Assembly (NCBI RefSeq): GCF_004331435.1
Contig: NZ_SJKA01000003.1
Span: forward strand, 248,001 to 312,000
Origin: Kribbella sindirgiensis
Lineage (GTDB): Bacteria; Actinomycetota; Actinomycetes; Propionibacteriales; Kribbellaceae
Length of the DNA: 64,000 bases
Direction: 5' to 3'
The position numbers were made by a program, and so were the translations under genes. Shown in pieces: positions 1 to 64,000 of this stretch; position 1 is the first letter of the stretch; every line of letters begins with the position of its first letter. The notes under the pieces were generated by a model that ran no database searches, was not told where the DNA came from, and saw nothing but the letters and a program-made list of their open reading frames with translations.

Positions 1-3000
1 GTCGGCTGCACGTCCGCCGCCGCGCCGCCGTCCTGTTCGGCCTTCACCTTCGGCGCGACCGTCTTGATCAGCCGCCCGAGTTCGTCGTTCACATACGTCG
101 AAGTGAAGTCCGCCTTCACCGCACCACTCGCGTTACCGCGCGGCGTCGTCATCGACGTCGCCAGCCCCCGCTGGTCGTACGTCCACGACGTCGTCATCGC
201 ACCCGAGGTGTTCTCGACCGTCTGCGACACCCTCCGCCCGGCCACATCAAACACATAACTGGTCGCCTCGGTCACCGTCGTCGGCCCAGCCAGCGTGGCA
301 TTCGACCAGTTACCGGTGTTCTCCGTGCGAGTCACATTGCCGGCCAAGTCATGGACATAAGTCGTCTTGCGCTGCAGACCCGCCGGATCGAGTGTCTGCG
401 ACGAGACCCGCCCCGCGGCATCGATCACGTACGTCGTCGTCGACTTGCCGTTATCCGTAAGCGCCGTGGTCCGGTTCCCCGCGCCGTCATACGTGTTCTG
501 CTCGAGCATGTACGGCCGCGTCGACCCGTCGGGGTCGTGGAATCCCTCGAGCTTCTTGGTCTTGAGTGTGTCGTCGAGGTTGTAGTCGTAGGTCACCAGC
601 CGGCCCATCGCGTCGACCTCGGCCCGCTTGCGTCCCGCCAGGTCGTACTGCGTCTTCGACCGGACCGCGTAGTCGATCCCCTCCCGCGGCCCGTCGACCG
701 GCGGGTTGTTCGGGTCGGCCGGGAGGTTCATGTCCCAGACCTCGGTCGGCGTGTTCAGATCGGAATACTTGTACTCGAACCGGTTCCCGTTCGCGTCCTC
801 CGACCACGTCCGGTTCCCCGCATCGTCGTACCCCTGCTGCGACAGCTTGCCATCGGCATCCACCGTCGACGCCAGCCGGTTGCGGTCGTCATAGGTCAAC
901 GTCGTGACCCGCGGCTCGTCCGACGTCTTCAAGTCCCTCGACGTAGTCCTCACCACGTTGCCGTCGGCGTCGTACTCGATCTCGGCCTTCTGCTGGTGCT
1001 GCTCCCCCGTCACCGCGTCCGTCGTCACCGGACCCGTGATCGCCGTGACCCGCGACATCTTGTCGTAGTCGTACGTCGTGACCACACCGCTCGGGTACGT
1101 GTCGGAGACCTGTGTCTCGGTCTTCTTCCGGCCGACCTCGTCGTAGGTGTACTTCGTGACCAGCCCCGATGGTGCGGTCGTCTGGACGAGCTCGCCGTAC
1201 TGGTCGTACAGGAACTGCGTCACCGCCGTCGTCGACGCATTCACCTTCACCGACTCGGTCTTCAGCAAACCCGGCGGCATCGCCTTCCCATCCGGACCGA
1301 GCTGCACACCATCGGTGTACGTGTAGAGCTTGACGCCGCCGTCCGGGCTCACATCGGAGGCCACGTCACCATATGTCGTCAGGTTCGAGTACCGCTTGTA
1401 CGTGTCGTCGGTCGCGCTGGCCGACCGCCCATCGCGCGAGGTGGCCAGCTTGTCCCACCGCGGATCAAGCGCCGGCCAAGCATCGTCGCCGTGGTAGGTC
1501 GTGTACGCCGTATGGCAATCGGTCCCGCCCGCGCCACGACAGGTCTTCGTCGACGTCACGTTGCCGCGATCGTCGTAGGTCATGCTGACCTCGCCACCCA
1601 TCTCACTGGTGACCTTGGTGAGCTGGCCGGTCTTGTCATGGGTGTAGCTGCGAATCGCGTACCCGGTATCAGGCCAATGCTGCGTGGTGCCCGCTGTCGG
1701 GGGCTGGCTTGTGTCCTCGCCGAGCGGCCGGCCGGTACGCCGCAGCCAGCCGCCGAGCAGGTCGTACTCGTAGACGTAGTCGCTGTTGTTCGGGCCCGTC
1801 ACGTGAACCACGCGGGACTTGGCGGCCTGGCTGGTCGAGCCGTTGCGGAGCTCCGGGGTGCCGACGGTCCAGGCTCCACCGTTCTCGTCGACGTACCTCT
1901 GGACCCGGTCGCTGGCCGGGTTGTACTCGATCTCGGCGGTCGTGCGACCACCCGCAGACGTGATCGAGGACAGTTGATCGGCCGCGTTGCGGCCCTGCTG
2001 CCAGTGCGCCGCCACGTCCCGGGTCGTGAGCGGGTGCGAGTACAGCGCGACCTCGTCGATCTGGCCGGTGAAGTACCGCACTGTTTGAGTCCCGTACGAC
2101 GGCCACGCGCTCGGCGCCGCCGCGACAGACGCACCGATCTCGTTCACCGCGAACTGCTCGTGGTCGACCACGCTCTGAGTGATCGTCCCGATCGCGACGC
2201 CGTCCAGGTACAGCGACTGCCGTGTCCCCATCGAACTCAGCACGACGTGATGCCACTGGTTGTCGTTCACTGCACCAGCGGACGTCATCGGCTCCGCGGT
2301 GCCGTGCCAGAACTGTCCACGAAGTTTGCCGTCAGCACCGACGTACAGCACCGGCATACCACCGGTCGTCGCGCTACCCAGCCGCTGCTTCTGATATCCC
2401 AGCAACGGCTGGCTCACTGCGCCGCTCGTCTTGAACCACAACTCGACCGCTTCGTCGCGGCTCCGTGTCGCCATACCGTCCGGCAAGGAAACCCAGGAGT
2501 TGCCGGTGAACGACACCGACTTGTCCGCGTCGCCCACACCGGTCAGCGGGCTGGCCTGGTTGAACTGAACGTTGGTATACGTGCCGAAGCCGTCGCGCCA
2601 CGACATGGCGGCTTCGTTCGTGGCGCCGGTGTCGGTGCCGTCGTCGGAGAACCGGAAGTAGCCGTCAGGCCGGCTGTCCATCACCGCACTGCGGTAGTGC
2701 GAGCCCTGCGCCGCGCCGTACGTCGTGCACTTCTGCTCCGCGTCACACGTCCTCGTCAGCACATCACCGGAGTACTCGTACGTCCATGTCAGCGCGGCGC
2801 CGTTCACCGGCTGCGTGCTGACCGACGCGACGTGCTTCTGGTCCGCAGTCCACGTGAACGTCAGCTTCCGGCCTGCGCCGTCCAGGCTCGCCGCGGACTC
2901 CAGTGTCCCGTCCGTGCGATAGGCCAGCGCGACCGGCTTGCCCTGGGTGCTGTAGATCTTGCTCAGCTTCCCCGCCCCGCGCGTGAATTCGTACTTCGTG

Positions 3001-5741
3001 CCAGGCACGATCTGGAGGGTCCACGGTCCGAGCGCGGAGACCCCCGTGAGGGTCGATTTCGTACCGCGAGGAGCGGCGTACGACCCATCAGCGTTCGCGC
3101 CGAACCGCACCTGACGACCATCCGGATAAGTCACCAGCGCGTACACGCCGGCCTCGGCCTCCACCCGCATGTCGTAGCGGCTCGACCAGCCCGCGCCGAA
3201 CATGCCGTCGCGCCGCGGATCCAGGCTGTTGTACGTCCGCGAAACGTTCAGCTCCGGTCCCGCCACCGGGATCACAGCTTCCAGCGCCGATGCCGTGTAG
3301 TTGCCGACCGCCGGGTCGTACGGCTTGTCCTGAGACTTGCCGTCGTTGTTCGCGATGTGGCCGGTGATCGAAGGCTGCGGCACGTCGGTGAACAACGTGA
3401 TCGGCTCGCCGATCGTGTGCTGTCCGTCGTTGTCCTGCACATAGATCTGCCACTGGTACTCGCGGTTCCACGCCAGCTTCCCGGCAGGCACCACCCAGGT
3501 CTTCGACGGCGTGTAGTCCCCGCTGAAGAAGCACCCCACCAGCGGGTCGTCGTCAACGACCTCACACACCCGGAAGCTGTACTTCAGCGTGCTCTCCGGC
3601 GCATCCGGGTCGATCCCTGACGCCCACACCTGCGGCGTCAACGTGTACGCCTGCGCCCCGTTCAACGGCCACACCTGCGACGGATCCACCACCGGCGGCA
3701 CGTTCTGGATCGTGATCAGCCGCGCCCCCGGTACGACGCCCCAATCGGTGTACCACCGATGGACCGTCGTATCTCGGTGCACCATCGAGAACTCGAGCTG
3801 ATAGTCGATCCCGGCGGCCGAACCCGGCAACGCAGCGACCGCAACATCCAGATTGATCTTGCCGCCATGCGGCACCGCCGCCGTCACCGGAGTGGACAGC
3901 ACCGCCCAGTTCTGCAGCTTCCCGTCCTTGTAGATCCGGTAGCTCATGTAGTCGTCGCCCGGCTGCCACGTGAATCCACCCAGGTTCGTGATCGTCATCG
4001 GGAACTTGCCGGCCTTGTCCTGCGTGACGTAGTCCTCCGGCTTCTGCGCCCGGAACGCGTACGCCGCGTGGTACGGCGAATGCGTCACTGCGAGCTTCGG
4101 CGGGTTCGCGGTGGTGATGCCCGCGAACTTCTTCCACGAGTACCGATCCGTGCGCTGGTTCGCGAACATCGCGAACCCGAAGTTCGACCGCTGACCATCC
4201 ACCAGGCTCTGCAGCCACGACACACCAGCCGCGTTGAACGGGATGTAGTCGTACGTCGGCTGGCACGCCGTCGTACCGGTCGTGTTCGACACGTAGCCAC
4301 GCGAGAAACTGCTCGACGCAATCACCGACGGCGTCGTCGCCGGCCCCGGATACTTCAAGCTCGGCAGCGGCGTGGACTGCCAACCCTCCATCGCGCCGTA
4401 CACATCCACCCGACGCGACGAACACGTATCCGCCTGGTAGTTGAACACCTCCAACTGCGCAGCGACGATCGTGTCGTACCGGAACGCATCCACCAGGCTC
4501 GGGAACGACAGCAACGACGTGTACGCGTTCCACCCGGACGCCGACGAACAGTTCGTCGTACCTGCCGCCGGACGGCACCCGATCTGCAAGTCGCTCGCAC
4601 CGCTGACCGAACCGTTCACGCCCGCACTGACCGCGTAGTTCGGCGTCACCCGGTCCGTCGGAATCACCGTCGGATCGATCCGCACCGGGAACACCCGCGC
4701 CCGATCGTCCAACCATGCGCTGTCGGCGGTGACCTTCAACGCCTGACGACCATCGACCGTGACCAGCTCGTACGACACCGCACTCGAGGTCGCGCGCACC
4801 TCGACCGTGTTCGAGTCCTCCATCACACCGGCCGGAATCCGCGCCCGCTCAGTCCCGTGCTCATCACTCAGCACGACCTCGCGACCCACCAGAGACGCCG
4901 TCAGGTTGTCGCTCAGACTCAGCGGGAACACGAACGAGCGGGGCGCCGCCGCCGACTTGAGGACGATCGTCTCCTTGATGCCCCGCGGCTGCGACTCCAG
5001 TTCAAGATCGGTACCCGGCATCAGCTCCGGGAAGAGCACCTTGCTGCCCGCCATCTGCCCAGCGACCGCACCCGCGCCGGACCCACCCCAGCCGACGGTG
5101 TGACCATCCCCCAACTCGATCCCCGCCACCGGATCCGCGTTCGCCTGCCCCGCGATCCAGGAATAGACCTCCGTCGAGATCGTCTCCCAGCCGCCACCGT
5201 CTCGCGGCTGCAGATTCGCGTTGATCTCCGCCCACGAACCATCAGGCTTCTCGAAGTTCAACGGCGCCGGCGACACCACACTCGTCTCCGTGCCGTCGGT
5301 GTTGACGAACGTCTGCGTGAACCGGTCCCGCTTCTCCGGCAACTCGCGACTCGTCTGCTTGTCGAACCCCTTCACCGCCGCCTGCTTCGACGGCAACGCC
5401 TGCACAGGCTTCGGCGCAGGCTGCTCAGCCGCGGCGTTCACCGGCTTGGCCGCAGTCACCGGGAACATGTCCCGTACCGTCGGCGGCTCGACCTTGTTCT
5501 GCCCCGCCGCAAGCGGCGCCGGCAGCTTCCCAGCACCGACACGCTGCGCGGGAGCCTTCGCCTCGCCCTTACCCGACATCGCCGCGGGCGGCACAGGCGG
5601 CGGCGAACCCGCAGCCACGGCCTCGGGCAACGCCGGGCCGATACCCGTCAACGGAACTGCCAAGGCAGCAAGAACCGCCACCGATTTCGCAACGCGAACC
5701 CGGCGGCGGGCAGCACGAGAAGACAGCCTGGACACGGCCAT
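1..5741 (-). CDS. Secreted YD-repeat (RHS-like) protein with DNRLRE and LamG domains, C-terminus beyond window
   Basis: About 1,913 codons are visible and the gene runs off the left edge. The ATG at 5741 follows an AGGGGG ribosome site. A signal peptide covers about residues 1-44 (basic N-terminus, then a hydrophobic run ending AVAAG). A DNRLRE-like domain lies at about 360-475, an RHS-entry segment with RTYNSLDPRRDGMFGAGWSS at about 805-855, and a LamG jellyroll at about 1015-1250. YD repeats of the type TYDxxGRxxxxT run from about 1290 to the edge. Such proteins form a large secreted shell that encloses a variable C-terminal domain, often a toxin. That domain and any immunity gene would lie left of position 1, so the role cannot be settled here. 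The long open frames on the opposite strand are its shadows. Confidence 0.9.
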   Translation of the reverse strand, partial: MAVSRLSSRAARRRVRVAKSVAVLAALAVPLTGIGPALPEAVAAGSPPPVPPAAMSGKGEAKAPAQRVGAGKLPAPLAAGQNKVEPPTVRDMFPVTAAKPVNAAAEQPAPKPVQALPSKQAAVKGFDKQTSRELPEKRDRFTQTFVNTDGTETSVVSPAPLNFEKPDGSWAEINANLQPRDGGGWETISTEVYSWIAGQANADPVAGIELGDGHTVGWGGSGAGAVAGQMAGSKVLFPELMPGTDLELESQPRGIKETIVLKSAAAPRSFVFPLSLSDNLTASLVGREVVLSDEHGTERARIPAGVMEDSNTVEVRATSSAVSYELVTVDGRQALKVTADSAWLDDRARVFPVRIDPTVIPTDRVTPNYAVSAGVNGSVSGASDLQIGCRPAAGTTNCSSASGWNAYTSLLSFPSLVDAFRYDTIVAAQLEVFNYQADTCSSRRVDVYGAMEGWQSTPLPSLKYPGPATTPSVIASSSFSRGYVSNTTGTTACQPTYDYIPFNAAGVSWLQSLVDGQRSNFGFAMFANQRTDRYSWKKFAGITTANPPKLAVTHSPYHAAYAFRAQKPEDYVTQDKAGKFPMTITNLGGFTWQPGDDYMSYRIYKDGKLQNWAVLSTPVTAAVPHGGKINLDVAVAALPGSAAGIDYQLEFSMVHRDTTVHRWYTDWGVVPGARLITIQNVPPVVDPSQVWPLNGAQAYTLTPQVWASGIDPDAPESTLKYSFRVCEVVDDDPLVGCFFSGDYTPSKTWVVPAGKLAWNREYQWQIYVQDNDGQHTIGEPITLFTDVPQPSITGHIANNDGKSQDKPYDPAVGNYTASALEAVIPVAGPELNVSRTYNSLDPRRDGMFGAGWSSRYDMRVEAEAGVYALVTYPDGRQVRFGANADGSYAAPRGTKSTLTGVSALGPWTLQIVPGTKYEFTRGAGKLSKIYSTQGKPVALAYRTDGTLESAASLDGAGRKLTFTWTADQKHVASVSTQPVNGAALTWTYEYSGDVLTRTCDAEQKCTTYGAAQGSHYRSAVMDSRPDGYFRFSDDGTDTGATNEAAMSWRDGFGTYTNVQFNQASPLTGVGDADKSVSFTGNSWVSLPDGMATRSRDEAVELWFKTSGAVSQPLLGYQKQRLGSATTGGMPVLYVGADGKLRGQFWHGTAEPMTSAGAVNDNQWHHVVLSSMGTRQSLYLDGVAIGTITQSVVDHEQFAVNEIGASVAAAPSAWPSYGTQTVRYFTGQIDEVALYSHPLTTRDVAAHWQQGRNAADQLSSITSAGGRTTAEIEYNPASDRVQRYVDENGGAWTVGTPELRNGSTSQAAKSRVVHVTGPNNSDYVYEYDLLGGWLRRTGRPLGEDTSQPPTAGTTQHWPDTGYAIRSYTHDKTGQLTKVTSEMGGEVSMTYDDRGNVTSTKTCRGAGGTDCHTAYTTYHGDDAWPALDPRWDKLATSRDGRSASATDDTYKRYSNLTTYGDVASDVSPDGGVKLYTYTDGVQLGPDGKAMPPGLLKTESVKVNASTTAVTQFLYDQYGELVQTTAPSGLVTKYTYDEVGRKKTETQVSDTYPSGVVTTYDYDKMSRVTAITGPVTTDAVTGEQHQQKAEIEYDADGNVVRTTSRDLKTSDEPRVTTLTYDDRNRLASTVDADGKLSQQGYDDAGNRTWSEDANGNRFEYKYSDLNTPTEVWDMNLPADPNNPPVDGPREGIDYAVRSKTQYDLAGRKRAEVDAMGRLVTYDYNLDDTLKTKKLEGFHDPDGSTRPYMLEQNTYDGAGNRTTALTDNGKSTTTYVIDAAGRVSSQTLDPAGLQRKTTYVHDLAGNVTRTENTGNWSNATLAGPTTVTEATSYVFDVAGRRVSQTVENTSGAMTTSWTYDQRGLATSMTTPRGNASGAVKADFTSTYVNDELGRLIKTVAPKVKAEQDGGAAADVQP

Positions 5742-5828
5742 GATGGATCCCCCTGGGGCGTGGACGACCTGCAACAGAAGCCTGGGGTCCCCCGACCCCG
5801 CCAGCGCCGGAACAGACCGTAGCACCAG

Positions 5829-6467
5829 GTGACCGTGCGCAGTCAGCAATCTGCAGCTTCCTGCAAATACCCGAAAATCTGTAACGCCGGCCGGCGAGGA
5901 GCGTCAGCGCGATACGTTCGGTTGGTGGGAGGTTCTGTTTACGTGTGGGTGGCGGCGGCTGGGGGTGAGCCGAGAGAGGCGGCCCATGGGCTGCTGCTTG
6001 AGCTTGCGGGGACGCTGGTCGGTCGGCCTCGGTTGAGTCACGACGAGGCGGGGCGGCCGGAGATCGCGGGGTTGGCGGTGAGTGTGGCTTACTCGGGGCG
6101 GTTGGTTGCGGTTGCTGCGGCGTACGGCGGGCCGGTGGGGGTTGATCTCGAGGAGATTCGGGGGCGGGAGGTCACGGGGCTGGCTGAGCGGTGGTTTGGT
6201 GTGCGGGAGTTGGAGTGGATGCGGCAGCAGGACGATGAGTTGGTCGCATTTCTTCAGTTGTGGACGGCTAAGGAAGCCGTTGGTAAGGCGCTGGGGGTTG
6301 GGTTGCGGGGGGCGGGGCTTCGGCGCGAGATGCCGCTGGGGGGTGGCGAGGTGGAGCCTGGCTTGGTGGTGACGCACCTGTCGTTGCCGGGTGCTGTGCT
6401 CGCGGTGGCGGCGCCGGTTGGCGTCGGGGTGTCACCTACTCTTGACCCGGCGTGTGTGCGTGGGTAA
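5829..6467 (+). CDS. 4'-phosphopantetheinyl transferase, Sfp type
   Basis: This enzyme transfers the phosphopantetheine arm of CoA to a serine of acyl- or peptidyl-carrier proteins in the cytoplasm. The family signatures are visible: VGVDLEEIRGRE (magnesium-binding Asp and Glu) and LWTAKEAVGKALGVGLRG. At about 210 residues it matches the compact Sfp/Gsp class. The frame opens with GTG at 5829, but the first 32 residues look non-homologous and have no good ribosome site. A start at GTG 5925, giving the usual VYVWVA opening, is likely. It is divergent from the YD-repeat gene. No carrier-protein partner is seen in the window. Confidence 0.85.
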   Translation: MTVRSQQSAASCKYPKICNAGRRGASARYVRLVGGSVYVWVAAAGGEPREAAHGLLLELAGTLVGRPRLSHDEAGRPEIAGLAVSVAYSGRLVAVAAAYGGPVGVDLEEIRGREVTGLAERWFGVRELEWMRQQDDELVAFLQLWTAKEAVGKALGVGLRGAGLRREMPLGGGEVEPGLVVTHLSLPGAVLAVAAPVGVGVSPTLDPACVRG

Positions 6468-6491
6468 CTTTCGCGTCGCGGGGGAGTATCT

Positions 6492-6504
6492 GTAATTCAA
6501 TTAC
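6492..6504. promoter_or_regulatory. Perfect palindrome GTAATTCAATTAC upstream of nagZ, candidate MurR operator
   Basis: GTAATT-C-AATTAC is an exact 13-bp inverted repeat 45 bases before the nagZ ATG, in an A/T-rich patch that stands out from the GC-rich background. It contains the half-site TTCAA/TTGAA that recurs at the murQ promoter (13070-13084). Assignment to the cluster's own RpiR/MurR regulator is inference. Confidence 0.5.
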
Positions 6505-6548
6505 TTTGGCGTTCGCCCCTGCCCGCCTGGACTGAGTTGGTGACACCG

Positions 6549-9119
6549 ATGGAACTGACCCGACGCCAGACCCTCGGACTCGCGGCGGCTACCGTCGCCG
6601 GGTCGACGGTCGCCGCCACCACGACCGCGAGCGCGCACACCGATCGCTGGGTTCGCGACACCCTGCGCCGGATGACGCTGGAGCAGAAGGTCGGCCAGCT
6701 GTTCGTCTTGTATGCGTACGGCCCGGCGGCTGACACCGCCGACGCCCGCAACACCAGCCTGTACGGCGTGGCGACGCCGGCCGAGGTGGTCGCCAAGTTC
6801 AACCTCGGCGGCGTCATCTACTTCACGTGGACCGACTCGACGAAGGACCCGCAGCAGATCGCCGGTCTGTCGAACGGCCTGCAAAAGGCGTCGCTGACGA
6901 ACACCGGCATCCCGCTGCAGATCAGCACCGACCAGGAGTACGGCTCGGTGGTCCGGGTCGGACCGCCCGCGACCCAGTTCCCCGGCGGTATGGCGCTCGG
7001 CGCGACCCGCTCGGCCGGGTTCGCGCGCGCGGCGGGCGCGATCGCCGGGCGTGAGCTGAAGGCCCTCGGGATCACCACCGACTTCGCCCCGGACGCCGAC
7101 GTCAACGTGAACCCGCTCAACCCGGTGATCGGCGTCCGCTCGGCCTCCTCCGACCCGGCGCTCGCCGCGGAGATCGTCGCTGCCCAGGTCAAGGGTTACC
7201 AGCGCGACGGCCGGATCGTGTCGACCGCGAAACACTTCCCGGGCCACGGCGACACCGAGACCGACAGCCACGTCGGGATCCCGGAGATCCACCACACCCG
7301 CGAGGAGTGGACCGAGATCGATCTGCCGCCGTTCCAGGCCGCGATCCGGGCCGGCATCAAGTCGATCATGACCGCGCACATCGTGGTGAAGTCCCTCGAC
7401 CCGTCGGGCGATCCGGCGACGTTGAGCCGGCCGATCCTGACCGGGATCCTGCGGGAGCAGCTGCGGTTCGACGGCGTGGTGATCACCGACTCGCTGGGGA
7501 TGAAGGGCGTCCGGGACAAGTACGGCGACGCGGAGATCCCGCTCCGGGCGATCGAGGCGGGCGTCGACCAGCTGCTGATGCCGGTCGATCCGGGGCTGGC
7601 GTACAACTCGGTCCTCGACGCCGTCCGGAGCGGTCGCATCTCCGAGGCCCGCATCGACGAGAGCGTCACGCGCATCCTCGCGCTCAAGCACGAGGGCGGT
7701 CTCGTCGACCGTCCGTACGTCGACCTGTCCCGCATCGCCAAGGTCGTGGGGACGCCGGCCAACTACGCCGAGGCCCAGCGCATCGCGGACCGCAGTACGA
7801 CGCTTCTGCGCAACGACGCCGATCTGCTCCCGCTCTCCCCCGCGCCGCGCAAGATCGTGGTCACCGGGTACAGCCCCACCAACCTGGCGACCGCCCTGCA
7901 GAAGCGCGGCGCGACGACCACCGTGAAGGACACCGGCAGCACGCCGACCGACGCGAAGATCGCCGACGCCCTGGCCGCCTCGGCTGCTGCGGACCTGACC
8001 ATCGTGCTGACCAACAAGGCCTGGGACACCGAGGTCACCGACAAACTGGCCAAGCAGCAGAAGCTCGTCAACGGCCTGCTTGCGTCCGGCCGCCCGGTGA
8101 TCGTCGTCCCGGTCCGCGACCCGTACGACGTCGCGTACTTCGACGCCCCGGCGACCACGCTGGTCACGTACGGAAGCACCGTGGTGTCGATGGAAGCACT
8201 CGCCAAGGTGCTGTACGGCGAGATCGCGCCGACGGGCAAGCTGCCGGTGGAGATCCCCGCGAAGCCGGACCCGAACAGCCCGGACCCGGCACCGGTCCTG
8301 CACCCGTTCGGCCACGGGCTCTCGTTCGATCCGCGGGTGACCCGGCTGACAGTTGCCTCGTACAACATTCACGCCGGAGCCGGCGCGGACAACGTTTTCG
8401 AGCTCGACCGGACCGCGCGAGCGATCAAGGCCCTGGACGCGGACATCGTCGGACTGCAGGAAGTCGACGTGCACTGGGGCGACCGCAGCCAGTGGCTGGA
8501 CACGATCGCGGAACTGGCCGGAAAGCTCGGAATGTACCCGGCGTTCGCGCCGATCTACGACCTCGACCCGCCGGCCGCCGGTCAGCCGCGGCGTCAGTAC
8601 GGGGTGGGCGTGCTGTCCCGCTTCCCGTTGGTGCGGACGGAGAACCACCCGATCACGCGGCTGTCGACGCAGGACCCGGACCCGGTACCCGCTCCGGCGC
8701 CGGGGTTCCTCGAGGTCGAGGTCGATGTCCGCGGGCGCCGGGTGCACGTCTACTCCACCCATCTGGACTACCGCGGCGATCCGACCGTACGGACGATGCA
8801 GGTCGCCGACACCGTCAAGATCCTCGCCCAGGACCGGCGGCAGGATCTGCAGATTCTCGTGGGTGACTTCAACGCCGACGCCGCCGCGCCGGAGCTCGCC
8901 GGGCTCTGGACGCGGCTGACAGACTCATGGACGGCTGCCGCGGAAAACGTTGGCGGGCCGAACACCTATCCGGCGGTCGCCGCGAGCAAGCGGATCGACT
9001 TCGTCACCGTCGGCAGGGGCCTGACCGTCAGACGCGCCGAAGTACCCGCCGAGGTCCCGGTCGCCGACGCCGCCAGTGACCACCGCCCGATGATCGCCGA
9101 CCTCTCGTTCCGTTCCTGA
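6549..9119 (+). CDS. nagZ: Secreted GH3 beta-N-acetylhexosaminidase (NagZ-like) fused to a C-terminal EEP phosphodiesterase/nuclease domain
   Basis: The ATG at 6549 gives 856 residues starting with a Tat-type signal (TRRQTLGLAAATVAG); TTG 6537 and GTG 6540 are also in frame. Residues about 35-390 are a GH3 barrel with the NagZ hallmark KHFPGHGDT (228-236), DSH (239-241) and nucleophile Asp314 in VITDSLGM. A Rossmann-like GH3 C-domain follows to about 575. From about 600 a second enzyme begins: VASYNIHAG, LQEVD (Glu638), STHLD, GDFNAD (772-777) and SDHRP (843-847), the full EEP metal/catalytic set. NagZ removes GlcNAc from muropeptides. The EEP substrate is unknown. The gene heads a run with namZ and the AmiE-like gene. 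The junction is continuous and in frame, so this is a true fusion, not two overlapping genes. Confidence 0.92.
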   Translation: MELTRRQTLGLAAATVAGSTVAATTTASAHTDRWVRDTLRRMTLEQKVGQLFVLYAYGPAADTADARNTSLYGVATPAEVVAKFNLGGVIYFTWTDSTKDPQQIAGLSNGLQKASLTNTGIPLQISTDQEYGSVVRVGPPATQFPGGMALGATRSAGFARAAGAIAGRELKALGITTDFAPDADVNVNPLNPVIGVRSASSDPALAAEIVAAQVKGYQRDGRIVSTAKHFPGHGDTETDSHVGIPEIHHTREEWTEIDLPPFQAAIRAGIKSIMTAHIVVKSLDPSGDPATLSRPILTGILREQLRFDGVVITDSLGMKGVRDKYGDAEIPLRAIEAGVDQLLMPVDPGLAYNSVLDAVRSGRISEARIDESVTRILALKHEGGLVDRPYVDLSRIAKVVGTPANYAEAQRIADRSTTLLRNDADLLPLSPAPRKIVVTGYSPTNLATALQKRGATTTVKDTGSTPTDAKIADALAASAAADLTIVLTNKAWDTEVTDKLAKQQKLVNGLLASGRPVIVVPVRDPYDVAYFDAPATTLVTYGSTVVSMEALAKVLYGEIAPTGKLPVEIPAKPDPNSPDPAPVLHPFGHGLSFDPRVTRLTVASYNIHAGAGADNVFELDRTARAIKALDADIVGLQEVDVHWGDRSQWLDTIAELAGKLGMYPAFAPIYDLDPPAAGQPRRQYGVGVLSRFPLVRTENHPITRLSTQDPDPVPAPAPGFLEVEVDVRGRRVHVYSTHLDYRGDPTVRTMQVADTVKILAQDRRQDLQILVGDFNADAAAPELAGLWTRLTDSWTAAAENVGGPNTYPAVAASKRIDFVTVGRGLTVRRAEVPAEVPVADAASDHRPMIADLSFRS

Positions 9120-9128
9120 GGAGACCTC

Positions 9129-10412
9129 ATGAAGCGACGCAGTTTGCTCGCCGGCGCCGGTGCAGTCGCCGCCGCCCCGCTCATCGACGCACCCACCGCC
9201 CACGCCGCGCAGGCCGTGTCCAGCCGCAAGGTGATGACCGGCGCCGAGGTGCTCGCGAAGGACGACTGGCGCGCGCTGTCCGGCCAGAAGGTCGGCGTGA
9301 TCAGCAACCCGACCGGGATCCTGCCGGACTTCACACACCTCGTGGACACGATGCACGCGTCCGGCAAGGTGAACATCGTCGCGGTGTTCGGTCCAGAACA
9401 CGGTTTCCGCGGCAGCGCGCAGGCCGGCGGTTCGGAGGGCGACCACGTCGATCCGCGGACCGGGATCATGGTGTACGACGCGTACGGCGCGAACGCGGAC
9501 AAGCTGGTGAAGCTCTACACCCAGTCCGGCGTGGAAACCGTTGTCTTCGACATCCAGGACGTCGGCGCCCGGTTCTACACCTACATCTGGACGATGTTCG
9601 AGGCGATGCTCGCCGCGGTCCGGACCGGCGCGCGGTTCGTCGTACTGGACCGCCCGAACCCAGTCGGCGGGTACGCTCGCGGCCCGATGCTGAAACCCGG
9701 CTACACCTCAGGGGTCGGGAAGAAGGAGATCATCCAGCAGCACGGGATGACCGTCGGCGAGCTGGCCCGGATGTTCAACGCCGAGTACCTGCCGCTGGAG
9801 CCGAACGGCGGCCGGCTCAAGGAACTCAAGGTCATCGAGGCCAAGAACTGGAAGCGCGACCAGCTGTACGACGACACCGGTCTCACGTGGGTGATGCCGA
9901 GCCCGAACATGCCCACCCCGGACACCGCCCTGCTGTACCCGGGCCTGTGCCTGTTCGAGGCCACCAACATGTCCGAGGGCCGCGGTACGACGCGGCCGTT
10001 CGAGCTGATCGGCGCGCCGTACGTCGACTACAAGTGGGCGCAGGCCCTGCAGACCAAGAACATTCCGGGCGTCGCGTTCCGCGAGGCGTACTTCACGCCC
10101 ACCATCAGCAAGAACGCGAACGTGCTGTGCGGCGGCGTCCAGGTGCAGATCACCGACCCGCACCGGGTCGAGGCGATCACCGCGGCGACGCACATGATCG
10201 TCGAGGCCCGTAAGCTCTACCCCGAGTTCACCTGGCGGGCGGAGACCCCACCCGGCCGGTGGATCGACCTGCTCACCGGGTCCGATCGGTTCCGGACCAT
10301 GCTTTTGGCGGATGCGACCGCCGAGCAGATCGTGGCAGCCTGGAAGTCCGAGACCGACGCCTGGACTGCCCGGCGGGCGAAATATCTTCTGTACAAGGGC
10401 GCGCACCGATGA
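9129..10412 (+). CDS. namZ: Exo-beta-N-acetylmuramidase NamZ (DUF1343), secreted
   Basis: This 427-residue protein has an N-terminal KRRSLLAGAGAVAAAP export signal, probably Tat-dependent. Family hallmarks are VGVISNPTGI, FGPEHGFRG (Glu90, within the conserved active-site segment), DIQDVGARFYTY and VLDRPNPVGG. NamZ (YbbC in Bacillus subtilis) removes MurNAc from the non-reducing end of peptidoglycan chains and works with NagZ. A GAGGAG ribosome site precedes the ATG, only 9 bases after nagZ stops. The stop overlaps the next start (ATGA), showing co-translation with the serine hydrolase. The neighbourhood is the same as the B. subtilis mur-ami-nag-nam operon, which supports the assignment strongly. 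Confidence 0.92.
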   Translation: MKRRSLLAGAGAVAAAPLIDAPTAHAAQAVSSRKVMTGAEVLAKDDWRALSGQKVGVISNPTGILPDFTHLVDTMHASGKVNIVAVFGPEHGFRGSAQAGGSEGDHVDPRTGIMVYDAYGANADKLVKLYTQSGVETVVFDIQDVGARFYTYIWTMFEAMLAAVRTGARFVVLDRPNPVGGYARGPMLKPGYTSGVGKKEIIQQHGMTVGELARMFNAEYLPLEPNGGRLKELKVIEAKNWKRDQLYDDTGLTWVMPSPNMPTPDTALLYPGLCLFEATNMSEGRGTTRPFELIGAPYVDYKWAQALQTKNIPGVAFREAYFTPTISKNANVLCGGVQVQITDPHRVEAITAATHMIVEARKLYPEFTWRAETPPGRWIDLLTGSDRFRTMLLADATAEQIVAAWKSETDAWTARRAKYLLYKGAHR

Positions 10413-12133
10413 GACGGCTCGGCGCGCTCACGATAGCTTCGGCGGTGATACTCACGATGGCCTCCCCTGCCGTTGCTGGCAGCAACAACTCCGGCCGGTT
10501 CGACCGGCCGTACGACGGCTACGCGCCGAAGACCACGCTGCTGCGCGACGCGACCGCGGCGAAGGCCGGCCTGGACCCCGCGCCGATCGACGCCGCGCTG
10601 GCCCAGGTCGCCGGCTGGACCCAGCCGAGCGGTACGACGAAACCGTTGTTCGCCGGCGCTGTCACGCTGCTCGGCCACGACGGAAAGATCGTCACCCGGA
10701 CGGCCACCGGCCTGGCGCTGAAGTACGCCGACGGGCAGGGCACCGAGCTGCCGCCGGACCAGCAGATTCCGATGCGCACCGACACGATCTTCGACATGGC
10801 CTCGGTGTCGAAGCTGTTCACGTCGATCGTCGTGCTGCAACTGGTCGAGAAGGGCAAGGTCGACCTGGACGCGCCGATCGCGACCTACATCCCGGAGTTC
10901 GCGGAAAACGGCAAGGAAAACGTCACGGTCCGGCAAGCACTCACGCACACGAGTGGATTTCCGTCCTGGCTCCCGCTGTGGAGCGCCCAGCCCGACCCGG
11001 CGTCCCGTCTGCACATGGCGCTGACGGCCAAGCTCATCAACCCGCCGGGAAGCACCTATCTCTACAGCGATCTGAACCTGATCGCGCTCGGTGAGCTCGC
11101 CCATCGGGTGACCGGGAAAACGCTGGACAAGCTGGTCGCCGACGGGATCACGAAGCCGCTGCAGATGCGCGACACCGGCTACAACCCGGACCCGAAGAAG
11201 AAGCAGCGGATCGCGGCCACGGAGTACCAGGCCTCACCGCCGCGCGGCATGGTCTGGGGCGAAGTGCACGACGAGAACGCCTGGTCTCTCGGCGGTGTCG
11301 CCGGCCACGCGGGCGTCTTCAGCACGGCCGACGACATGGCCGTGCTCGCGCAGACGTTCCTGAACGGCGGGAGCTACCGCGGCGCCCGGATCCTCAAGGA
11401 ATCCTCGGTGACCGCGATGATCACGAACTTCAACCAGGGCTTCCCCGGCAACGACCACGGCCTCGGCTTCGAGCTGAACCAGCGCTGGTACATGGGCGGC
11501 CTGTCCGGACCGCGCGCGGCCGGCCACACCGGCTACACCGGGACGTCGATCGTGATCGACTTCGACTCCCGCTCGTTCGCGATCCTGCTCAGCAACCGCG
11601 TGCACCCGAGTCGCAACTGGGGCAGCAACAACCCGGCCCGACGCGCGGTCGCGCAGGGCCTCGCGCTCGCCCTCGGCGTCGGCCCGCGGCACGGCAAGGA
11701 CGCCTGGTTCTCCGGTACGACGGACAACGCGACCAGCACGCTCGACGCGAAGGTCGCCGTACCGGCCGGGGGCGCGAAGCTCGCGTTCGACCTGTTCGTC
11801 GACACCGAGGTCTCCGATCTGCTGTATCTGGAGACGTCCGCGGACGGAACGACCTGGACGAAGGTTCCGTTCTCGGTGCGCGACCGGGGCTCGGTGGTCG
11901 ACACCGACGGCTCGATCAGCGGTTCCGGCGACCGGCACTGGCACCAGGTGACCGCTGAGCTGAGCAGCGGCGAGCAGACCGTTCGCTGGCGCTACACCTC
12001 CGACCCGCTGTACCAGGGCCGCGGCGTGTACGTCGACGGTGTGAAGATCACGAGCGAGGCTGGTCTTCTTCTCGACGGTGAACGAACGCCTGAATCATTT
12101 ACCGCAACAGGTTGGAGACTTTCGCGTCGGTGA
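10409..12133 (+). CDS. Secreted beta-lactamase-family serine hydrolase, AmiE/YbbE-like, with C-terminal beta-sandwich
   Basis: The ATG at 10409 overlaps the namZ stop and gives 574 residues with a signal peptide (cleavage near SPAVAG, about residue 24). The penicillin-binding/beta-lactamase fold is shown by SVSK (Ser132, Lys135), YSDLN (219-223) and HTG (373-375). Residues about 440-560 form an extra beta-rich domain that is probably carbohydrate-binding. In B. subtilis the homologous gene beside nagZ and namZ encodes AmiE, which cuts the MurNAc-L-Ala amide of muropeptides. That role is inferred here from gene order; a D,D-carboxypeptidase or esterase is the alternative. The stop lies 35 bases before murR. 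Confidence 0.82.
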   Translation: MRRLGALTIASAVILTMASPAVAGSNNSGRFDRPYDGYAPKTTLLRDATAAKAGLDPAPIDAALAQVAGWTQPSGTTKPLFAGAVTLLGHDGKIVTRTATGLALKYADGQGTELPPDQQIPMRTDTIFDMASVSKLFTSIVVLQLVEKGKVDLDAPIATYIPEFAENGKENVTVRQALTHTSGFPSWLPLWSAQPDPASRLHMALTAKLINPPGSTYLYSDLNLIALGELAHRVTGKTLDKLVADGITKPLQMRDTGYNPDPKKKQRIAATEYQASPPRGMVWGEVHDENAWSLGGVAGHAGVFSTADDMAVLAQTFLNGGSYRGARILKESSVTAMITNFNQGFPGNDHGLGFELNQRWYMGGLSGPRAAGHTGYTGTSIVIDFDSRSFAILLSNRVHPSRNWGSNNPARRAVAQGLALALGVGPRHGKDAWFSGTTDNATSTLDAKVAVPAGGAKLAFDLFVDTEVSDLLYLETSADGTTWTKVPFSVRDRGSVVDTDGSISGSGDRHWHQVTAELSSGEQTVRWRYTSDPLYQGRGVYVDGVKITSEAGLLLDGERTPESFTATGWRLSRR

Positions 12134-12168
12134 CCCCATCTCGTGGTTCGTCGCCGTACCGTGCTGTT

Positions 12169-13056
12169 ATGAATTCGACAACCTCTCCAGAACCCACGGG
12201 GCCGCTGCTGGTCCGGGTCCGCGCGGTGATGCCCGCGCTGGCGCCGGCCGAGCAGCGGGTGGCGAACGCGGTCCTCGCGGATCCGGGCGGAGTGGCGGCG
12301 ATGACGATCTCCGAACTGGCCGAGGTGGCGTCCACCTCGGAGACCACGGTCATCCGGTTCTGCAAGCAGATCGGCGTCCCCGGCTACCCGCAGCTCCGGC
12401 TGCAACTGGCGGCCCAGTCGGCGCAGGAGAGTATCCGGCCGGAGGTCGGCGGGGACATCGAGCCGGGCGACTCACTGGCCGACGTGGTCAGCAAGGTCGC
12501 GTTCGCCGACGAGCGTGCGGTCCGCGAGACCGCGCAGCAGGTCGACGTGGACACCCTGGCCAAGGTCGTCGACGCGGTCGTGAACGCTCCCCGGGTCGAC
12601 CTCTACGGTTTCGCCGCGAGCGCGTTCGTGGCCCTCGACCTGCAGCAGAAGCTGCACCGGATCCGCCGGGTCGCGTTCGCCTGGTCGGACGTGCACATCG
12701 CGCTGACGAGTGCCGCGCTGCTCGGCGAGGGCGATGTCGCGATCGGCATCTCGCACACCGGCACCACGGTCGAGGTCGTCGAGGCACTCGAGGAGGCGGC
12801 CAAGCACGGCGCCACCACGGTCGCGGTGACGAACTTCCCGCGCTCCCCGCTGGCCCGGACCGCGGATCTGGTCCTCACCACGGCCGCCCGCGAGACGACG
12901 TACCGCTCGGGTGCGATGGCCAGCCGGATCGCGCAGTTGACCGTGATCGACTGCCTGTTCATCGGGGTCGCGCAGCAGGTACTGCCGGACGCGCGGAAAG
13001 CGCTGGAGGAAACCGCCTCGGCGGTCCGCGGGCACCGGCTGAAGGGGTCGGAGTAG
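12169..13056 (+). CDS. murR: RpiR-family transcriptional regulator with SIS domain, MurR-like
   Basis: The protein has 295 residues from the ATG at 12169. An upstream in-frame GTG region exists but looks unlike the family. Residues about 10-85 are the RpiR helix-turn-helix (LAPAEQRVANAVLADPG, then EVASTSETTVIRFCKQIG). Residues about 120-270 are a SIS sugar-phosphate-binding domain (YGFAASAFVALDLQQKL, GISHTGTTVEVVEAL). SIS regulators of this class bind sugar phosphates; beside murQ the ligand is probably MurNAc-6-phosphate. It lies between the muropeptide hydrolases and murQ. Its likely sites are the TTCAA/TTGAA dyads at 6492 and 13070. No clear ribosome site is seen, so the mRNA may be leaderless or translation coupled. 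Confidence 0.85.
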   Translation: MNSTTSPEPTGPLLVRVRAVMPALAPAEQRVANAVLADPGGVAAMTISELAEVASTSETTVIRFCKQIGVPGYPQLRLQLAAQSAQESIRPEVGGDIEPGDSLADVVSKVAFADERAVRETAQQVDVDTLAKVVDAVVNAPRVDLYGFAASAFVALDLQQKLHRIRRVAFAWSDVHIALTSAALLGEGDVAIGISHTGTTVEVVEALEEAAKHGATTVAVTNFPRSPLARTADLVLTTAARETTYRSGAMASRIAQLTVIDCLFIGVAQQVLPDARKALEETASAVRGHRLKGSE

Positions 13057-13069
13057 CAGCCTGTCAAGA

Positions 13070-13108
13070 TTCAACGGAATTGAAAATCCTTCAGTAGAAA
13101 ACTAACAT
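13070..13108 (+). promoter_or_regulatory. murQ promoter with overlapping operator-like inverted repeat
   Basis: TTGAAA (13080-13085) and TAACAT (13103-13108) are separated by exactly 17 bases, a near-canonical -35/-10 pair. Transcription would begin at about 13115-13116, on the GTG start, so the mRNA should be leaderless. The dyad TTCAA-N5-TTGAA (13070-13084) covers the -35 box, a suitable position for repression by MurR. The layout is read directly; regulator identity is inferred. Confidence 0.6.
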
Positions 13109-13115
13109 CGATCCC

Positions 13116-14000
13116 GTGACCTCACCGACCGAGCAGCGCAACCCGAGGACGCTGGCCATCGATGCGGTGGGCACGTCCGAAATCCTCCAACTGCTGAACA
13201 ACGAGGACGCCCTGGTCGCCGGGGCGGTCAGCGCGGTGATCCCGGAGCTGACCAAGGCGGTGGACGCTGCCGTCGAGGCGGTCCGTGGCGGCGGCCGGGT
13301 GCACTACTTCGGCGCCGGTACGTCGGGACGCCTCGCGACCCTGGACGCGGCCGAACTCCTCCCCACGTTCCACGTCCCGGACGGACTGGTGGTCGCCCAC
13401 CACGCCGGCGGCACCGAGGCGCTGCTCCGCGCGGTCGAGAACGTCGAGGACTCCGAGGAAGGCGGCGCCCGGGACGCGGCCGCCGTCACCGGTCAGGACC
13501 TCGTCGTCGGCCTCGCTGCTTCCGGGAGCACGCCGTACGTCGCCGGCGCCCTGAAAGCCGCCCGCGCGGCCGGGGCGACCACCGTGCTGGTCACGTCCAA
13601 CCCGGACGCCCCGTTGGCGCCGCTGGCCGATGTCGTGGTTGCCGCGGACACCGGGCCCGAGGTGATCGCCGGCTCGACCCGGCTGAAGGCCGGCACCGCG
13701 CAGAAGATGATCCTCAACGCGTTCTCGACGACGCTGATGATCAAGCTCGGCCGCACCTGGTCCAACCTGATGGTCGACCTGGTCGCCACCAACAAGAAGC
13801 TCCGCGGCCGGATGCTCCGCATCCTCGCCGAGGCCACCGGCGCCGAAGAGGCCGCCTGCGAGGCCGCTCTGGCCGAGGCCGACGGCGAACTCAAGCCCGC
13901 CCTCGTCCATCTCCTGACCGGTACGCCGATCCCGGCCGCCCGGGCCGCGCTCGAAGCCGCGCACGGCCGCGTAGCGACCGCCCTCGCCGAACTAGGCTGA
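13116..14000 (+). CDS. murQ: N-acetylmuramic acid 6-phosphate etherase MurQ
   Basis: MurQ removes D-lactate from MurNAc-6-phosphate to give GlcNAc-6-phosphate, the key cytoplasmic step of MurNAc recycling. The 294-residue protein has the SIS-etherase motifs FGAGTSGRLATLDAAEL, AASGSTPYVAGAL, EVIAGSTRLKAGTAQKMILN and VDLVATNKKL. The length is normal for the family. It starts with GTG at 13116, directly at the predicted transcription start. Its last 9 bases overlap the 3' end of the convergent LtrA gene. No MurP-type PTS transporter or MurNAc kinase is found beside it, so its substrate must be supplied by a gene elsewhere. Confidence 0.95.
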   Translation: MTSPTEQRNPRTLAIDAVGTSEILQLLNNEDALVAGAVSAVIPELTKAVDAAVEAVRGGGRVHYFGAGTSGRLATLDAAELLPTFHVPDGLVVAHHAGGTEALLRAVENVEDSEEGGARDAAAVTGQDLVVGLAASGSTPYVAGALKAARAAGATTVLVTSNPDAPLAPLADVVVAADTGPEVIAGSTRLKAGTAQKMILNAFSTTLMIKLGRTWSNLMVDLVATNKKLRGRMLRILAEATGAEEAACEAALAEADGELKPALVHLLTGTPIPAARAALEAAHGRVATALAELG

Positions 14001-15155
14001 CCGCTCCACCGGTGGCCGCAAGACCAGCGTCACCACGATCAGCGCCATGAAGAGCGCCGTCAGGGCGAACGGCACCGGGATGAGCGGATCCAGCAGCACG
14101 AGCACCGCGCCCACGGGTACGACGAGGTTGACCACGCGGTCGGCGTTGTCGCGCAGGGCGATCCACCAGATGCCGAGGACGAAGATCGCGATCGGGATCG
14201 TCACGGTGTAGGACGCCGCGAGCTCACTCAGCTTCGTGTGGTGGGTGATGCTGTCGATCTGCACCTCGATCCCGGCCGAGAACGCACCGGCCGCGGCGAA
14301 CACGAAGTAGTGCACGTACCCGTAGCGGATCGAGCGCGCGAAGGACGTGATCGCCGTGTGGTGCGGCGGCCAGAAGTAGATCCACCAGAGCGCGGCGGTG
14401 ACCACCAGCGTGAGCACCGAGAGCGCGATCAGCTTGCCGAGGTCCTCGTGTTCGTGGACGGCCTCGAAGATCGCGTTCGCCGACGCGAGCAGGCTCTCGC
14501 CGAGCAGGATCAGCGTGAACAGGCCGTACCGCTCGGTGATGTGGTGCGGGTGCCAGGGCGTCGTCCAGCGCCGCTCCGCCACCACCGGTACCGCCAGCTC
14601 GGCGAGCACGAACACGAACCAGGCGACGACGACCAGCTTCTCGGGCATCACCAGCGTGGTCAGCCACAAGACCTGCACGATCGCGATCCCGCCGGCATAC
14701 CGCAGGGTCGCCTGCCGGCTCTCCCCGGCCGTGTGGGACGCCCGCAGCCATTGGGCGATCATCGCGAACCGCATCACGACGTACCCGAACACGACGACGG
14801 TGAAGTCGCGGTCGGCGTACACCGCCTCGATCCCGGCGGCGAGCACCAGGACGCCGCTCATCTGCACGATCGTGAGCACCCGGTACAGCCAGTCGTCGGT
14901 CGCGAAGGACGTCGCGAACCAGGTGAAGTTCATCCACGCCCACCAGATCGCGAAGAACACCATCCCGTAGGACATCAGGCCATCGGCGATGTGCTTCTCG
15001 GACAACGCGTGATGCAGCTGGGCGGCGGCGACACTCACCGCGACCACGAACACCAGATCGAAGAACAACTCCAGCGACGACGCGGTCCGGCCAGGCTCAT
15101 GCGGATCCCGCGGCCGCATCGGAACCAGCCGCATCCGCGTCGCAGGAGATGTCAT
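13992..15155 (-). CDS. Low-temperature-requirement A (LtrA) family membrane protein
   Basis: This 387-residue polytopic membrane protein has about ten hydrophobic segments. The LtrA signatures are SSLELFFDLVFVVAVS near the N-terminus, HHITERYGLFTLILLGES in the middle and IYFWPPHH. LtrA was named in Listeria for growth in the cold; its biochemical function is unknown. A -10-like TAATCT (complement of 15163-15168) ends 7 bases before the ATG and no ribosome site is visible, which suggests a leaderless mRNA. It is convergent with murQ (9-base overlap) and divergent from the lipoprotein gene, across a repeat-containing gap. Confidence 0.87.
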   Translation of the reverse strand: MTSPATRMRLVPMRPRDPHEPGRTASSLELFFDLVFVVAVSVAAAQLHHALSEKHIADGLMSYGMVFFAIWWAWMNFTWFATSFATDDWLYRVLTIVQMSGVLVLAAGIEAVYADRDFTVVVFGYVVMRFAMIAQWLRASHTAGESRQATLRYAGGIAIVQVLWLTTLVMPEKLVVVAWFVFVLAELAVPVVAERRWTTPWHPHHITERYGLFTLILLGESLLASANAIFEAVHEHEDLGKLIALSVLTLVVTAALWWIYFWPPHHTAITSFARSIRYGYVHYFVFAAAGAFSAGIEVQIDSITHHTKLSELAASYTVTIPIAIFVLGIWWIALRDNADRVVNLVVPVGAVLVLLDPLIPVPFALTALFMALIVVTLVLRPPVERSA

Positions 15156-15189
15156 GGCGCACAGATTAGACGGAGCGGACGCGCATGTC

Positions 15190-15291
15190 CGGCAACTCGA
15201 CAGTACGTATATGTCTACTACCCGCCCTCGCCCCGCTCAGCCGCCACCCACCAACCACCCGATCGGCCGACAGCTCCTGTCGAGCTGCAGA
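15190..15291. repeat. Degenerate copy of a ~105-bp palindromic repeat
   Basis: The left end GGCAACTCGACAG (15191-15203) and right end CCTGTCGAGCTGCAGA (15276-15291) form an imperfect inverted repeat about 100 bases long. The same end sequences occur at the same spacing at 35747-35854. The interior keeps an ACTACC block. A further dyad, CAGCTC-N5-GAGCTG (15271-15287), lies inside the right end. This is a dispersed intergenic repeat of unknown function. Confidence 0.55.
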
Positions 15292-15357
15292 CCCCGACCA
15301 GTGACCGTCCCACATGGAACACTCACTGTGAACGTTCGCGGACGAGAGGTAGCCGAC

Positions 15358-16272
15358 ATGCGGATGAAGATCGCCGCCGCCCTCCTGGTGGTCTTTGCCG
15401 CTCTGGCGGGCTGCTCCTCCACGGACTCCGCTTCCACCGCAGGGCAAGGATCCTGTGATGCCAAGCAGAAGCCGGTCAAAGCGGCGGTCGGCTTCACACC
15501 GGTGTTCATCCCGCTGCACATCACACTGAACTCCGAGGGCGAGGTCAGCGTGTCGTTGGCAGCCTCGTGGACGACACCGCTGGGGACCGTCGACCTCGAG
15601 GTCGCCAAGAACGACGACAAGCCGTCCAGCCCAGCAGTTCACCGGCTGGCGGTCAGCTATCGCAAGGATGGCCGGAAGCTGGTGGATCGCTACGAGATCC
15701 GCTGCGACCGGGCCTATCGGGTCTTCCTGAACGGGACGTTCCAAGCCCGGATCAGTACGGCCGAGACGGTCATCGAGGCGGCACCCGGGGTCGAGTCGAC
15801 CATCATCGTCGTGGACGCCGAGTCGCCGGTCGGACCGAACCTGAAGCCGCTGCCGGAGTACCAAGCCTTACCGGCCGCTCGCATCGACCTACCCAACCCG
15901 ATCGCTGAGCAAGGACTCGGCGCCGACCTCGACCCGAACCGGATGGTGGTCGGCAACTTCGTCCCCGGCGGCCTGGACAGCAGCGACGCGGACCTCTTCT
16001 GGTCGTACGGCGACGGGCTGTTCGCCGGGTACGACGCCTTTCTGGGGACCACGACCGCTGCCACCAAGACGCCGCAGCACTGTCGTCGCGATGCGAGTTC
16101 GCACGCCGCCGGGAAGGTGCCGGCCACCGCGCTGGTGGCCGGCAAACGCTTCTGCGTCGTGACCACACGAGGCCACGTCGCGCTGCTCACGCTCGCCAAG
16201 GTGCGCAAGGACTCCGACGATCCCGATCAGCGCGGTCTCACTTTCACCGTCCAGCGCTGGCTCAAGACCTGA
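15358..16272 (+). CDS. Lipoprotein of unknown function
   Basis: The ATG at 15358 follows a GAGAGG ribosome site and gives 304 residues. The N-terminus MRMKIAAALLVVFAALAGC is a lipoprotein signal with lipobox LAGC at Cys19, so the mature protein should be tethered outside the membrane. The rest is soluble and mixed alpha/beta, with four more cysteines (two near residues 36 and 121, two near 245 and 270) that could form disulfides. I do not recognise the family. It is convergent with the KARI gene (12-base gap) and alone on its strand. Confidence 0.75.
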   Translation: MRMKIAAALLVVFAALAGCSSTDSASTAGQGSCDAKQKPVKAAVGFTPVFIPLHITLNSEGEVSVSLAASWTTPLGTVDLEVAKNDDKPSSPAVHRLAVSYRKDGRKLVDRYEIRCDRAYRVFLNGTFQARISTAETVIEAAPGVESTIIVVDAESPVGPNLKPLPEYQALPAARIDLPNPIAEQGLGADLDPNRMVVGNFVPGGLDSSDADLFWSYGDGLFAGYDAFLGTTTAATKTPQHCRRDASSHAAGKVPATALVAGKRFCVVTTRGHVALLTLAKVRKDSDDPDQRGLTFTVQRWLKT

Positions 16273-16284
16273 CGCCGGACGGCA

Positions 16285-17733
16285 TCAGCCGACCGAGATG
16301 TCCACCGAAGGGCGGAGCCGGGCCGCTGCTGTAAGCGCTTCGTGGGCGGGGTTCTCCAGGAACCCCTTCACCAGTTCAGGATCCGCGGGGCGGTCGAGGT
16401 TCGGGAGGGCGATCTGTTCGTACGCCGCTTGGAAGCGCGGGCCCCAGCGGCGGGTGCCGAGGCGGGCGGTGCGGGAGCAGTTGTCGACCATGTAGGCGAC
16501 GTCGCGGGCGTGCATGTACGGAAGCAGCGAGTCGACGGCTTCGATGACCGACTCGTTGACGATCTCGGACCACGCGTGCCCGCGGGCCGCGAACTCGTCC
16601 ACCTGCGCCGTCATCGTCGCCACGAACAGCCCCGCGGTCAGTGGATCGATGCCGGCCGGCGCGGTATCGCGGCGGGCGTGGACCGCGGCGCTGTGCGACC
16701 ACATCGGGCTGCCGCCGATCTCGGTCATCGGACGGGTCGCGAGCCGGCGTTCGGCCAGGATCACGCTGCGCAGTTCGGTGCCGTCGGCAACCTCGTCGTA
16801 CACCTCGGCGACCAGGTCACGGGCCGGGCCGTACGCCGCGGAGTACGCCCGGTCGAACAGGTCCTCGTCCCCGCTCGCCGCCCGCACCGCCGCGAGACCG
16901 TGGTTCGAGATGGTCCGCGCGATCGGCCCGGTGATCGTCTCGGTGGACCGCTCGTACGCCGTCACCGGGTCCGCGCCCTCGATCCGGAAATGCCGGTACA
17001 GCGCCTCCACCAGACCGTGCACCGCGCCGAGCAGGATCGCCCGCTCACCCGCGATGTCGGACAGGTACTCGGACCGCAACGTGGTCGCGAACGTGTACGG
17101 CGACCCGAGCCCGATCGACCACGCGAGCGCCCGGTCCCACGCGTGCCCGTCCGGATCCGCGTGCACGGCGATGCTCGCGTTGATCCCGGCGCCGTTTACG
17201 GTCGCGCCCTGCTGGTACAGCCGCCGTACCGAGTCCCCCATACCCTTCGGGCACACCGCGATCACCGGATGCCCGGCGGGGAAGGCGCTGCCGATCGAGG
17301 TCAGGTGACCCAGCAGGAAACCGTGGGACAGACCAATGGTGGCGCCCGGCTTCAGGACCGCGAAGATCTCCTCGTGCTGCGCCGCCAGCGCCGCGTCCGC
17401 GATCAGCAGGAGCACCAGGTCCGCGGCCGCGGCGACCTCGAGCAAGTCCCCCAGCGTCCCGTCGTCCTCGCTGAACCCTTGCGCACGGGCGTCATCGACG
17501 GATCGGGACCCCGGCCGCAACCCCACCGACACGGTGATCCCGGCGCCGTCGAGCGAGTCGCGCAGGTTCAGCGCCTGCGCCCGCCCCTGTGGGCCCCAAC
17601 CCAGGACGCCGATCCGCTCCACACCGTGCAACGCCGCGGGCAGCAGACCGAACAGATCCCGCCCGCCGCGCACGATGTCCTCGGACCCGCCCGGAACATC
17701 CATCCGCTCAACCCGAAACACCGAACTCTTCAT
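16285..17733 (-). CDS. ilvC: Ketol-acid reductoisomerase, class II, closely resembling the plant enzyme
   Basis: KARI converts 2-acetolactate to 2,3-dihydroxyisovalerate in valine/isoleucine synthesis using NADPH and magnesium. The ATG at 17733 gives 482 residues; a TTG at 17745 is also in frame. Motifs are GVLGWGPQGRAQALNLRDSL (NADPH loop 42-61), GLSHGFLLGH (134-143), CPKGMGDSVRRLY, metal ligands Asp226 and Glu230 (SDIAGERAIL), Glu390 and Glu394 (SEIVNESVIEAVDS), and the end LRPSVDISV. These match remembered spinach/chloroplast KARI almost block by block and differ from the ~340-residue class I enzyme usual in actinobacteria. It is the last gene behind a sugar operon, 75 bases after the Gfo/Idh/MocA gene, with no ilvBN nearby. 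It may be a second copy or act on another substrate. Confidence 0.9.
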   Translation of the reverse strand: MKSSVFRVERMDVPGGSEDIVRGGRDLFGLLPAALHGVERIGVLGWGPQGRAQALNLRDSLDGAGITVSVGLRPGSRSVDDARAQGFSEDDGTLGDLLEVAAAADLVLLLIADAALAAQHEEIFAVLKPGATIGLSHGFLLGHLTSIGSAFPAGHPVIAVCPKGMGDSVRRLYQQGATVNGAGINASIAVHADPDGHAWDRALAWSIGLGSPYTFATTLRSEYLSDIAGERAILLGAVHGLVEALYRHFRIEGADPVTAYERSTETITGPIARTISNHGLAAVRAASGDEDLFDRAYSAAYGPARDLVAEVYDEVADGTELRSVILAERRLATRPMTEIGGSPMWSHSAAVHARRDTAPAGIDPLTAGLFVATMTAQVDEFAARGHAWSEIVNESVIEAVDSLLPYMHARDVAYMVDNCSRTARLGTRRWGPRFQAAYEQIALPNLDRPADPELVKGFLENPAHEALTAAARLRPSVDISVG

Positions 17734-17758
17734 GCCACCAGTCAACGGGCGGCACGGT

Positions 17759-17777
17759 CATTGCAGCAAGCGCAATG
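17759..17777. promoter_or_regulatory. Inverted repeat CATTGC-N7-GCAATG before the KARI gene
   Basis: Perfect 6-bp arms flank a 7-base spacer, 26 bases upstream of the KARI ATG. TTGC-N7-GCAA satisfies the LysR-type T-N11-A rule. A partial repeat of the left arm (TTGCAGGAAC) lies at 17791-17800. An IlvY-type LysR gene is 6 kb away, so this is a plausible binding site (inference). Confidence 0.5.
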
Positions 17778-17808
17778 TCCGCACCGCCCCGTTGCAGGAA
17801 CTGAAATA

Positions 17809-18900
17809 TCAGGCTTCCAGGCCGACGGCTTTCAGGGGGTTGGGCCAGGCCTTGAGGGCGGCTTGGAGGGCCGGGTCCTGGGTGGTTGCCAGTGCTGCGG
17901 TGTAGGCGTCGGTGATGACGTCGGCGATCCGGACGGGAGCACCGGAGCCGGCGGATCGTACGGCGGCCTCGACCATCGCGAGGCTGACGACATTGGAGTG
18001 GACCTCGGACTGCGGCGTTGCCGACGTACGGACCGCGTCGACGAACTCGACCAGCGAACCGGCGATCTCCTCCGGCTCGTCGGCCATCACCGCGGGGAGT
18101 GCCTCACCGGAGGCCAGCGCGGCGATCGGGGCGTTGTCGCCGTCCCACGTCGCCGTACCGCCCGAAGTGCTCGCCCGCCAGCGGCCGTTCCACGACGTCT
18201 CCAGACCCGGTGCGCACCAGCTCCCGGTGAAGGTGAAGCGGCTGCCGTCGGCGTACGTGAAGATCGCGGACGCGGCCGCGTTGCCGTCGAACCAGCTCCA
18301 GGGCGGGTTGTACGAGTCGCAGTACACCGACACGGGCTCCGACCCAAGCAGCTTGCGGGACAAATCGAACTGGTGGATCGCCATGTCGACCAGCAGCGGC
18401 TCGGCCATCCGCTCCCGGAACCCGCTGAAGTGCGGGGCCTTGTAGAACTCGCACGACAGCGTCCCGATCGGGCCGAGCTCGGCGAGCTGTCGCTGGAAGG
18501 CGTTCACCGCGCGGAAGTAGCGACGCGACTGCGAGACCATCAGCAACTTCCCGCTGACCTCCGAAGCCGCCACCATCTGCAGGCACTCGCGGACCGTCTC
18601 GGCGAGCGGCTTCTCGCACAACACCGGGGCGCCACTCAGCAACGCTTCCACGCTGACCTTCGGATGGGCTACCGGCACAGTCACGTCGATGACTGCGTCG
18701 AACTCGGCAGCAAGTTCCCCGATCGAGGCCGCCACCGGCAGGTCGGTGAAGCCGTGTTCGTCGGCGGCGGTCCGGGCCGTCTCCAGGTCGAGATCGACCA
18801 GACCCACCAGCCGCACGTCCGGGTTGGCCGCGATGGTGCGCAGCCACGCGCGCCCCATCCCGCCGGCGCCGACCTGCAGCAGGCGCAAGGGTTCAGGCAT
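17809..18900 (-). CDS. Gfo/Idh/MocA family NAD(P)-dependent oxidoreductase
   Basis: The 363-residue protein has an N-terminal Rossmann fold (LLQVGAGGMGRAWLRTIA), the EKPLAET motif of the family (cofactor and substrate Lys near 96) and a C-terminal GFO/IDH domain with VDMAIHQFDLSRKL, whose His/Asp pair is typical of the catalytic site. These enzymes oxidise or epimerise sugars, inositols or their derivatives in the cytoplasm. The start overlaps the ThuA stop by 8 bases, so the two are translated together. ThuA plus Gfo/Idh/MocA beside a sugar importer is a common catabolic arrangement, but the sugar cannot be read from sequence. Confidence 0.9.
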   Translation of the reverse strand: MPEPLRLLQVGAGGMGRAWLRTIAANPDVRLVGLVDLDLETARTAADEHGFTDLPVAASIGELAAEFDAVIDVTVPVAHPKVSVEALLSGAPVLCEKPLAETVRECLQMVAASEVSGKLLMVSQSRRYFRAVNAFQRQLAELGPIGTLSCEFYKAPHFSGFRERMAEPLLVDMAIHQFDLSRKLLGSEPVSVYCDSYNPPWSWFDGNAAASAIFTYADGSRFTFTGSWCAPGLETSWNGRWRASTSGGTATWDGDNAPIAALASGEALPAVMADEPEEIAGSLVEFVDAVRTSATPQSEVHSNVVSLAMVEAAVRSAGSGAPVRIADVITDAYTAALATTQDPALQAALKAWPNPLKAVGLEA

Positions 18901-19657
18901 CGGCAGGCTCCTCGATGGGTCCGGTGTACCCATGTCCGTTGAAGAAGTCGCCGGTCTCGTAGCGCAGCAGCGTCGGCACCGCGCGCTCGGGCCGGTCGGA
19001 ACGCGCCCAGGCGACGCCGTTCGCAATCACCTTACGCACGTCCTTGTGGTGATAGACCGGGTAGTCCTGGTCCCCTGGCGAGAAGTAGAAGATCTTCCCG
19101 TGCCCGCGGCGGAACGTGCAGCCCGAGCGGAACACCTCGCCGCCGGAGAACGACGACACGAAGACCAGTTCGTCCGGGACCGGGATGTCGAAGTACTCGC
19201 CGTACATCTCCTGCTGCTCGATCACGATCGGGTGCGGGACGCCCTGCGCGATCGGGTGCGTCGGGGCGACCGTCCAGACCAGTTCGCGGTCCCGCTCGCT
19301 GCGCCAGCGCAGGGTGCACGTCGTCCCCATCAGCTTGCCGAAGATCTTCGACCAGTGACCGGAGTGCAGCACGACCAGGCCCATCCCGGCCAGCACGTGC
19401 TGGTACACGCGGTCGACGACCTTGTCCTCGACCTCACCGTGCGCGGCGTGGCCCCACCAGACCAGTACGTCGGTGTCCGCCAGCACCTCCTCGGTGAGGC
19501 CGTGCTCGGGCTCGTCGAGGGTGGTCGTGGTGACCGTCGCCTCGAGGTTCTCGCGGATCCCGGCGGCGATGGTCTCGTGCATGCCGTCGGGATAGATCTC
19601 CCGGACATGCGGTTCCACCTGCTCGTGCCGGTTCTCGCCCCAGACGAGTACGTTCAT
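18893..19657 (-). CDS. ThuA-like domain protein (trehalose-utilisation family)
   Basis: The 254-residue protein is a single ThuA-like (class-I-glutaminase-like fold) domain: VLVWGENRHEQ at the start, TDVLVWWGHAAHGEV, LVVLHSGHWSKIF, and HGKIFYFSPGDQDYPVYHHKDV near the end. ThuA in rhizobia is needed for trehalose/sucrose-derivative use together with ThuB, a Gfo/Idh/MocA enzyme. The same pair is present here, adjacent and overlapping. An AAGGACAAGAAC ribosome region precedes the ATG. It is third-last of the operon driven from about 22.7 kb. Confidence 0.88.
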   Translation of the reverse strand: MNVLVWGENRHEQVEPHVREIYPDGMHETIAAGIRENLEATVTTTTLDEPEHGLTEEVLADTDVLVWWGHAAHGEVEDKVVDRVYQHVLAGMGLVVLHSGHWSKIFGKLMGTTCTLRWRSERDRELVWTVAPTHPIAQGVPHPIVIEQQEMYGEYFDIPVPDELVFVSSFSGGEVFRSGCTFRRGHGKIFYFSPGDQDYPVYHHKDVRKVIANGVAWARSDRPERAVPTLLRYETGDFFNGHGYTGPIEEPADA

Positions 19658-19675
19658 TGTTCTTGTCCTTAAGGG

Positions 19676-20479
19676 TTATTTGACGGCTCCGCCGATGGCA
19701 CCGGCGGCGATGTACTTCTGTGCGGCGATCAGCAGCACGATGGCCGGGACGGCCGAGAGGACCGCGGTGGCCATCACCGCGTTCCAGTTCTGCACCTGCG
19801 TGCCGAGGTACTGGTAGATCCCCAACGTCACCGGCCGGACGCCGCCCTTCGTGGTCAGCGTCAGTGCGAACAGGAAATCGCTCCAGGAAAACAGGAAACT
19901 GAACAGTCCGGCGGTGATCAGCGAGTTCTTGCTGATCGGCAGTACGATCGCGACGAACGCCCGGAACAGCCCCGCGCCGTCCACCCGCGCCGCCTCCACC
20001 AGCGACGGCGGCAGCGAGAGCATGAACGACCGCAGGATCAGGATCGCGAACGGGATCCCGCTGCTGCAGTTGGCGACGATCAGCCCCGGGATCGAGTTCA
20101 GCAGCCCGATCCGCTCGTACGCCGTGTAGAGCGCGTTCGCGATCACGATCCCCGGAATCATCTGCGAGATCAGGATCGCCAGCAGCCCGACCGACACCCA
20201 GCGGGACCGGAACTGCGACAACGCGTACGCGCACGGGGTCGCGATCGCCAGGCTCAGCACCACCGTCCCGGCCGCGATGATCATGCTGGTGACGAGATTT
20301 CCGCCCTGCTCGTCGAGCGCGCGTTTGTAGCCGGAAAACGTCGGATTCAAGGGCAGGAAACCCGCCGTCAGGGTGTTTCCGGACGGCTGCAGCGAGGCGT
20401 TCAGCATCCAGTAGACGGGGAACAGCATCACGCACAGGATCAGCACGCCGATCACGGTGTACGCCGTACGTCGCATCAT
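19676..20479 (-). CDS. Carbohydrate ABC transporter permease, MalG type
   Basis: The 267-residue membrane protein has six predicted segments: an N-terminal one (TAYTVIGVLILCVMLFPVYW), then the core. The EAA loop that docks the ATPase reads EAARVDGAGLFRAFVAIVLP. It is one half of the CUT1-type sugar channel; its partner is the next gene upstream. GGGGGAAGG precedes the ATG. No ATPase gene is in this operon, so a shared MsiK-type ATPase encoded elsewhere, as is common in actinobacteria, probably energises it (inference). Confidence 0.92.
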   Translation of the reverse strand: MMRRTAYTVIGVLILCVMLFPVYWMLNASLQPSGNTLTAGFLPLNPTFSGYKRALDEQGGNLVTSMIIAAGTVVLSLAIATPCAYALSQFRSRWVSVGLLAILISQMIPGIVIANALYTAYERIGLLNSIPGLIVANCSSGIPFAILILRSFMLSLPPSLVEAARVDGAGLFRAFVAIVLPISKNSLITAGLFSFLFSWSDFLFALTLTTKGGVRPVTLGIYQYLGTQVQNWNAVMATAVLSAVPAIVLLIAAQKYIAAGAIGGAVK

Positions 20480-20488
20480 GCCTTCCCC

Positions 20489-21427
20489 CTACTCGTCGAC
20501 GGCACGGCGGGTGCCGCGCAGGTAGAAGATCGCGAACACGAACGAGATCGCGATCAGGATGTTGGACAGCGCCGCGCCCTGGCCGAACCGGAAGTCGACG
20601 AAGGACTTCTCGTACGACTGGGTCGCCAGCGTCTGGGTGGCATTGGCCGGTCCACCGCCGGTGAGGCCGAGGATGATGTCCAGGACCTTGATCGTGTAGA
20701 CGACGCCGAGCATCAGCAGCACGCTCGCGACCGCCCGCAGGTTCGGCCAGGTGATGTACCAGAACGCTCGCCACCCGGTCGCGCCGTCCAGCTGGCCGGC
20801 CTCGTAGAGCTCGTCGGGGATCTCCGCGAGACCGGAGTACAGCAGGGTCACGTTGAACGGGATGCCGATCCAGATGTTCACGCCGATCACCGCGATCAGC
20901 GCGACCGACGGCGAGTTCAGCCACGGCACCGGATCGCCGATCAGGTGCAGCTTGAGCAGCGTGCGGTTCAGGATGCCGCTGTCCTGCTCGAGGATCGACC
21001 GCCAGGTCGCACTCGACACGATCAACGGCAGCAGCCACGGCAGCAGGAGCAGCGAACGCAACAGGCCGCTGAGCGGAAAACGGTTTCGGAAAAACAGTGC
21101 GAGCCCGAGTCCGATCGCGAACTGGAAGGCGATCGACCCGACCGTGAACAGCGCGGTGTTCAGCATCGCGTCCGAGAACAGCTTGTCCGTCACGACCGTG
21201 CTGTAGTTCTTCAGCCCGACCCACGGCGCGGCCCCGGTGAAGAACGTCTTCAGCCCGTAGTCCTGCAGGCTCATCAGCAGGTTCTTCACCACCGGGTAGC
21301 CGAACAGCGCCACCATCGCCACCACGGCCGGCAGCACGAACAGCACCTTGGTGAGGGACTCGCCGCGGTGGTGCCGGCCGCGAACCTTCTCGCGGCCGGC
21401 CACCGTCGTCCGTGTGAGCGTCACCAT
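20489..21427 (-). CDS. Carbohydrate ABC transporter permease, MalF type
   Basis: This 312-residue, six-segment permease starts at the ATG at 21427, four bases after the binding-protein stop; a longer in-frame start at 21460 would lie inside that gene. The EAA motif is EAGQLDGATGWRAFWYITWP, and LTGGGPANATQTLA is the conserved MalF C-terminal stretch. It pairs with the MalG-type protein to form the membrane channel. A ten-base gap separates it from the next gene, and the set reads as one transcript. Confidence 0.92.
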   Translation of the reverse strand: MVTLTRTTVAGREKVRGRHHRGESLTKVLFVLPAVVAMVALFGYPVVKNLLMSLQDYGLKTFFTGAAPWVGLKNYSTVVTDKLFSDAMLNTALFTVGSIAFQFAIGLGLALFFRNRFPLSGLLRSLLLLPWLLPLIVSSATWRSILEQDSGILNRTLLKLHLIGDPVPWLNSPSVALIAVIGVNIWIGIPFNVTLLYSGLAEIPDELYEAGQLDGATGWRAFWYITWPNLRAVASVLLMLGVVYTIKVLDIILGLTGGGPANATQTLATQSYEKSFVDFRFGQGAALSNILIAISFVFAIFYLRGTRRAVDE

Positions 21428-21431
21428 GCCG

Positions 21432-22661
21432 TCAGCCGCCGGAGGCCTGCTTGAAGGCATCCTGGGCCGAGGCCTTACCGGTCAGCGCCAGCTGGATCGC
21501 CTGGTAGATCACCTTCGCGGCATCCGGCCACTTGTCACCGAGCTTGCCGGTCCGGGCGCGGGCCGTCTTCACCTGCTCGGCGAACGCCTTCATCGACGGC
21601 ACCTCCTTGGCGTACTGATCGAGCAGCGCGGTCTTGGTCGGAAGGGTGAACCGGGCCTTCGCCCAGGCCAGCTCGTTCTCGTCCGAGTTCAGGCACTTCA
21701 CGAAGTCCGCGGCCTTCTGCTGCTTGGCCTGGTCCTTGTTCAGCGGGACCGTCCAGGCCTCACCGCCGAGCGGCGCGACCGGCGTCTGGTCCGGCTTGTT
21801 CAGCGGGAACGTGACCACGTCCCACTTGACGTTCGGGGTCTTCTCCAGCGCCGGGATCTGCCACGGGCCGTTCACCATCATCGCGGCCTTGCCGGCCGCG
21901 AACTGGTCCTTGGCGTCGCCCTGCGTCCAGTTGATGACGCTCTTCGACGCCGAGCCCGACTGCACCAGATCCACCCACAGCTGCAGGGCTTCCGCGACCT
22001 GCGGGCTGGTCAGATCGGTCTCGTCACCGCCGTTGGTCCACATCGCCGGCAGGAACTGCCAGGAACCTTCGTACGTCGCGTTGGCGTTGAACGCGATCCC
22101 GTACCGGCCGGGCTTGGTGAGCTTCTTGGCCGCGGCCTTCAGCTCCTCCCAGGTCTTCGGCGGCTGCACGCCGGCCTCGGCGAGCATGTCCTTGTTGTAG
22201 AACAGCGCGATCGTGTTCGTCACCGGCGCGAGTCCGTAGAGCTTGCCCTCGTACGACGTCGCGTCGACCATGCCCTGGATGACTCCGTCGGCGTTCAGCC
22301 CCATGTCGTTCAAGGGCGCGAGCGCTCCGGTCGCGGCGATCTGCTGTACGTCGGGGTTGTCGAGCATCAGCACGTCGGGCAGCGTCTTCGACGACGCCTG
22401 CTGCAGCACCTTCTGGATCAAGGTGTCACCAGGCACCGTCTCCCGCTGGATCGTGATGCCGAGCTTGGACGCGCAGGAGTCAAGTCCCTTTTGCACAAGG
22501 GACTTGTCCGGGTCGTTGTTGTAGTAGTCCAGGATCGTGAGGCTCTTGACGCTGTCGCCGGACGCGGACGACTGGTCGCCGCCGTTGTCACCGCAGGCGA
22601 CCAGCAGGAGCGACACCGTCGTCGCACCCGCCAGCGCGGCGGCGATCCGCTTGCTGATCAT
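21432..22661 (-). CDS. Sugar ABC transporter substrate-binding lipoprotein
   Basis: The 409-residue extracytoplasmic solute-binding protein (family 1) has lipobox LLVAC at Cys23, followed by a Gly/Ser/Asp linker. Typical segments are SLTILDYYNNDP, LPDVLMLDNPDVQQIAATG, GLAPVTNTIALFYNKDML and AGKAAMMVNGPWQIP. It catches the sugar outside the membrane and hands it to the two permeases encoded downstream. It is the first gene of the minus-strand operon, behind two LacI-type operator candidates at 22678-22739. The substrate is unknown. Confidence 0.93.
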   Translation of the reverse strand: MISKRIAAALAGATTVSLLLVACGDNGGDQSSASGDSVKSLTILDYYNNDPDKSLVQKGLDSCASKLGITIQRETVPGDTLIQKVLQQASSKTLPDVLMLDNPDVQQIAATGALAPLNDMGLNADGVIQGMVDATSYEGKLYGLAPVTNTIALFYNKDMLAEAGVQPPKTWEELKAAAKKLTKPGRYGIAFNANATYEGSWQFLPAMWTNGGDETDLTSPQVAEALQLWVDLVQSGSASKSVINWTQGDAKDQFAAGKAAMMVNGPWQIPALEKTPNVKWDVVTFPLNKPDQTPVAPLGGEAWTVPLNKDQAKQQKAADFVKCLNSDENELAWAKARFTLPTKTALLDQYAKEVPSMKAFAEQVKTARARTGKLGDKWPDAAKVIYQAIQLALTGKASAQDAFKQASGG

Positions 22662-22677
22662 GACATCGGACTCCTTC

Positions 22678-22739
22678 TAAGCGTTTAACCGAGGAACGTG
22701 GGGACTGCCGAGAAGCTTGTGAATTGTGCGGTAAACCGC
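22678..22739. promoter_or_regulatory. Two LacI-type operator candidates in the divergent promoter
   Basis: TAAGCGTTTA (22678-22687) and GCGGTAAACCGC (22728-22739, arms GCGGT/ACCGC) resemble each other: the complement of the second reads TTAAGCGGTTTACC, close to CTAAGCGTTTAACC. They are 50 bases apart between the binding-protein gene and the divergent LacI gene, a layout suited to control of both directions by that regulator. Confidence 0.6.
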
Positions 22740-22809
22740 TTAACTGAGGCGTTGAAGGACTATGTTCCGTACGTCACACCGCTGTCAAGAGTTCAGAGGG
22801 GGTCGATCG

Positions 22810-23874
22810 ATGGTCACGATGAAAGACGTCGCTCAGCGGGCCGGGGTCTCGATCGCGACCGTCTCGTTCCTGCTGAACGACACCAAGCCGGTGACCGCGG
22901 CCACCCGGGCGCGGATCGAGCAGGCGATGCTCGACCTCGGCTACCGGCGCAACATGGTCGCTCGCGCGCTGGCCAGCAGGCGGACCCATATCGTCGCCAT
23001 GGCGTACCCGGCGCTCGAGCACCGGTTCGGGATGTCGACGTCGGAGTTCTTCACCAGCGCGGCCGAGGCAGCGCGCAAGCAGGACTATCACCTGGTGCTG
23101 TGGCCGGTCGGCAACGACGGCGTCGAGCTCCGCGAGCTGCTGGGGCAGGGGCTGGTGGACGGCGTCGTCCTGATGGAAGTACAGCTGGACGACCCGCGGA
23201 TCGACGTACTGCGGCAGTCCGGGACGCCCTTCGCGCTGATCGGGCGTACGACGGAGCTCGACGGGTTGTCGCATGTGGACATCGACTTCGACACCACGGT
23301 CGAGGACGCGGTCCGGCACCTGTATGAGCTCGGGCATCGCGAGCTGGCGCTGATCTCGGGTGATCTGGACGATCCCCGGTTCCACGACTACGGGCCCTGG
23401 GTCCGTACCGAGGAGGCGTACCGCCGGGTCGCCGCGTCGTACGACCTGCCGCTCAGGATCATCCCCTGCTCCGACACCACCCAGGCCGGCAAGGACGCCG
23501 CCGCGCGGGTGCTGACCGAGCACTCCGAGACCACCGCAATCCTGGTCCTCAACGAGTACGCCGCCCTGGGCGTCGTCGCCGGCCTCAAGCACACCGGTCA
23601 CGACATCCCTGGCGACATCTCCGTCCTGTCCTTGCTGACGGTCCCCGAAACCGCGGCGATGGCCGATCCCGAACTCACCATGATGCGCACGCCTGGCCCG
23701 GAGCTTGGTCAGCTGGGCACGCAGGCCCTCTTGCGTCAGCTCGAAGGCGACGACCCGCTGCCGCCGCAGCTCATCCCCGCCAAGTTCTCCCCGGGCGCTA
23801 CGGTCGCAGGTCCCAGAGCGCCGCGATCAAAGGGCGGTGCAGGTCGGCGCGGCGCGCGCAAAGCCCGATCGTGA
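22810..23874 (+). CDS. LacI-family transcriptional regulator
   Basis: The ATG at 22810 follows AGAGGGGG and gives 354 residues. The LacI helix-turn-helix is at residues 3-50 (TMKDVAQRAGVSIATVSFLL, hinge near MVARALASR), then a periplasmic-binding-like sensor domain with HRELALISGD and NEYAALGVVAGL. It is divergent from the ABC/ThuA operon and surely controls it through the operators between them. The end is basic (RSKGGAGRRGARKARS) and overlaps the 3' end of the convergent LysR gene by 77 bases. Confidence 0.92.
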   Translation: MVTMKDVAQRAGVSIATVSFLLNDTKPVTAATRARIEQAMLDLGYRRNMVARALASRRTHIVAMAYPALEHRFGMSTSEFFTSAAEAARKQDYHLVLWPVGNDGVELRELLGQGLVDGVVLMEVQLDDPRIDVLRQSGTPFALIGRTTELDGLSHVDIDFDTTVEDAVRHLYELGHRELALISGDLDDPRFHDYGPWVRTEEAYRRVAASYDLPLRIIPCSDTTQAGKDAAARVLTEHSETTAILVLNEYAALGVVAGLKHTGHDIPGDISVLSLLTVPETAAMADPELTMMRTPGPELGQLGTQALLRQLEGDDPLPPQLIPAKFSPGATVAGPRAPRSKGGAGRRGARKARS

Positions 23875-24679
23875 GCGGTTCCAGGTCGGCCGGCAACTCG
23901 ACGAGCTGATCGCGAACCGCGGACGACTCGAGCACGAGCCGCGGCACGACACCGGTCCCACACCCCAACGCCACCAGAGCAAGCAACGCCTCATGCCCAT
24001 CCGGCTCCGCGGCGATCACCGGCTTCACGCCAGACCTCCGAAACCACCGAAACGCAGCTTCCCGAACCAGCCCCCGCGCCGGCACAACAAACGGCCCGTG
24101 GGACGGGGCTGTGGACGGCCCGTCGGATCCGGCGTCGGACTGCTTGTCGGACGGGCTCTCGCGGGCTCTCACCAGCACTAGGTCGGTGATGGCGACTGGT
24201 CGGCTCACCAAGGTTTGTGGGAGGCGCTTGGGGATGCCCGCGACCGCGGCGTCCACCTCGCCCTCATCCAAGCGGGCGAGGGCGGCGGCCGCGTCGCCGG
24301 TGCGGATGTCGAGCCGAATCTGCGGATGCGCAACCCGCAGCGGCGCCAGCAACTCCGGTAGCAACGTCTGGCAAGCCGTAACAGTCGCGAAGATCCGCAG
24401 CTCACCACTCAGCCCAGCAGGCTCACCAGATCCAGCCTGATACTCCGCCCACAACCCCAGCGCCTGCTCGGCGTACGCCGAGAACCGTCGCCCCTCCGCC
24501 GTCAGCACCACACCCCGCGGCCCACGATCAAGCAACTGCGCGCCAACCCGCGTCTCCAACCGCTGAATCGTCCGAGTCAACGTGGCCGCACTGACGTGAC
24601 ACTCCAGACTGGTGCGCCCGTAGTTGAGCGTCCGCGCCAAATGCAGGAACAACTCCAACTCACGATGCTCTGCGCTCAC
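23798..24679 (-). CDS. LysR-family regulator, IlvY type
   Basis: The GTG at 24679 sits behind AGAGAGG and gives 293 residues; longer in-frame openings read into the divergent promoter. The N-terminal winged helix (LELFLHLARTLNYGRTSLEC, then SAATLTRTIQRLE) and the effector domain follow Escherichia coli IlvY closely: LSGELRIFATVTACQTLLP, IRLDIRTGDAAAAL, DAAVAGIPKRLP, GHEALLALVALGCGTGVVP, LTIGLCARRADLHRPLI. IlvY activates ilvC on binding acetolactate. Here a class II KARI gene lies 6 kb away with a T-N11-A dyad before it. A low-complexity insert (SPSDKQSDAGSDGPSTAP) interrupts the effector domain. It is divergent from the secreted hydrolase gene, which is an alternative target. Confidence 0.85.
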   Translation of the reverse strand: MSAEHRELELFLHLARTLNYGRTSLECHVSAATLTRTIQRLETRVGAQLLDRGPRGVVLTAEGRRFSAYAEQALGLWAEYQAGSGEPAGLSGELRIFATVTACQTLLPELLAPLRVAHPQIRLDIRTGDAAAALARLDEGEVDAAVAGIPKRLPQTLVSRPVAITDLVLVRARESPSDKQSDAGSDGPSTAPSHGPFVVPARGLVREAAFRWFRRSGVKPVIAAEPDGHEALLALVALGCGTGVVPRLVLESSAVRDQLVELPADLEPLTIGLCARRADLHRPLIAALWDLRP

Positions 24680-24707
24680 GCCCGGATTCACCTCTCTGGT
24701 CTCGTAC

Positions 24708-24736
24708 TTTCGGCCATCCGAAATGGTCTGCGGATG
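24708..24736. promoter_or_regulatory. Two overlapping perfect dyads between the LysR gene and the hydrolase gene
   Basis: TTTCGG-CCAT-CCGAAA (24708-24723) and CATCCG-N10-CGGATG (24715-24736) share the CATCCG block. They lie in the 95-base divergent gap and could be alternative hairpins or regulator sites. Which regulator binds is unknown. Confidence 0.45.
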
Positions 24737-24774
24737 GGTGTGCTCGACCAGTCGGCTCCCGAAAACTGGGAAAC

Positions 24775-26283
24775 ATGAGACGCACAGCCTTGACCTTGAC
24801 CGTTGCTGTTGCCTCGCTGGCCACCGCCCTGCTCCCGGGAGTCTCGCAGGTAGGCGCCGCAGCATCGCAGGCGCAACCATCAGGCGGCATCGACTGGGGC
24901 AAATGCCCGGCGGACATCTCCCCGTTCCCGATCCCGGAAGGCATGCAGTGCGGCACGTTGAAGGTCCCGCTGGACTACCGCAAACCTGACGGCCGGACCA
25001 TAGACATCGCTGTCTCCCGGCTGGCAAGCAAGAAGCCGGAGGCACGACGCGGTGTCCTGCTGACCAACCCGGGCGGCCCGAGCGCCGGTCAGGGCTACCC
25101 GGCCTTTCTCGTCACGGCCGGTCTGCCGCAGAGCGTCCTGGACAACTACGACGTGATCGGGTTCGATCCACGCGGCATCGGCAAGAGCACGCCGGTCACG
25201 TGCAACCTCACGTCATCGCAGCAGGCCACCGGCAACATTCCGCCGTACGCACGGAACTCCGCTGACGTGGCCAAACGGGCCGTCGAGATGAAGAAGGTGG
25301 CCGAACAGTGCGCCGCCTCGGAGTCGTCCTGGATGCTCCCACACGTCAGCACCGCCAACACGGCTCGTGACATGGACCGGATCCGTTCCGCGCTGGGCGA
25401 GTCGAAGATCTCGTACGCCGGCGCGTCCTGGGGCACGTACCTCGGCGCGGTGTACACCACGCTGTTCCCGCAGCGCAGCGACCGGATCGTGCTCGACAGC
25501 AACCTGGGACCGGGCGGCTGGGACTACCCGAGCGAGCGGCTGTGGTCGCGTGGCGTCGAGGACCGCTTCCCGGACTTCGCCAAGTTCGCCGCCGCCAACC
25601 ACCGCGAGTACGGGCTGGGCCGGACGCTGGCACAGGTGACCGCCAAGTTCCACGAGCTGGCCGCGCGGCTGGACAAGTCGCCGGTCCCAACGCCCGACGG
25701 GCCCTTCGACGCGGTGACGTTCCGCCTGCTCAACTTCGGTCTTCTCTACGGCTCGGCGCAGCTGCCGATGCTGGCCGGCATCTGGAAGGCGCTGGACGCG
25801 AACCAGGCGCCGCCACCACTGCCGGGCGGCGGTACGGCGGAGGACCCGGAGGAGTTGATCTCCGGTCGCTACGCCATGATCTGCAACGACTCGCGCTGGC
25901 CGACCTCGGTCCAGACCTACCAGCGCAACGTCGCCGCCGACCGGATCCGGTATCCGCTGTTCGGCGCGGCCGGGGCCAACATCCAGCCTTGCGCGTTCTG
26001 GCCGGAGCCGACCGAGCCGCCGGTCCGCATCACCGACCGGGGGCCGTCGAACGTGCTCCTGGTGCAGAACCTGCGCGACCCGGCCACACCGCTGGCCGGC
26101 GCCGTGAAGATGCTGGGGGCCCTGGGCAACCGTGCCACGATGGTAACGGCCGACCAAGGCGGCCACGGCGTCTACCCGGCGGGCCGGAATCAGTGCGCGA
26201 AGTACGCGGTCACGACGTTCCTGACCACTGGCGAACGCCCGGAGCGCAGCTACCACTGCCCGGCCGAAGCAGAGCCTCGCTGA
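24775..26283 (+). CDS. Secreted alpha/beta-hydrolase, tripeptidyl-aminopeptidase (TAP/SlpD-E) family
   Basis: The 502-residue protein has a signal peptide (residues 1-30, ending VGAAA). Family segments are CGTLKVPLDYRKPDGRTIDI, LLTNPGGPSAGQG (oxyanion region), VIGFDPRGIGKSTPV and the nucleophile elbow YAGASWGTYLGAVY (Ser in GASWG). C-terminal TAP domain segments include LLVQNLRDPATPLAGA (acid) and QGGHGVY (His). Such enzymes release tripeptides or amino acids from peptides outside the cell. It starts 95 bases from the divergent LysR gene and is followed by a two-component pair on the same strand. Confidence 0.9.
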   Translation: MRRTALTLTVAVASLATALLPGVSQVGAAASQAQPSGGIDWGKCPADISPFPIPEGMQCGTLKVPLDYRKPDGRTIDIAVSRLASKKPEARRGVLLTNPGGPSAGQGYPAFLVTAGLPQSVLDNYDVIGFDPRGIGKSTPVTCNLTSSQQATGNIPPYARNSADVAKRAVEMKKVAEQCAASESSWMLPHVSTANTARDMDRIRSALGESKISYAGASWGTYLGAVYTTLFPQRSDRIVLDSNLGPGGWDYPSERLWSRGVEDRFPDFAKFAAANHREYGLGRTLAQVTAKFHELAARLDKSPVPTPDGPFDAVTFRLLNFGLLYGSAQLPMLAGIWKALDANQAPPPLPGGGTAEDPEELISGRYAMICNDSRWPTSVQTYQRNVAADRIRYPLFGAAGANIQPCAFWPEPTEPPVRITDRGPSNVLLVQNLRDPATPLAGAVKMLGALGNRATMVTADQGGHGVYPAGRNQCAKYAVTTFLTTGERPERSYHCPAEAEPR

Positions 26284-26313
26284 CCCGGAGATGACAGAAA
26301 GGACGATGACTCG

Positions 26314-27513
26314 GTGATCCTCACCACCAACAGACTGGTGCGCCGCGGCCTGTTCGTCACCGAGGTCCTCGTCCTGGTCGGCCTGAACACCGAGCACGTC
26401 GTACGACGTCTCGTCCTGGACGGATCGCCGCCGGCGGGCGAGGTCCTGTACTCCTGCGCGGGTGTGGCGATCGGAGCGCTCGCGCTGCTCCGACGACGCT
26501 TGCCCGGACGGCTCGCACAGCTCGCACAGCTCGCGACGGCCGCGATCGCACTGTCCCTGCTGTGCAGCCTCGCCGGTTTCCTCACGAAGCCGGGCGGGGA
26601 GCTCGCCGGTGATGCGGAGACACTCGCCCTGATTCTGCTGGTCGGCGCGAGCTGCCACCGGCTGGGGCCGCGCGCAGCCGGTGCGATCGCGGTGTTCGGC
26701 GGGGTGGCCGCCGTCCTCGCGCCCGTGCTGCGGTACGGCGGAGACTCGGTCAGCCTCACCGTCGCGGTCTTCTGGGCCTTGTTGTGGGGCAGCGGTGTCG
26801 CAGTCGGTCTGATCCTGCGCGATGGCGAAGCCCGCCGCGAGGCCGCGCAACTGGCCGCCCGGAACCGGGAACGGATCGCGCTCGCCCAAGAGCTGCACGA
26901 CCTGGTGGCGCACCACATCACAGGGGTTGTGGTGCGCACGCAGGCGGCACAGGTGGTACTCGCCGACGGCACGGAGCGGGAGTTGCTCCAAGAGATCGAG
27001 CGGGCCGGAGCCGATGCGCTCGGCGCCGTACGACGGCTGGTGATGGTGCTGCGCAGTCCGGAGCAGCAACTGCCGCTCACCGCCGGGACTCTGGTGGAGA
27101 CCATCGAGGCCAGCGTCGACGGGGACGAGGCCGTCACCTTGCGGTTGGCGTCCCAGCTCGCGGACGTCGAGGTGGCTCCGGAGACGGTGTCGACGGTGCA
27201 CCGCGTCCTGCTCGAATCCTTGACCAACGTACGCAAGCACGCGCCGGACGCGCGCCAGATCACGGTCACGGTGGAGCCGTCCGCCGACACCGGCCGGCGG
27301 TACCTGCGGGTCGAGGTGCGCAACGACGGGGCTCGGCAGGGTCGAAGCCGCCACCGCAACGCGGACGGCTACGGACTGATCGGAATGGGCGAGCGGATCG
27401 ACGCGCTGGACGGAAGGCTGACCGTCGGGGAACACGGCGAGCACGAATGGCGGGTCCTGGCCGAACTGCCCCTCCCCGGTGGCATCGGACCGGAAGGGAG
27501 AACAACACCATGA
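26314..27513 (+). CDS. Sensor histidine kinase, NarL/DesK type
   Basis: The GTG at 26314 follows AAAGGA and gives 399 residues. Five or six hydrophobic segments cover about residues 10-160, with almost no extracellular domain, so it likely senses within or near the membrane. The HisKA_3 phospho-acceptor is RERIALAQELHDLVAHHITG (His of LHD). The ATP-binding part has ESLTNVRKHAPDARQITVTV (N box) and GYGLIGMGERIDALDGRL (G boxes). Its stop overlaps the regulator's ATG (ATGA), so the two act as a pair. The signal is unknown. Confidence 0.92.
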   Translation: MILTTNRLVRRGLFVTEVLVLVGLNTEHVVRRLVLDGSPPAGEVLYSCAGVAIGALALLRRRLPGRLAQLAQLATAAIALSLLCSLAGFLTKPGGELAGDAETLALILLVGASCHRLGPRAAGAIAVFGGVAAVLAPVLRYGGDSVSLTVAVFWALLWGSGVAVGLILRDGEARREAAQLAARNRERIALAQELHDLVAHHITGVVVRTQAAQVVLADGTERELLQEIERAGADALGAVRRLVMVLRSPEQQLPLTAGTLVETIEASVDGDEAVTLRLASQLADVEVAPETVSTVHRVLLESLTNVRKHAPDARQITVTVEPSADTGRRYLRVEVRNDGARQGRSRHRNADGYGLIGMGERIDALDGRLTVGEHGEHEWRVLAELPLPGGIGPEGRTTP

Positions 27514-28190
27514 CGGTGCGAGTCCTGCTCGCCGACGACCAGGCCATGGTCCGTACGGGATTCCGGCTGATCCTCGAACGGGAGCCCGATATCGAGGTCG
27601 CCGGAGAGGCCGAGGACGGGCGGCGTGCGGTGGAGCTGGCCCGGGAGCTGCGTCCCGACGTCACGCTGATGGACATCCGGATGCCGCTGATGGACGGCCT
27701 GGCCGCGACCCGGCTGCTGGCCGGTCCCGAGGTCGCCGACCCGCTGCGGGTGCTCGTCGTGACGACGTTCGACCTCGACGAACTCGTCCACGAGGCACTC
27801 CGCTCGGGCGCCCGTGGATTCCTGCTGAAGGACGCCGGGCCGAGGCTGCTGGTGGAGGCGGTGCATGCCGCGGCCAACGGCGATGCGCTCGTGTCGCCGT
27901 CGATCACAACCCGGCTGCTGGCCCATTTCAGTACCGCCGGCCGCCGTCCGCGCCGCCCCGAACCTGCGCTGACCGACCGCGAACTGGCCGCCGTCAAGGC
28001 CGTCGCCCGGGGCCGCACCAACGCCGAGATCAGCGCGGAGCTGACGATCTCGCTGTCCACCGTCAAGTCGCATCTGGCCGCGGTTCAGCGCAAGATCGCC
28101 GCCCGCAACCGGACCGAGATCGCTGTGTGGGCGTGGGAATCCGGCCTCATGTCCCCGGCTCCGCGGTCGACCGGTCGAGGCGGATCGTAG
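27510..28190 (+). CDS. Response regulator, NarL/LuxR type
   Basis: This 226-residue protein has a receiver domain (residues 3-120: LLADDQAMVRTGF, phospho-acceptor Asp in VTLMDIRMPLMDG, VVTTFD, GFLLKDAG). A LuxR helix-turn-helix follows (about 150-210: LTDRELAAVKAVARGRTNAEI, LSTVKSHLAAVQRKI). Phosphorylation by the upstream kinase should change DNA binding. The ATG overlaps the kinase stop. The last 44 bases overlap the 3' end of the convergent gene ending at 28147. Confidence 0.93.
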   Translation: MTVRVLLADDQAMVRTGFRLILEREPDIEVAGEAEDGRRAVELARELRPDVTLMDIRMPLMDGLAATRLLAGPEVADPLRVLVVTTFDLDELVHEALRSGARGFLLKDAGPRLLVEAVHAAANGDALVSPSITTRLLAHFSTAGRRPRRPEPALTDRELAAVKAVARGRTNAEISAELTISLSTVKSHLAAVQRKIAARNRTEIAVWAWESGLMSPAPRSTGRGGS

Positions 28191-28998
28191 GCTTCGGCAC
28201 CTGGTACGTCGTGACGCCGCCGCCGTGCATGACGGTGAGGATCGCTTCGCCGACGATCGTGCCGAGGCCGTGGACGTCGACCGTCACGACGCTCAACGGC
28301 GGATGCGCCAACCGGGCGACCGCCGTGTCGTCCCAGGCGATCACGGACAACTGCTCGGGGATCCGAACGCCCAGGTCCTTGGCCGCGGCGAGGCCGCCGA
28401 TCGCCATCAGGTCGTTGTCATACACAACGGCCGTCGGGACCTGGCTGCCGGTCAGCAGCTGCCGGGTCGCCTCCCGGCCGGCGTCCTCGGAGTAGTCGCC
28501 TTCGATGACCCGCCCCTGTACGTCCCGCTCGGCGCACGTCTCCATGAACGCGTCGTCGCGGGCTTGGCAGTGCAGCATGTCCCGCGGCCCGCTGACCCGC
28601 GCGATGTCGCGATGCCCGAGATCCGCGAGCGCGCGAACGGCCGCCCGGGCGCCCTCGGCGTTGTCGACGAGCACGTTGGTGATCGGCACCTCGAGTTCCG
28701 GCCCGCCGAGCAGGACCGCCGGCACTCCCAGCCGCTCGAGCTCGGCAAGCCGCGCGTCCTGCGCCCGGAGGTCGACCATGACGATGCCGTCGACGTGGTC
28801 GTTGGCCACCCAGCGCTGCCAGATCGCGATCTCGTCGGCGATATCGGCCGCGAACTCGATCAGCAGACTCACCCGCCGCCCGACGAAGACCTCCTCGATC
28901 CCCTGCACGACGTCGGCCATGAACGGCTCCATCCCGAGCAACCGCCCGGGACGCGCCAGCACCAGCCCGGCGATCCGCTCCCGCGTCACGTCCTGCAT
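28147..28998 (-). CDS. LacI-family sensor domain without a helix-turn-helix
   Basis: The 283-residue protein aligns with LacI regulators only from the point just after the hinge: RIAGLVLARPGRLLGMEPF, DHVDGIVMVDL, PITNVLVDNAEGARAAVRAL, LGHRDIARVSGP, TAVVYDNDLMAIGGLAAAKDLG and IPEQLSVIAWDDTAVARL. The 50-residue DNA-binding head is absent. A strong ribosome site (GGAGGGGAG) precedes the ATG, and only 73 bases separate it from the divergent ROK gene, so no head was lost to a nearby frameshift. It has no export signal. It may be a cytoplasmic sugar-binding modulator working with the ROK repressor, or a decayed regulator. Confidence 0.85.
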   Translation of the reverse strand: MQDVTRERIAGLVLARPGRLLGMEPFMADVVQGIEEVFVGRRVSLLIEFAADIADEIAIWQRWVANDHVDGIVMVDLRAQDARLAELERLGVPAVLLGGPELEVPITNVLVDNAEGARAAVRALADLGHRDIARVSGPRDMLHCQARDDAFMETCAERDVQGRVIEGDYSEDAGREATRQLLTGSQVPTAVVYDNDLMAIGGLAAAKDLGVRIPEQLSVIAWDDTAVARLAHPPLSVVTVDVHGLGTIVGEAILTVMHGGGVTTYQVPKPTIRLDRSTAEPGT

Positions 28999-29039
28999 AG
29001 ACTCCCCTCCAAGGCCACCGAAGCCACTATATTCACAGA

Positions 29040-29049
29040 CCTAACAAAC
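29040..29049. promoter_or_regulatory. ROK-type box in the divergent promoter
   Basis: The complement reads GTTTGTTAGG, matching GTTTATTAGG at 30330-30339 in nine of ten positions. It lies between the sensor-like gene and the ROK gene in an A/T-rich stretch. It probably marks binding by the ROK repressor (inference). Confidence 0.45.
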
Positions 29050-29071
29050 TCAGCAGAGAGCGGATGTCCCG

Positions 29072-30280
29072 ATGCAGCGGGTCAGCGACACGTCGCGATC
29101 ACCGGGTTACGACCCGGCACCGACGAACAGCCGTGCCCTCATTGTGGACAGCATCCGCTCCGCGGGCACGGTCAGCCGGGTGGAACTCACCCAGATCACC
29201 GGCCTCACCGCCCCTTCGGTCACCACGCTGGTCCGGCGGCTGATCGACGACGGCCTGGTCGACGAGGCCGGTCGCGGCTCGTCCACCGGTGGCAAGCCTC
29301 GCACGATGCTGCGGATCAGGGCGGCAGCGCGGTACGTCGTCGGCGTACATCTGAGCGCCGACAGCCTGACGTACGTGCTGGTCGACTACGCCGGCGCCGT
29401 CGTGGCCCGCTGGCGGCGCGCCGGGCCGGGCGACGACAGCGATCCGGAGCAGGTCGTGGAGCGGATCGCGGCCGAGACCACCGAGCTGATCGAGCGTTCG
29501 GGTATCGATGCGTCGCTCGTCCTCGGGCTCGGCTTCGTGTGTCCCGGGCCGCTGATCCGCAACCGCGGCGTCACGTCCGCGCCGCCGTCGATGACGCGCT
29601 GGGTCGGGTTCCCGATCCATCGCCGGCTGGAGGAACGGCTCGGCCTGCCCGCACTGCTGGAGAACGACGCGACCGCGGCCGCCGCGGGCACCCGGCTCAC
29701 CACCAGCCACGACGTCTCGGTGATGGCCGCGCTGTTCATGAGCGAGGGCATCGGATCCGGCCTGCGGCTGAACGGCAACGTCTACCAGGGCGCCCACGGC
29801 AACGCCGGCGAGGTCGGGCACATCTGCGTCCAGATCGGCGGGCCGCAGTGCTGGTGCGGGAGCACCGGCTGCCTGGAGGCGATCGCCGGTCCCGCCACGG
29901 TCGTCGCCAAGGCCCGCGCGGCGGGGCTCGACCTCGGATCGCCACGCCGTACCGGGGTCGCGGCGTTCGCCGCCATCGCCCGGCTGGCGCTGACCGGGGA
30001 CTCCCGGGCCGAGGCGATCCTGCGGGACTCCGCGTCCTGGCTCGCGCTCGGCGCGCAGACGATCACCAACATGTACGACGTCCAGCTGCTGGTGCTGACC
30101 GGGCCGGCGTTCGCCGTCGCCGGGACGATCTACCTGCCGGTCATCCAGGAGCGGATCCTGAGCTCCTCGTTCGGGCGCGCCGTGAACACCGAAGTGGTGC
30201 TCGACGAGCGCGGACACGACGCCGCCGCCATCGGCGCGGCCCTGATGATGCTCCGCTCCGAGCGCGCGATCTCTGCCTGA
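29072..30280 (+). CDS. ROK-family transcriptional regulator
   Basis: The 402-residue protein has a MarR-like winged helix at about 20-80 (SRVELTQITGLTAPSVTTLV) and a sugar-kinase-fold ROK domain: VVGVHLSADSLTYVLVDYAG, LLENDATAAAAG, GNAGEVGHI. The structural zinc site is CWCGSTGCLEA, preceded by the conserved His. ROK regulators repress sugar-import operons until the sugar binds. It stands directly before the ABC operon, with matching boxes on both sides of it. No kinase-type ATP motif (DxGxT) is evident, as expected for a regulator. Confidence 0.92.
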   Translation: MQRVSDTSRSPGYDPAPTNSRALIVDSIRSAGTVSRVELTQITGLTAPSVTTLVRRLIDDGLVDEAGRGSSTGGKPRTMLRIRAAARYVVGVHLSADSLTYVLVDYAGAVVARWRRAGPGDDSDPEQVVERIAAETTELIERSGIDASLVLGLGFVCPGPLIRNRGVTSAPPSMTRWVGFPIHRRLEERLGLPALLENDATAAAAGTRLTTSHDVSVMAALFMSEGIGSGLRLNGNVYQGAHGNAGEVGHICVQIGGPQCWCGSTGCLEAIAGPATVVAKARAAGLDLGSPRRTGVAAFAAIARLALTGDSRAEAILRDSASWLALGAQTITNMYDVQLLVLTGPAFAVAGTIYLPVIQERILSSSFGRAVNTEVVLDERGHDAAAIGAALMMLRSERAISA

Positions 30281-30330
30281 CTTGGCACCCTTCGCAGTCG
30301 AACCGTTACTGGGCTAGCTCTTGCGCCTTG

Positions 30331-30351
30331 TTTATTAGGCGAACTAAGTTA
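30331..30351. promoter_or_regulatory. ROK operator candidate before the ABC operon
   Basis: TTAG-GCGAA-CTAA (30335-30347) is an inverted repeat inside an A/T-rich run, about 85 bases before the binding-protein ATG. The arms (TTATTAGG and, on the complement, ACTTAGTT) are typical of ROK-regulator sites. The GTTTATTAGG half recurs at 29040-29049. Confidence 0.55.
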
Positions 30352-30431
30352 CGGCCAGCTTCCCTGGCGGCTGCCGGGTGACGCGTTTCGAGGACCGCGT
30401 TCGCGCCGGTCGTGCCGAGAGGATCCAATCG

Positions 30432-32126
30432 ATGCCCCAGAACCCGATGAACCGAGCGAGGGCGCGGCGCCTGGTGGGCGCCGTCGCCGCCGCGACCGCC
30501 ACCGCACTCCTGCTCGCCGCCTGCGAAGGCGCCGCGGCCGGCAACCAGCCCGCCGCCAAGGACGCCTCGATCACCGTCGCGGCCGGTGACATCACCACCG
30601 AGAACTTCAACCCGTTCAGCAGCACCGCGCTGCAGCCGACGCTGGGCGTCATCTACGAGCCGCTGTACTGGTACAACTTCGCGAAGCAGTCCGACCCGAC
30701 GCCGGTCCTCGCCTCGGGCTTCTCGTGGAACGCCGCCGGCACCGAGCTGACCATCAAGACCCGGCACGACGTGAAGTGGAACGACGGCCAGCCGTTCACC
30801 GCCAAGGATGTCGCTTTCACGTTCAACCTGGTCGCGAAGACCCCGGCGCTGAACCCGTCCGGTCTCGCCGCGACCGCGAAGGCCACGTCGGACGACACCG
30901 CCGTACTGACCTTCAAGTCGAAGTCCTTCATGCAGGAGCCGGCCGTGCTCGCCAACCAGGCGATCGTGCCCGAGCACATCTGGAAGGACATCAAGGACCC
31001 GACGACGGACCTCAACAAGAACCCGGTCGGCACCGGCCCGTTCAAGGTGAAGTCGTACACGCCGCAGAGCTTCGTGCTGACGAAGAACGACCAGTACTGG
31101 GAGGCGGGCAAGCCCACCATCAAGGAGGTGCGCTACCTGCCGGTGACGTCCGCCGACGCCGCCAGCGCCGCTCTGGTCGCGGGCAAGGTCGACTGGGCCA
31201 GCGCGTACCTGCCCGGCATCGACAACATCATGAAGTCCGGCAAGAACCTGACCTATGTGAACACCCCCGTGATGACGACCGTCGTCGTGACCTGCTCCAA
31301 CGCCGCCCTCGGGTGCGCCGGGCCGCAGACCGACCCGGCCGTCCGCAAGGCGATCTACCTGGCGATGAACCGCGAACAGCTCGCGAAGCTGGCCGGCGGT
31401 GGCGTCGCGGGCGTCGGCTCGCCGACGATGCTGCTCCCGGGCCGCGACGACAGCTGGATCGCGGACGCCGGTACGGCGAAACTCCCGCAGAGCGCGAACG
31501 CGGAAGAGGCGGGCAAGCTCCTCGATGCGGCCGGGTGGACGAAGGGCAGTGACGGCGTACGGGCGAAGGACGGCAAGCGGCTGTCGCTGACCGTCCAGAC
31601 CGTCACCGGGTGGAGCGACTACATCCTGATCAACGACACGCTCAAGCAGCAGCTGGCCGCGGTCGGCATCGAGCTCAAGCCCAGTCAGGTGTCCTGGAAC
31701 GAGTGGAACGCCGCCCAGACCAACGGCAAGTTCCAGCTGTCGCTCGACTCCGTCGGCCTCGGCGCGTCCACGAACCCGTACTTCACCTACGACAGCAAGC
31801 TCGCCACGACGAACACCGCACCGGTCGGCAAGTCCGCGTCGGCCGGTAACCAGTCCCGGTTCTCGAACCCGGCGGTCGACGCCGCGCTCAAGACGGCCGC
31901 CGGTACCACGGACCAGGCCGCGCAGAAGGTGGAGTACGCGAAGATCCAGTCGATCATCGCCGACCAGCTGCCCTACATCCCGGTCTACGTGAACTCGATG
32001 CTCACCGAGTTCAACACCTCGCGCGCGACCGGCTGGCCGACCAAGGACAACCTGTACGTCCTGCCCGCCGCGTGGAAGGCCTGGGACGCAGGCATCGTCC
32101 TCAAGACGATCAAGCCCGCCAGCTGA
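30432..32126 (+). CDS. ABC transporter substrate-binding lipoprotein, family 5 (oligopeptide/oligosaccharide)
   Basis: The ATG at 30432 follows GAGAGGA and gives 564 residues with lipobox LLAAC (Cys near 35). Family 5 features are the N-terminal DASITVAAGDITTENFNPFS, TIKTRHDVKWNDGQPFTAKD and KNPVGTGPFKVKSY. In proteobacteria such proteins bind peptides, but in actinobacteria and Thermotoga several bind oligosaccharides. The ROK regulator and the LacI-type sensor upstream favour a sugar here (inference). It is first of a five-gene importer operon. Confidence 0.92.
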   Translation: MPQNPMNRARARRLVGAVAAATATALLLAACEGAAAGNQPAAKDASITVAAGDITTENFNPFSSTALQPTLGVIYEPLYWYNFAKQSDPTPVLASGFSWNAAGTELTIKTRHDVKWNDGQPFTAKDVAFTFNLVAKTPALNPSGLAATAKATSDDTAVLTFKSKSFMQEPAVLANQAIVPEHIWKDIKDPTTDLNKNPVGTGPFKVKSYTPQSFVLTKNDQYWEAGKPTIKEVRYLPVTSADAASAALVAGKVDWASAYLPGIDNIMKSGKNLTYVNTPVMTTVVVTCSNAALGCAGPQTDPAVRKAIYLAMNREQLAKLAGGGVAGVGSPTMLLPGRDDSWIADAGTAKLPQSANAEEAGKLLDAAGWTKGSDGVRAKDGKRLSLTVQTVTGWSDYILINDTLKQQLAAVGIELKPSQVSWNEWNAAQTNGKFQLSLDSVGLGASTNPYFTYDSKLATTNTAPVGKSASAGNQSRFSNPAVDAALKTAAGTTDQAAQKVEYAKIQSIIADQLPYIPVYVNSMLTEFNTSRATGWPTKDNLYVLPAAWKAWDAGIVLKTIKPAS

Positions 32127-32139
32127 GCCCGGGCCGGCT

Positions 32140-33129
32140 GTGCGCTACCTGCTGCGGAAACTCGCCTTCTACGTGGTCGCCCTCTGGGCGGCCCTGACGC
32201 TGAACTTCCTGGTTCCCCGCCTGATGCCGGGGAACCCGGTCGACCTGATGCTGTCCAAGCTCGCGACCAAGGGACCGGTCACGCCGACCACCCGGACCGC
32301 GATCGAGGCACTGCTCGGCACGGACACGCACTCGTCGCTGTGGAGTCAGTACTGGACCTACCTGCACCACCTGGTCACCGGCGACCTCGGTACGTCGATC
32401 GCGTACTTCCCGGCGCCGGTGTCCCAGGTCATCGGCCAGACGCTGCCCTGGACCGTGGGCCTGATCGGTCTCGCGACGGTGATCTCGTTCGCGATCGGAA
32501 TCCTGCTGGGACGCGCCGCCGGCTGGCGGCGCGGTTCCTGGGTCGACAACCTGATCCCGGTCACCACGATGCTGCAGTCGGTGCCGTACTTCTGGCTCGC
32601 GCTGCTGCTGCTCTTCCTGCTCGGCAGCACCTGGCCGGTGTTCCCGCTCAGCGGCGGGTACGACGTGTACTCCGTGACGCCGGGCTGGAGCCTTCCGTTC
32701 GCGCAGTCCGTGCTGTACCACGGAGCCCTGCCGGCGTTGACGATCGTCATCTCGTCGGTCGGCGGCTGGATGCTCGGGATGCGGAACATGATGGTCTCGA
32801 CGATGTCCGAGGACTTCGTCGTGACCGCCGAGGCGAAAGGCCTGACACCGCGCCGGATCCGGTCCCGGTACGTGGCCCGGAACGCGGTCCTGCCGTCCAT
32901 CTCCGGGTTCGCGATCTCGCTGGGTTTCGTGGTCGCCGGCTCGATCGTCACCGAGGCGGTGTTCTCCTACCCGGGGATCGGCTCCGCGCTTCTGCTTGCT
33001 GTCGGCAACAACGACTACGCGCTGATGCAGGGCGTCTTCCTGATCATCACGCTCGCGGTCCTCGGCGCGAACCTGCTCGTCGACCTCCTGTACGGCGTCA
33101 TCGACCCCCGCACCCGTGCGCGGTCCTGA
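32140..33129 (+). CDS. ABC transporter permease, DppB/OppB type
   Basis: The GTG at 32140 gives 329 residues. The N-terminal segment YLLRKLAFYVVALWAALTLN and the MPGNPVD motif after it are typical of DppB/OppB. Six membrane spans are predicted. The EAA loop reads TAEAKGLTPRRIRSRYVARN. It forms half of the inner-membrane channel with the next protein and lies 13 bases after the binding-protein gene. Confidence 0.92.
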   Translation: MRYLLRKLAFYVVALWAALTLNFLVPRLMPGNPVDLMLSKLATKGPVTPTTRTAIEALLGTDTHSSLWSQYWTYLHHLVTGDLGTSIAYFPAPVSQVIGQTLPWTVGLIGLATVISFAIGILLGRAAGWRRGSWVDNLIPVTTMLQSVPYFWLALLLLFLLGSTWPVFPLSGGYDVYSVTPGWSLPFAQSVLYHGALPALTIVISSVGGWMLGMRNMMVSTMSEDFVVTAEAKGLTPRRIRSRYVARNAVLPSISGFAISLGFVVAGSIVTEAVFSYPGIGSALLLAVGNNDYALMQGVFLIITLAVLGANLLVDLLYGVIDPRTRARS

Positions 33130-33140
33130 GGAAGGGCTCT

Positions 33141-34058
33141 ATGGCTATCACCACTGAAGGGGCCGCCGCCGTGCAGGAATCGGCGCCGGTCCGCCGCCGG
33201 TCCCTGCCGCCGATGACCGTCAAGCTGGCCGTCGGGCTGGGCATCGCCGGCCTGATCATCCTGTTCGGCGTACTCGGTCCGCTGCTCGTCGGCGATCCGT
33301 CGACGGTCCGCGACGTCGGCCTGACCGGACCGGGGAACGGTTTCCTGCTCGGCACCACGCAGAGCGGACAGGACGTGTTCGCCCAGCTCGCGTACGCCAC
33401 CCGCGGTTCGCTGATCATCGGCGTCGTGGTCGGTGCGATCACGTTGCTGCTGTCGTCGTTCTTCGGCATCGTCGGCGCGTTCGTCGGCGGCTGGACCGAC
33501 GAGGCGTTCTCGCTGTTCACCAACATCATGCTGGTGATTCCCGGTCTGCCGCTGGTGATCGTGATCTCCAGCTATGTGCCGAACAAGTCGATCTGGCTGG
33601 TGGCCGCGGTCCTCGCGATCACCAGCTGGGCCGGGTCCGCGCGCGTCCTGCGCGGTTTCACCCTCAGCGTGCGCAGCCGCGACTACGTCCTCGCGGCCCG
33701 GATCGGCGGCGAGAAGCGCTGGCGGATCCTGCTCGTCGAGATCCTGCCGAACCTGATCCCGCTGCTCGCGTCGCAGGTCGTGTTCGCGGTCATCTTCGCG
33801 ATCCTCGGCGAGGCGGGCCTGTCGTTCCTCGGGCTCGGCGCGTCCGGCTCGTTCACCTGGGGCACGATGCTCTTCTACGCCCAGAACGGGCTGGCGCTCC
33901 GGCTCGGTGCCTGGTGGTGGTTCGCGCCGCCCGGCCTCGCGATCGCGCTGTTCGGCGCGGCGCTGTCGCTGATCAACTTCTCGATCGACGAGATCATCAA
34001 CCCGAAGCTGCGTTCACAGACGCGTGCCGAGCGCAACAAGTGGAGCGTGAAAGCATGA
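33141..34058 (+). CDS. ABC transporter permease, DppC/OppC type
   Basis: The 305-residue second channel subunit has a cytoplasmic head (residues 1-30), first span VKLAVGLGIAGLIILFGVLG, the DppC motif LLGTTQSGQDVFAQLAYATR, and the EAA loop AARIGGEKRWRILLVEILPN. GAGGAAGG stands before the ATG. Its stop overlaps the next ATG (ATGA), so channel and ATPase are translated together. Confidence 0.92.
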   Translation: MAITTEGAAAVQESAPVRRRSLPPMTVKLAVGLGIAGLIILFGVLGPLLVGDPSTVRDVGLTGPGNGFLLGTTQSGQDVFAQLAYATRGSLIIGVVVGAITLLLSSFFGIVGAFVGGWTDEAFSLFTNIMLVIPGLPLVIVISSYVPNKSIWLVAAVLAITSWAGSARVLRGFTLSVRSRDYVLAARIGGEKRWRILLVEILPNLIPLLASQVVFAVIFAILGEAGLSFLGLGASGSFTWGTMLFYAQNGLALRLGAWWWFAPPGLAIALFGAALSLINFSIDEIINPKLRSQTRAERNKWSVKA

Positions 34059-34918
34059 GTGTGCTGAGTATCGAGAACCTGAGCATCGACTACCGCGCCG
34101 AGACGACCGTCCACGCCGTACGCGAGGTCTCTCTCACCCTGGAACGCGGCGAGATCCTCGGCCTGGCTGGTGAGAGCGGCTGCGGGAAGTCGACGCTGGC
34201 GTACGCGATCACCCGTCTGCTCAAGCCGCCGGCGGCGATCACCGGCGGGCGCGTCGTCTTCTCGTCTCGCGAGGGGTACGACATCGACCTGTCGTCGCTG
34301 GCCGGCGACGATCTGCGGGCGTTCCGCTGGGACAAGATCGCAATGGTCTTCCAGGGCGCGATGAACTCGCTCAATCCGGTACTACGGATCTCCGAGCAGC
34401 TCGAAGACGTGTTCATCACGCATCGTCCCGAGCTGAGCAAGGCGGATCGCCGGGCCCGCTGCGCCGACCTGCTCGAACGGGTCGGCGTCGACCGGGACCG
34501 GCTCCGCGCCTACCCGCACGAACTGTCCGGGGGCATGCGGCAGCGGGTGATGATCGCGATGGCGCTGGCGCTCGAGCCGCAGGTGCTGATCATGGACGAG
34601 CCGACCACCGCGCTCGACGTGGTCGTGCAGCGGGAGATCCTCCGGGAGATCACCCGGCTCCGCTCGGAGCTGGGGTTCGCGGTCGTCTTCATCACCCACG
34701 ACCTGCCGCTGCTGCTCGAGATCAGCGACCGGATCGCGGTGATGCGGGCCGGGCTGATCGTCGAACTGGACGACGCGCTGACGCTCTACACGAAGCCCAA
34801 ACACCCGTACACGAAGCGATTGCTGTCGTCCTTCCCCAGCCTGACCGGTGAGCGCGGCGGCTTCGTACGAACCGGCGAGATCGCACTCGAAGAGACTGAT
34901 CAGACGGTGGAGGCTTGA
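34055..34918 (+). CDS. ABC transporter ATPase, DppD/OppD type
   Basis: The 287-residue ATPase has Walker A GESGCGKST, Q-loop MVFQGAMNSLNP, signature LSGGMRQRV, Walker B VLIMDEPTTALD and switch His in FITHDL. The C-terminal extension is short (HPYTKRLLSSFPSLTGERG) and lacks the four-cysteine iron-sulphur motif of some family members. It pairs with the next gene to power import. Confidence 0.93.
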   Translation: MSVLSIENLSIDYRAETTVHAVREVSLTLERGEILGLAGESGCGKSTLAYAITRLLKPPAAITGGRVVFSSREGYDIDLSSLAGDDLRAFRWDKIAMVFQGAMNSLNPVLRISEQLEDVFITHRPELSKADRRARCADLLERVGVDRDRLRAYPHELSGGMRQRVMIAMALALEPQVLIMDEPTTALDVVVQREILREITRLRSELGFAVVFITHDLPLLLEISDRIAVMRAGLIVELDDALTLYTKPKHPYTKRLLSSFPSLTGERGGFVRTGEIALEETDQTVEA

Positions 34919-35718
34919 TGAGCGTCCTGGAAATGCGCGACGTCGTGAAGGAGTACCGGCTGCGCAACGGTCTGCGGACCACGCGGCTGCGCGCCGTCGA
35001 CACGGTGAGCTTCGAACTGACACCGGGCCGGACGATCGCGCTGGTCGGCCAGTCCGGGTCGGGCAAGTCGACGATCGCCAAGTTGCTGATGCAGCTCGAA
35101 CGGCCGACGTCCGGAGCGATCCTCGTCGACGGCGAACCGATGCAGTACCACGGTGCGCGCGCGGCGGCGTACCGGAAGGCTGTGCAGATGGTGTTCCAGG
35201 ACCCGTTCGCGTCGCTGAACCCGTACCACACGATCAGCCATCACCTGGAGCGTCCGGTGAAGCTCCACCACCCGGACTTCACCCGTTCGCAGGTTGAGGA
35301 GCGGGTACTGGAACTGCTCCGCCGCGTCCGCCTCGACGAGGACTTCGTGCACCGCAAACCGCACGAACTCTCCGGCGGCCAGCGCCAGCGTGTCGCCATC
35401 GCCCGCGCCCTCGCGCCCGAACCGGCGATCCTGGTCGCCGACGAACCGGTCTCGATGCTCGACGTCTCGATCCGCCTGGGCGTCCTCAACCTCCTCGCCA
35501 CCCTCCAGCGCGAGGAGAACCTGGGCGTCCTCTACATCACCCACGACCTCGCCACCGCCCGCCACTTCAGCGACGAAATCATGGTGCTGTACCACGGCCA
35601 GGTCGTCGAACAGGGCCCCGCCGACGACGTGATCCTCAACCCGCAGCACGAGTACACCCAGCTCCTCGCCGAAGCCGCCCCCGCCCCAGAACGCCGCCTG
35701 ACCGAACTCGGCCCGTAA
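34918..35718 (+). CDS. ABC transporter ATPase, DppF/OppF type
   Basis: The ATG at 34918 overlaps the previous stop (TGATG), giving 266 residues. Walker A is GQSGSGKST, Q-loop MVFQDPFASLNP, signature LSGGQRQRVAIARAL, Walker B ILVADEPVSMLD and switch His in YITHDL. It is last of the importer operon. The DNA after it is palindrome-rich and separates it from the convergent glmM. Confidence 0.93.
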   Translation: MSVLEMRDVVKEYRLRNGLRTTRLRAVDTVSFELTPGRTIALVGQSGSGKSTIAKLLMQLERPTSGAILVDGEPMQYHGARAAAYRKAVQMVFQDPFASLNPYHTISHHLERPVKLHHPDFTRSQVEERVLELLRRVRLDEDFVHRKPHELSGGQRQRVAIARALAPEPAILVADEPVSMLDVSIRLGVLNLLATLQREENLGVLYITHDLATARHFSDEIMVLYHGQVVEQGPADDVILNPQHEYTQLLAEAAPAPERRLTELGP

Positions 35719-35746
35719 ACAACAAGCGGACCGTCGGACCTGGCGC

Positions 35747-35854
35747 GATCGGCAGCTCGACAGGATGTGTCGGGTGGCCGGGTAGTGCACCAGAGCGTTA
35801 ACGCGCCCGCGCGTACAGCGTCCCACCGGTGCACTACCTGTCGAGCTGCAGATC
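35747..35854. repeat. ~108-bp palindromic repeat, second copy at 15190
   Basis: The outer arms GATCGGCAGCTCGACAGG (35747-35764) and CCTGTCGAGCTGCAGATC (35837-35854) pair at 17 of 18 positions. Inner arms GGTAGTGCACC (35781-35791) and GGTGCACTACC (35828-35838) pair perfectly. A GCGTTAACGC palindrome (35794-35803) sits in the loop. The end sequence and spacing recur at 15190-15291, so this is a dispersed element rather than one operator. No reading frame for a transposase is inside. Confidence 0.75.
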
Positions 35855-35878
35855 ACCCCGCGAACACCCACCCTCCGC

Positions 35879-35966
35879 CACACGAGGGGATATCCCCTGG
35901 TGTTGTGGGTTCTCCCCTCGCACACCAACGGAGAAGGCACAACACGAAGGGATATCCCCTCGTGTG
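35879..35966. repeat. 88-bp imperfect palindrome with two GGGATATCCC cores
   Basis: Arms 35879-35915 and 35930-35966 (37 bases each) pair at 33 positions around a 14-base loop. Each arm itself contains a smaller palindrome centred on GATATC (CACGAGGGGATATCCCCTGG and CGAAGGGATATCCCCTCG), so the DNA can fold as one long hairpin or two short ones. It differs in sequence from the repeat at 35747. Confidence 0.75.
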
Positions 35967-36025
35967 CGGGGGCTCCGGTCGCGCTCGGTCGGCGCCGAAG
36001 GGCCGCTCTCTGCCAGCCCTGAAGA

Positions 36026-36064
36026 CAAGTACGCCGGACAGCCAGGTGGCTGCCGGCGTACTTG
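36026..36064 (-). terminator. glmM transcription terminator hairpin
   Basis: CAAGTACGCCGG (36026-36037) pairs perfectly with CCGGCGTACTTG (36053-36064), with an inner AGCCA/TGGCT stem. It begins 7 bases past the glmM stop on the minus strand. There is no U-run, as is common for actinobacterial terminators. Confidence 0.8.
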
Positions 36065-36071
36065 TACGTCG

Positions 36072-37418
36072 TCAGAGCTTCAGTGCGGAAGCGACCACGT
36101 CCGCGAGGGCGTGGGCGATCTCGTCGGCCGTGTCCGAGGACTCGGCTTCGACCATGACCCGGACCAACGGCTCGGTGCCGGACGGGCGGAGCAGGACCCG
36201 GCCGGAGTCACCCAGGCGCGTGGTGGCCTCGGTGACCGCGGACTGCACCGCGGGGTCGGTACCCGCGCGGGACTTGTCGACGTTCTTCACGTTGACCAGG
36301 ACCTGCGGGAGGCGGGTCATCGCACCGGCCAGATCGGCCAGGCTCTTCCCCGTCTGGGCGACCCGGGAGAGCAGCATGACCGCGGTCAGCGTGCCGTCGC
36401 CGGTGGTCGCGTGATCGGACAGGATCACGTGCCCGGACTGCTCACCGCCGAGCTTGTGGCCGCCGGCCTTCATCGCCTCGAGCACGTACCGGTCGCCGAC
36501 CTTGGTCTGCTCGACCGCGATCCGCTCCCGGACCATCGCCTGCACGAAGCCCAGGTTGCTCATCACGGTCGCGACCACGGTGTCGTTCGACAACCGGCCG
36601 CTGTCCCGCATCGCCAGCGCCAGGATCGCGAGGATCTGGTCGCCGTCGACGAGCTCGCCGTTCGCGTCCACCGCCAGGCAGCGGTCCGCGTCGCCGTCGA
36701 GCGCGATGCCGACATCGGCGCGGTGCCCGACGACCTCACGCTGCAGACCCTCGATATGCGTGGATCCGCAGTTCAGGTTGATGTTCAGCCCGTCCGGGGC
36801 GGCGGCGACCGTGATCACCTCGGCGCCGAGCCGGCGCAGTGCCTCCGGCGCGGTCTGCGAGGCGGCGCCGTTCGCGCAGTCGATCACGACCTTGAGACCG
36901 TCGAACCGGTTCGGCGCCGAGCGGACCAGGTGCGAGACATACGTCTCGAAACCCTGCCCGTCGTCGGTCACCCGGCCGACGGACGCGCCGGTCGGGCGCT
37001 GCCACTCCTCGTTCATCCGGGCCTCGATGGCGTCCTCGATGACGTCGTCGAGCTTGATCCCGCCGCGGGCCAGGAACTTGATGCCGTTGTCCGGCATCGG
37101 GTTGTGGCTCGCGGACAGCATCACGCCGAGATCGGCGCCGGTCGAACCGGTCAGATGCGCTACGGCCGGGGTCGGCAGTACGCCGAGCCGGACCACGTCG
37201 ACGCCGGCGCTGGCCAGACCGGCCACCACGGCAGCTTCCAGGAACTCACCACTGGCACGCGGATCCCGGCCCACAACGGCGCGTGGCCGGTGCCCTTCGA
37301 AGGCACCGGCCTCGCCGAGTACGTGAGCTGCCGCGACCGAGAGGTCGAGCGCCAGCTCCGCGGTCAGGTCCACGTTCGCCAGGCCACGGACTCCGTCCGT
37401 GCCGAACAAACGCCCCAT
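36072..37418 (-). CDS. glmM: Phosphoglucosamine mutase GlmM
   Basis: GlmM converts glucosamine-6-phosphate to glucosamine-1-phosphate, the entry to UDP-GlcNAc and peptidoglycan. The 448-residue protein has the opening [18 protein letters not shown], the phosphoserine loop [16 protein letters not shown], the metal loop [10 protein letters not shown], the sugar loop GGEQSGHV and the phosphate-binding [12 protein letters not shown]. It lies 7 bases after rpsI, the usual actinobacterial rplM-rpsI-glmM order. Spare GlcNAc-6-phosphate from the MurQ route could feed the same pool after deacetylation. Confidence 0.97.
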
Positions 37419-37425
37419 CAGGTGA

Positions 37426-37947
37426 TCAGCGCTTGCTGTACTGAGGCGCCTTACGGGCCTTCTTGAGACCGGCCTTCTTGCGCTCCTTGATCCGCGCGTC
37501 GCGGCTGAGCAGACCGGCCGACTTCAGGCCCTTGCGGTTGGCCTCACGGTCGGCGTCGTTCAGGCAGCGGGCCACACCCAGCTGCAGCGCACCGGCCTGG
37601 CCGGTGATCCCGCCGCCGTTGATCCGGGCGATCACGTCGTACGAGCCCTCGAGGCCCGCGACGACGAACGGCTCGTTCACGTGCTGCTGGTGGACCTTGT
37701 TCGGGAAGTAGACGTCGAGGTCCTTCCCGTTGATCTTCCACTTGCCGGTGCCCGGGACGATCCGCACGCGAGCGACGGCCTCCTTGCGACGGCCGGTGGC
37801 GCCGGCCGGGTTGATGACCGCGACCCGACCCGTCTCGGCGCGCTGCTCCGGAGCCGGGTTCGTCTCGGAGGTGTAGGCGACCGGGCCCTCGGTGTCGATG
37901 GGGACCTCGGTGTCGAACTCTTCGGTCTCGGTGGTGATGTCGCTCAC
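37426..37947 (-). CDS. rpsI: 30S ribosomal protein S9
   Basis: The GTG at 37947 (GAGGATT ribosome site) gives 173 residues. The first ~45 residues are an acidic extension ([20 protein letters not shown]) absent from the 130-residue E. coli protein but usual in actinobacteria. The S9 core begins at [17 protein letters not shown] and ends in the universal tail KAPQYSKR, which reaches the P-site tRNA. It is co-transcribed with rplM and glmM. Confidence 0.97.
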
Positions 37948-37982
37948 GCTGTGAATCCTCGTTTACCTGGTTCGTCGATCGC

Positions 37983-38426
37983 TTACTGGGCGATCTGGGT
38001 GATCTCGAACGGCTTCGGCTGCTGCGCCGTGTGCGGGTGCTCCGGACCGGCGTAGACCTTCAGCTTGGTCAGCAGCTTCCGGCTCAGGCGGTTCTTCGGG
38101 AGCATGCCCCAGACGGCCTTCTCGACGGCCTTGCGCGGGTCCTTGTCGAGGATCTCGCCGATCGGCGTCGCCGTCAGACCACCCGGGTGACCCGAGTGAC
38201 GGTACGCCAGCTTGTCGGTCCGCTTGGTGCCGGACAGGGCCACCTTGGAAGCGTTGACGACAACGACGAAGTCGCCGCCGTCCACGTGCGGAGCGAACGT
38301 CGGCTTGTGCTTGCCGCGCAGCAGGGTGGCGATCTGGACGGCGAGCCGACCGAGCGTGACGTCGGTGGCGTCGATCACGTGCCACTCACGAGTGACGTCA
38401 GCAGGCTTCGGGCTGTACGTGCGCAC
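37983..38426 (-). CDS. rplM: 50S ribosomal protein L13
   Basis: The GTG at 38426, with GAAGG ten bases upstream, gives 147 residues (normal length). Hallmarks are [46 protein letters not shown] and [15 protein letters not shown] longer frame upstream lacks L13 homology. It is first of the rplM-rpsI-glmM operon. The 284-base gap to citrate synthase holds both divergent promoters; I see no gene in it. Confidence 0.97.
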
Positions 38427-38710
38427 GGTCGTTGACCTTCGTTTCTCAGAGATTGAACAAACTGGACGTCGGCGAGCGGTCAGCCGACAGGACAGTGTCT
38501 GTACCGGACCTGGAACGCACAACAGCAGCCCAGAATACCGGCGTGGCCACGTTCGGGTCAAAGCGAGCCCACACGCCGAGGGGACCCCGGCTTGGAAGCA
38601 GCTGAGGACCGCACTAGTTTAGCGGTGAAGATTGCAGTCCGAATCGCGTCCCGCCGGCTGATCTACCCTCATTCATCCAGGCGATGACGCCAGCTTCCGA
38701 AGAGGGCATC

Positions 38711-39997
38711 GTGACCGAACAGTCGCTCACCGTCCGGGACAACCGGACCGGCAAGGACTTCGACCTTGCCATCACCGATGGCACCATCCGTGCCGCAGAC
38801 CTCAAGCAGATCAGCGCATCCGACGGCGACGGTGGCCTGGCCACCTACGACCCCGGCTTCGTCAACACCGCCTCCTGCCGTTCCTCCGTCACCTTCATCG
38901 ACGGCGACAAGGGCATCCTGGAGTACCGCGGGTACCCGATCGAGCAGCTCGCCGAGCAGTCGAACTACCTCGAGGTGGCCTACCTGCTGGTCAACGGCAA
39001 GCTGCCGAACAAGGCGGAGTACGAGGCCTGGGCGCACGACGTGACGTATCACACGTTCGTGCACGAGAACCTGAAGACCTTCATGCAGGGCTTCCGGTAC
39101 GACGCGCACCCGATGGGCATGCTGCTGGCCTCGGTCGGCGCGCTGTCCACGTTCTACCCCGAGTCGCGCAACATCTTCGACGAGGAGTCCCGGGCGCTGC
39201 AGATCCGGCGGCTGATCGCGAAGATGCCGACGCTCGGCGCGTTCGCGTTCCGGCACGCCCAGGGCAAGCCGTACGTGTACCCGGACAACGAGCTCAGCTA
39301 CACGGCGAACTTCCTGTCGATGCTGTTCAAGATGAGCGAGCCGAAGTACGCCGCCGACGACCGCCTGGTGCGGGCGCTGGAGATCCTGTTCATCCTGCAC
39401 GCCGACCACGAGCAGAACGCGTCCACGAACGCGGTCCGCGCGATCGGCTCGACCCAGGTCGACCCGTACACCGCGGTCGCCGGCGGGATCGGCGCGCTCT
39501 ACGGCCCGCTGCACGGCGGCGCCAACGAGGCGGTGCTGAAGATGCTCCGCCGGATCGGCTCGATCGACAACGTGCCGTCGTTCATCGAGGGCGTGAAGAA
39601 CGGCGAAGAGCGGCTGATGGGCTTCGGCCACCGGGTCTACAAGAACTACGACCCGCGGGCCAAGATCATCAAGAAGGCCGCCGACGACGTCTTCGAGGTC
39701 ACCGGCATCAACCCGCTGCTGAAGATCGCCGTCGAACTGGAGAAGATCGCGCTGGAGGACGAGTACTTCGTCTCCCGCAAGCTCTACCCGAACGTCGACT
39801 TCTACTCCGGCCTGATCTACGAGGCGCTGCAGTTCCCACCGGACATGTTCACCGTCCTGTTCGCGATCCCCCGCACCTCCGGCTGGCTGGCCCAGTGGCT
39901 GGAGATGCTCGGCGACGGCGACCAGAAGATCGCCCGCCCGAAACAGATCTACACCGGCGCCCGAGGCGTCCAGTACGTCCCCATGGGCGACCGCTGA
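38711..39997 (+). CDS. gltA: Citrate synthase, hexameric type II
   Basis: This enzyme condenses oxaloacetate and acetyl-CoA to citrate. The GTG at 38711 has an AGAGGG site 5 bases upstream and gives 428 residues; an ATG at 38684 is also in frame. The family features are YDPGFVNTASCRSSVTFIDG near the N-terminus, the catalytic His in GPLHGGANEAVLKML, and GFGHRVYKNYDPRA. The end is the usual IYTGARGVQYVPMGDR. It is monocistronic, with its own strong terminator. Confidence 0.96.
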   Translation: MTEQSLTVRDNRTGKDFDLAITDGTIRAADLKQISASDGDGGLATYDPGFVNTASCRSSVTFIDGDKGILEYRGYPIEQLAEQSNYLEVAYLLVNGKLPNKAEYEAWAHDVTYHTFVHENLKTFMQGFRYDAHPMGMLLASVGALSTFYPESRNIFDEESRALQIRRLIAKMPTLGAFAFRHAQGKPYVYPDNELSYTANFLSMLFKMSEPKYAADDRLVRALEILFILHADHEQNASTNAVRAIGSTQVDPYTAVAGGIGALYGPLHGGANEAVLKMLRRIGSIDNVPSFIEGVKNGEERLMGFGHRVYKNYDPRAKIIKKAADDVFEVTGINPLLKIAVELEKIALEDEYFVSRKLYPNVDFYSGLIYEALQFPPDMFTVLFAIPRTSGWLAQWLEMLGDGDQKIARPKQIYTGARGVQYVPMGDR

Positions 39998-40014
39998 CCC
40001 CTCACCAACACCCC

Positions 40015-40050
40015 ACAGCCGCCGCGAACCTCGTTTCGCGGCGGCTGTTC
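40015..40050 (+). terminator. Citrate synthase terminator
   Basis: ACAGCCGCCGCGAA (40015-40028) pairs perfectly with TTCGCGGCGGCTGT (40035-40048) around a 6-base loop, 17 bases past the gltA stop. It is also placed to stop transcription arriving from the convergent oxidoreductase gene. Confidence 0.88.
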
Positions 40051-40109
40051 CTTGTCCCCGGCACGAAGGACGCCGGTACGCCGGGTTGACCTGCGACGAC
40101 GTACGCCGC

Positions 40110-40928
40110 CTACTGTCCGGACAGCTTGGCGACGGCCGGGGCGAGCGCTTCGGCGAAGTCGGCGCCGATGACGAAGTACGAGAAGCCGATCTCTTCGCGT
40201 CGGCGCTGGATCTCTTCGGCAGCCGCCGAAGGGTCGCTCGGGAGGATGACGAGCGAGTCGGCCGCGCGGAGCGCTGCGGTGTCGAGGTCGGGCGGCGCCA
40301 TGAACGGCGCGACACGGTCACCGACGGCGGCCACGTGCTGGGCGAGTTCGAGGTCGCGGCGGCCGGCGAAGTCGCGGACCCGCTGCGTGGTTTCGGCGCG
40401 GTCGTCGTCCGCGGGGAGTACGAACGTGACCGCGTCAGCGACTTCGAGCGCCAGCTCCTGCGCCTTCGGTCCGCTCACCGCCATCACCACCGGCGTGTGC
40501 AGATCGGGGCCGTCGAACTCACGGAGGGCGGTGACGGTCTCGCGCATCCGGGAGCGCCGCTCGGCGAGGGAGACGGCAGGCAGCCCCAGCTCGACCTCGA
40601 TACCGGGTCGGCCGGCGCCGATCCCCATCTCGAAGCGGCCTTCGGTGAGGACCGAGAGCGAGTGCGCTTCCCACGCCGTGCTCATGGGTTCGCGCAGCGC
40701 GGCGGCATAGACCCACGAGCCGACCCGCAGATCAGCAATCGCGGCCGCGGTCGCCAGGGTGGGGGCGAGTGTCGGCTGCCAGGTAGGCACATCGGGCATC
40801 AGCAACGTCGAGTACCCGAGGTCGGCAATCCGCCGCACCCGATCCCGCCACGCCGACAGATCATCACCTACTGGAGCAACAACCCCGAAGCGAAACGGTC
40901 TGGTCACACGCTTGGCCTGCTCGGTCAT
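40110..40928 (-). CDS. LLM-class (luciferase-like, probably F420-dependent) oxidoreductase
   Basis: The ATG at 40928, with AAGGAG upstream, gives 272 residues. The fold is the bacterial luciferase-like barrel: FRFGVVAPVGDDLSAWRDRV, DLGYSTLLMPDVPTW, LRVGSWVYAAALREPMSTA, LTEGRFEMGIGAGRPG. The layout matches actinobacterial F420 enzymes such as the TIGR03621 group. The substrate is unknown. It is a single gene, divergent from the LacI regulator. Confidence 0.87.
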   Translation of the reverse strand: MTEQAKRVTRPFRFGVVAPVGDDLSAWRDRVRRIADLGYSTLLMPDVPTWQPTLAPTLATAAAIADLRVGSWVYAAALREPMSTAWEAHSLSVLTEGRFEMGIGAGRPGIEVELGLPAVSLAERRSRMRETVTALREFDGPDLHTPVVMAVSGPKAQELALEVADAVTFVLPADDDRAETTQRVRDFAGRRDLELAQHVAAVGDRVAPFMAPPDLDTAALRAADSLVILPSDPSAAAEEIQRRREEIGFSYFVIGADFAEALAPAVAKLSGQ

Positions 40929-41230
40929 CGCAGTTCTCCTTGAGTCTGAGTCCTCGTTCGGTCCCTTTGCCCTGTCCACGAACCAGCCACCCAGAATCCG
41001 ACAACCCCACCCAAGAAACCTCCACACCGGCCCCGCAAGCCGTGGGTGTGAACACTCCGCGGTGGCGGTGAGCAGGCAATTACCTGTTCAGCGGCCCCGC
41101 TGGGGGTGCTCAGTACCCAGTGCGCCATCAACCACCCGCCACACCGTGTCCGTTGAGGTTGGTTAATGTCTAGCAAATTAACCAACTATGGGGTGTTGAC
41201 CGGATCTGGGACCAGGTTAATGCTTTCACC
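40929..41230. other. Gene-free gap between oxidoreductase and LacI genes
   Basis: These 302 bases carry no convincing gene. They hold the oxidoreductase promoter side, a weak AGCGG-CC-CCGCT hairpin near 41090, and the strong operator-like dyad at 41158-41186. A third GGTTAA half-site lies at 41215-41220. Confidence 0.6.
41158..41186. promoter_or_regulatory. Operator dyad GTTGGTTAA-N11-TTAACCAAC before the LacI gene
   Basis: Perfect 9-bp arms lie 45-73 bases before the regulator's ATG, in an A/T-rich patch. A further half-site GGTTAA lies at 41215. The site is suited to autoregulation by the LacI protein and control of the whole run to the sulfatase (inference). Confidence 0.65.
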
Positions 41231-42232
41231 ATGAGTAGGGAAGGGCGTACGACGCTTCGGGACGTGGCTGATGCCGCGGGGGTTTCCGTGGCGACGTGTT
41301 CGTACGTGCTGAGTGGGCGGGCGGACCGGACGACCCCGCTTCCCGAGCCGACGCGAAAGCGGGTGGAGGAGGCCGCGCGGCGACTCGGCTACAAAGGAAA
41401 TACCGCCGCTCGGAGTCTGCGGCGGCAGCGGTCGGAGTTGATTGCGATCGTTTACGCGCCACCCGTCGGACCCTGGCTGGACCACCTGACAGCGCAGTCC
41501 GAGGACATCGCCGCCGCCCACGGGTACTCGGTGATCGGGGTCCCGGTACGTCGCCTCGACCGGGCCGCCCAGTCGCTGCGGGTCATCACCCGCGGTCACG
41601 TCGACGGCGCGATCTTCGTCGGCGGTCTGAGCGACGAGCTCGACCTCACCGCGGCTCGCCGGTCCACCCGTGCCCTGATGGCCTTCAGCGACACCCTCGA
41701 ACTCCCGGGTGTCGACGTCGTCCGGAACAACGCCCGTACGGCGCTCGCGGAGGCCACCGCCTACCTGATCGAGGCCGGCCGCACCCGGATCGCGTTCCTC
41801 TCCCACACGGGCGCCCAGGAGGAGCGCTACCTGGGGTACGTCGACGCGCTTCGGCAGGCGGGCCGCGAGGTCGACCCCGGCCTCGTGCGGATCGGCGCCG
41901 CCGCCCGTGAGGACGCCGTACGAGTCGTCCGCGAACTGCTCGACACACCGAACCCTCCGGACGCGATCGTCTCGGAGTCCGACCGCGGCGGGTTCGCGGC
42001 GCTGCAGGCCGCCGTCGACCGGGGCGTCAAGGTGCCGGACGACCTGGCCGTGATCGGTACCGGCAACACCCGGGAGGCGTCGTACTCCCAGCCGCCGCTG
42101 ACCAGCGTCGGCATGCATCAACTCGACTTCACCGAGATGGTCGAGGCGCTGTTCGCGCGGATCGACGATCCCGCGCTGCCGGCCCGGGAGCTGTCCATGC
42201 CCTGGGTGCTGAACCACCGCGCGTCCGCGTAG
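41231..42232 (+). CDS. LacI-family transcriptional regulator
   Basis: The 333-residue protein has the head TTLRDVADAAGVSVATCSYV (residues 7-26) and hinge NTAARSLRRQRS. It has a sensor domain with HVDGAIFVGGLSD, DVVRNNARTALAEATAYLIE, PDAIVSESDRGGFAAL and VIGTGNTREASYSQPPLTSV. It stands first on the strand as the sugar importer and sulfatase, 44 bases before the binding-protein gene, and probably controls them and itself through the 41158 dyad. Confidence 0.92.
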   Translation: MSREGRTTLRDVADAAGVSVATCSYVLSGRADRTTPLPEPTRKRVEEAARRLGYKGNTAARSLRRQRSELIAIVYAPPVGPWLDHLTAQSEDIAAAHGYSVIGVPVRRLDRAAQSLRVITRGHVDGAIFVGGLSDELDLTAARRSTRALMAFSDTLELPGVDVVRNNARTALAEATAYLIEAGRTRIAFLSHTGAQEERYLGYVDALRQAGREVDPGLVRIGAAAREDAVRVVRELLDTPNPPDAIVSESDRGGFAALQAAVDRGVKVPDDLAVIGTGNTREASYSQPPLTSVGMHQLDFTEMVEALFARIDDPALPARELSMPWVLNHRASA

Positions 42233-42276
42233 CTCGCCCCCTGTGCACGCGGTACCTGCTATTCGAAAGGTTTGTC

Positions 42277-43548
42277 ATGCCCTCGTACAACCGCCGCTCG
42301 TTCCTCCGGCTCGGCCTCGGCGTCACCGTGCTCGGCGCGGTCGGGGCGGGCTGTGCACCGGCCAAGCCCGCCTCGAAGAAGGAGGACAGCCGGACGTTCA
42401 CGATCTACTGGAACGCCGGTCACGGGTACCAGGCCTACAAGCAGGTGATCGACCAGTTCGGTAAGGACCACGACCTGCAGATGAACTGGCAGAAGTTCCA
42501 GTGGCCGGACCTGACCACGAAACTGACCGCGGACTTCCGTTCCGGAAACGTTCCGGACCTGGTCGAAGAAGTTTCCGCCGGCACCGGAACGCAGTACGGA
42601 CTGGCCGGCAACGTGCTGGCCCTGGACGAGTTCGCGGCGGCGGACAAGGAATTCGGTTTTCCGGGGGATTTCCTGGACCAGGCCGTCGTCGCCCGTCAGT
42701 ACGAGGGCAAGACCTACTCGATCCCCCTGCACCTGACGGCCAACGGTCTGCTGTTCTACAACAAGCAACTGCTGTCGGCGGCGGGTTCCGACCAGCCGCC
42801 GTCGACCTGGGACGAGTTCCTCGAGGTGGCGAAGGCGACCACCAAGGACAAGGTGTCCGGCTGCGCGCTGAACTCGGACCCGAGCTACGCGGCGCCGTAC
42901 TACAACCAGCAGAAGGTCGACTTCAGCGGCGCGGGCGCCAAGCAGTTCATGCTGCCCGCCGACGGCGCGCTCAAGACCCTGCAGTGGATGCAGGACCTGA
43001 TCTACACCCACAAGGTCTCCCCCGCTCCGGTCGCGACCACCGACTACTCGGGTCCGCAGAAGCTGTTCTCCGCCAAGCGCGCCGCGATGTTCGTCTCCGG
43101 GCCGTGGGACATCGGCCCGATCCGGCAGGGCAGTCCGGACATCGAGCTCGGTCTCGCCGTACCGCTGACCGGCGCCGTGCAGTCCGCCGCGATGGCGGGC
43201 TCCGGCCTGATGATTCCGGCCAAGGCCAAGGACCCGAAGTTGTCCTGGGAGCTGATCACCAAGCTCGCCGCCGTGAAGACCGAGCTCGCTGCGACCAAGG
43301 AAGCCGGTATGTCGATGCCGCGCAAGAGCTGGGCCGCCGACCCCGCGGTGGCCGCGGACCCGAACCTCGCGACGATCGCCAAGGCCCTCGCCGTGGTGGC
43401 GAAACAAGATGTAGCGCTTTCCGCAAGCGGCAAGGCCGCGCAGGTCAACGAGCTGTGGAAGAAGGCCTACCAGCAGATGATCATCCAGCACGCGCCGGTC
43501 GGGCCCGCGCTGGACGACTTCCGCAAGCAGGCCGGGGCGGCGCTGTGA
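42277..43548 (+). CDS. Sugar ABC transporter substrate-binding lipoprotein (Tat type)
   Basis: The 423-residue family 1 binding protein has a twin-arginine lipoprotein signal, RRSFLRLGLGVTVLGAVGAG then Cys26. Core segments are TFTIYWNAGHGYQAYKQVID, VPDLVEEVSAGTGTQYG, IPLHLTANGLLFYNKQLL and KRAAMFVSGPWDIGPI. Tat export implies it folds before crossing the membrane. It is first of a four-gene set (binding protein, two permeases, sulfatase), each overlapping the next. The ligand is unknown; the sulfatase points to a sulfated sugar. Confidence 0.92.
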   Translation: MPSYNRRSFLRLGLGVTVLGAVGAGCAPAKPASKKEDSRTFTIYWNAGHGYQAYKQVIDQFGKDHDLQMNWQKFQWPDLTTKLTADFRSGNVPDLVEEVSAGTGTQYGLAGNVLALDEFAAADKEFGFPGDFLDQAVVARQYEGKTYSIPLHLTANGLLFYNKQLLSAAGSDQPPSTWDEFLEVAKATTKDKVSGCALNSDPSYAAPYYNQQKVDFSGAGAKQFMLPADGALKTLQWMQDLIYTHKVSPAPVATTDYSGPQKLFSAKRAAMFVSGPWDIGPIRQGSPDIELGLAVPLTGAVQSAAMAGSGLMIPAKAKDPKLSWELITKLAAVKTELAATKEAGMSMPRKSWAADPAVAADPNLATIAKALAVVAKQDVALSASGKAAQVNELWKKAYQQMIIQHAPVGPALDDFRKQAGAAL

Positions 43549-44393
43549 TCCGTCGCCGGCAGGCGCTGACCGCCTGGCTGTTCCTCACCCCGGCAGTGCT
43601 GTTCTTCGTCCTGCTGTTCTTCCTCCCGATCGGCAACCAGCTGATGACCGGCCTGTACGACGCCGACGGCGTCTTCGCGGGCCTGAGCAACTTCAGCCGG
43701 GCCTTCCGCGACCCGGAGGTCCTGCACTCGTTCCTGATCACGCTCGCCTACGCGGCCGGCACGCTGGTCGTCGGTACGGCGGTGGGCCTCGGGCTGGCCG
43801 TCATCCTCAACCAGTCCCTGCGCGGCCGTACGCTGTTCCGCTCGGTGCTGCTGATCCCGTACCTGACGTCGGTGTCGATCATCGGCCTGCTCTGGCGGAA
43901 CATCCTGGACCCGCAGGTCGGCATCCTCAACCGGCTGCTCGAGGCGGTCGGCCTGCCCGGGCAGACCTGGCTCAGCACGCATCCGCTGGCGACGATCGTC
44001 GGCATCACCGTCTGGTCCGGCGCCGGCTACACGATGGTGCTGTTCCTCGCCGGGCTGCAGGGCATCCCGGGCCTGTACTACGAGGCCGCGCGGATCGACG
44101 GCGCCGGGCCGTGGCGCCGGTTCTTCGCGATCACGCTGCCGCTGCTCGCCCCGACCACGGTCTTCGTCTCGATCATCGGGCTGATCGGCACGCTGCAGCA
44201 GTTCGCGCTGCCGTACATCGTCACCGGCGGCGGTCCCGGCAACGCGACCTCGCTGTACGCGCACCGGCTGTTCATCGTCGCGTTCAACGACAACGACTTC
44301 GGGTACGCGTCGGCGCTGTCGCTGCTGCTGCTGATCGTCGTCCTGATCCTGTCCCTGGTGCAGCTGCGGATCGGGGACCGGGCCGATGCGTGA
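43545..44393 (+). CDS. Carbohydrate ABC transporter permease, MalF type
   Basis: The GTG at 43545 overlaps the binding-protein stop (GTGA) and gives 282 residues with six spans. Motifs are WLFLTPAVLFFVLLFFLPIG at the N-terminus, EAARIDGAGPWRRFFAITLP (EAA loop) and VTGGGPGNATSLYAHRLF. It forms half of the CUT1 channel. No ATPase gene is linked, so a shared MsiK-like ATPase elsewhere is expected (inference). Confidence 0.92.
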   Translation: MIRRRQALTAWLFLTPAVLFFVLLFFLPIGNQLMTGLYDADGVFAGLSNFSRAFRDPEVLHSFLITLAYAAGTLVVGTAVGLGLAVILNQSLRGRTLFRSVLLIPYLTSVSIIGLLWRNILDPQVGILNRLLEAVGLPGQTWLSTHPLATIVGITVWSGAGYTMVLFLAGLQGIPGLYYEAARIDGAGPWRRFFAITLPLLAPTTVFVSIIGLIGTLQQFALPYIVTGGGPGNATSLYAHRLFIVAFNDNDFGYASALSLLLLIVVLILSLVQLRIGDRADA

Positions 44394-45213
44394 ACGACTG
44401 TTCCCCGGTGACCGCGTCGCGGCGTACGTCGTCCTCGTCGTCCTCGGCCTGGTCACGGTGCTGCCGCTGCTGTACATGATCGTGCTGGCGCTGCAGAGCG
44501 ACGGCGAGGTGCAGTCCGGCGACCCGGTGCTCTGGCCGGATCACCTGCAGTGGCAGAACTTCAGCCGCTTGTTCGAGGCGGCGCCGTTCGGGCGGTTCTT
44601 CGTCAACAGCTTCGTGATGGCCGGCGCGATCACCGTCTCGCACCTGATCTTCGACCCGCTGGTCGGGTACGTGTTCGCGAAGCTGGACTTCCCCGGCAAG
44701 CGGATCGCGTTCGTCGCGGTGCTGTCGACGCTGATGGTGCCGTTCTTCGTCCGGATGCTGCCGATCTACTCGATCTTCGCGAGCCTGGGCTGGATCGACA
44801 GCTACCAGGGCCTGATCGTGCCGTTCCTGATGGATGCCTACGGCATCTTCCTGATGCGGCAGTTCATCCGGCCGCTGCCGGACGAGCTGATCGAGGCGGC
44901 CCGGGTTGACGGCGCCGGCGAGTTCCGGATCTACCTGCGGGTGATCCTGCCGCAGTGCAAGCCGGCCCTGGCGGTGCTCGGCCTGTTCACGTTCGTCTTC
45001 CAGTGGAACGAGTTCCTCTGGCCGCTGATCGCCACCAGCCGCACCGAGATGCGCACGCTGCCGATCGGTCTGACCCTGTTCAACCAGGAGTACTTCACGC
45101 AGTGGAACCTGACGGCGGCCGGTGCGCTGATCCTGTTCGTGCCGACCGCGATCTTCTTCGTGATCACCCAGAGGTTCCTGGTGGCAGGCATCGCCCTCTC
45201 CGGACTGAAATGA
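44386..45213 (+). CDS. Carbohydrate ABC transporter permease, MalG type
   Basis: The 275-residue second channel subunit starts 8 bases inside the previous gene. Spans include YVVLVVLGLVTVLPLLYMIV. The EAA loop is EAARVDGAGEFRIYLRVILP, and FVFQWNEFLWPLIATS is the conserved MalG segment after it. Its stop overlaps the sulfatase start (ATGA). Confidence 0.92.
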   Translation: MRERLFPGDRVAAYVVLVVLGLVTVLPLLYMIVLALQSDGEVQSGDPVLWPDHLQWQNFSRLFEAAPFGRFFVNSFVMAGAITVSHLIFDPLVGYVFAKLDFPGKRIAFVAVLSTLMVPFFVRMLPIYSIFASLGWIDSYQGLIVPFLMDAYGIFLMRQFIRPLPDELIEAARVDGAGEFRIYLRVILPQCKPALAVLGLFTFVFQWNEFLWPLIATSRTEMRTLPIGLTLFNQEYFTQWNLTAAGALILFVPTAIFFVITQRFLVAGIALSGLK

Positions 45214-46565
45214 GACTTCCTTCGATGCGCCCCAATGTGATCGTCTTCTTCACCGACCAGCAGCGCTGGGACACCGTCGGCGCGGCCGGATGCCCGCTCG
45301 GACTGACCCCGAACCTCGACCTGATGGCCCGTCGCGGGACCTTCTTCGAGACCGCCTGCACCACCAACCCGGTCTGCGCTCCGGCCCGGGCGGCAATGCA
45401 AACCGGAATGTTTCCGACCAACACCGGCGTTTTCCGGAACAACGTTCCGCTGCCGACCGACGCGCCCACGCTGGGCCGGCTGTTCGGTGCCGCGGGTTAC
45501 CGAACCGGCTACATCGGCAAGTGGCACCTGGGCACGCAGGACCCGGTGCCGACCGAGGAGCAGGCCGGGTACGAGGACTGGCTGGCCTCGAATCTGCTCG
45601 AATTCACCTCCGACGCCTACCGGACGGTGGTGTCCGACGGAAACGGGGAACCCGTTTTCCTTCCCGGCTACCGCCCGGACGCGCTGACCGACGCGGCGAT
45701 CCGCTACGTGACGCGTGCGTCGGCCGACGACCGGCCGTTCATGCTCTTCCTCTCGCTGATCGAGCCACACCACCAGAACGAGCACGACGACTACCCGGCA
45801 CCGGAGGTCTACCGGAACACCTACACCGGTGCGTGGCTGCCGCCGGACCTGGCAACACTGCCCGGTACGGCGCACCAGCACGCGGCCGGGTACTACGGCC
45901 AGATCAAGCGCGTCGACGAGTGCCTCGGCCGCCTGAGGGACGCTCTGGTGAGTCTTGACCTCGCCGACGACACGCTCCTGCTCTACACGTCCGACCACGG
46001 CTCACACTTCAAGACCCGGAACAGCGAGTACAAGCGCTCACCACACGACGGCTCCGTCCGCGTGCCGTTGGTCGTCGAAGGACCCGGGTACCGCGGCGGC
46101 TCGCGGGTCACCACACCGGTCAGCACGGTCGACGTCGTACCGACTCTGCTGGACGCGGCCGGGATCGAACTGCCCGACCACCTGGACGGTGTGCCGCTGC
46201 GGGAGTCCCGTCGCGACGCCGTGCTGATCCAGGTCAGTGAGTCGGAGGTCGGGCGTGCATTGCGGACCAGCCGCTGGAAGTACTACGTGCACGCGCCGGA
46301 CGCCGGCGACGTACCAGCGGCCGCGACCTATACCGAGCGGGCGTTGTACGACCTCGACGCGGACCCGTACGAGCTCGACAACCTGATCGACAGCGTCAAC
46401 CACCAGGAGGTCGCGGCTGAGCTGCGCAAGCGGCTCACGGACGAGATCGCCGCGATCGAAGGGCAGACGGTGTCGGTGTCGCCGTACCCGGAGCCCCGCG
46501 ACCGCGGACGCTTCCCGGAGACCACGGTCCGCCGCCTGAAGCTGGACGGCCGTCGGCTGGAGTGA
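45210..46565 (+). CDS. Type I sulfatase (formylglycine-dependent)
   Basis: The ATG at 45210 overlaps the permease stop and gives 451 residues (an ATG at 45225 is also possible). Motifs are NVIVFFTDQQRWD (metal-binding Asp/Gln), the signature CAPAR (56-60, Cys56 to be oxidised to formylglycine), YIGKWHLG and LYTSDHGSHFKT. There is no signal peptide, so it acts in the cytoplasm on imported substrate. With the importer genes it suggests uptake of a sulfated mono- or disaccharide followed by desulfation. The formylglycine-generating enzyme is not in the window. A phosphonate or phosphodiester substrate is the alternative. Confidence 0.9.
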   Translation: MRLPSMRPNVIVFFTDQQRWDTVGAAGCPLGLTPNLDLMARRGTFFETACTTNPVCAPARAAMQTGMFPTNTGVFRNNVPLPTDAPTLGRLFGAAGYRTGYIGKWHLGTQDPVPTEEQAGYEDWLASNLLEFTSDAYRTVVSDGNGEPVFLPGYRPDALTDAAIRYVTRASADDRPFMLFLSLIEPHHQNEHDDYPAPEVYRNTYTGAWLPPDLATLPGTAHQHAAGYYGQIKRVDECLGRLRDALVSLDLADDTLLLYTSDHGSHFKTRNSEYKRSPHDGSVRVPLVVEGPGYRGGSRVTTPVSTVDVVPTLLDAAGIELPDHLDGVPLRESRRDAVLIQVSESEVGRALRTSRWKYYVHAPDAGDVPAAATYTERALYDLDADPYELDNLIDSVNHQEVAAELRKRLTDEIAAIEGQTVSVSPYPEPRDRGRFPETTVRRLKLDGRRLE

Positions 46566-46665
46566 CTACTCCCCCAGGCCTCAGGGTCTCCCTGAGTCGT
46601 ACGGCGGTCGGCGTAGCGCAAGTGCCGCCGGCCGCCCGACGCGGCAGGCGGGTGGTTTTCGCGAA

Positions 46666-46693
46666 CCTGTTCAGGACATCGATTCTGAACAGG
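46666..46693. promoter_or_regulatory. Dyad CCTGTTCAG-N10-CTGAACAGG overlapping the DoxX ribosome site
   Basis: Perfect 9-bp arms end inside the AGGGAG ribosome site (46691-46696), seven bases before the DoxX ATG zone. As DNA it could be an operator over the promoter; as RNA it could hide the ribosome site. Confidence 0.6.
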
Positions 46694-46702
46694 GAGACCA
46701 CC

Positions 46703-47176
46703 ATGAACACCGTGATCCACAAGGGAAATCGGGCCGCCGAGTGGCTCGGGCAGCGTAGCGTCGACATCCTGCGAGTCAGCCTCGGGCTGATCTTCCTGGT
46801 GTTCGGCGTACTGAAGTTCTTCCCCGGGGCCAGCCCGGCGGAGGCGCTGGTGATGCGGACCATCGACACGCTGACGTTCGGCATCATCCACGGGCGGTCC
46901 GCCGTCCTGCTGACCGCGGTGATGGAGTGCTTCATCGGGCTCACGCTCGTCTCCGGCCGGCTGCTGCGGACCGGGCTGCTGGTGCTCGGCTTCTCGCTGG
47001 TCGGGATCATGTCGCCGCTGGTGCTGTTCTTCGGCGACCTGTTCCCGGGAACCCCGACGCTGGAGGCGCAGTACGTCCTGAAGGACGTCGTACTCGCGGC
47101 GGCCGGGCTCGTCGTCGCCGCGAAGGCTCTGAGCGTGATGCCGGTCCGAATTGGAGACGGCCCCGGGCGGGCTTGA
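46703..47176 (+). CDS. DoxX-family membrane protein
   Basis: The ATG at 46703, behind AGGGAG, gives 157 residues with four hydrophobic segments. Typical DoxX features are VDILRVSLGLIFLVFGVLKF, LTAVMECFIGLTLVSGRLLR and QYVLKDVVLAAAGLVVAAKA. DoxX proteins sit in the membrane and are linked to thiol or oxidative stress responses in some species; the role here is unknown. The terminator hairpin begins within its last codons. Confidence 0.85.
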   Translation: MNTVIHKGNRAAEWLGQRSVDILRVSLGLIFLVFGVLKFFPGASPAEALVMRTIDTLTFGIIHGRSAVLLTAVMECFIGLTLVSGRLLRTGLLVLGFSLVGIMSPLVLFFGDLFPGTPTLEAQYVLKDVVLAAAGLVVAAKALSVMPVRIGDGPGRA

Positions 47177-47196
47177 TGCCTCGGTCCGGGGCCGTC
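47156..47196. terminator. Bidirectional terminator between DoxX and SnoaL-like genes
   Basis: GACGGCCCCGG (47156-47166) pairs exactly with CCGGGGCCGTC (47186-47196). The left arm is inside the end of the DoxX gene; the right arm ends 15 bases from the convergent gene's stop. Confidence 0.75.
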
Positions 47197-47211
47197 CGGC
47201 GCCTCTGCCGA

Positions 47212-47667
47212 CTACGACGCGGCCGGGGCGCCCGCCGGTTCCTTCAGGTGGGCGACGAGTTCGTCCACCTGGCCGCGGGCGCGGATCATCGACAGGTGGT
47301 CGATGTAGTCCCGGGACTCCACGATCAGCCCGTCGCGCACCCGCAGGACGAAGATCGCCGGCACCCGGAACGGCTCGCCGGTGGCCACGATCGTGCCGGC
47401 GTACTCGAACTCGGCGACGATCACCTCGGGGTCGGCGGTCTGGTGCACGCGGAGGTTGTCCGGCTGGAAGCGCACCACCTCGGTGACCCGCGGGCCGACG
47501 CCGCCGAAGTGCTCGCGGAGCGCGTCCCGGCTGAGCAGCGGGTGGTCGCCGTACGGGTTCATCGGGTGCCGGACGTCGGTCTGCTCGGCGTACAGCTCCG
47601 GCAGGACGGCGAAGTCGCGGTCGGCGACACCGTGCACGAGCTTCAGGAAGACCTCTTCAGGAGTCAT
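47212..47667 (-). CDS. SnoaL-like / NTF2-fold protein
   Basis: The ATG at 47667, with TGAGGAA before it, gives 151 residues. The small cone-shaped fold is indicated by EEVFLKLVHGVADRDFAVLP, ELYAEQTDVRHPMNPYG, PEVIVAEFEYAGTIVATGEP and FRVPAIFVLRVRDGLIVESR. Such proteins are isomerases, hydrolases or ligand carriers; no specific activity can be assigned. It is divergent from the TetR gene across an operator-rich gap, so it is the likely target of that regulator. Confidence 0.82.
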   Translation of the reverse strand: MTPEEVFLKLVHGVADRDFAVLPELYAEQTDVRHPMNPYGDHPLLSRDALREHFGGVGPRVTEVVRFQPDNLRVHQTADPEVIVAEFEYAGTIVATGEPFRVPAIFVLRVRDGLIVESRDYIDHLSMIRARGQVDELVAHLKEPAGAPAAS

Positions 47668-47684
47668 CGGATTCCTCACGGGTA

Positions 47685-47730
47685 TAAACGGAGTGATGAC
47701 TTCGAATATATGGAGTCGTGACTTCGTTTA
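47685..47730. promoter_or_regulatory. TetR-type operator region with nested dyads
   Basis: TAAACGGAGT (47685-47694) faces ACTTCGTTTA (47721-47730), nine of ten paired. Within them GACTTC-N8-GGAGTC is a second near-dyad. The motif GACTTCG occurs twice on the top strand. The site lies between the divergent SnoaL-like and TetR genes. Confidence 0.55.
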
Positions 47731-47788
47731 CAACCTCGGCGGCGTTCCGGGCGTCTTCTAGGCTGAGGGGCGACGGAGGGGAGCTGGG

Positions 47789-48337
47789 GTGCGAGCAGAC
47801 GCACGGGACAATCGGGCCAGGATCATGACGGCCGCGGACGACGTCTTCGGGCGGTCGCCGGGGGCGTCGACCGACGATGTGGCGAGGCTGGCCGGGGTCG
47901 GGATCGCGACCGTGTTCCGGCACTTCGCGACCAAGACCGAACTACTCGAGGCTGTCCTGACGCTGCGCCTGGAGCGGATCCGCGACCGGGCCCTGGAGCT
48001 GGCCGCGAGCGACGACCCGGGTACGGCGTTCTTCGAGTTCTTCACGCAGGTCGTGTCGGAGTCCGCGTCGAAGCTCGCGATCGCCGAAGCACTGACCGCG
48101 GCGGGGGCGGCGGCCGGCGAGGAGGCCCGGGAAGCCGGACGGGGGATGCGGGAGGCCTTCAGCGGACTGCTGACGGCGGCCCAGAAGGCCGGTGCGGTCC
48201 GGGACGACGCGGAGATGCCGGAGGTCTACGCGTTGCTGATCGGCGCGTCCCGCGGCGCGACCGCGGCCAAGCTCGACCCGGAGACGCGCGACCGGATGCT
48301 CGCCCTGATCTACGACGGCCTGAAGCCTCGCCGGTGA
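47789..48337 (+). CDS. TetR-family transcriptional regulator
   Basis: The GTG at 47789 follows GGAGGGGAG and gives 182 residues. The TetR head is at residues 5-50: RARIMTAADDVFGRSPGAS, VARLAGVGIATVFRHFATKT, LLEAVL. The ligand domain is alpha-helical with a C-terminal YALLIGASRGATAAKLDPE. It is divergent from the SnoaL-like gene with operators between, and its stop overlaps the next start (GTGA). Confidence 0.9.
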   Translation: MRADARDNRARIMTAADDVFGRSPGASTDDVARLAGVGIATVFRHFATKTELLEAVLTLRLERIRDRALELAASDDPGTAFFEFFTQVVSESASKLAIAEALTAAGAAAGEEAREAGRGMREAFSGLLTAAQKAGAVRDDAEMPEVYALLIGASRGATAAKLDPETRDRMLALIYDGLKPRR

Positions 48338-49302
48338 AGCGTGCTCTCAAGATCGTCATTGCGCTGCTGCTGCTCCTGATCGTGCCGATCGGTGCTTACG
48401 GGATCTCGTTGCGCGTGCAGTACGCCGGCGACCCGACGGCCAGGACCCGCGACCAGGACGCGCTCTGGCTCGGCCACGCCTGGGTCGACGGCCGGAAGAC
48501 CGGCGCCGACGTGACCGCCCTGGCGCAACGGCTGCAGGGCACCGGCATCCGCGACCTCTACGTGCACACCGGTCCGCTGGAGCATGACGGCTCGTTGCCG
48601 TTGGCAAAGGTTTCGCCGCAGGCGCGCTGGTTCGTCGACGCGATGCATGCCGCGGCTCCCGCGGTCCGCGTGCAGGCCTGGCTCGGTGATGTGGTCCAGC
48701 CTGGCAAGGACCCCGGGATGAACCTCGACGATTCGGCGGTACGCCGCCGGGTCGTCGAGTCGGCGTCCGCCGTTCTGCAGCAGGGGTTTCAGGGCATCCA
48801 CTACGACTTCGAGCCGGTGCGGTCCGGGTCGAAGGGCTACCTGGCCGTGCTCGACGAGACCCGGGCGCTGGGTACGACGTTGTCGGTCGCGGCGGCGCAG
48901 ATCGACCCGCTCTGGTACCTGCACGTGATCCCGATCGACAAGTGGTGGTCACAGGACTACTTCCGCCAGGTCGCGGACCGGGTCACCCAGATCGCCGTCA
49001 TGTCCTACGACACCGCACAGCCGCTGGAGTCCCTGTACGGCGGGTACGTAGCCAAGCAGACCAAGCTGGCGCTGGAGGTCACCCCACCAGGTACGGACCT
49101 CCTCATGGGGCTCCCGGCGTACTGGGAGAACAACCCGTCCCACTGGGGCAACGCGGAGACGGTCAGCGCGGCAGTACGCGGCGCACGCCTCGGTCTTGGC
49201 GACTCACCTCGCCAGAACTTCGGCCTGGCCTTGTACGTCGACTTCGCGGCCACCGACGAGCACTGGGCGGCGTACCGCGACGGCTGGTGTGTGGCGCCCT
49301 AG
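48334..49302 (+). CDS. GH18-like glycosyl hydrolase, membrane-anchored
   Basis: The GTG at 48334 overlaps the TetR stop and gives 322 residues. A single N-terminal anchor (ALKIVIALLLLLIVPIGAYG) precedes an exported TIM-barrel-like domain. QGFQGIHYDFEPV resembles the GH18 active strand, but only the DxE part of DxxDxDxE is kept. RVTQIAVMSYDTAQPLESLY (the M-x-Y motif after it) and LLMGLPAYWEN support the family. Substrate-assisted catalysis by Glu in DFE remains possible. It could cut chitin- or wall-like glycans, or be a lectin. Confidence 0.75.
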   Translation: MKRALKIVIALLLLLIVPIGAYGISLRVQYAGDPTARTRDQDALWLGHAWVDGRKTGADVTALAQRLQGTGIRDLYVHTGPLEHDGSLPLAKVSPQARWFVDAMHAAAPAVRVQAWLGDVVQPGKDPGMNLDDSAVRRRVVESASAVLQQGFQGIHYDFEPVRSGSKGYLAVLDETRALGTTLSVAAAQIDPLWYLHVIPIDKWWSQDYFRQVADRVTQIAVMSYDTAQPLESLYGGYVAKQTKLALEVTPPGTDLLMGLPAYWENNPSHWGNAETVSAAVRGARLGLGDSPRQNFGLALYVDFAATDEHWAAYRDGWCVAP

Positions 49303-51056
49303 AACGGGTTCCAGCGGGTCAGAGCGAGGATGAGCAGGCAGATCGCCACGTAGACGGCGTTGATCAGCAGTACTGGTGAGGGTCGGCGGGCGGCGGGCTC
49401 TTCCGGCAGACCGGTGCGTGAGCGCAGCCGGAGAGTTTCGAAGACGGCTGCGACGTTGGGGAGTTCCTTGTCCGCGATGCCGCCGACAACGTGCCAGTCG
49501 TCACCTGCCGCCAGGCTGAGCCCTTCGTCCTCGACCTCGACCGACTCCACGGCCCGCCACGGCACGCGCTGCTCGAACCAGCCGGTGCGAATCGTCAGCT
49601 CGGTCGCGGTCGCAGTCACCCGGTAGAACGCACGTGAACCGAGGGAGTGCACCAGCTGCGCGCCGACGAAGGTCGCCACGACGGCGCCGTACCACTCACC
49701 CCAGCTCGCGAAAGTCCCGACTGCGACCGGCGCGGCCACCAGTACGGCGACGAACGCCGGCAGATTCCACCAGGACCGGGTCTCCAGCGGCACCTCCCAC
49801 GGCAGCATCGGTACGTCCCGCGCCGCCTCGACCGACGGACGGCGAGGTGCGTCCTCGTCCGGCTCGAAGTCCGTCGGTAGCCCCTCGGACTTCTCGGTGC
49901 GCCACGGCACCCGACGCGGCGCCCGGAACGGGCTGACCGGGCGGAGCGCCCGGCCACCGAGCAGAATGGTCGGCCAGCTGCCCTCGGCCAGATCGCCGAC
50001 CAGCAGGGCGTCGCCGCGGTACCGCCTGAGCGTTTCCGTCCACTCCTGATTGAGCCTGGCCGGTGCGGCGTCTTCGTCCTCGTCGAGCGCGGTGAAGGCT
50101 TCGAACAGCCGGAGATCGCTCTCCGCGTCGTCCAGTTCTGCCTCGAGAAAGCCCAGCAGTACCGCGCCGTCCGCCGACCGGACCGCGAACGCAGAGGAGG
50201 CGTCCGGCTCGATCCGGACCGGCATCGCCTGTCCGTTCCACGACCCGCGCGGCCGGGCCCTACGCAGCTGGAGGTCGCCGAGCAAGAACAGGAGCGCCAG
50301 CACCCACGCGCCACCGGCCACCGTGTACCACCAGGTGTAGTCGGCGAGCTCGGCCCGCAGCCGGAGCCAGTCCGGGTCCGCAGGGTCGATCAGGACCGGG
50401 ACCTGCGCACCGGTGTCGTAGTCGTCCACCACGGTCACGGTGTGGCTGCGGCCGTCGGGCAGCTGCAGAACAAGGTCCCCGTCGTCGTTCGTACCCTTCA
50501 CGACAGCGGTCTGCTCGACAGCACGTCGTACATGCGTTTCCTCGCGCTGGTCCTGCCACTGCATCAGACCGAGCGCCGCAGCGCCTACCAGCACCAGGCC
50601 GCCCGCCACGAGGAGTCGGCTGGTCACACCGACCGGTGCGGCCGCCGGCACCTGCACCTGCTGTCGCGGCATCCCCGCCACCAGGGACCGTTGTCTGCGG
50701 CGGCTCGTGAAGAACCAGATCAGCAGTACGGCACACAGGACGCCGTACACGGTCCAGGCGACCCGTGCCGAGGCGACATCGTCGTACCGGAGGTCGAGGA
50801 CCATGAACAGCACACCGGCGGCCGCGGCAGCGATCGGCCGCCACCACAACAGCGCGAGCGACGCGAAGCAGGCGATCATCGCCAGTGAGAACGTCCGGTC
50901 CGGACCGCAGATCGTCGGGTCCTCGATCGAGCAGCTGCTGGTGTCACCAACGACCGACGCCACAATCGCCCCGAGCCAGACCACCGGCAGAAGCCAGCGA
51001 TAGATCCAGCTCGGGACAACAGCGCCGGCCCAGCGGGCAGCCAGATCGCCTGTCAT
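49299..51056 (-). CDS. Multi-span membrane protein with a PH-like domain, function unknown
   Basis: The ATG at 51056 sits behind GGAGGGGGG and gives 585 residues. Four hydrophobic segments lie in the first ~120 residues, one near 150-170 and one near 245-265. A soluble middle follows (about 280-440), then a span pair and a PH-like domain at about 480-540 (FYRVTATATELTIRTGWFEQ, VPWRAVESVEVED). A final span ends RWNPF. It may sense or scaffold at the membrane; no enzyme motif is seen. Its 3' end overlaps the convergent GH18-like gene by 4 bases. Confidence 0.75.
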   Translation of the reverse strand: MTGDLAARWAGAVVPSWIYRWLLPVVWLGAIVASVVGDTSSCSIEDPTICGPDRTFSLAMIACFASLALLWWRPIAAAAAGVLFMVLDLRYDDVASARVAWTVYGVLCAVLLIWFFTSRRRQRSLVAGMPRQQVQVPAAAPVGVTSRLLVAGGLVLVGAAALGLMQWQDQREETHVRRAVEQTAVVKGTNDDGDLVLQLPDGRSHTVTVVDDYDTGAQVPVLIDPADPDWLRLRAELADYTWWYTVAGGAWVLALLFLLGDLQLRRARPRGSWNGQAMPVRIEPDASSAFAVRSADGAVLLGFLEAELDDAESDLRLFEAFTALDEDEDAAPARLNQEWTETLRRYRGDALLVGDLAEGSWPTILLGGRALRPVSPFRAPRRVPWRTEKSEGLPTDFEPDEDAPRRPSVEAARDVPMLPWEVPLETRSWWNLPAFVAVLVAAPVAVGTFASWGEWYGAVVATFVGAQLVHSLGSRAFYRVTATATELTIRTGWFEQRVPWRAVESVEVEDEGLSLAAGDDWHVVGGIADKELPNVAAVFETLRLRSRTGLPEEPAARRPSPVLLINAVYVAICLLILALTRWNPF

Positions 51057-51093
51057 CACAGTCCCCCCTCCACGGTGTGGGAGAACTCTAAGG

Positions 51094-52776
51094 TCAGCGG
51101 GCCCTTTCTACGCGACCTTCATCCCAGACCGGCTCGTCGGGTTCGTAGACCGAGCCGTCGGCGCCGAAGACCAGGTAGCGGTCGAAGCCGCGGGCGAACC
51201 AGCGGTCGTGGGTCACCGCGAGCACCGTGCCGTCGAACGAGTCGAGGCCCTCTTCCAGCGCCTCGGCCGACTCGACGTCCAGGTTGTCGGTGGGCTCGTC
51301 GAGGAGGAGCAGCGTCGCACCGGACAGCTCCAGGAGGAGGATCTGGAAACGGGCCTGCTGACCTCCGGACAGGCTGTCGAAGGTCTGCTCGGCCGCGTGC
51401 GCCAGCTCGTACCGGTCCAGCTTCCGCGACGCCAGCTCGCGCCCCATGCCGTCCCGGTGGTCGTCGCCGCGGTGCAGGATCTCCAGCAACGTCCGACCGA
51501 CCAGCTCCGGGTGCTCGTGGGTCTGCGCGAACCAGCCAGGCCGTACGCGCGCACCGAGCTTGGCGTTGCCGGTGTGCGCCACAGACGGGATCTGTACGTC
51601 GCCGACGGGCTCGTGCTCCACATCCGGGTCCGAACCACCGTTGGCGAGCAGCCGCAGGAAGTGCGACTTCCCGGACCCGTTGGAGCCCAGTACGGCGACG
51701 CGCTCGCCGTACCAGACCTCAAGGTCGAAGGGCTTCATCAGCCCGGTCAGCTCGAGTGCGGTGCACACCACGGCCCGCTTGCCCGTGCGGCCACCGGTCA
51801 GACGCATGCTGACCTTCTGCTCGCGTGGCAAGGCCTGCGGCGGACCGGCCTCCTCGAACTTGCGCAGCCGCGTCTGCGACGCCCGGTAGCGCGACGCCAT
51901 GTCGGAGTTGTACGCCGCCTTCTGCTTGTACATGAGCATCTGTGCGCGCAGCTTGGCGTGCTCCTCGTCCCAGCGCTTGCGTAGCTCCTCGAAACGCTCG
52001 AACCGGTGCCGCCGGGCCTCGTGGTAGGTCGCGAACCCGCCGCCGTGCGTCCACGCGGTGTTACCCGCCGCACCGAGCTCTACGGTGACGATGCGGGTAG
52101 CGGTGTTGGCCAGCAGCTCCCGGTCGTGGCTGATGTACAGCACGGTCTTGTCGGAGGTACGCAGCTGGTCCTCGAGCCACCGCTTCCCCGGTACGTCGAG
52201 GTAGTTGTCAGGCTCGTCCAGCATCAGGACCTCGTCCGGGCCGCGCAGCAGCGCCTCCAGCACCAGACGCTTCTGCTCACCGCCGGACAGCGTCTTCACC
52301 TCACGCCAGCGACAGCGGTCGAACGGTACGCCGAGTGCGGCCGTCGTACAGACGTCCCAGAGGACCTCCGCGTCGTACCCACCGACCTCGCCCCAGTCCG
52401 CCACGGCCTGCGCGTACCGGAGCTGGGTCTTCTCGTCGTCCGCGTCCATCATCTTCTGCTCGGCCTTGTCCAGCTTGGCCGCGGCCTGCTGGATCGCCTC
52501 CGGCGCCACACCGAGCAGCAGGTCCCGCACGGTCGACGAGTCGCGCACCGAACCGACGAACTGCCGCATCACGCCCAGCCCACCGGACCGGGAGATGCTG
52601 CCGCTGTGCGGCTTCAGGTCGCCCGAGATGATCCTGGTGAGCGTGGTCTTGCCCGAACCGTTCGCCCCGACCAGCGCGACCTTCGCACCGTCCCCGACCC
52701 GGAACGTGACGTCGTCCAGCAACACCCGCCCGTCCGGCAGCTCGAACCCCACACCGGCAACATCCACGTGACCCAT
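51094..52776 (-). CDS. ABC-F family ATPase (ribosome-associated type)
   Basis: The ATG at 52776 gives 560 residues with two nucleotide-binding domains and no membrane span. Domain 1 has GANGSGKTT, LSGGEQKRL and VLMLDEPDNYLD; domain 2 has GSNGSGKSH, LSGGQQARF and LLLLDEPTDNLD. The helical linker (about 240-310, FERFEELRKRWDEEHAKLRA) is the P-site-reaching motif of the family. ABC-F proteins act on stalled or drug-bound ribosomes. Substrate and resistance role are unknown. The second Walker A ends GKSH rather than GKST, a mild variant. A GTG nine bases downstream is an alternative start. Confidence 0.92.
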   Translation of the reverse strand: MGHVDVAGVGFELPDGRVLLDDVTFRVGDGAKVALVGANGSGKTTLTRIISGDLKPHSGSISRSGGLGVMRQFVGSVRDSSTVRDLLLGVAPEAIQQAAAKLDKAEQKMMDADDEKTQLRYAQAVADWGEVGGYDAEVLWDVCTTAALGVPFDRCRWREVKTLSGGEQKRLVLEALLRGPDEVLMLDEPDNYLDVPGKRWLEDQLRTSDKTVLYISHDRELLANTATRIVTVELGAAGNTAWTHGGGFATYHEARRHRFERFEELRKRWDEEHAKLRAQMLMYKQKAAYNSDMASRYRASQTRLRKFEEAGPPQALPREQKVSMRLTGGRTGKRAVVCTALELTGLMKPFDLEVWYGERVAVLGSNGSGKSHFLRLLANGGSDPDVEHEPVGDVQIPSVAHTGNAKLGARVRPGWFAQTHEHPELVGRTLLEILHRGDDHRDGMGRELASRKLDRYELAHAAEQTFDSLSGGQQARFQILLLELSGATLLLLDEPTDNLDVESAEALEEGLDSFDGTVLAVTHDRWFARGFDRYLVFGADGSVYEPDEPVWDEGRVERAR

Positions 52777-52885
52777 CCCCCCAGTCTGACGGCCACCGCA
52801 ACCCGCACGCGAACAGTTATCGTGGCGGCGGTCGAGCGACGTACCGGCCGGGCAGTCGACCCTTTGCAAGGGATGATCGGCACCG

Positions 52886-53095
52886 ATGGACGCTTATCGG
52901 GAAGTACAGCGGCTGTACGCCGAAGCCATGATGTCGGCTGCCTCCGGGGACGAGCTGGTCGCCGAGCTCGGGGAGACGGTCCAGCGGATCGGTGACCTGC
53001 TGCCCCAAACGGCTCCGGGCGAGCGCGCCTCCGTACTGCTGATGAACAGCTCGCTCGCGGAACGGCTTGCCCGGTTGCCGAAGGAGACCCGATGA
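52886..53095 (+). CDS. Small protein of unknown function (69 aa)
   Basis: The protein is mostly helical and acidic (MDAYREVQRLYAEAMMSAAS, then GDELVAELGETVQRIGDLLP). It has no export signal or recognised domain. Its stop overlaps the next ATG (ATGA), so the two are translated together and probably work together. The small-helical-plus-large pairing resembles an antitoxin or chaperone ahead of its partner, but that is only inference. Confidence 0.7.
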   Translation: MDAYREVQRLYAEAMMSAASGDELVAELGETVQRIGDLLPQTAPGERASVLLMNSSLAERLARLPKETR

Positions 53096-54261
53096 ACGAG
53101 CTCCTCGAACGCGGCCCGGAGATCCCCGCGGGCACCTGGGATCACGACTGGATCTCGTCGGTCGTCGCCAAGGCCGAGGAGTACTCCGGCCGGCCTTCCC
53201 ACTGGAACGGCAAGCTGTACGAGCAGCCCGGAGACGTCGCCGGCGTCTGCCTTCCCGACGGAAGCATGACGATCAGCCGCAAGCACGTCCTCGACCAGGC
53301 CCGCCCCGCCTACACCCCAGGCGAGACACTGACTTCCGACCAGCAGTTCGCGGCTGCGGAGGCGACCAGAATGGCGGTGTTCCAGGCGCGGCACTCGATG
53401 TCCGAGGTCGGGGACGACAGCCTGCCGGGCGCGACACCGCTCGAGTCGCTCGAGGACATCGCCCTCGAGAACGCCCGGTGCGACCAGTTCAGCCGGGAGT
53501 ACAGCGGCCGGATCGCGGAGAGCATGACCGACCAGTCGCTGCCTCTGGTCGCTCAGGCACCGTTGTTCCCGGCGTACTCCGCGGCCACGGACCGGCTCTT
53601 GTACACGCTGGGCGGCCCCACCGGGTTGAGCCACCGCCGGCTCGGCGAACTCATCGACAGCACCGAGCGCACGCAGCGGCTGAACGCGATCGCCGACGAG
53701 GCGCTCGACCATGAGGTCGGCGAACTGGTCCCCGAGTCGCACCGCGCCGAACTGCGCGAGCACCTGACTGGGCCGCTCCGCCGCGGACTCGGCGGCCTCA
53801 CGATGACGGAGATGAGCGAACTCACGCACCCCGGCTCAAAGCACAGTTGGGGCTGGGACTCGGCAGAGTGGACCGAAGTCGAGTTCAGTACGAATCTCGG
53901 CGACATCAAGGCCCATTACGAGTCCTGGGAGGCGGAGCACCCGGGCGAGGAGCCGCCGGAGCTCCCGGACTCTCTGCGCGAGACGTTCCGCGACCGCGAG
54001 GAGGAGATCCAGCAGGTCTGGGCCAGTAAGGGCTGGCCGGCGCAGCAGCCGGTCGTGGGACGCGAACAGGCGTACTACGAGCGGCTGCCCGACCATGGGC
54101 CCGTGACCGCACGAGATCAGGAGATCGCGAAGCTGCAGCAGTTCCTGTGGTCGCACACGGCACCGAGCCAGCACACCGATTCGGCAGTAGACACCGGCGG
54201 ACGCCCCGACAACGTCCGGCAGATCGGCTCCGCCCGTAAGCACGGCCGCGGGGTCGAGTGA
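53092..54261 (+). CDS. Unrecognised 389-residue soluble protein
   Basis: No known motif is evident. The N-terminal part has WDHDWISSVVAKAEEYSGRP and LPDGSMTISRKHVLDQARPA. The middle is helical with ATRMAVFQARHSMSEVGDD and SREYSGRIAESMTDQSLPLV. The C-terminal 50 residues are polar and probably disordered. HxxxH-like and Asp/Glu-rich patches are present but no metalloprotease HExxH. There is no signal peptide. It overlaps the 69-residue gene by 4 bases and ends 1 base from the convergent anti-sigma-like gene. Confidence 0.75.
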   Translation: MNELLERGPEIPAGTWDHDWISSVVAKAEEYSGRPSHWNGKLYEQPGDVAGVCLPDGSMTISRKHVLDQARPAYTPGETLTSDQQFAAAEATRMAVFQARHSMSEVGDDSLPGATPLESLEDIALENARCDQFSREYSGRIAESMTDQSLPLVAQAPLFPAYSAATDRLLYTLGGPTGLSHRRLGELIDSTERTQRLNAIADEALDHEVGELVPESHRAELREHLTGPLRRGLGGLTMTEMSELTHPGSKHSWGWDSAEWTEVEFSTNLGDIKAHYESWEAEHPGEEPPELPDSLRETFRDREEEIQQVWASKGWPAQQPVVGREQAYYERLPDHGPVTARDQEIAKLQQFLWSHTAPSQHTDSAVDTGGRPDNVRQIGSARKHGRGVE

Positions 54262-54262
54262 G

Positions 54263-55027
54263 CTACCAGTCCTTGAGCGCGCTCAGGTAGGTACCGCCGG
54301 ACGGGCGGACCGAGCCCGTCATGAACAGTTTCAGCGGCGCGGAGTACAGCCCGTACGTGTGGCTGCCGGTGAAGAAGCCCGACGACGTGCATCCGTCGTA
54401 CACGACCCAGATCTCCTTGGTACCGGCTGCGGTGTCGAAGCGGAGTGCGATCGCCTCGGACGGCTTGGCGACCTGCGGAGCGCACTTGAACACCGGCAGG
54501 TCCGGGTTCCGCTCCGGGAGCACCTTGATCGCGTTGACCACCTGCTGCGCGACAGCAGCGCTGAACTGCTCCTGTCCGAGCAGACCGCCCGCACCCGTGC
54601 TGTAGCGGCACGCGCGAAGACCGGCCACCGGTGTGTTCAGGTCGAGTCCCGTCCCAGCCGGTACGTCGTTGGGCGCCGCAGCCTGCTGGATCGGGTGAGA
54701 GATCGGGCAGGCTGCGTTCTCGGCGTTCGAGGCCACGCCATGTGAGGACCGCGGCTCAGGTGCGGCCTCTTTGCCCGCGGAAGCCGAGTCGCTCTGGCTG
54801 GTGGCTACCGGTGACTCACCGCCCAGCAAGCCCCACACGCCTCCAACAGCCGCAACGACCAGGACTGCACCCGCAGCCATCGACAACGCCTGCCGGCGGC
54901 GGCGCACTCGTCGACGTGCCTCACGGGCCAGACCGGACGTCTGCATGTCCTGAGTACCCGCCTGGTCCTGGAACGCAGAGGTGAACTTGGGGCCGAGCTC
55001 CTGCTCTGGGTCGTGCTGCTCAGGCAT
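54263..55027 (-). CDS. Single-span membrane protein, probable partner of the SigE-type sigma factor
   Basis: The 254-residue protein has a cytoplasmic, arginine-rich stretch (REARRRVRRRRQ), one membrane span at about 48-69 (MAAGAVLVVAAVGGVWGLLG) and an exported domain with four cysteines likely to form two disulfides. Its start lies 8 bases inside the sigma gene, so the pair is co-translated. Position and topology suggest an anti-sigma or signal-sensing role. There is no zinc anti-sigma motif (HxxxCxxC), so the assignment rests on context. Confidence 0.72.
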   Translation of the reverse strand: MPEQHDPEQELGPKFTSAFQDQAGTQDMQTSGLAREARRRVRRRRQALSMAAGAVLVVAAVGGVWGLLGGESPVATSQSDSASAGKEAAPEPRSSHGVASNAENAACPISHPIQQAAAPNDVPAGTGLDLNTPVAGLRACRYSTGAGGLLGQEQFSAAVAQQVVNAIKVLPERNPDLPVFKCAPQVAKPSEAIALRFDTAAGTKEIWVVYDGCTSSGFFTGSHTYGLYSAPLKLFMTGSVRPSGGTYLSALKDW

Positions 55028-55553
55028 CCTCGGCTCCTTCCGTGCTCAGTGTGGTCTTCAACGCAGCCAGTGCGCGGTGGACGTGCGACCGCGCCGTCGC
55101 CTCCGCGCAGTGCAGCAGCTGGGCGATCTCGGCGTACGACAGTTCCTCGTAGAACCGCAGTACGACGGCAGCTCGCTGCTTGTCCGGGAGGGTCGCGCAC
55201 AGGTCCCAAATGGCATCCGCCTCCGCGCGGGCCGCCGTACCGTCCGAGACGGCGCGCGCCGTGCGCACCGGGTCGTCGACCGGCGCCTCCCGCCGGCGGA
55301 ACCGCCGCCACCAGGAGATGTGCGCGTTCACCACCATCCGCTTCACGTACGCCTCGGGGTCGTCGGCCCGGCTCACCCGGCCCCAGCGTGCACAGGCTGT
55401 CGTCAGAGCGTCCTGTACGGCGTCCTCGGCCAGGTTCGCGTCACCGGTCAGGACATACGCGAACCGCAGCAGGGCATCCGCCTTCTCGGTGACCCACACC
55501 TCGAAGTCGAGCGGCCCCGTCCGAACCTCAGCTGCCGCCAAGACTGCCTCCAT
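55020..55553 (-). CDS. RNA polymerase sigma factor, SigE (ECF-like) family of actinobacteria
   Basis: The protein has 177 residues from the ATG at 55553; GAGGGG is very close, so a TTG at 55541 may be used. Sigma region 2 is LLRFAYVLTGDANLAEDAVQ with DDPEAYVKRMVVNAHISWWR. Region 4 is LPDKQRAAVVLRFYEELSYA and EATARSHVHRALAALK. The longer upstream frame reads antisense into the zeta-like gene and is not used. It directs RNA polymerase to an unknown regulon, with the membrane protein encoded next. Confidence 0.88.
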   Translation of the reverse strand: MEAVLAAAEVRTGPLDFEVWVTEKADALLRFAYVLTGDANLAEDAVQDALTTACARWGRVSRADDPEAYVKRMVVNAHISWWRRFRRREAPVDDPVRTARAVSDGTAARAEADAIWDLCATLPDKQRAAVVLRFYEELSYAEIAQLLHCAEATARSHVHRALAALKTTLSTEGAEDA

Positions 55554-55611
55554 ACCCCTCAGGACGCCGGTGGACCGCTGTCCGTTGCAGTACGGCACCG
55601 TCCGGCCGAGG

Positions 55612-56868
55612 TCACCGAGCCAACCGACCGTTGTCTCCGCCACCACGCTCGTCCCGAGCCGCACCCTGTCCCCGCTGCGGCCGCTGCTCCCCCGCAGACT
55701 GCGAGTGCGCGTCGGCCCCAGGCACAGAGATACCAGACGCAGGGCTCTGCTCAGCCTGCAACCGCACCGCAAACCGCTCCCAGTCATGCTCCACCCGCCC
55801 CTGCTGCGGCTGCGGTTGCTGCGGCTGCGGTTGCTGCTGCGGCACCTGCTCCTGCCATGGCTGCGCCACGTGCTGCTGATGCGGCGCATACCGCGGAGGC
55901 GGAGGCATCTGCTGCTGGGGCTGCTGGGGTTGCTGGGCGGCGGCTCGGGCGGCGTCGGCTTGGGCTTTCAGGGCGGTGAGGCGTTGGTGTTCGGCGAGTT
56001 TGGGGGCGGCGGTTTGGTGGAGTTTGGCCAGCAGGCGGTGGCCCTCGGGGGTTGCCATCAGGGGCATTGCCCTGAAGTGGTCCTTGAGGGGGCGCCGGGC
56101 CAGTTCGGCCAGTTTGTTGTAGCCGCGGACGAAGTGGTTGACCTCGCGGTCGGTCCACGGGCGGTTGCGCTCGGTCTCGATCGCCCAGCGGCTGGACCCG
56201 ATCTGGTGCCGCCAGACGCCGTTCTTCCGCTCGTTCGTGAACACCGGCTCGGCCTCACCCCGCCGGTACACGTGCACGCCGTCGGCGACACCCTCCGCCT
56301 CGATCGCGTCCGCGGTGTCCAGCATCTGGCGGTACAGCTGGTCGTGCTGCTCGGCCGAGATCCACCGGCCGTACCCGACCTCCTGCCGGCTGTCGTTGAA
56401 CCGCTCCATGATCCCGAGCTGGCTCTGCGACTCGTGCACGGCCGCGATCGCGACCTCGACCCGGTACCCCTGCTCCTGGAACGACCGCATCAGGTCGAGG
56501 TCGCCGATCGGGTACGGCACGACGACGTCCATCCGCCGCGCCTTGATGTCGTGGAACGCCCACCCGCGCCACTGCGCCGCGTCGTCCGCATGCCCGACGG
56601 TCGCGTGGTAGTCGTCGTCGAGCGCCGCCCCCGCGTAGTCGGGGTGTTTCTCCAGCAACTCGTCGTGATCGAGGACGTACGCCTTCTTCATGCCGAGGCG
56701 TTCCATCGCCGCCGCCTGCATGGTCGTCTTGCCCGCGCCGGGCTGTCCGAGGATGAACAGCACGGTGGGCTGCCGCCACGGCGGGCGCCCACGGCCGTGC
56801 TTGGCGATGCCGGGCTGGATCCGCCGGCGGTAGAAGTCGGCCAGCTTCTCCTTCGGCAGCTGGCTCAT
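55612..56868 (-). CDS. Zeta-toxin-like P-loop kinase with long Pro/Gln-rich tail
   Basis: The 418-residue protein has Walker A GQPGAGKTTM (41-50), the zeta-family VLDHDELLEKHPDYAG (65-80) carrying the base/metal acid, and RRMDVVVPYPIGDLDLMRSF. The kinase core ends near 200, and an extra helical region runs to about 310. A tail of Q, P and A repeats (QPQQPQQQMPPPP and PQQQPQPQQPQPQQ) is probably disordered. Zeta toxins phosphorylate UDP-N-acetylglucosamine and block wall synthesis. Its start overlaps the stop of a 95-residue gene, the position an epsilon-type antitoxin would take. Confidence 0.82.
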   Translation of the reverse strand: MSQLPKEKLADFYRRRIQPGIAKHGRGRPPWRQPTVLFILGQPGAGKTTMQAAAMERLGMKKAYVLDHDELLEKHPDYAGAALDDDYHATVGHADDAAQWRGWAFHDIKARRMDVVVPYPIGDLDLMRSFQEQGYRVEVAIAAVHESQSQLGIMERFNDSRQEVGYGRWISAEQHDQLYRQMLDTADAIEAEGVADGVHVYRRGEAEPVFTNERKNGVWRHQIGSSRWAIETERNRPWTDREVNHFVRGYNKLAELARRPLKDHFRAMPLMATPEGHRLLAKLHQTAAPKLAEHQRLTALKAQADAARAAAQQPQQPQQQMPPPPRYAPHQQHVAQPWQEQVPQQQPQPQQPQPQQGRVEHDWERFAVRLQAEQSPASGISVPGADAHSQSAGEQRPQRGQGAARDERGGGDNGRLAR

Positions 56869-57152
56869 TGCCGGCCGGCGCGGACCCTGGCGAGCAGCTC
56901 GGGGAACTCCGCGTTGATCCGCGCGATCTCGGCCCCGTCGTCGGGAGACAGCCCGCGCCGCAGCTCCTCGTACTCGGCCGACACCTCCGCCAGCCGATCG
57001 GCCTCGGCGTGGTCACCGGCGTCGTCCGCGGCGCCGATCCGGGCGCTGTACGCCGCGATCACCGCACCGATGCGATTGCGCGCCGACTCGAACGCCCGCT
57101 CCTCGTCGAACGACCAGCGCGGATCCGGCTCGCTGCTCCCCGTTTCCGTCAT
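56865..57152 (-). CDS. Small acidic helical protein, possible antitoxin of the zeta-like kinase
   Basis: The 95-residue protein is almost entirely helical with coiled-coil character (FESARNRIGAVIAAYSARIG, EADRLAEVSAEYEELRRGL, EIARINAEFPELLARVRAG). It overlaps the kinase start by 4 bases (ATGA). I see no sequence match to classical epsilon antitoxin, so the antitoxin role is inferred from size and position only. Confidence 0.7.
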   Translation of the reverse strand: MTETGSSEPDPRWSFDEERAFESARNRIGAVIAAYSARIGAADDAGDHAEADRLAEVSAEYEELRRGLSPDDGAEIARINAEFPELLARVRAGRQ

Positions 57153-57191
57153 CCAGGCAACGATATCCCGGATATGGATGCCTGAGGCAAA

Positions 57192-57791
57192 TTAATCCCG
57201 GCGGGCTCGCAGCACCCGGAAACCCTTGGCGCTCCCGGTCCGCTCACACGGATACCCCTGCTCGGTCATCCACCGCTGCAGCGAGTCACCGCCCAGATTC
57301 TTTCCGACAACGAACCGCGCGGTCCCACCCGGCGCGAGACGTTCCAGCCAGCGCAGCAACATCTTGTGGAGTTCGGGTTTGCCGATGTGGATCGCGGGGT
57401 TCGACCAGATCTCGTCGAACAGCACGTCCTCCGGTACGTCGTCCGGCAGCACCGCCCGCACCCGGTCCGAGACCCCCGCAGCCTTGGCGTTCTCCACCGT
57501 CAGCTCGAGCGCGCGCGTGTTCACGTCGACCGCCCACACCGTTGCCTCCGGCACCTCTGTCGCCAGCGCGCACGCGATCGGCCCGTAGCCGGTCCCGAGG
57601 TCGAGGAACGTCCCCGCTGCGCTCGGCGGTTCCACCGAGCGCAGGAGAACCGACGTACCGATGTCCAACCGGTCTCGGGAGAACACCCCGGTAGCCGTCG
57701 TGAAGACGTACGACCGTCCCCAGATCTGGGCTTCGACGGTACGCCGTACGTCCGCCGACTGCGGCTCCGCCGAAAAGAAGTGGTCACCCAC
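57192..57791 (-). CDS. Class I SAM-dependent methyltransferase, RsmC/RlmG-like
   Basis: The GTG at 57791 gives 199 residues. Motifs are [19 protein letters not shown], the SAM loop [15 protein letters not shown], acidic [11 protein letters not shown], and motif [17 protein letters not shown] (the N-P-x-x-H form used by RsmC/RlmG guanine-N2 rRNA methyltransferases). The length equals the compact half of RsmC. It begins 8 bases inside truA, so it is translated with another RNA-modifying enzyme, which supports an RNA substrate. Confidence 0.87.
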
Positions 57792-58596
57792 GCTGATGTA
57801 CCTCTCCTCGCACCTGTCGGGCCTGCAACGCCCGCGCGGCCAGCTCGCCGTCCGCCGGGTAGCGCACCTCTTCCAGTGTCAGCCCGTGCGCCGGCAGAAC
57901 GGACACAGCCGAGTCCCGCACCTTCCCAGCCAGTACGGCGGCCGGCCACTCGACGTCCCGACGCCCGTCACCCACCGGGATCATCGACCCCACCAGTGCT
58001 CGCACCATCGAGTGACAGAAGGCATCTGCGATCACAGTGCCCTCCAGCTGCCCTACGCCGGTCCGCCGCCACGAGAACTCCAGCAGGGCCCGCACCGTGC
58101 TGGCGCCTTCCCGCTTCTTGCAGAATGCCGCGAAGTCGTGCTCTCCGAGCAGACCGGTCGCGGCAGCGTTCATACGATCCACATCCATCGGCCGCCCAAC
58201 CCGCAGCACATGGCCCCGGGTGAGCGGGTCCCAGCCGGCTGGGTCGTCACACAGCCGGTACACGTACCGGCGGGCCAGGGCGGAGAACCGGGCGTCAAAG
58301 CCCTCAGGAGCCGCCGTGACGGCCGTGACAGCTACGTCCGCGGGCAGGACGCCGTTCAGCCCTCTCAAGAGCCTCAGCGGGTCCACAGCGCCTTCCACGT
58401 CGACGTGGGTGACCTGTCCCCGGGCGTGCACGCCCGTGTCGGTCCGTCCGGCACAGGTCACGATCACCGGCTCCGGCAGCCGCAGTACGACGCGAACCGC
58501 CTCTTCGAGCTCCCCCTGCACGGTACGGAGACCCTCCTGACGGGCCCACCCGTGAAAGGCCGCTCCGTCGTACCGAAGATCAATCCGCCAACGCAC
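57784..58596 (-). CDS. truA: tRNA pseudouridine synthase A (positions 38-40)
   Basis: The GTG at 58596 gives 270 residues. TruA features are [20 protein letters not shown], the catalytic loop [18 protein letters not shown] (nucleophile Asp of RTDTGVHA), [10 protein letters not shown] and [20 protein letters not shown]. It modifies uridines of the anticodon arm. It follows rplQ after a strong hairpin, the usual actinobacterial position, and overlaps the methyltransferase gene. Confidence 0.96.
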
Positions 58597-58613
58597 ACGG
58601 CAATCTAACGCAA

Positions 58614-58647
58614 CAGCGCCCCCTCACCGTGCGGTGAGGGGGCGCTG
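58614..58647 (-). terminator. Terminator between rplQ and truA
   Basis: A perfect 15-bp stem (CAGCGCCCCCTCACC pairing with GGTGAGGGGGCGCTG) has a 4-base GTGC loop, starting 9 bases after the rplQ stop. It should end most of the ribosomal transcript, with some read-through to truA. Confidence 0.88.
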
Positions 58648-58656
58648 AAGGAGTGC

Positions 58657-59340
58657 TTACTTGTCGTCGTCCGACTCGCCGGCCTTGGCGAAACCGGCCG
58701 CCTCGGCGTCTTCCGCGGTCTTGAACCAGACCTCGGCGACGGTCTGCTCGTACCACGGGGACTCGGTGGTGTGGTACTTCATCGAGTTCTCGTTGCCCTT
58801 GACCGGGTAGCCCTCCGGCGCGGAGCCGTCGGCGATCGGGGCGGCCGAGTTGTCGTACTTACCGGTCACGACGTCCTGAACCGGCGCGTCCTCGACCTTG
58901 TCCTCGACCTTGGTCTCGGCGGCCGCGGCCTTCTTCGCCGGCGCCTTCTTGGCGGCCGTCTTCTTCGCCTTCGGCGAGTCCGACAGCGCCTCGACCAGCT
59001 CGATCTTCACCATCGGGGCGTTGTCGCCCTTGCGCGGGCCGAGCTTGGTGATCCGGGTGTAGCCACCCGGGCGGTCGGCGTACCGCTCGCCGATCTCGGT
59101 GAAGAGCACGTGCACGACGCTCTTGTCCTTGATCCGCTTCATCACCTGGCGGCGCGAGTTGAGGTCACCACGCTTCGCCTTGGTGATCATCTGCTCCGCC
59201 AGCGGCTGCAGGCGCTTGGCCTTGGCCGCGGTGGTGGTGATGGCGCCGTGCTCGAACAGCGACGTCGCGAGGTTGCTGAGGATCAGCTTCTCGTGCGCCG
59301 GGCTGCCGCCCAGCCGGGCACCCTTGGTGGGGGTTGGCAT
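58657..59340 (-). CDS. rplQ: 50S ribosomal protein L17 with an extra C-terminal module
   Basis: The 227-residue protein has the normal L17 core in residues 1-120 ([59 protein letters not shown]). After it come an Ala/Lys-rich linker ([18 protein letters not shown]), an acidic stretch and a compact end module with [20 protein letters not shown] and [21 protein letters not shown]. coli L17 stops at 127 residues. The end module resembles a small C-terminal domain (KGN...YH...T..E.WF...A.AAG) seen on other bacterial proteins, where a Cys often replaces the Ser. Its purpose on the ribosome is unknown. Confidence 0.95.
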
Positions 59341-59410
59341 CTCGATAACTCCAGGAATCTAAGGCTCGTCGAGCCGTTGCGGATGTAGGGCCCGACGGGC
59401 CTTGGTCAGC

Positions 59411-60436
59411 TCAGTACTGCTCGGTCTCGGCGAAGCTCTCGTCCTCGTCGTCCGCCTCGTTGCCGTAGGCACCGGACGCGGCGCGCAGGTCGAAGCCGGG
59501 AGGCGAGTCCTTCAGCGACAGGCCCATCTCGGCCAGCTTCAGCTTGACCTCGTCGATCGACTTGGAGCCGAAGTTCCGGATGTCCAGCAGGTCCTGCTCG
59601 CTGCGCGAGATCAGCTCACCCACGGTGTGGATGCCCTCACGCTTCAGGCAGTTGTACGACCGGACGGTCAGCTGCAGGTCCTCGACCGGCAGGGCCAGGT
59701 CGGCGGCCATCTGCTCGTCGACCGGCGACGGACCGATGTCGATGCCCTCGGCCTCGACGTTCAGCTCACGGGCCAGACCGAACAGCTCGACCAGGGTCTT
59801 ACCGGCCGACGCGACGGCGTCGCGGGGCAGCATCGACGGCTTGGTCTCGACGTCGACCACGAGCCGGTCGAAGTCGGTGCGCTGCTCGACACGGGTCGCC
59901 TCGACCTTGTAGGTGACCTTGAGGACCGGCGAGTAGATCGAGTCGACCGGCATCCGGCCGATCTCGGCGTCGGCGGACTTGTTCTGTACGGCGGACACGT
60001 AGCCGCGGCCCCGCTCGACGACCAGCTCCATCTCGAGCCGGCCCTTCTCGTTCAGGGTGGCGATCTTCAGGTCCGGGTTGTGCACCTCGACACCGGCCGG
60101 CGGCGCGATGTCGGCGGCGGTGACGTCACCGGGGCCCTGCTTGCGCAGGTACATGGTGACCGGCTCGTCGTGCTCGGAGGAGACGACCAGGTCCTTCAGG
60201 TTCAGGATCAGCTGGGTCGCGTCTTCCTTGACACCGGCGACGGTCGAGAACTCGTGCAGGACACCGTCGATCTTGATGCTGGTGACGGCCGCCCCCGGGA
60301 TGGAGGACAGCAGGGTCCGGCGGATCGAGTTACCGAGGGTGTAACCGAAGCCCGGCTCCAGCGGCTCGATCACGAACCGCGAGCGGTACTCGTCGACGAC
60401 CTCTTCGGTCAGGGTGGGGCGCTGTGCGATAAGCAC
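59411..60436 (-). CDS. rpoA: RNA polymerase alpha subunit
   Basis: The GTG at 60436 gives 341 residues. The N-terminal assembly domain includes [20 protein letters not shown] and [20 protein letters not shown]. The C-terminal domain (from about 250) includes [20 protein letters not shown] and [19 protein letters not shown], which binds activators and upstream DNA. An acidic tail ([16 protein letters not shown]) ends it. It lies between rpsD and rplQ as in other actinobacteria. The 70-base gap to rplQ holds two small hairpins. Confidence 0.98.
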
Positions 60437-60499
60437 TTCTGTCTTCTTTCTGTTCCGCGACGACCACTATTTGAGGTCGCGAAGGAAGAACGCACCGAT

Positions 60500-60529
60500 C
60501 CGGCCGGCGGCCCGCAGGCCGCCGGCCGG
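60500..60529 (-). terminator. 13-bp perfect hairpin between rpsD and rpoA
   Basis: CCGGCCGGCGGCC (60500-60512) and GGCCGCCGGCCGG (60517-60529) flank a CGCA loop, 8 bases after the rpsD stop. A weaker CGCGAC/GTCGCG stem (60456-60481) follows. It probably acts as a partial terminator or a processing and stability site within the operon. Confidence 0.7.
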
Positions 60530-60536
60530 AACCGGG

Positions 60537-61145
60537 TCAGTTCTTCGAGTAGAGCTCGACGATCAGGTGCTCGGCGACCTGGGTGTCGATCTGCTGCCGG
60601 GTCGGCAGCTGGTGGACGAGGATCCGCAGCCTTTCGGGCATCACCTCGAGCCAAGCCGGTACGACGCGCTCGCTGTGCGTCTCCCGGGCGATGATGAACG
60701 GCGTCGTCTCGACCGACTTCTGCTTGACATCGATGATGTCGTGAGCGGAAACGCGGTACGACGGGATGTTCACCTTGACGCCGTTCACGGTGAAGTGACC
60801 GTGGACGACGAGCTGACGGGCCTGCCGGCGCGTCCGGGCCAGGCCGGAGCGGTAGACCACGTTGTCCAGGCGGGACTCGAGGATCTGCAGCAGGTTGTCA
60901 CCGGTCTTGCCGGAGCGCCGCGAGGCCTCCTCGTAGTACCGGCGGAACTGCTTCTCGAGGACGCCGTACGAGTAACGCGCCTTCTGCTTCTCGCGCAGCT
61001 GGAGCAGGTACTCGCTCTCCTTCGGGCGGCCGCGGCCGTGCATACCCGGCGGGTACGGACGACGCTCGAACGCCTTGTCGCCACCGACGAGGTCGACCCC
61101 GAGACGGCGCGACTTCTTGGTCATAGGTCCGGTGTAACGGGCCAT
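60537..61145 (-). CDS. rpsD: 30S ribosomal protein S4
   Basis: The 202-residue protein has the actinobacterial opening [20 protein letters not shown], the S4 RNA-binding domain from about residue 93 ([40 protein letters not shown]) and the end IVELYSKN. It has no zinc cysteines (C-minus form). S4 starts assembly of the 30S body. The gene lies 26 bases after rpsK. Confidence 0.97.
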
Positions 61146-61171
61146 GGTTCGCTACCTTCCTCTCTCTGGGG

Positions 61172-61579
61172 TCAGACCCGGCGCCGCTTCGGCGGGCGGC
61201 ATCCGTTGTGGGCGACTGGGGTGACGTCCTGGATGGTGCCGACCTCGAGGCCGACCGCACCCAGCGAACGGATCGCGGTCTCACGGCCGGAGCCGGGACC
61301 CTTGACGAACACGTCGATCTTGCGCATGCCGTGCTCCATCGCCCGGCGCCCGGCGGCCTCGGCGGCCATCTGCGCGGCGAACGGGGTCGACTTGCGCGAA
61401 CCCTTGAAGCCGACGGTGCCCGCGGAAGCCCACGAGATGACCGCGCCGGTCGGGTCGGTGATCGTCACGATCGTGTTGTTGAACGTGCTCTTGATGTGCG
61501 CGTGGCCGGCGGCCACGTTCTTCTTCTCCTTGCGGCGCACCTTCTTCGCGCCGGCCGCGGTGCGGCTCTTGGGAGGCAT
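61172..61579 (-). CDS. rpsK: 30S ribosomal protein S11
   Basis: The 135-residue protein has a basic N-terminus ([20 protein letters not shown]), then core S11 features [53 protein letters not shown] and the end [11 protein letters not shown]. It forms part of the 30S platform near the E site. It sits 35 bases after rpsM in the same transcript. Confidence 0.97.
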
Positions 61580-61614
61580 AGGTCAGTTGCTCCTGGGGTC
61601 GACGGTCATCCGGG

Positions 61615-61986
61615 TCACTTCTTCTTCTTGCCGGCGATCGCCTTACGACGACCCTTACGGCTGCGGGCGTTGGTGCGGGTGCGCTGACCGCGCACCGGCA
61701 GTCCGCTGCGGTGCCGGCGACCCTGGTACGACCCGATCTCGATCTTGCGGCGGATGTCCGCGGTCACCTCGCGACGGAGGTCACCCTCGATCTTGTAGTT
61801 GCCTTCGATCCAGTCCCGGAGCTTGACCAGCTCTTCGTCGCCCAGCTCGTGGACGCGCTTGTCCGGGGAGACCCCGGTGTTCTTCAGCGTTTCCAGGGCC
61901 CGAGTACGGCCCACACCGAAGATGTAGGTCAGAGCGACCTCGATGCGCTTGTCGCGCGGCAGGTCGACTCCTACGAGGCGTGCCAT
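61615..61986 (-). CDS. rpsM: 30S ribosomal protein S13
   Basis: The 123-residue protein has [19 protein letters not shown], the helix-two-turn-helix segment [20 protein letters not shown], the mid helix [20 protein letters not shown] and the end [20 protein letters not shown] with a basic tail that reaches the P-site tRNA. AAAGGAA precedes the ATG. It is preceded by rpmJ after 198 bases that hold only a hairpin. Confidence 0.97.
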
Positions 61987-62113
61987 GTGGCGGTGTTCCT
62001 TTCGTCAGCAGAGGTGTGGTGGCGCGCTGCGTCCTTGCCCGCCTCGGTGATTCGTACCCGCTTCTCATTGGGTAGAGCACCGGCAAGGCCCCGGCCTCTG
62101 TTCCGGGGGCAAC

Positions 62114-62133
62114 GTCCGGGACGGATCCCGGAC
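62114..62133. terminator. Hairpin between rpmJ and rpsM
   Basis: GTCCGGGA-CGGA-TCCCGGAC is a perfect 8-bp stem in the 198-base rpmJ-rpsM gap. It may modulate transcription from infA-rpmJ into the rest of the operon. No gene is seen in the gap. Confidence 0.55.
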
Positions 62134-62184
62134 GAGCATGCGCGCTGTGGTGCGAAAGTGCCGTGTTCCTGCGTGAAGGCTTTG

Positions 62185-62298
62185 TCAGCCCTGCCGCTGC
62201 TTGTGCCGCGGGTTCTCGCAGATCACCATGACCCGGCCGTGACGGCGGATCACCTTGCACTTGTCGCAGATCTTCTTGACGCTCGGATTGACCTTCAT
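62185..62298 (-). CDS. rpmJ: 50S ribosomal protein L36
   Basis: This 37-residue protein reads [20 protein letters not shown], then [17 protein letters not shown]. It is the zinc-binding form, with Cys11, Cys14, Cys27 and His32. It is a normal-length L36 between infA and rpsM, the standard location. A zinc-free paralogue, if any, lies outside the window. Confidence 0.97.
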
Positions 62299-62331
62299 CG
62301 AGCTACTTTCTTCGACAGGTGTTGGTGGGTC

Positions 62332-62553
62332 TTACTTGTACCGATAGACGATCCGACCCCGGGTGAGGTCGTACGGCGACAGCTCCACGACGACCCGGTC
62401 CTCGGGGAGGATCCGGATGTAGTGCTGCCTCATCTTGCCGCTGATGTGCGCGAGCACCTTGTGCCCGTTGGACAGCTCAACACGGAACATCGCGTTCGGC
62501 AGGGCCTCGACGATGGTGCCCTCGAGTTCGATAACTCCCTCTTTTTTGGGCAT
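62332..62553 (-). CDS. infA: Translation initiation factor IF-1
   Basis: The 73-residue S1-like OB fold is complete: [40 protein letters not shown] and [22 protein letters not shown]-1 sits in the ribosomal A site during initiation. GCGAGGAC precedes the ATG. It is first of this ribosomal operon; the 97-base gap before it should hold the promoter. Confidence 0.98.
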
Positions 62554-62650
62554 GTCCTCGCACTTCTGTAGACGTGACTGGCTATGGCCACAAAGTAGCC
62601 AAGGACCGAGTGTACGCCAGACACCCAGGCGAAACCCAATCGAGACCCGG

Positions 62651-62980
62651 TCAGCGCACCCGCGAGGCCTCGAGCTCGGTCAGATGCTCCGATCCCCAGG
62701 TGTCCAAGGGTATCAGCGCTTCGTTGAGTGATCGCCCGAGTTCGGTGAGTGAGTACTCCACCTTCGGCGGCACCTGGTGGAACACCTCCCGGTGCACGAT
62801 GTCCCGCGATTCCAGCTCCCGCAGTTGCTGGATCAGCATCTTCTCGGTGACCCCGGAGATCTCCCGCCGCAACTCCCCGAACCGCATCGGCCCGTGGTGC
62901 AACGCCCACAGGATCCGCGGCTTCCACTTCCCGCCGATCACATCGGCGGCGGCGTCCAGGCCACAGGTGTAGGCGCGCAT
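62651..62980 (-). CDS. HxlR-family transcriptional regulator
   Basis: The ATG at 62980 (GGAAGGG before it) gives 109 residues. The winged-helix HxlR signature is complete: [60 protein letters not shown] and [13 protein letters not shown]. Cys6 is the residue that senses reactive electrophiles or oxidants in several family members. It is divergent from the imine-reductase-like gene across a dyad and probably controls it. Confidence 0.93.
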
Positions 62981-62995
62981 ACTTACCCTTCCGTC

Positions 62996-63020
62996 AGTAC
63001 CTGACTATTTAGTGGGTACT
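62996..63020. promoter_or_regulatory. HxlR operator candidate AGTACC-N13-GGTACT
   Basis: Perfect 6-bp arms around a 13-base A/T-rich spacer lie in the 76-base divergent gap between the HxlR gene and the reductase gene. Such GTACC...GGTAC dyads are common for HxlR regulators. The -10 side of both promoters should overlap it. Confidence 0.65.
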
Positions 63021-63056
63021 TGTCCATCCTAAAGCTTAAGCACCAGGGTGGACGGC

Positions 63057-63914
63057 ATGAAGACACCTGTCACCGTCCTTGGGCTCGGGGCGATGGGGAC
63101 CGCTCTCGCCCGGGCCTACCTGGCCGCCGGCCATCCGACCACCGTCTGGAACCGCACCCCCGGCCGCTCTCCCGAACTCGACGCGGTGCGCGCCGCGACA
63201 GCCGCCGAGGCGATCGCCGCGAGTCCGCTCGTGATCGTCTGCCTGCTCGTCGACGACACCGTCCGCAGCACACTGGACGGCATCGATCTGAGCGGCAAGA
63301 CAGTCGTCAACCTCACCAACAGCACTCCCGACCAGGCCCGCGCGACCGCGGAACGAGTCTCGGCCGCGGGAGCGCAGTACGTCGACGGCGGGATCATGGC
63401 AGTGCCCGCGATGATCGGCGGTCCCGCGGCGTTCATCTTCTACAGCGGCGTACCGGAAGCGTTCGAGAAGCACCGCGCCGATCTGTCCGTGCCGGCACGT
63501 CCCGAGTACGTCGGCGCCGATCCGGGGCTCGCAGCCCTGTACGACATCGCCTTGCTGAGCGCGATGTACGGGATGTTCGGCGGCGCCCAGCACGCGCTGG
63601 CGCTGGTCGGCACCGAGAACGTCCCGGCCGGACCGTTCACCGAACGCTTCCTCTTCCCGTGGCTGACCGCGATGCTCGGCTCGCTGCCTCCCATCGCCGA
63701 GGATCTCGACAACGGGCCGGGCGACACCGCCGGCTCGAACCTCGCGATGCAGGCAGCCTCCTTCGACAACCTGACCGAAACGTCCATTGCACAAGGCGTC
63801 GACCCGATGCTGGTGGCGCCGATGGGCGAACTGCTGCGCAGGGCAGTCGCCGCTGGGCACGGCGACGGGGACCTCGCGGCGCTCATCGGCGTACTCAGGA
63901 CTCCTGCTGAGTAG
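63057..63914 (+). CDS. NAD(P)-dependent reductase of the imine reductase / beta-hydroxyacid dehydrogenase family
   Basis: The ATG at 63057 gives 285 residues; a GTG at 63048 is also possible. The N-terminal Rossmann fold has TVLGLGAMGTALARAYLAAG and VWNRTPGR (Arg favouring NADPH). LTNSTPDQARATAERV and YVDGGIMAVPAMIGGP follow. The C-terminal half (YDIALLSAMYGMFGGAQHAL) is the imine-reductase-type dimer domain rather than the lysine-containing dehydrogenase form. It would reduce cyclic imines or related carbonyls. It is divergent from, and probably repressed by, the HxlR protein. Confidence 0.88.
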   Translation: MKTPVTVLGLGAMGTALARAYLAAGHPTTVWNRTPGRSPELDAVRAATAAEAIAASPLVIVCLLVDDTVRSTLDGIDLSGKTVVNLTNSTPDQARATAERVSAAGAQYVDGGIMAVPAMIGGPAAFIFYSGVPEAFEKHRADLSVPARPEYVGADPGLAALYDIALLSAMYGMFGGAQHALALVGTENVPAGPFTERFLFPWLTAMLGSLPPIAEDLDNGPGDTAGSNLAMQAASFDNLTETSIAQGVDPMLVAPMGELLRRAVAAGHGDGDLAALIGVLRTPAE

Positions 63915-64000
63915 CCGCCCACTGCTCACCCGCACGCCAGACCTGCTCGGGCATCAGGTCGAGCAGGTCGCAGGCCGCGTCCAGTTGGGCGAGGGCGGTG
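63895..64000 (-). CDS. C-terminal end of a gene cut by the window edge
   Basis: The last 34 codons of a minus-strand frame are open and have high G/C in third positions: TALAQLDAACDLLDLMPEQV, then WRAGEQWAATQQES and TGA. It overlaps the end of the reductase gene by 20 bases. Too little is present to name a family. Confidence 0.45.
   Translation of the reverse strand, partial: TALAQLDAACDLLDLMPEQVWRAGEQWAATQQES

What the first reader, a model, noticed from the sequence alone, without database searches (positions are those of the whole stretch)
6549..9119. NagZ-type glycosidase fused to a complete EEP phosphodiesterase/nuclease domain
One uninterrupted frame carries the GH3 NagZ active site (KHFPGHGDT, Asp314) and, after about residue 600, all EEP metal motifs (N606, E638, GDFNAD, SDHRP). 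NagZ enzymes are not normally joined to EEP enzymes. In a muropeptide-recycling cluster the second domain could act on phosphodiester-linked wall polymers (teichoic acid stubs), on lipid or nucleotide-linked wall products, or on DNA trapped in cell debris. A secreted two-headed enzyme releasing GlcNAc and phosphate together would be new.
Basis: partly seen in the sequence, partly recalled or inferred. Interest (0 to 1): 0.72.

Follow-up and report, generated by a model that had tools for sequence, protein, structure and literature searches.

The report
Wall-recycling glucosaminidase fused to a phosphodiesterase
A soil actinobacterium (Kribbella) makes one apparently exported protein that joins a cell-wall sugar-cutting enzyme to a metal-dependent phosphate-bond-cutting enzyme, and some relatives in other bacteria keep the same two enzymes side by side, which suggests that phosphate-linked decorations are stripped from wall sugars before these are eaten or recycled.

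Summary
Window 6549-9119 (+) is one uninterrupted 856-residue frame: export-signal-like start, two-domain GH3 N-acetylglucosaminidase (closest solved relative Bacillus YbbD/NagZ), six-residue linker, complete EEP domain. It is no assembly error: 23 of 37 Kribbella-genus genomes carry it in one frame, both halves look purifying-selected, and the fusions form one clade.

The strict fusion was found only in Kribbella, not in several genera. The partnership is wider: the same EEP subfamily sits beside NagZ as a separate gene in other actinobacteria, several Bacilli and one haloarchaeon, and is fused to an AmiE-like protein in one Bacilli genome. In a Bacilli sample, without the genome that served as its centre, 5 of 20 EEP genes lie within 10 kb of a GH3 gene against 0.22 expected. 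Most Streptomyces copies stand alone.

Best reading: the EEP half is a sugar-6-phosphodiesterase, akin to the GlcNAc-PDase group of PMC10704324, removing a phosphodiester from C6 of a terminal GlcNAc or MurNAc so that exo-acting NagZ and NamZ can proceed. Family side supported; substrate inferred. A nuclease is less likely, not excluded.

The parts
6549..6638 (+). N-terminal export signal with a twin-arginine-like start (MELTRRQTLGLAAATVAGSTVAATTTASAH)
   Evidence: Read directly from the sequence; no signal predictor was run, assignment as Tat-type is inference.
6675..7682 (+). GH3 N-terminal catalytic domain (residues 43-378), with KHFPGHGDT, Asp239/His241 and nucleophile Asp314
   Evidence: Pfam PF00933 281.8 bits; best solved relative YbbD/BsNagZ 3bmx, E 1.4e-83. 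Catalytic roles of the dyad and nucleophile are recalled; positions read from the alignment.
7800..8324 (+). GH3 C-terminal domain (residues 418-592)
   Evidence: Pfam PF01915 72.7 bits.
8328..8345 (+). Six-residue junction DPRVTR between the GH3 end and the EEP start; in the separate-gene relatives this place holds a stop codon and a signal-peptide-like EEP start
   Evidence: Comparison with L221, L222 and L213.
8346..9116 (+). EEP phosphodiesterase domain (residues 600-856); metal-site residues N606, E638, D773, N775, D844, H845, and conserved H738
   Evidence: PF03372 89.3 bits and PF23226 34.2 bits; these residues are invariant in 107 EEP domains except that one truncated row lacks two positions; AlphaFold2 model pLDDT 95.7.
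9129..10412 (+). NamZ-type exo-beta-N-acetylmuramidase, next gene of the cluster
   Evidence: PF07075 251.5 and PF20732 181.3 bits.
10409..12133 (+). Beta-lactamase-fold serine hydrolase (AmiE/PBP4B-like) with a C-terminal MAM-like domain
   Evidence: PF00144 249.6 bits, PF20773 35.4 bits; NF002968 PBP4B 192 bits, below its cut-off of 385. The AmiE name is recalled by analogy with the B. subtilis ybb cluster.
12178..13056 (+). MurR/RpiR-type regulator (HTH + SIS)
   Evidence: PF01418, PF01380; the MurR equivalog NF012026 scores 132.1, below its cut-off of 408.
13116..14000 (+). MurQ, N-acetylmuramic acid 6-phosphate etherase
   Evidence: TIGR00274 308.4 bits, cut-off 302.

Best explanation
The protein is an exported bifunctional wall-amino-sugar enzyme. 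Its GH3 half is a YbbD-type NagZ that takes single GlcNAc residues off non-reducing ends. Its EEP half is a two-metal phosphodiesterase that most likely removes a phosphodiester substituent from C6 of a terminal N-acetylhexosamine. Candidates are the stub of a wall polymer on MurNAc O6, or a polyol-phosphate or phosphoethanolamine/phosphocholine-like group on GlcNAc O6. NagZ and NamZ work from chain ends, so a 6-O-phosphodiester would be a roadblock; EEP clears it. NagZ, NamZ and the AmiE-like enzyme then reduce the fragment to GlcNAc, MurNAc and peptide, and MurQ handles MurNAc-6-phosphate inside the cell. Shown: domains, catalytic residues, fusion, conservation, selection, linkage above chance in a Bacilli sample. 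Inferred: export, activity, substrate, and order of steps. In Kribbella the fusion appears to have replaced the stop codon and signal peptide of a separate downstream EEP gene.
For: Domains and intact metal site. PF23226 (PGAP2IP) matches 50 of 50 members of the EEP alignment at E<=0.001 and only 3 of 18 PF03372 places in the own genome, this one included. PMC10704324 (parts 1-3 of 7 and Discussion read): an EEP group clustering with Cwh43p/PGAP2IP cuts phosphocholine and phosphoethanolamine from C6 of GlcNAc, apparently only where the GlcNAc is terminal, and a beta-hexosaminidase gives signal only afterwards. The structure model is close to the sugar-6-phosphatase 4c1r (Z 26.0), although unnamed EEPs rank above it. 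Linkage: NagZ-EEP-NamZ-AmiE-MurR-MurQ with EEP as a separate gene in L213, L221 and L222; EEP-NagZ pairs in 8 Bacilli loci, the only families found in three or more of these loci; EEP-FIMAH-AmiE fusion in L192 beside NagZ, NamZ and GH84. Adjacency test in Bacilli: 6 of 22 EEPs within 10 kb of a GH3 against 0.25 expected; without G343, the centre of the sample and itself picked for having the pair, 5 of 20 against 0.22 (P 4e-6), or 3 events after collapsing three near-copies (P 0.0016). A distant EEP is fused to a phosphodiester glycosidase (NAGPA) in L219, and a NAGPA gene lies in the L192 cluster. Kribbella walls carry teichuronic or teichulosonic acid (PMC6113628 passages); wall glycopolymers are frequently tied to MurNAc O6 by a phosphodiester, and GlcNAc can also carry them (PMC7831098 passages). 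Both halves evolve at dN/dS 0.10-0.26.
Against: No activity was measured. The GlcNAc-PDase sequences themselves were not available, so closeness to that group rests on the PGAP2IP profile as proxy; the two other PF23226 places in the own genome score higher (49.0, 40.6 against 36.7 bits), and at least one linked EEP (L104, 20.1 bits) is below the curated cut-off. The same EEP subfamily stands alone in 29 Streptomyces loci: no NagZ, NamZ or AmiE over the thresholds (three have weak beta-lactamase-fold matches of 82-94 bits); the neighbour families most shared there are MFS, carbamoyltransferase, epimerase, TetR, XdhC and the like, with a polysaccharide deacetylase in 5 of 29. In the 296-genome class sample 6 genomes have a close EEP, and only 2 of these (own fusion, G103) are joined to the cluster. 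15 or 16 of the sampled Bacilli EEPs are not near a GH3. 14 of 37 Kribbella genomes lack the fusion, and L223 (G004) has NagZ-NamZ with no EEP between. NAGPA lies within 10 kb of an EEP in only 2 of 25 EEP-bearing genomes. A haloarchaeon carries the pair (L087; 1 of 145 of its class has this EEP), which fits scavenging of foreign walls but not self-recycling. The 8 Bacilli pairs have no NamZ match within their loci, which favours a GlcNAc rather than a MurNAc substrate there.
Confidence: 0.5

Rival explanations
1. The EEP half is a secreted DNase/RNase: the fusion serves scavenging of dead cells, one half eating wall sugar, the other eDNA.
For: EEP superfamily contains many nucleases; the fold model also aligns well to Tdp2 (Z 24.7), nocturnin (24.1) and AP endonucleases (21-22).
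Against: ExeM/NucH DNase model 15.4 bits against cut-off 300. The 10 distinct PDB sequences found by the profile at E<=0.001 are unnamed EEPs and sphingomyelinase-type chains, no DNase. PGAP2IP profile matches 50 of 50. Partners found act on amino sugars, not nucleic acid.
Confidence: 0.15
2. The EEP half is a sugar-6-phosphate phosphomonoesterase (like Bt3783): it removes plain 6-phosphate left on MurNAc or GlcNAc after the wall polymer has gone.
For: 4c1r, mannosyl-6-phosphatase Bt3783, aligns at Z 26.0. Same genomic context as the main reading.
Against: PGAP2IP profile and the biochemically tested neighbours of that group point to diesterase action (PMC10704324). Unnamed EEPs rank above 4c1r.
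Confidence: 0.15
3. The EEP half is a lipid phosphodiesterase (sphingomyelinase/phospholipase C-like) that attacks membranes or lipoteichoic acid of other cells while the GH3 half attacks the wall.
For: Sphingomyelinase-type chains are among the few PDB sequences found by the profile (E 7e-7 to 7e-4); human neutral sphingomyelinase aligns at Z 25.5.
Against: Weaker than the unnamed EEPs (4ruw E 2.3e-15). Partners are wall-sugar enzymes with intracellular MurQ/MurR, i.e. catabolism rather than attack.
Confidence: 0.1
4. The fusion is a co-secretion accident: two independent exported enzymes of one operon fused by loss of a stop codon, with no shared substrate.
For: In L221 and L222 the EEP start overlaps the end of the GH3 gene, so a small deletion suffices. 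Streptomyces EEPs are solo. Some Kribbella do without EEP in the cluster.
Against: Linkage in Bacilli above chance, a second fusion partner from the same pathway (L192), purifying selection on both halves.
Confidence: 0.1

Closest known systems
Bacillus subtilis YbbD/NagZ (PDB 3bmx, 4gyj, 3lk6) and the ybb muropeptide-rescue cluster (nagZ, namZ, amiE, murQ, murR; organism and cluster content recalled)
   Same: Two-domain GH3 aligned over residues 35-593; same kinds of partner, NamZ, AmiE-like, MurR-like, MurQ.
   Different: The YbbD chain aligned ends with the GH3 part; the window protein continues into an EEP domain.
GlcNAc-PDase group of the EEP superfamily (Fossa et al. 2023, PMC10704324)
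   Same: EEP with the same six metal-site residues and a signal peptide; on the PGAP2IP/Cwh43 side of the superfamily; in the published assay its action is coupled to an added beta-hexosaminidase.
   Different: The tested members are single-domain proteins of the 'Clostridia group'; the words fused, fusion, peptidoglycan and MurNAc do not occur in the held main text. Sequence relation to this domain could only be tested through the PGAP2IP profile.
Bt3783 mannosyl-6-phosphatase (PDB 4c1r)
   Same: EEP fold with sugar-C6 phosphate specificity by its title; Z 26.0.
   Different: Monoesterase on mannose by its title; 21% identity.
Sphingomyelinase C (PDB 2ddr, 7cne) and neutral sphingomyelinase (8j2f)
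   Same: EEP fold; weak profile matches.
   Different: Lipid substrates; weaker similarity than unnamed bacterial EEPs.

Membership tests
GH3 / NagZ (exo-beta-N-acetylglucosaminidase) | GH3 N- and C-terminal domains above Pfam cut-off | tested here: met
   281.8 and 72.7 bits.
GH3 / NagZ (exo-beta-N-acetylglucosaminidase) | KHFPGHGDT motif, Asp nucleophile and Asp-His dyad aligned with BsNagZ | tested here: met
   D314, D239, H241 in the alignment to 3bmx; catalytic roles recalled.
GH3 / NagZ, NCBIfam equivalog NF003740 (single-domain beta-N-acetylhexosaminidase) | Score over curated cut-off 207 | tested here: not met
   154.5 bits; therefore called NagZ-like, YbbD type.
EEP superfamily (PF03372) | Profile above cut-off and complete metal/catalytic set N, E, H, D-x-N, D-H | tested here: met
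   89.3 bits; N606 E638 H738 D773 N775 D844 H845.
PGAP2IP/Cwh43-type EEP (PF23226) | Score over curated cut-off 27 | tested here: met
   34.2 bits. Of the relatives, 50 of 50 match at E<=0.001, but L104 with 20.1 bits is below the cut-off.
GlcNAc-PDase group (Fossa et al. 2023) | Clustering with the characterised sequences | tested here: inconclusive
GlcNAc-PDase group (Fossa et al. 2023) | Hydrolysis of GlcNAc-6-PC/PE | not testable with these tools
   Needs an assay.
ExeM/NucH extracellular endonuclease (NF033681) | Score over curated cut-off 300 | tested here: not met
   15.4 bits.
Sphingomyelinase C | Sphingomyelin hydrolysis / membership of that clade | tested here: inconclusive
   Weak profile matches only (E 7e-7 to 7e-4); no clade test with sphingomyelinases.
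Muropeptide-rescue cluster | NagZ, NamZ, AmiE-like, MurR-like and MurQ genes in a row | tested here: met
   Window 6549-14000, all on +.

The most novel reading that the evidence does not exclude
The EEP half is a dedicated detaching enzyme of peptidoglycan catabolism: it cuts the phosphodiester that ties teichuronic/teichulosonic or teichoic polymers to O6 of MurNAc (or an equivalent diester on GlcNAc), so that exo-acting NagZ and NamZ can digest polymer-bearing wall. It would be a recurrent and, as far as my searches went, undescribed partner of NagZ/NamZ clusters in actinobacteria, Bacilli and a haloarchaeon.
Probability: 0.3. Interest if true: 0.78.

Novelty: new variant of a known kind. 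Interest (0 to 1): 0.6.

Why it matters
How bacteria deal with wall-polymer stubs on MurNAc when they recycle or eat Gram-positive peptidoglycan is, to my knowledge (recalled), poorly explained. A NagZ-EEP partnership, fused in Kribbella and with EEP joined to an AmiE-like enzyme in a Bacilli genome, names a concrete candidate enzyme and makes the question testable with one purified protein. It would also extend the GlcNAc-6-phosphodiesterase activity, known from a gut metagenome screen and proposed as a glycan-analysis tool (PMC10704324), to a natural setting and give a ready-made two-step enzyme.

Tried and rejected
Frameshift or assembly error at about 8340: rejected, one frame in 23 of 37 Kribbella-genus genomes, and dN/dS 0.10-0.26 on both halves (7 of the 10 named Kribbella fusion loci used).

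"Fusion in several genera": rejected as stated. tblastn listed full-length matches in Bacilli, Ruania, Micromonospora and a haloarchaeon, but these are separate neighbouring genes, in either order. Sampling limits: one search scored 3 and only 2 candidates per genome, and not all matches were listed; a fusion would have ranked high. Phyla other than those of the window, G343 and G347 were not surveyed.

A long frame around an EEP in L216 (G202) is an overrun in high-GC DNA, not a fusion, as judged from the translation.

Adjacency test: my first figure (6 of 22, P 3e-7) counted G343, which was the centre of the sample and had been picked for carrying the pair. Without it: 5 of 20, P 4e-6, or 3 events, P 0.0016. 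The test is weaker than first computed but stands; I left the confidence unchanged.

Nuclease reading: lowered, not excluded.

NAGPA as a general partner: not supported, within 10 kb of an EEP in 2 of 25 genomes.

Streptomyces neighbours as a clue to the substrate: 10 representatives of shared families scanned, no clear lead.

MurNAc kinase in the cluster: the 3 BcrAD_BadFG places of the own genome lie on other contigs.

Literature: no paper on a GH3-EEP fusion showed up in the listings (listings seen; papers not read except as named). One search (Bt3783) gave nothing useful. The B. subtilis NamZ and muropeptide-rescue papers did not appear; what I say of them is recalled.
Full report
WHAT IS THERE. 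Window 6549-9119 (+) is one open frame of 856 residues. Pfam places GH3 N at 43-378, GH3 C at 418-592 and Exo_endo_phos at 603-845, all over their cut-offs, and a second EEP model, PGAP2IP C-terminal, at 600-765 with 34.2 bits against a cut-off of 27. The GH3 part aligns from residue 35 to 593 with YbbD/NagZ (3bmx, E 1.4e-83). The start MELTRRQTLGL... looks like a twin-arginine export signal (sequence only, no predictor run). The genes behind it are NamZ, a beta-lactamase-fold AmiE/PBP4B-like enzyme, a MurR/RpiR-type regulator and MurQ, all on the same strand. The genome is taken to be Kribbella: the best named relatives are Kribbella at up to 95% identity. The GH3 part fails the NCBIfam equivalog of single-domain NagZ (154.5 of 207 bits), so "YbbD-type NagZ-like" is the accurate name.

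IT IS REAL AND SELECTED. Of 58 genomes searched as relatives, 37 are of the genus, own one included; 23 of these 37 have the whole protein in one frame, 14 do not; none of the 21 others of the order has it. Ten named Kribbella contigs have it too, of 79 loci fetched. In seven pairwise comparisons (7 of those 10 loci) dN/dS is 0.10-0.24 for the GH3 half and 0.10-0.26 for the EEP half. N606, E638, H738, D773, N775, D844 and H845 are present in all of 107 distinct EEP domains gathered, except that one truncated row lacks the first two positions.

HOW THE FUSION AROSE. In two Kribbella genomes (L221, L222) EEP is a separate gene whose ATG overlaps the end of the GH3 gene by seven bases, stop included, and which begins with a signal-peptide-like stretch; in L213, from another family of the class, it starts 11 bases behind the GH3 stop, again with a signal-like start. 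In the window protein GH3 ends in HGLSF and EEP begins at LTVASYN, with DPRVTR between. So stop codon and signal peptide seem to have been lost. In an EEP tree of 107 rows the Kribbella fusions form one clade (23 rows, 100/99), next to L221/L222 (that join only 81/27) and L213 (99/92). In L223 (G004) the cluster has NagZ and NamZ and no EEP between them.

THE PARTNERSHIP IS WIDER THAN THE FUSION. Loci found with the whole protein as query (so chosen for having both halves) show separate neighbouring genes: EEP then GH3 in Fictibacillus, Neobacillus, three Thalassobacillus, Halobacillus, Alkalihalobacillus and a Bacillus sp. (8 loci; the two genes are the only families found in three or more of the 8) and in two Ruania; GH3 then EEP in Micromonospora, Geomicrobium (GH3 frame broken there) and a haloarchaeon; EEP near NagZ and NamZ in two Virgibacillus. 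A sample not chosen for GH3 gives the fairer test. Of 398 genomes of the class of G343, 21 have an EEP match at E<=1e-35, 22 places in all. These 21 genomes hold 39 GH3 matches at E<=1e-30. Six EEPs lie within 10 kb of a GH3 against 0.25 expected. G343 itself, the centre of the sample, had been picked for having the pair; without it 5 of 20 against 0.22 expected (P 4e-6), and 3 events if three near-copies count once (P 0.0016). The expected number treats gene positions as random, and 15 of these 20 EEPs are not near a GH3. One member of the sample, L192, is a 909-residue EEP-FIMAH-beta-lactamase (AmiE-like) fusion, divergent from NagZ, NamZ and a GH84. The label "fused" needs two changes on the tree and "linked" ten. 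In the 296-genome sample of the window's class 6 genomes have an EEP at E<=1e-55: the own fusion, G103 with EEP inside the cluster, and four without NagZ, NamZ or AmiE in reach. In the haloarchaeal class 1 of 145 genomes has one at E<=1e-35, the genome it was found in. A distant EEP in L219 is fused to FIMAH and a phosphodiester glycosidase (NAGPA), and a NAGPA gene 52% identical lies in the L192 cluster; but NAGPA is within 10 kb of an EEP in only these 2 of 25 EEP-bearing genomes searched.

AGAINST: THE LONERS. In 29 Streptomyces loci (some short) the same EEP subfamily has no NagZ, NamZ or AmiE partner over the thresholds; three have weak beta-lactamase-fold matches of 82-94 bits. Apart from EEP the most shared neighbour family there occurs in 12 of 29 loci and is an MFS transporter; of ten shared families scanned only a polysaccharide deacetylase (5 of 29) has a link to amino sugars. 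The motif set V[DH]xHWxxRS, [RK]LST, PxP...PGF is found in 77 of 107 EEPs: 23 fused, 19 linked, 35 solo. It marks a subfamily, not the linkage.

WHICH EEP. Of 18 EEP places in the own genome only 3 match the PGAP2IP model, this one included, and it is the weakest of the three; of 14 control genomes 1 has a match, against 10 for the general EEP model. All 50 members of the EEP alignment match it at E<=0.001, though L104 stays below the curated cut-off. Profile search of the PDB finds unnamed bacterial EEPs (4ruw E 2.3e-15, 3teb, 3g6s) and, weakly, sphingomyelinase-type chains, and no DNase (10 distinct sequences). The AlphaFold2 model (pLDDT 95.7) aligns best with 4ruw (Z 28.5), then 3l1w, 3g6s, 3mpr, then mannosyl-6-phosphatase Bt3783 4c1r (26.0), neutral sphingomyelinase (25.5), Tdp2 (24.7) and nocturnin (24.1). 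Fold alone therefore does not decide. The full-length model has mean pLDDT 88.2 and pTM 0.76; I drew no conclusion from the domain arrangement.

MECHANISM. Fossa et al. 2023 (PMC10704324; I read parts 1-3 of 7 and the Discussion) characterised an EEP group that clusters with Cwh43p and PGAP2IP: it removes phosphocholine or phosphoethanolamine from C6 of GlcNAc and seems to need the sugar to be terminal; alanine changes in five of the six metal-site residues cut activity strongly, the glutamate being the exception; in its assay a beta-hexosaminidase acts after the phosphodiesterase. The window protein looks like a natural form of that pair. The wall offers 6-O-phosphodiesters: wall glycopolymers are frequently tied to O6 of MurNAc by a phosphodiester, and GlcNAc can also be modified (PMC7831098, passages), and the main wall polymer of Kribbella is teichuronic or teichulosonic acid (PMC6113628, passages). 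I infer that EEP removes such a group from a terminal amino sugar so that NagZ and NamZ can continue. Whether the sugar is GlcNAc or MurNAc, and which side of the phosphorus is cut, is open; the Bacilli pairs without NamZ nearby speak for GlcNAc there.

NOVELTY. The parts are known families; the joining of NagZ to EEP and the NagZ/NamZ/AmiE-EEP linkage did not appear in the listings of my literature searches (open-access library, slash-written name not searchable). I rate it a new variant of a known kind, with an untested but specific enzymatic prediction.

Noticed in passing
L192:7363-10089 (-), G666: 909-residue EEP-FIMAH-beta-lactamase/AmiE-like fusion, divergent from NagZ, NamZ and GH84: a second, independent EEP fusion with a partner of the same pathway.
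   Followed up: partly
L219:9309-11582 (+), G351: EEP-FIMAH-NAGPA (phosphodiester glycosidase) in one 758-residue frame; a related NAGPA gene lies at L192:17324-18472.
   Followed up: partly
window 3-5849 (-): 1949-residue frame running off the window edge with RHS repeats, DUF6531 and a Laminin_G_3 domain.
   Followed up: no
window 5919-6467 (+): 4'-phosphopantetheinyl transferase-like gene directly upstream (PF01648), kept directly upstream in L039, L040, L042 and L046 of the ten named Kribbella loci.
   Followed up: no
L027-L032, L221-L223: Some Kribbella carry tandem NagZ-like GH3 genes (the second about 60-65% identical to the window GH3); no such copy was listed for the window genome.
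   Followed up: no
L222:12508-13422 (-): A second, distant EEP lies upstream of the tandem GH3 genes in the same Kribbella genome that has the separate close EEP.
   Followed up: no
L231:8810-9655 (+) in the own genome: Another PGAP2IP-type EEP of the own genome lies beside ThuA-ricin-lectin, BNR and NlpC/P60 proteins.
   Followed up: no
L195:8232-10309 (+), G710; L193:8166-12007 (+), G486: EEPs without NagZ nearby sit next to a GH18 gene (L195) or between a polysaccharide deacetylase and a sodium:solute symporter (L193), again amino-sugar company.
   Followed up: no
L104:7890-9913 (+), Geomicrobium: The GH3 gene beside EEP is split over two frames (possible frameshift); left as found.
   Followed up: no
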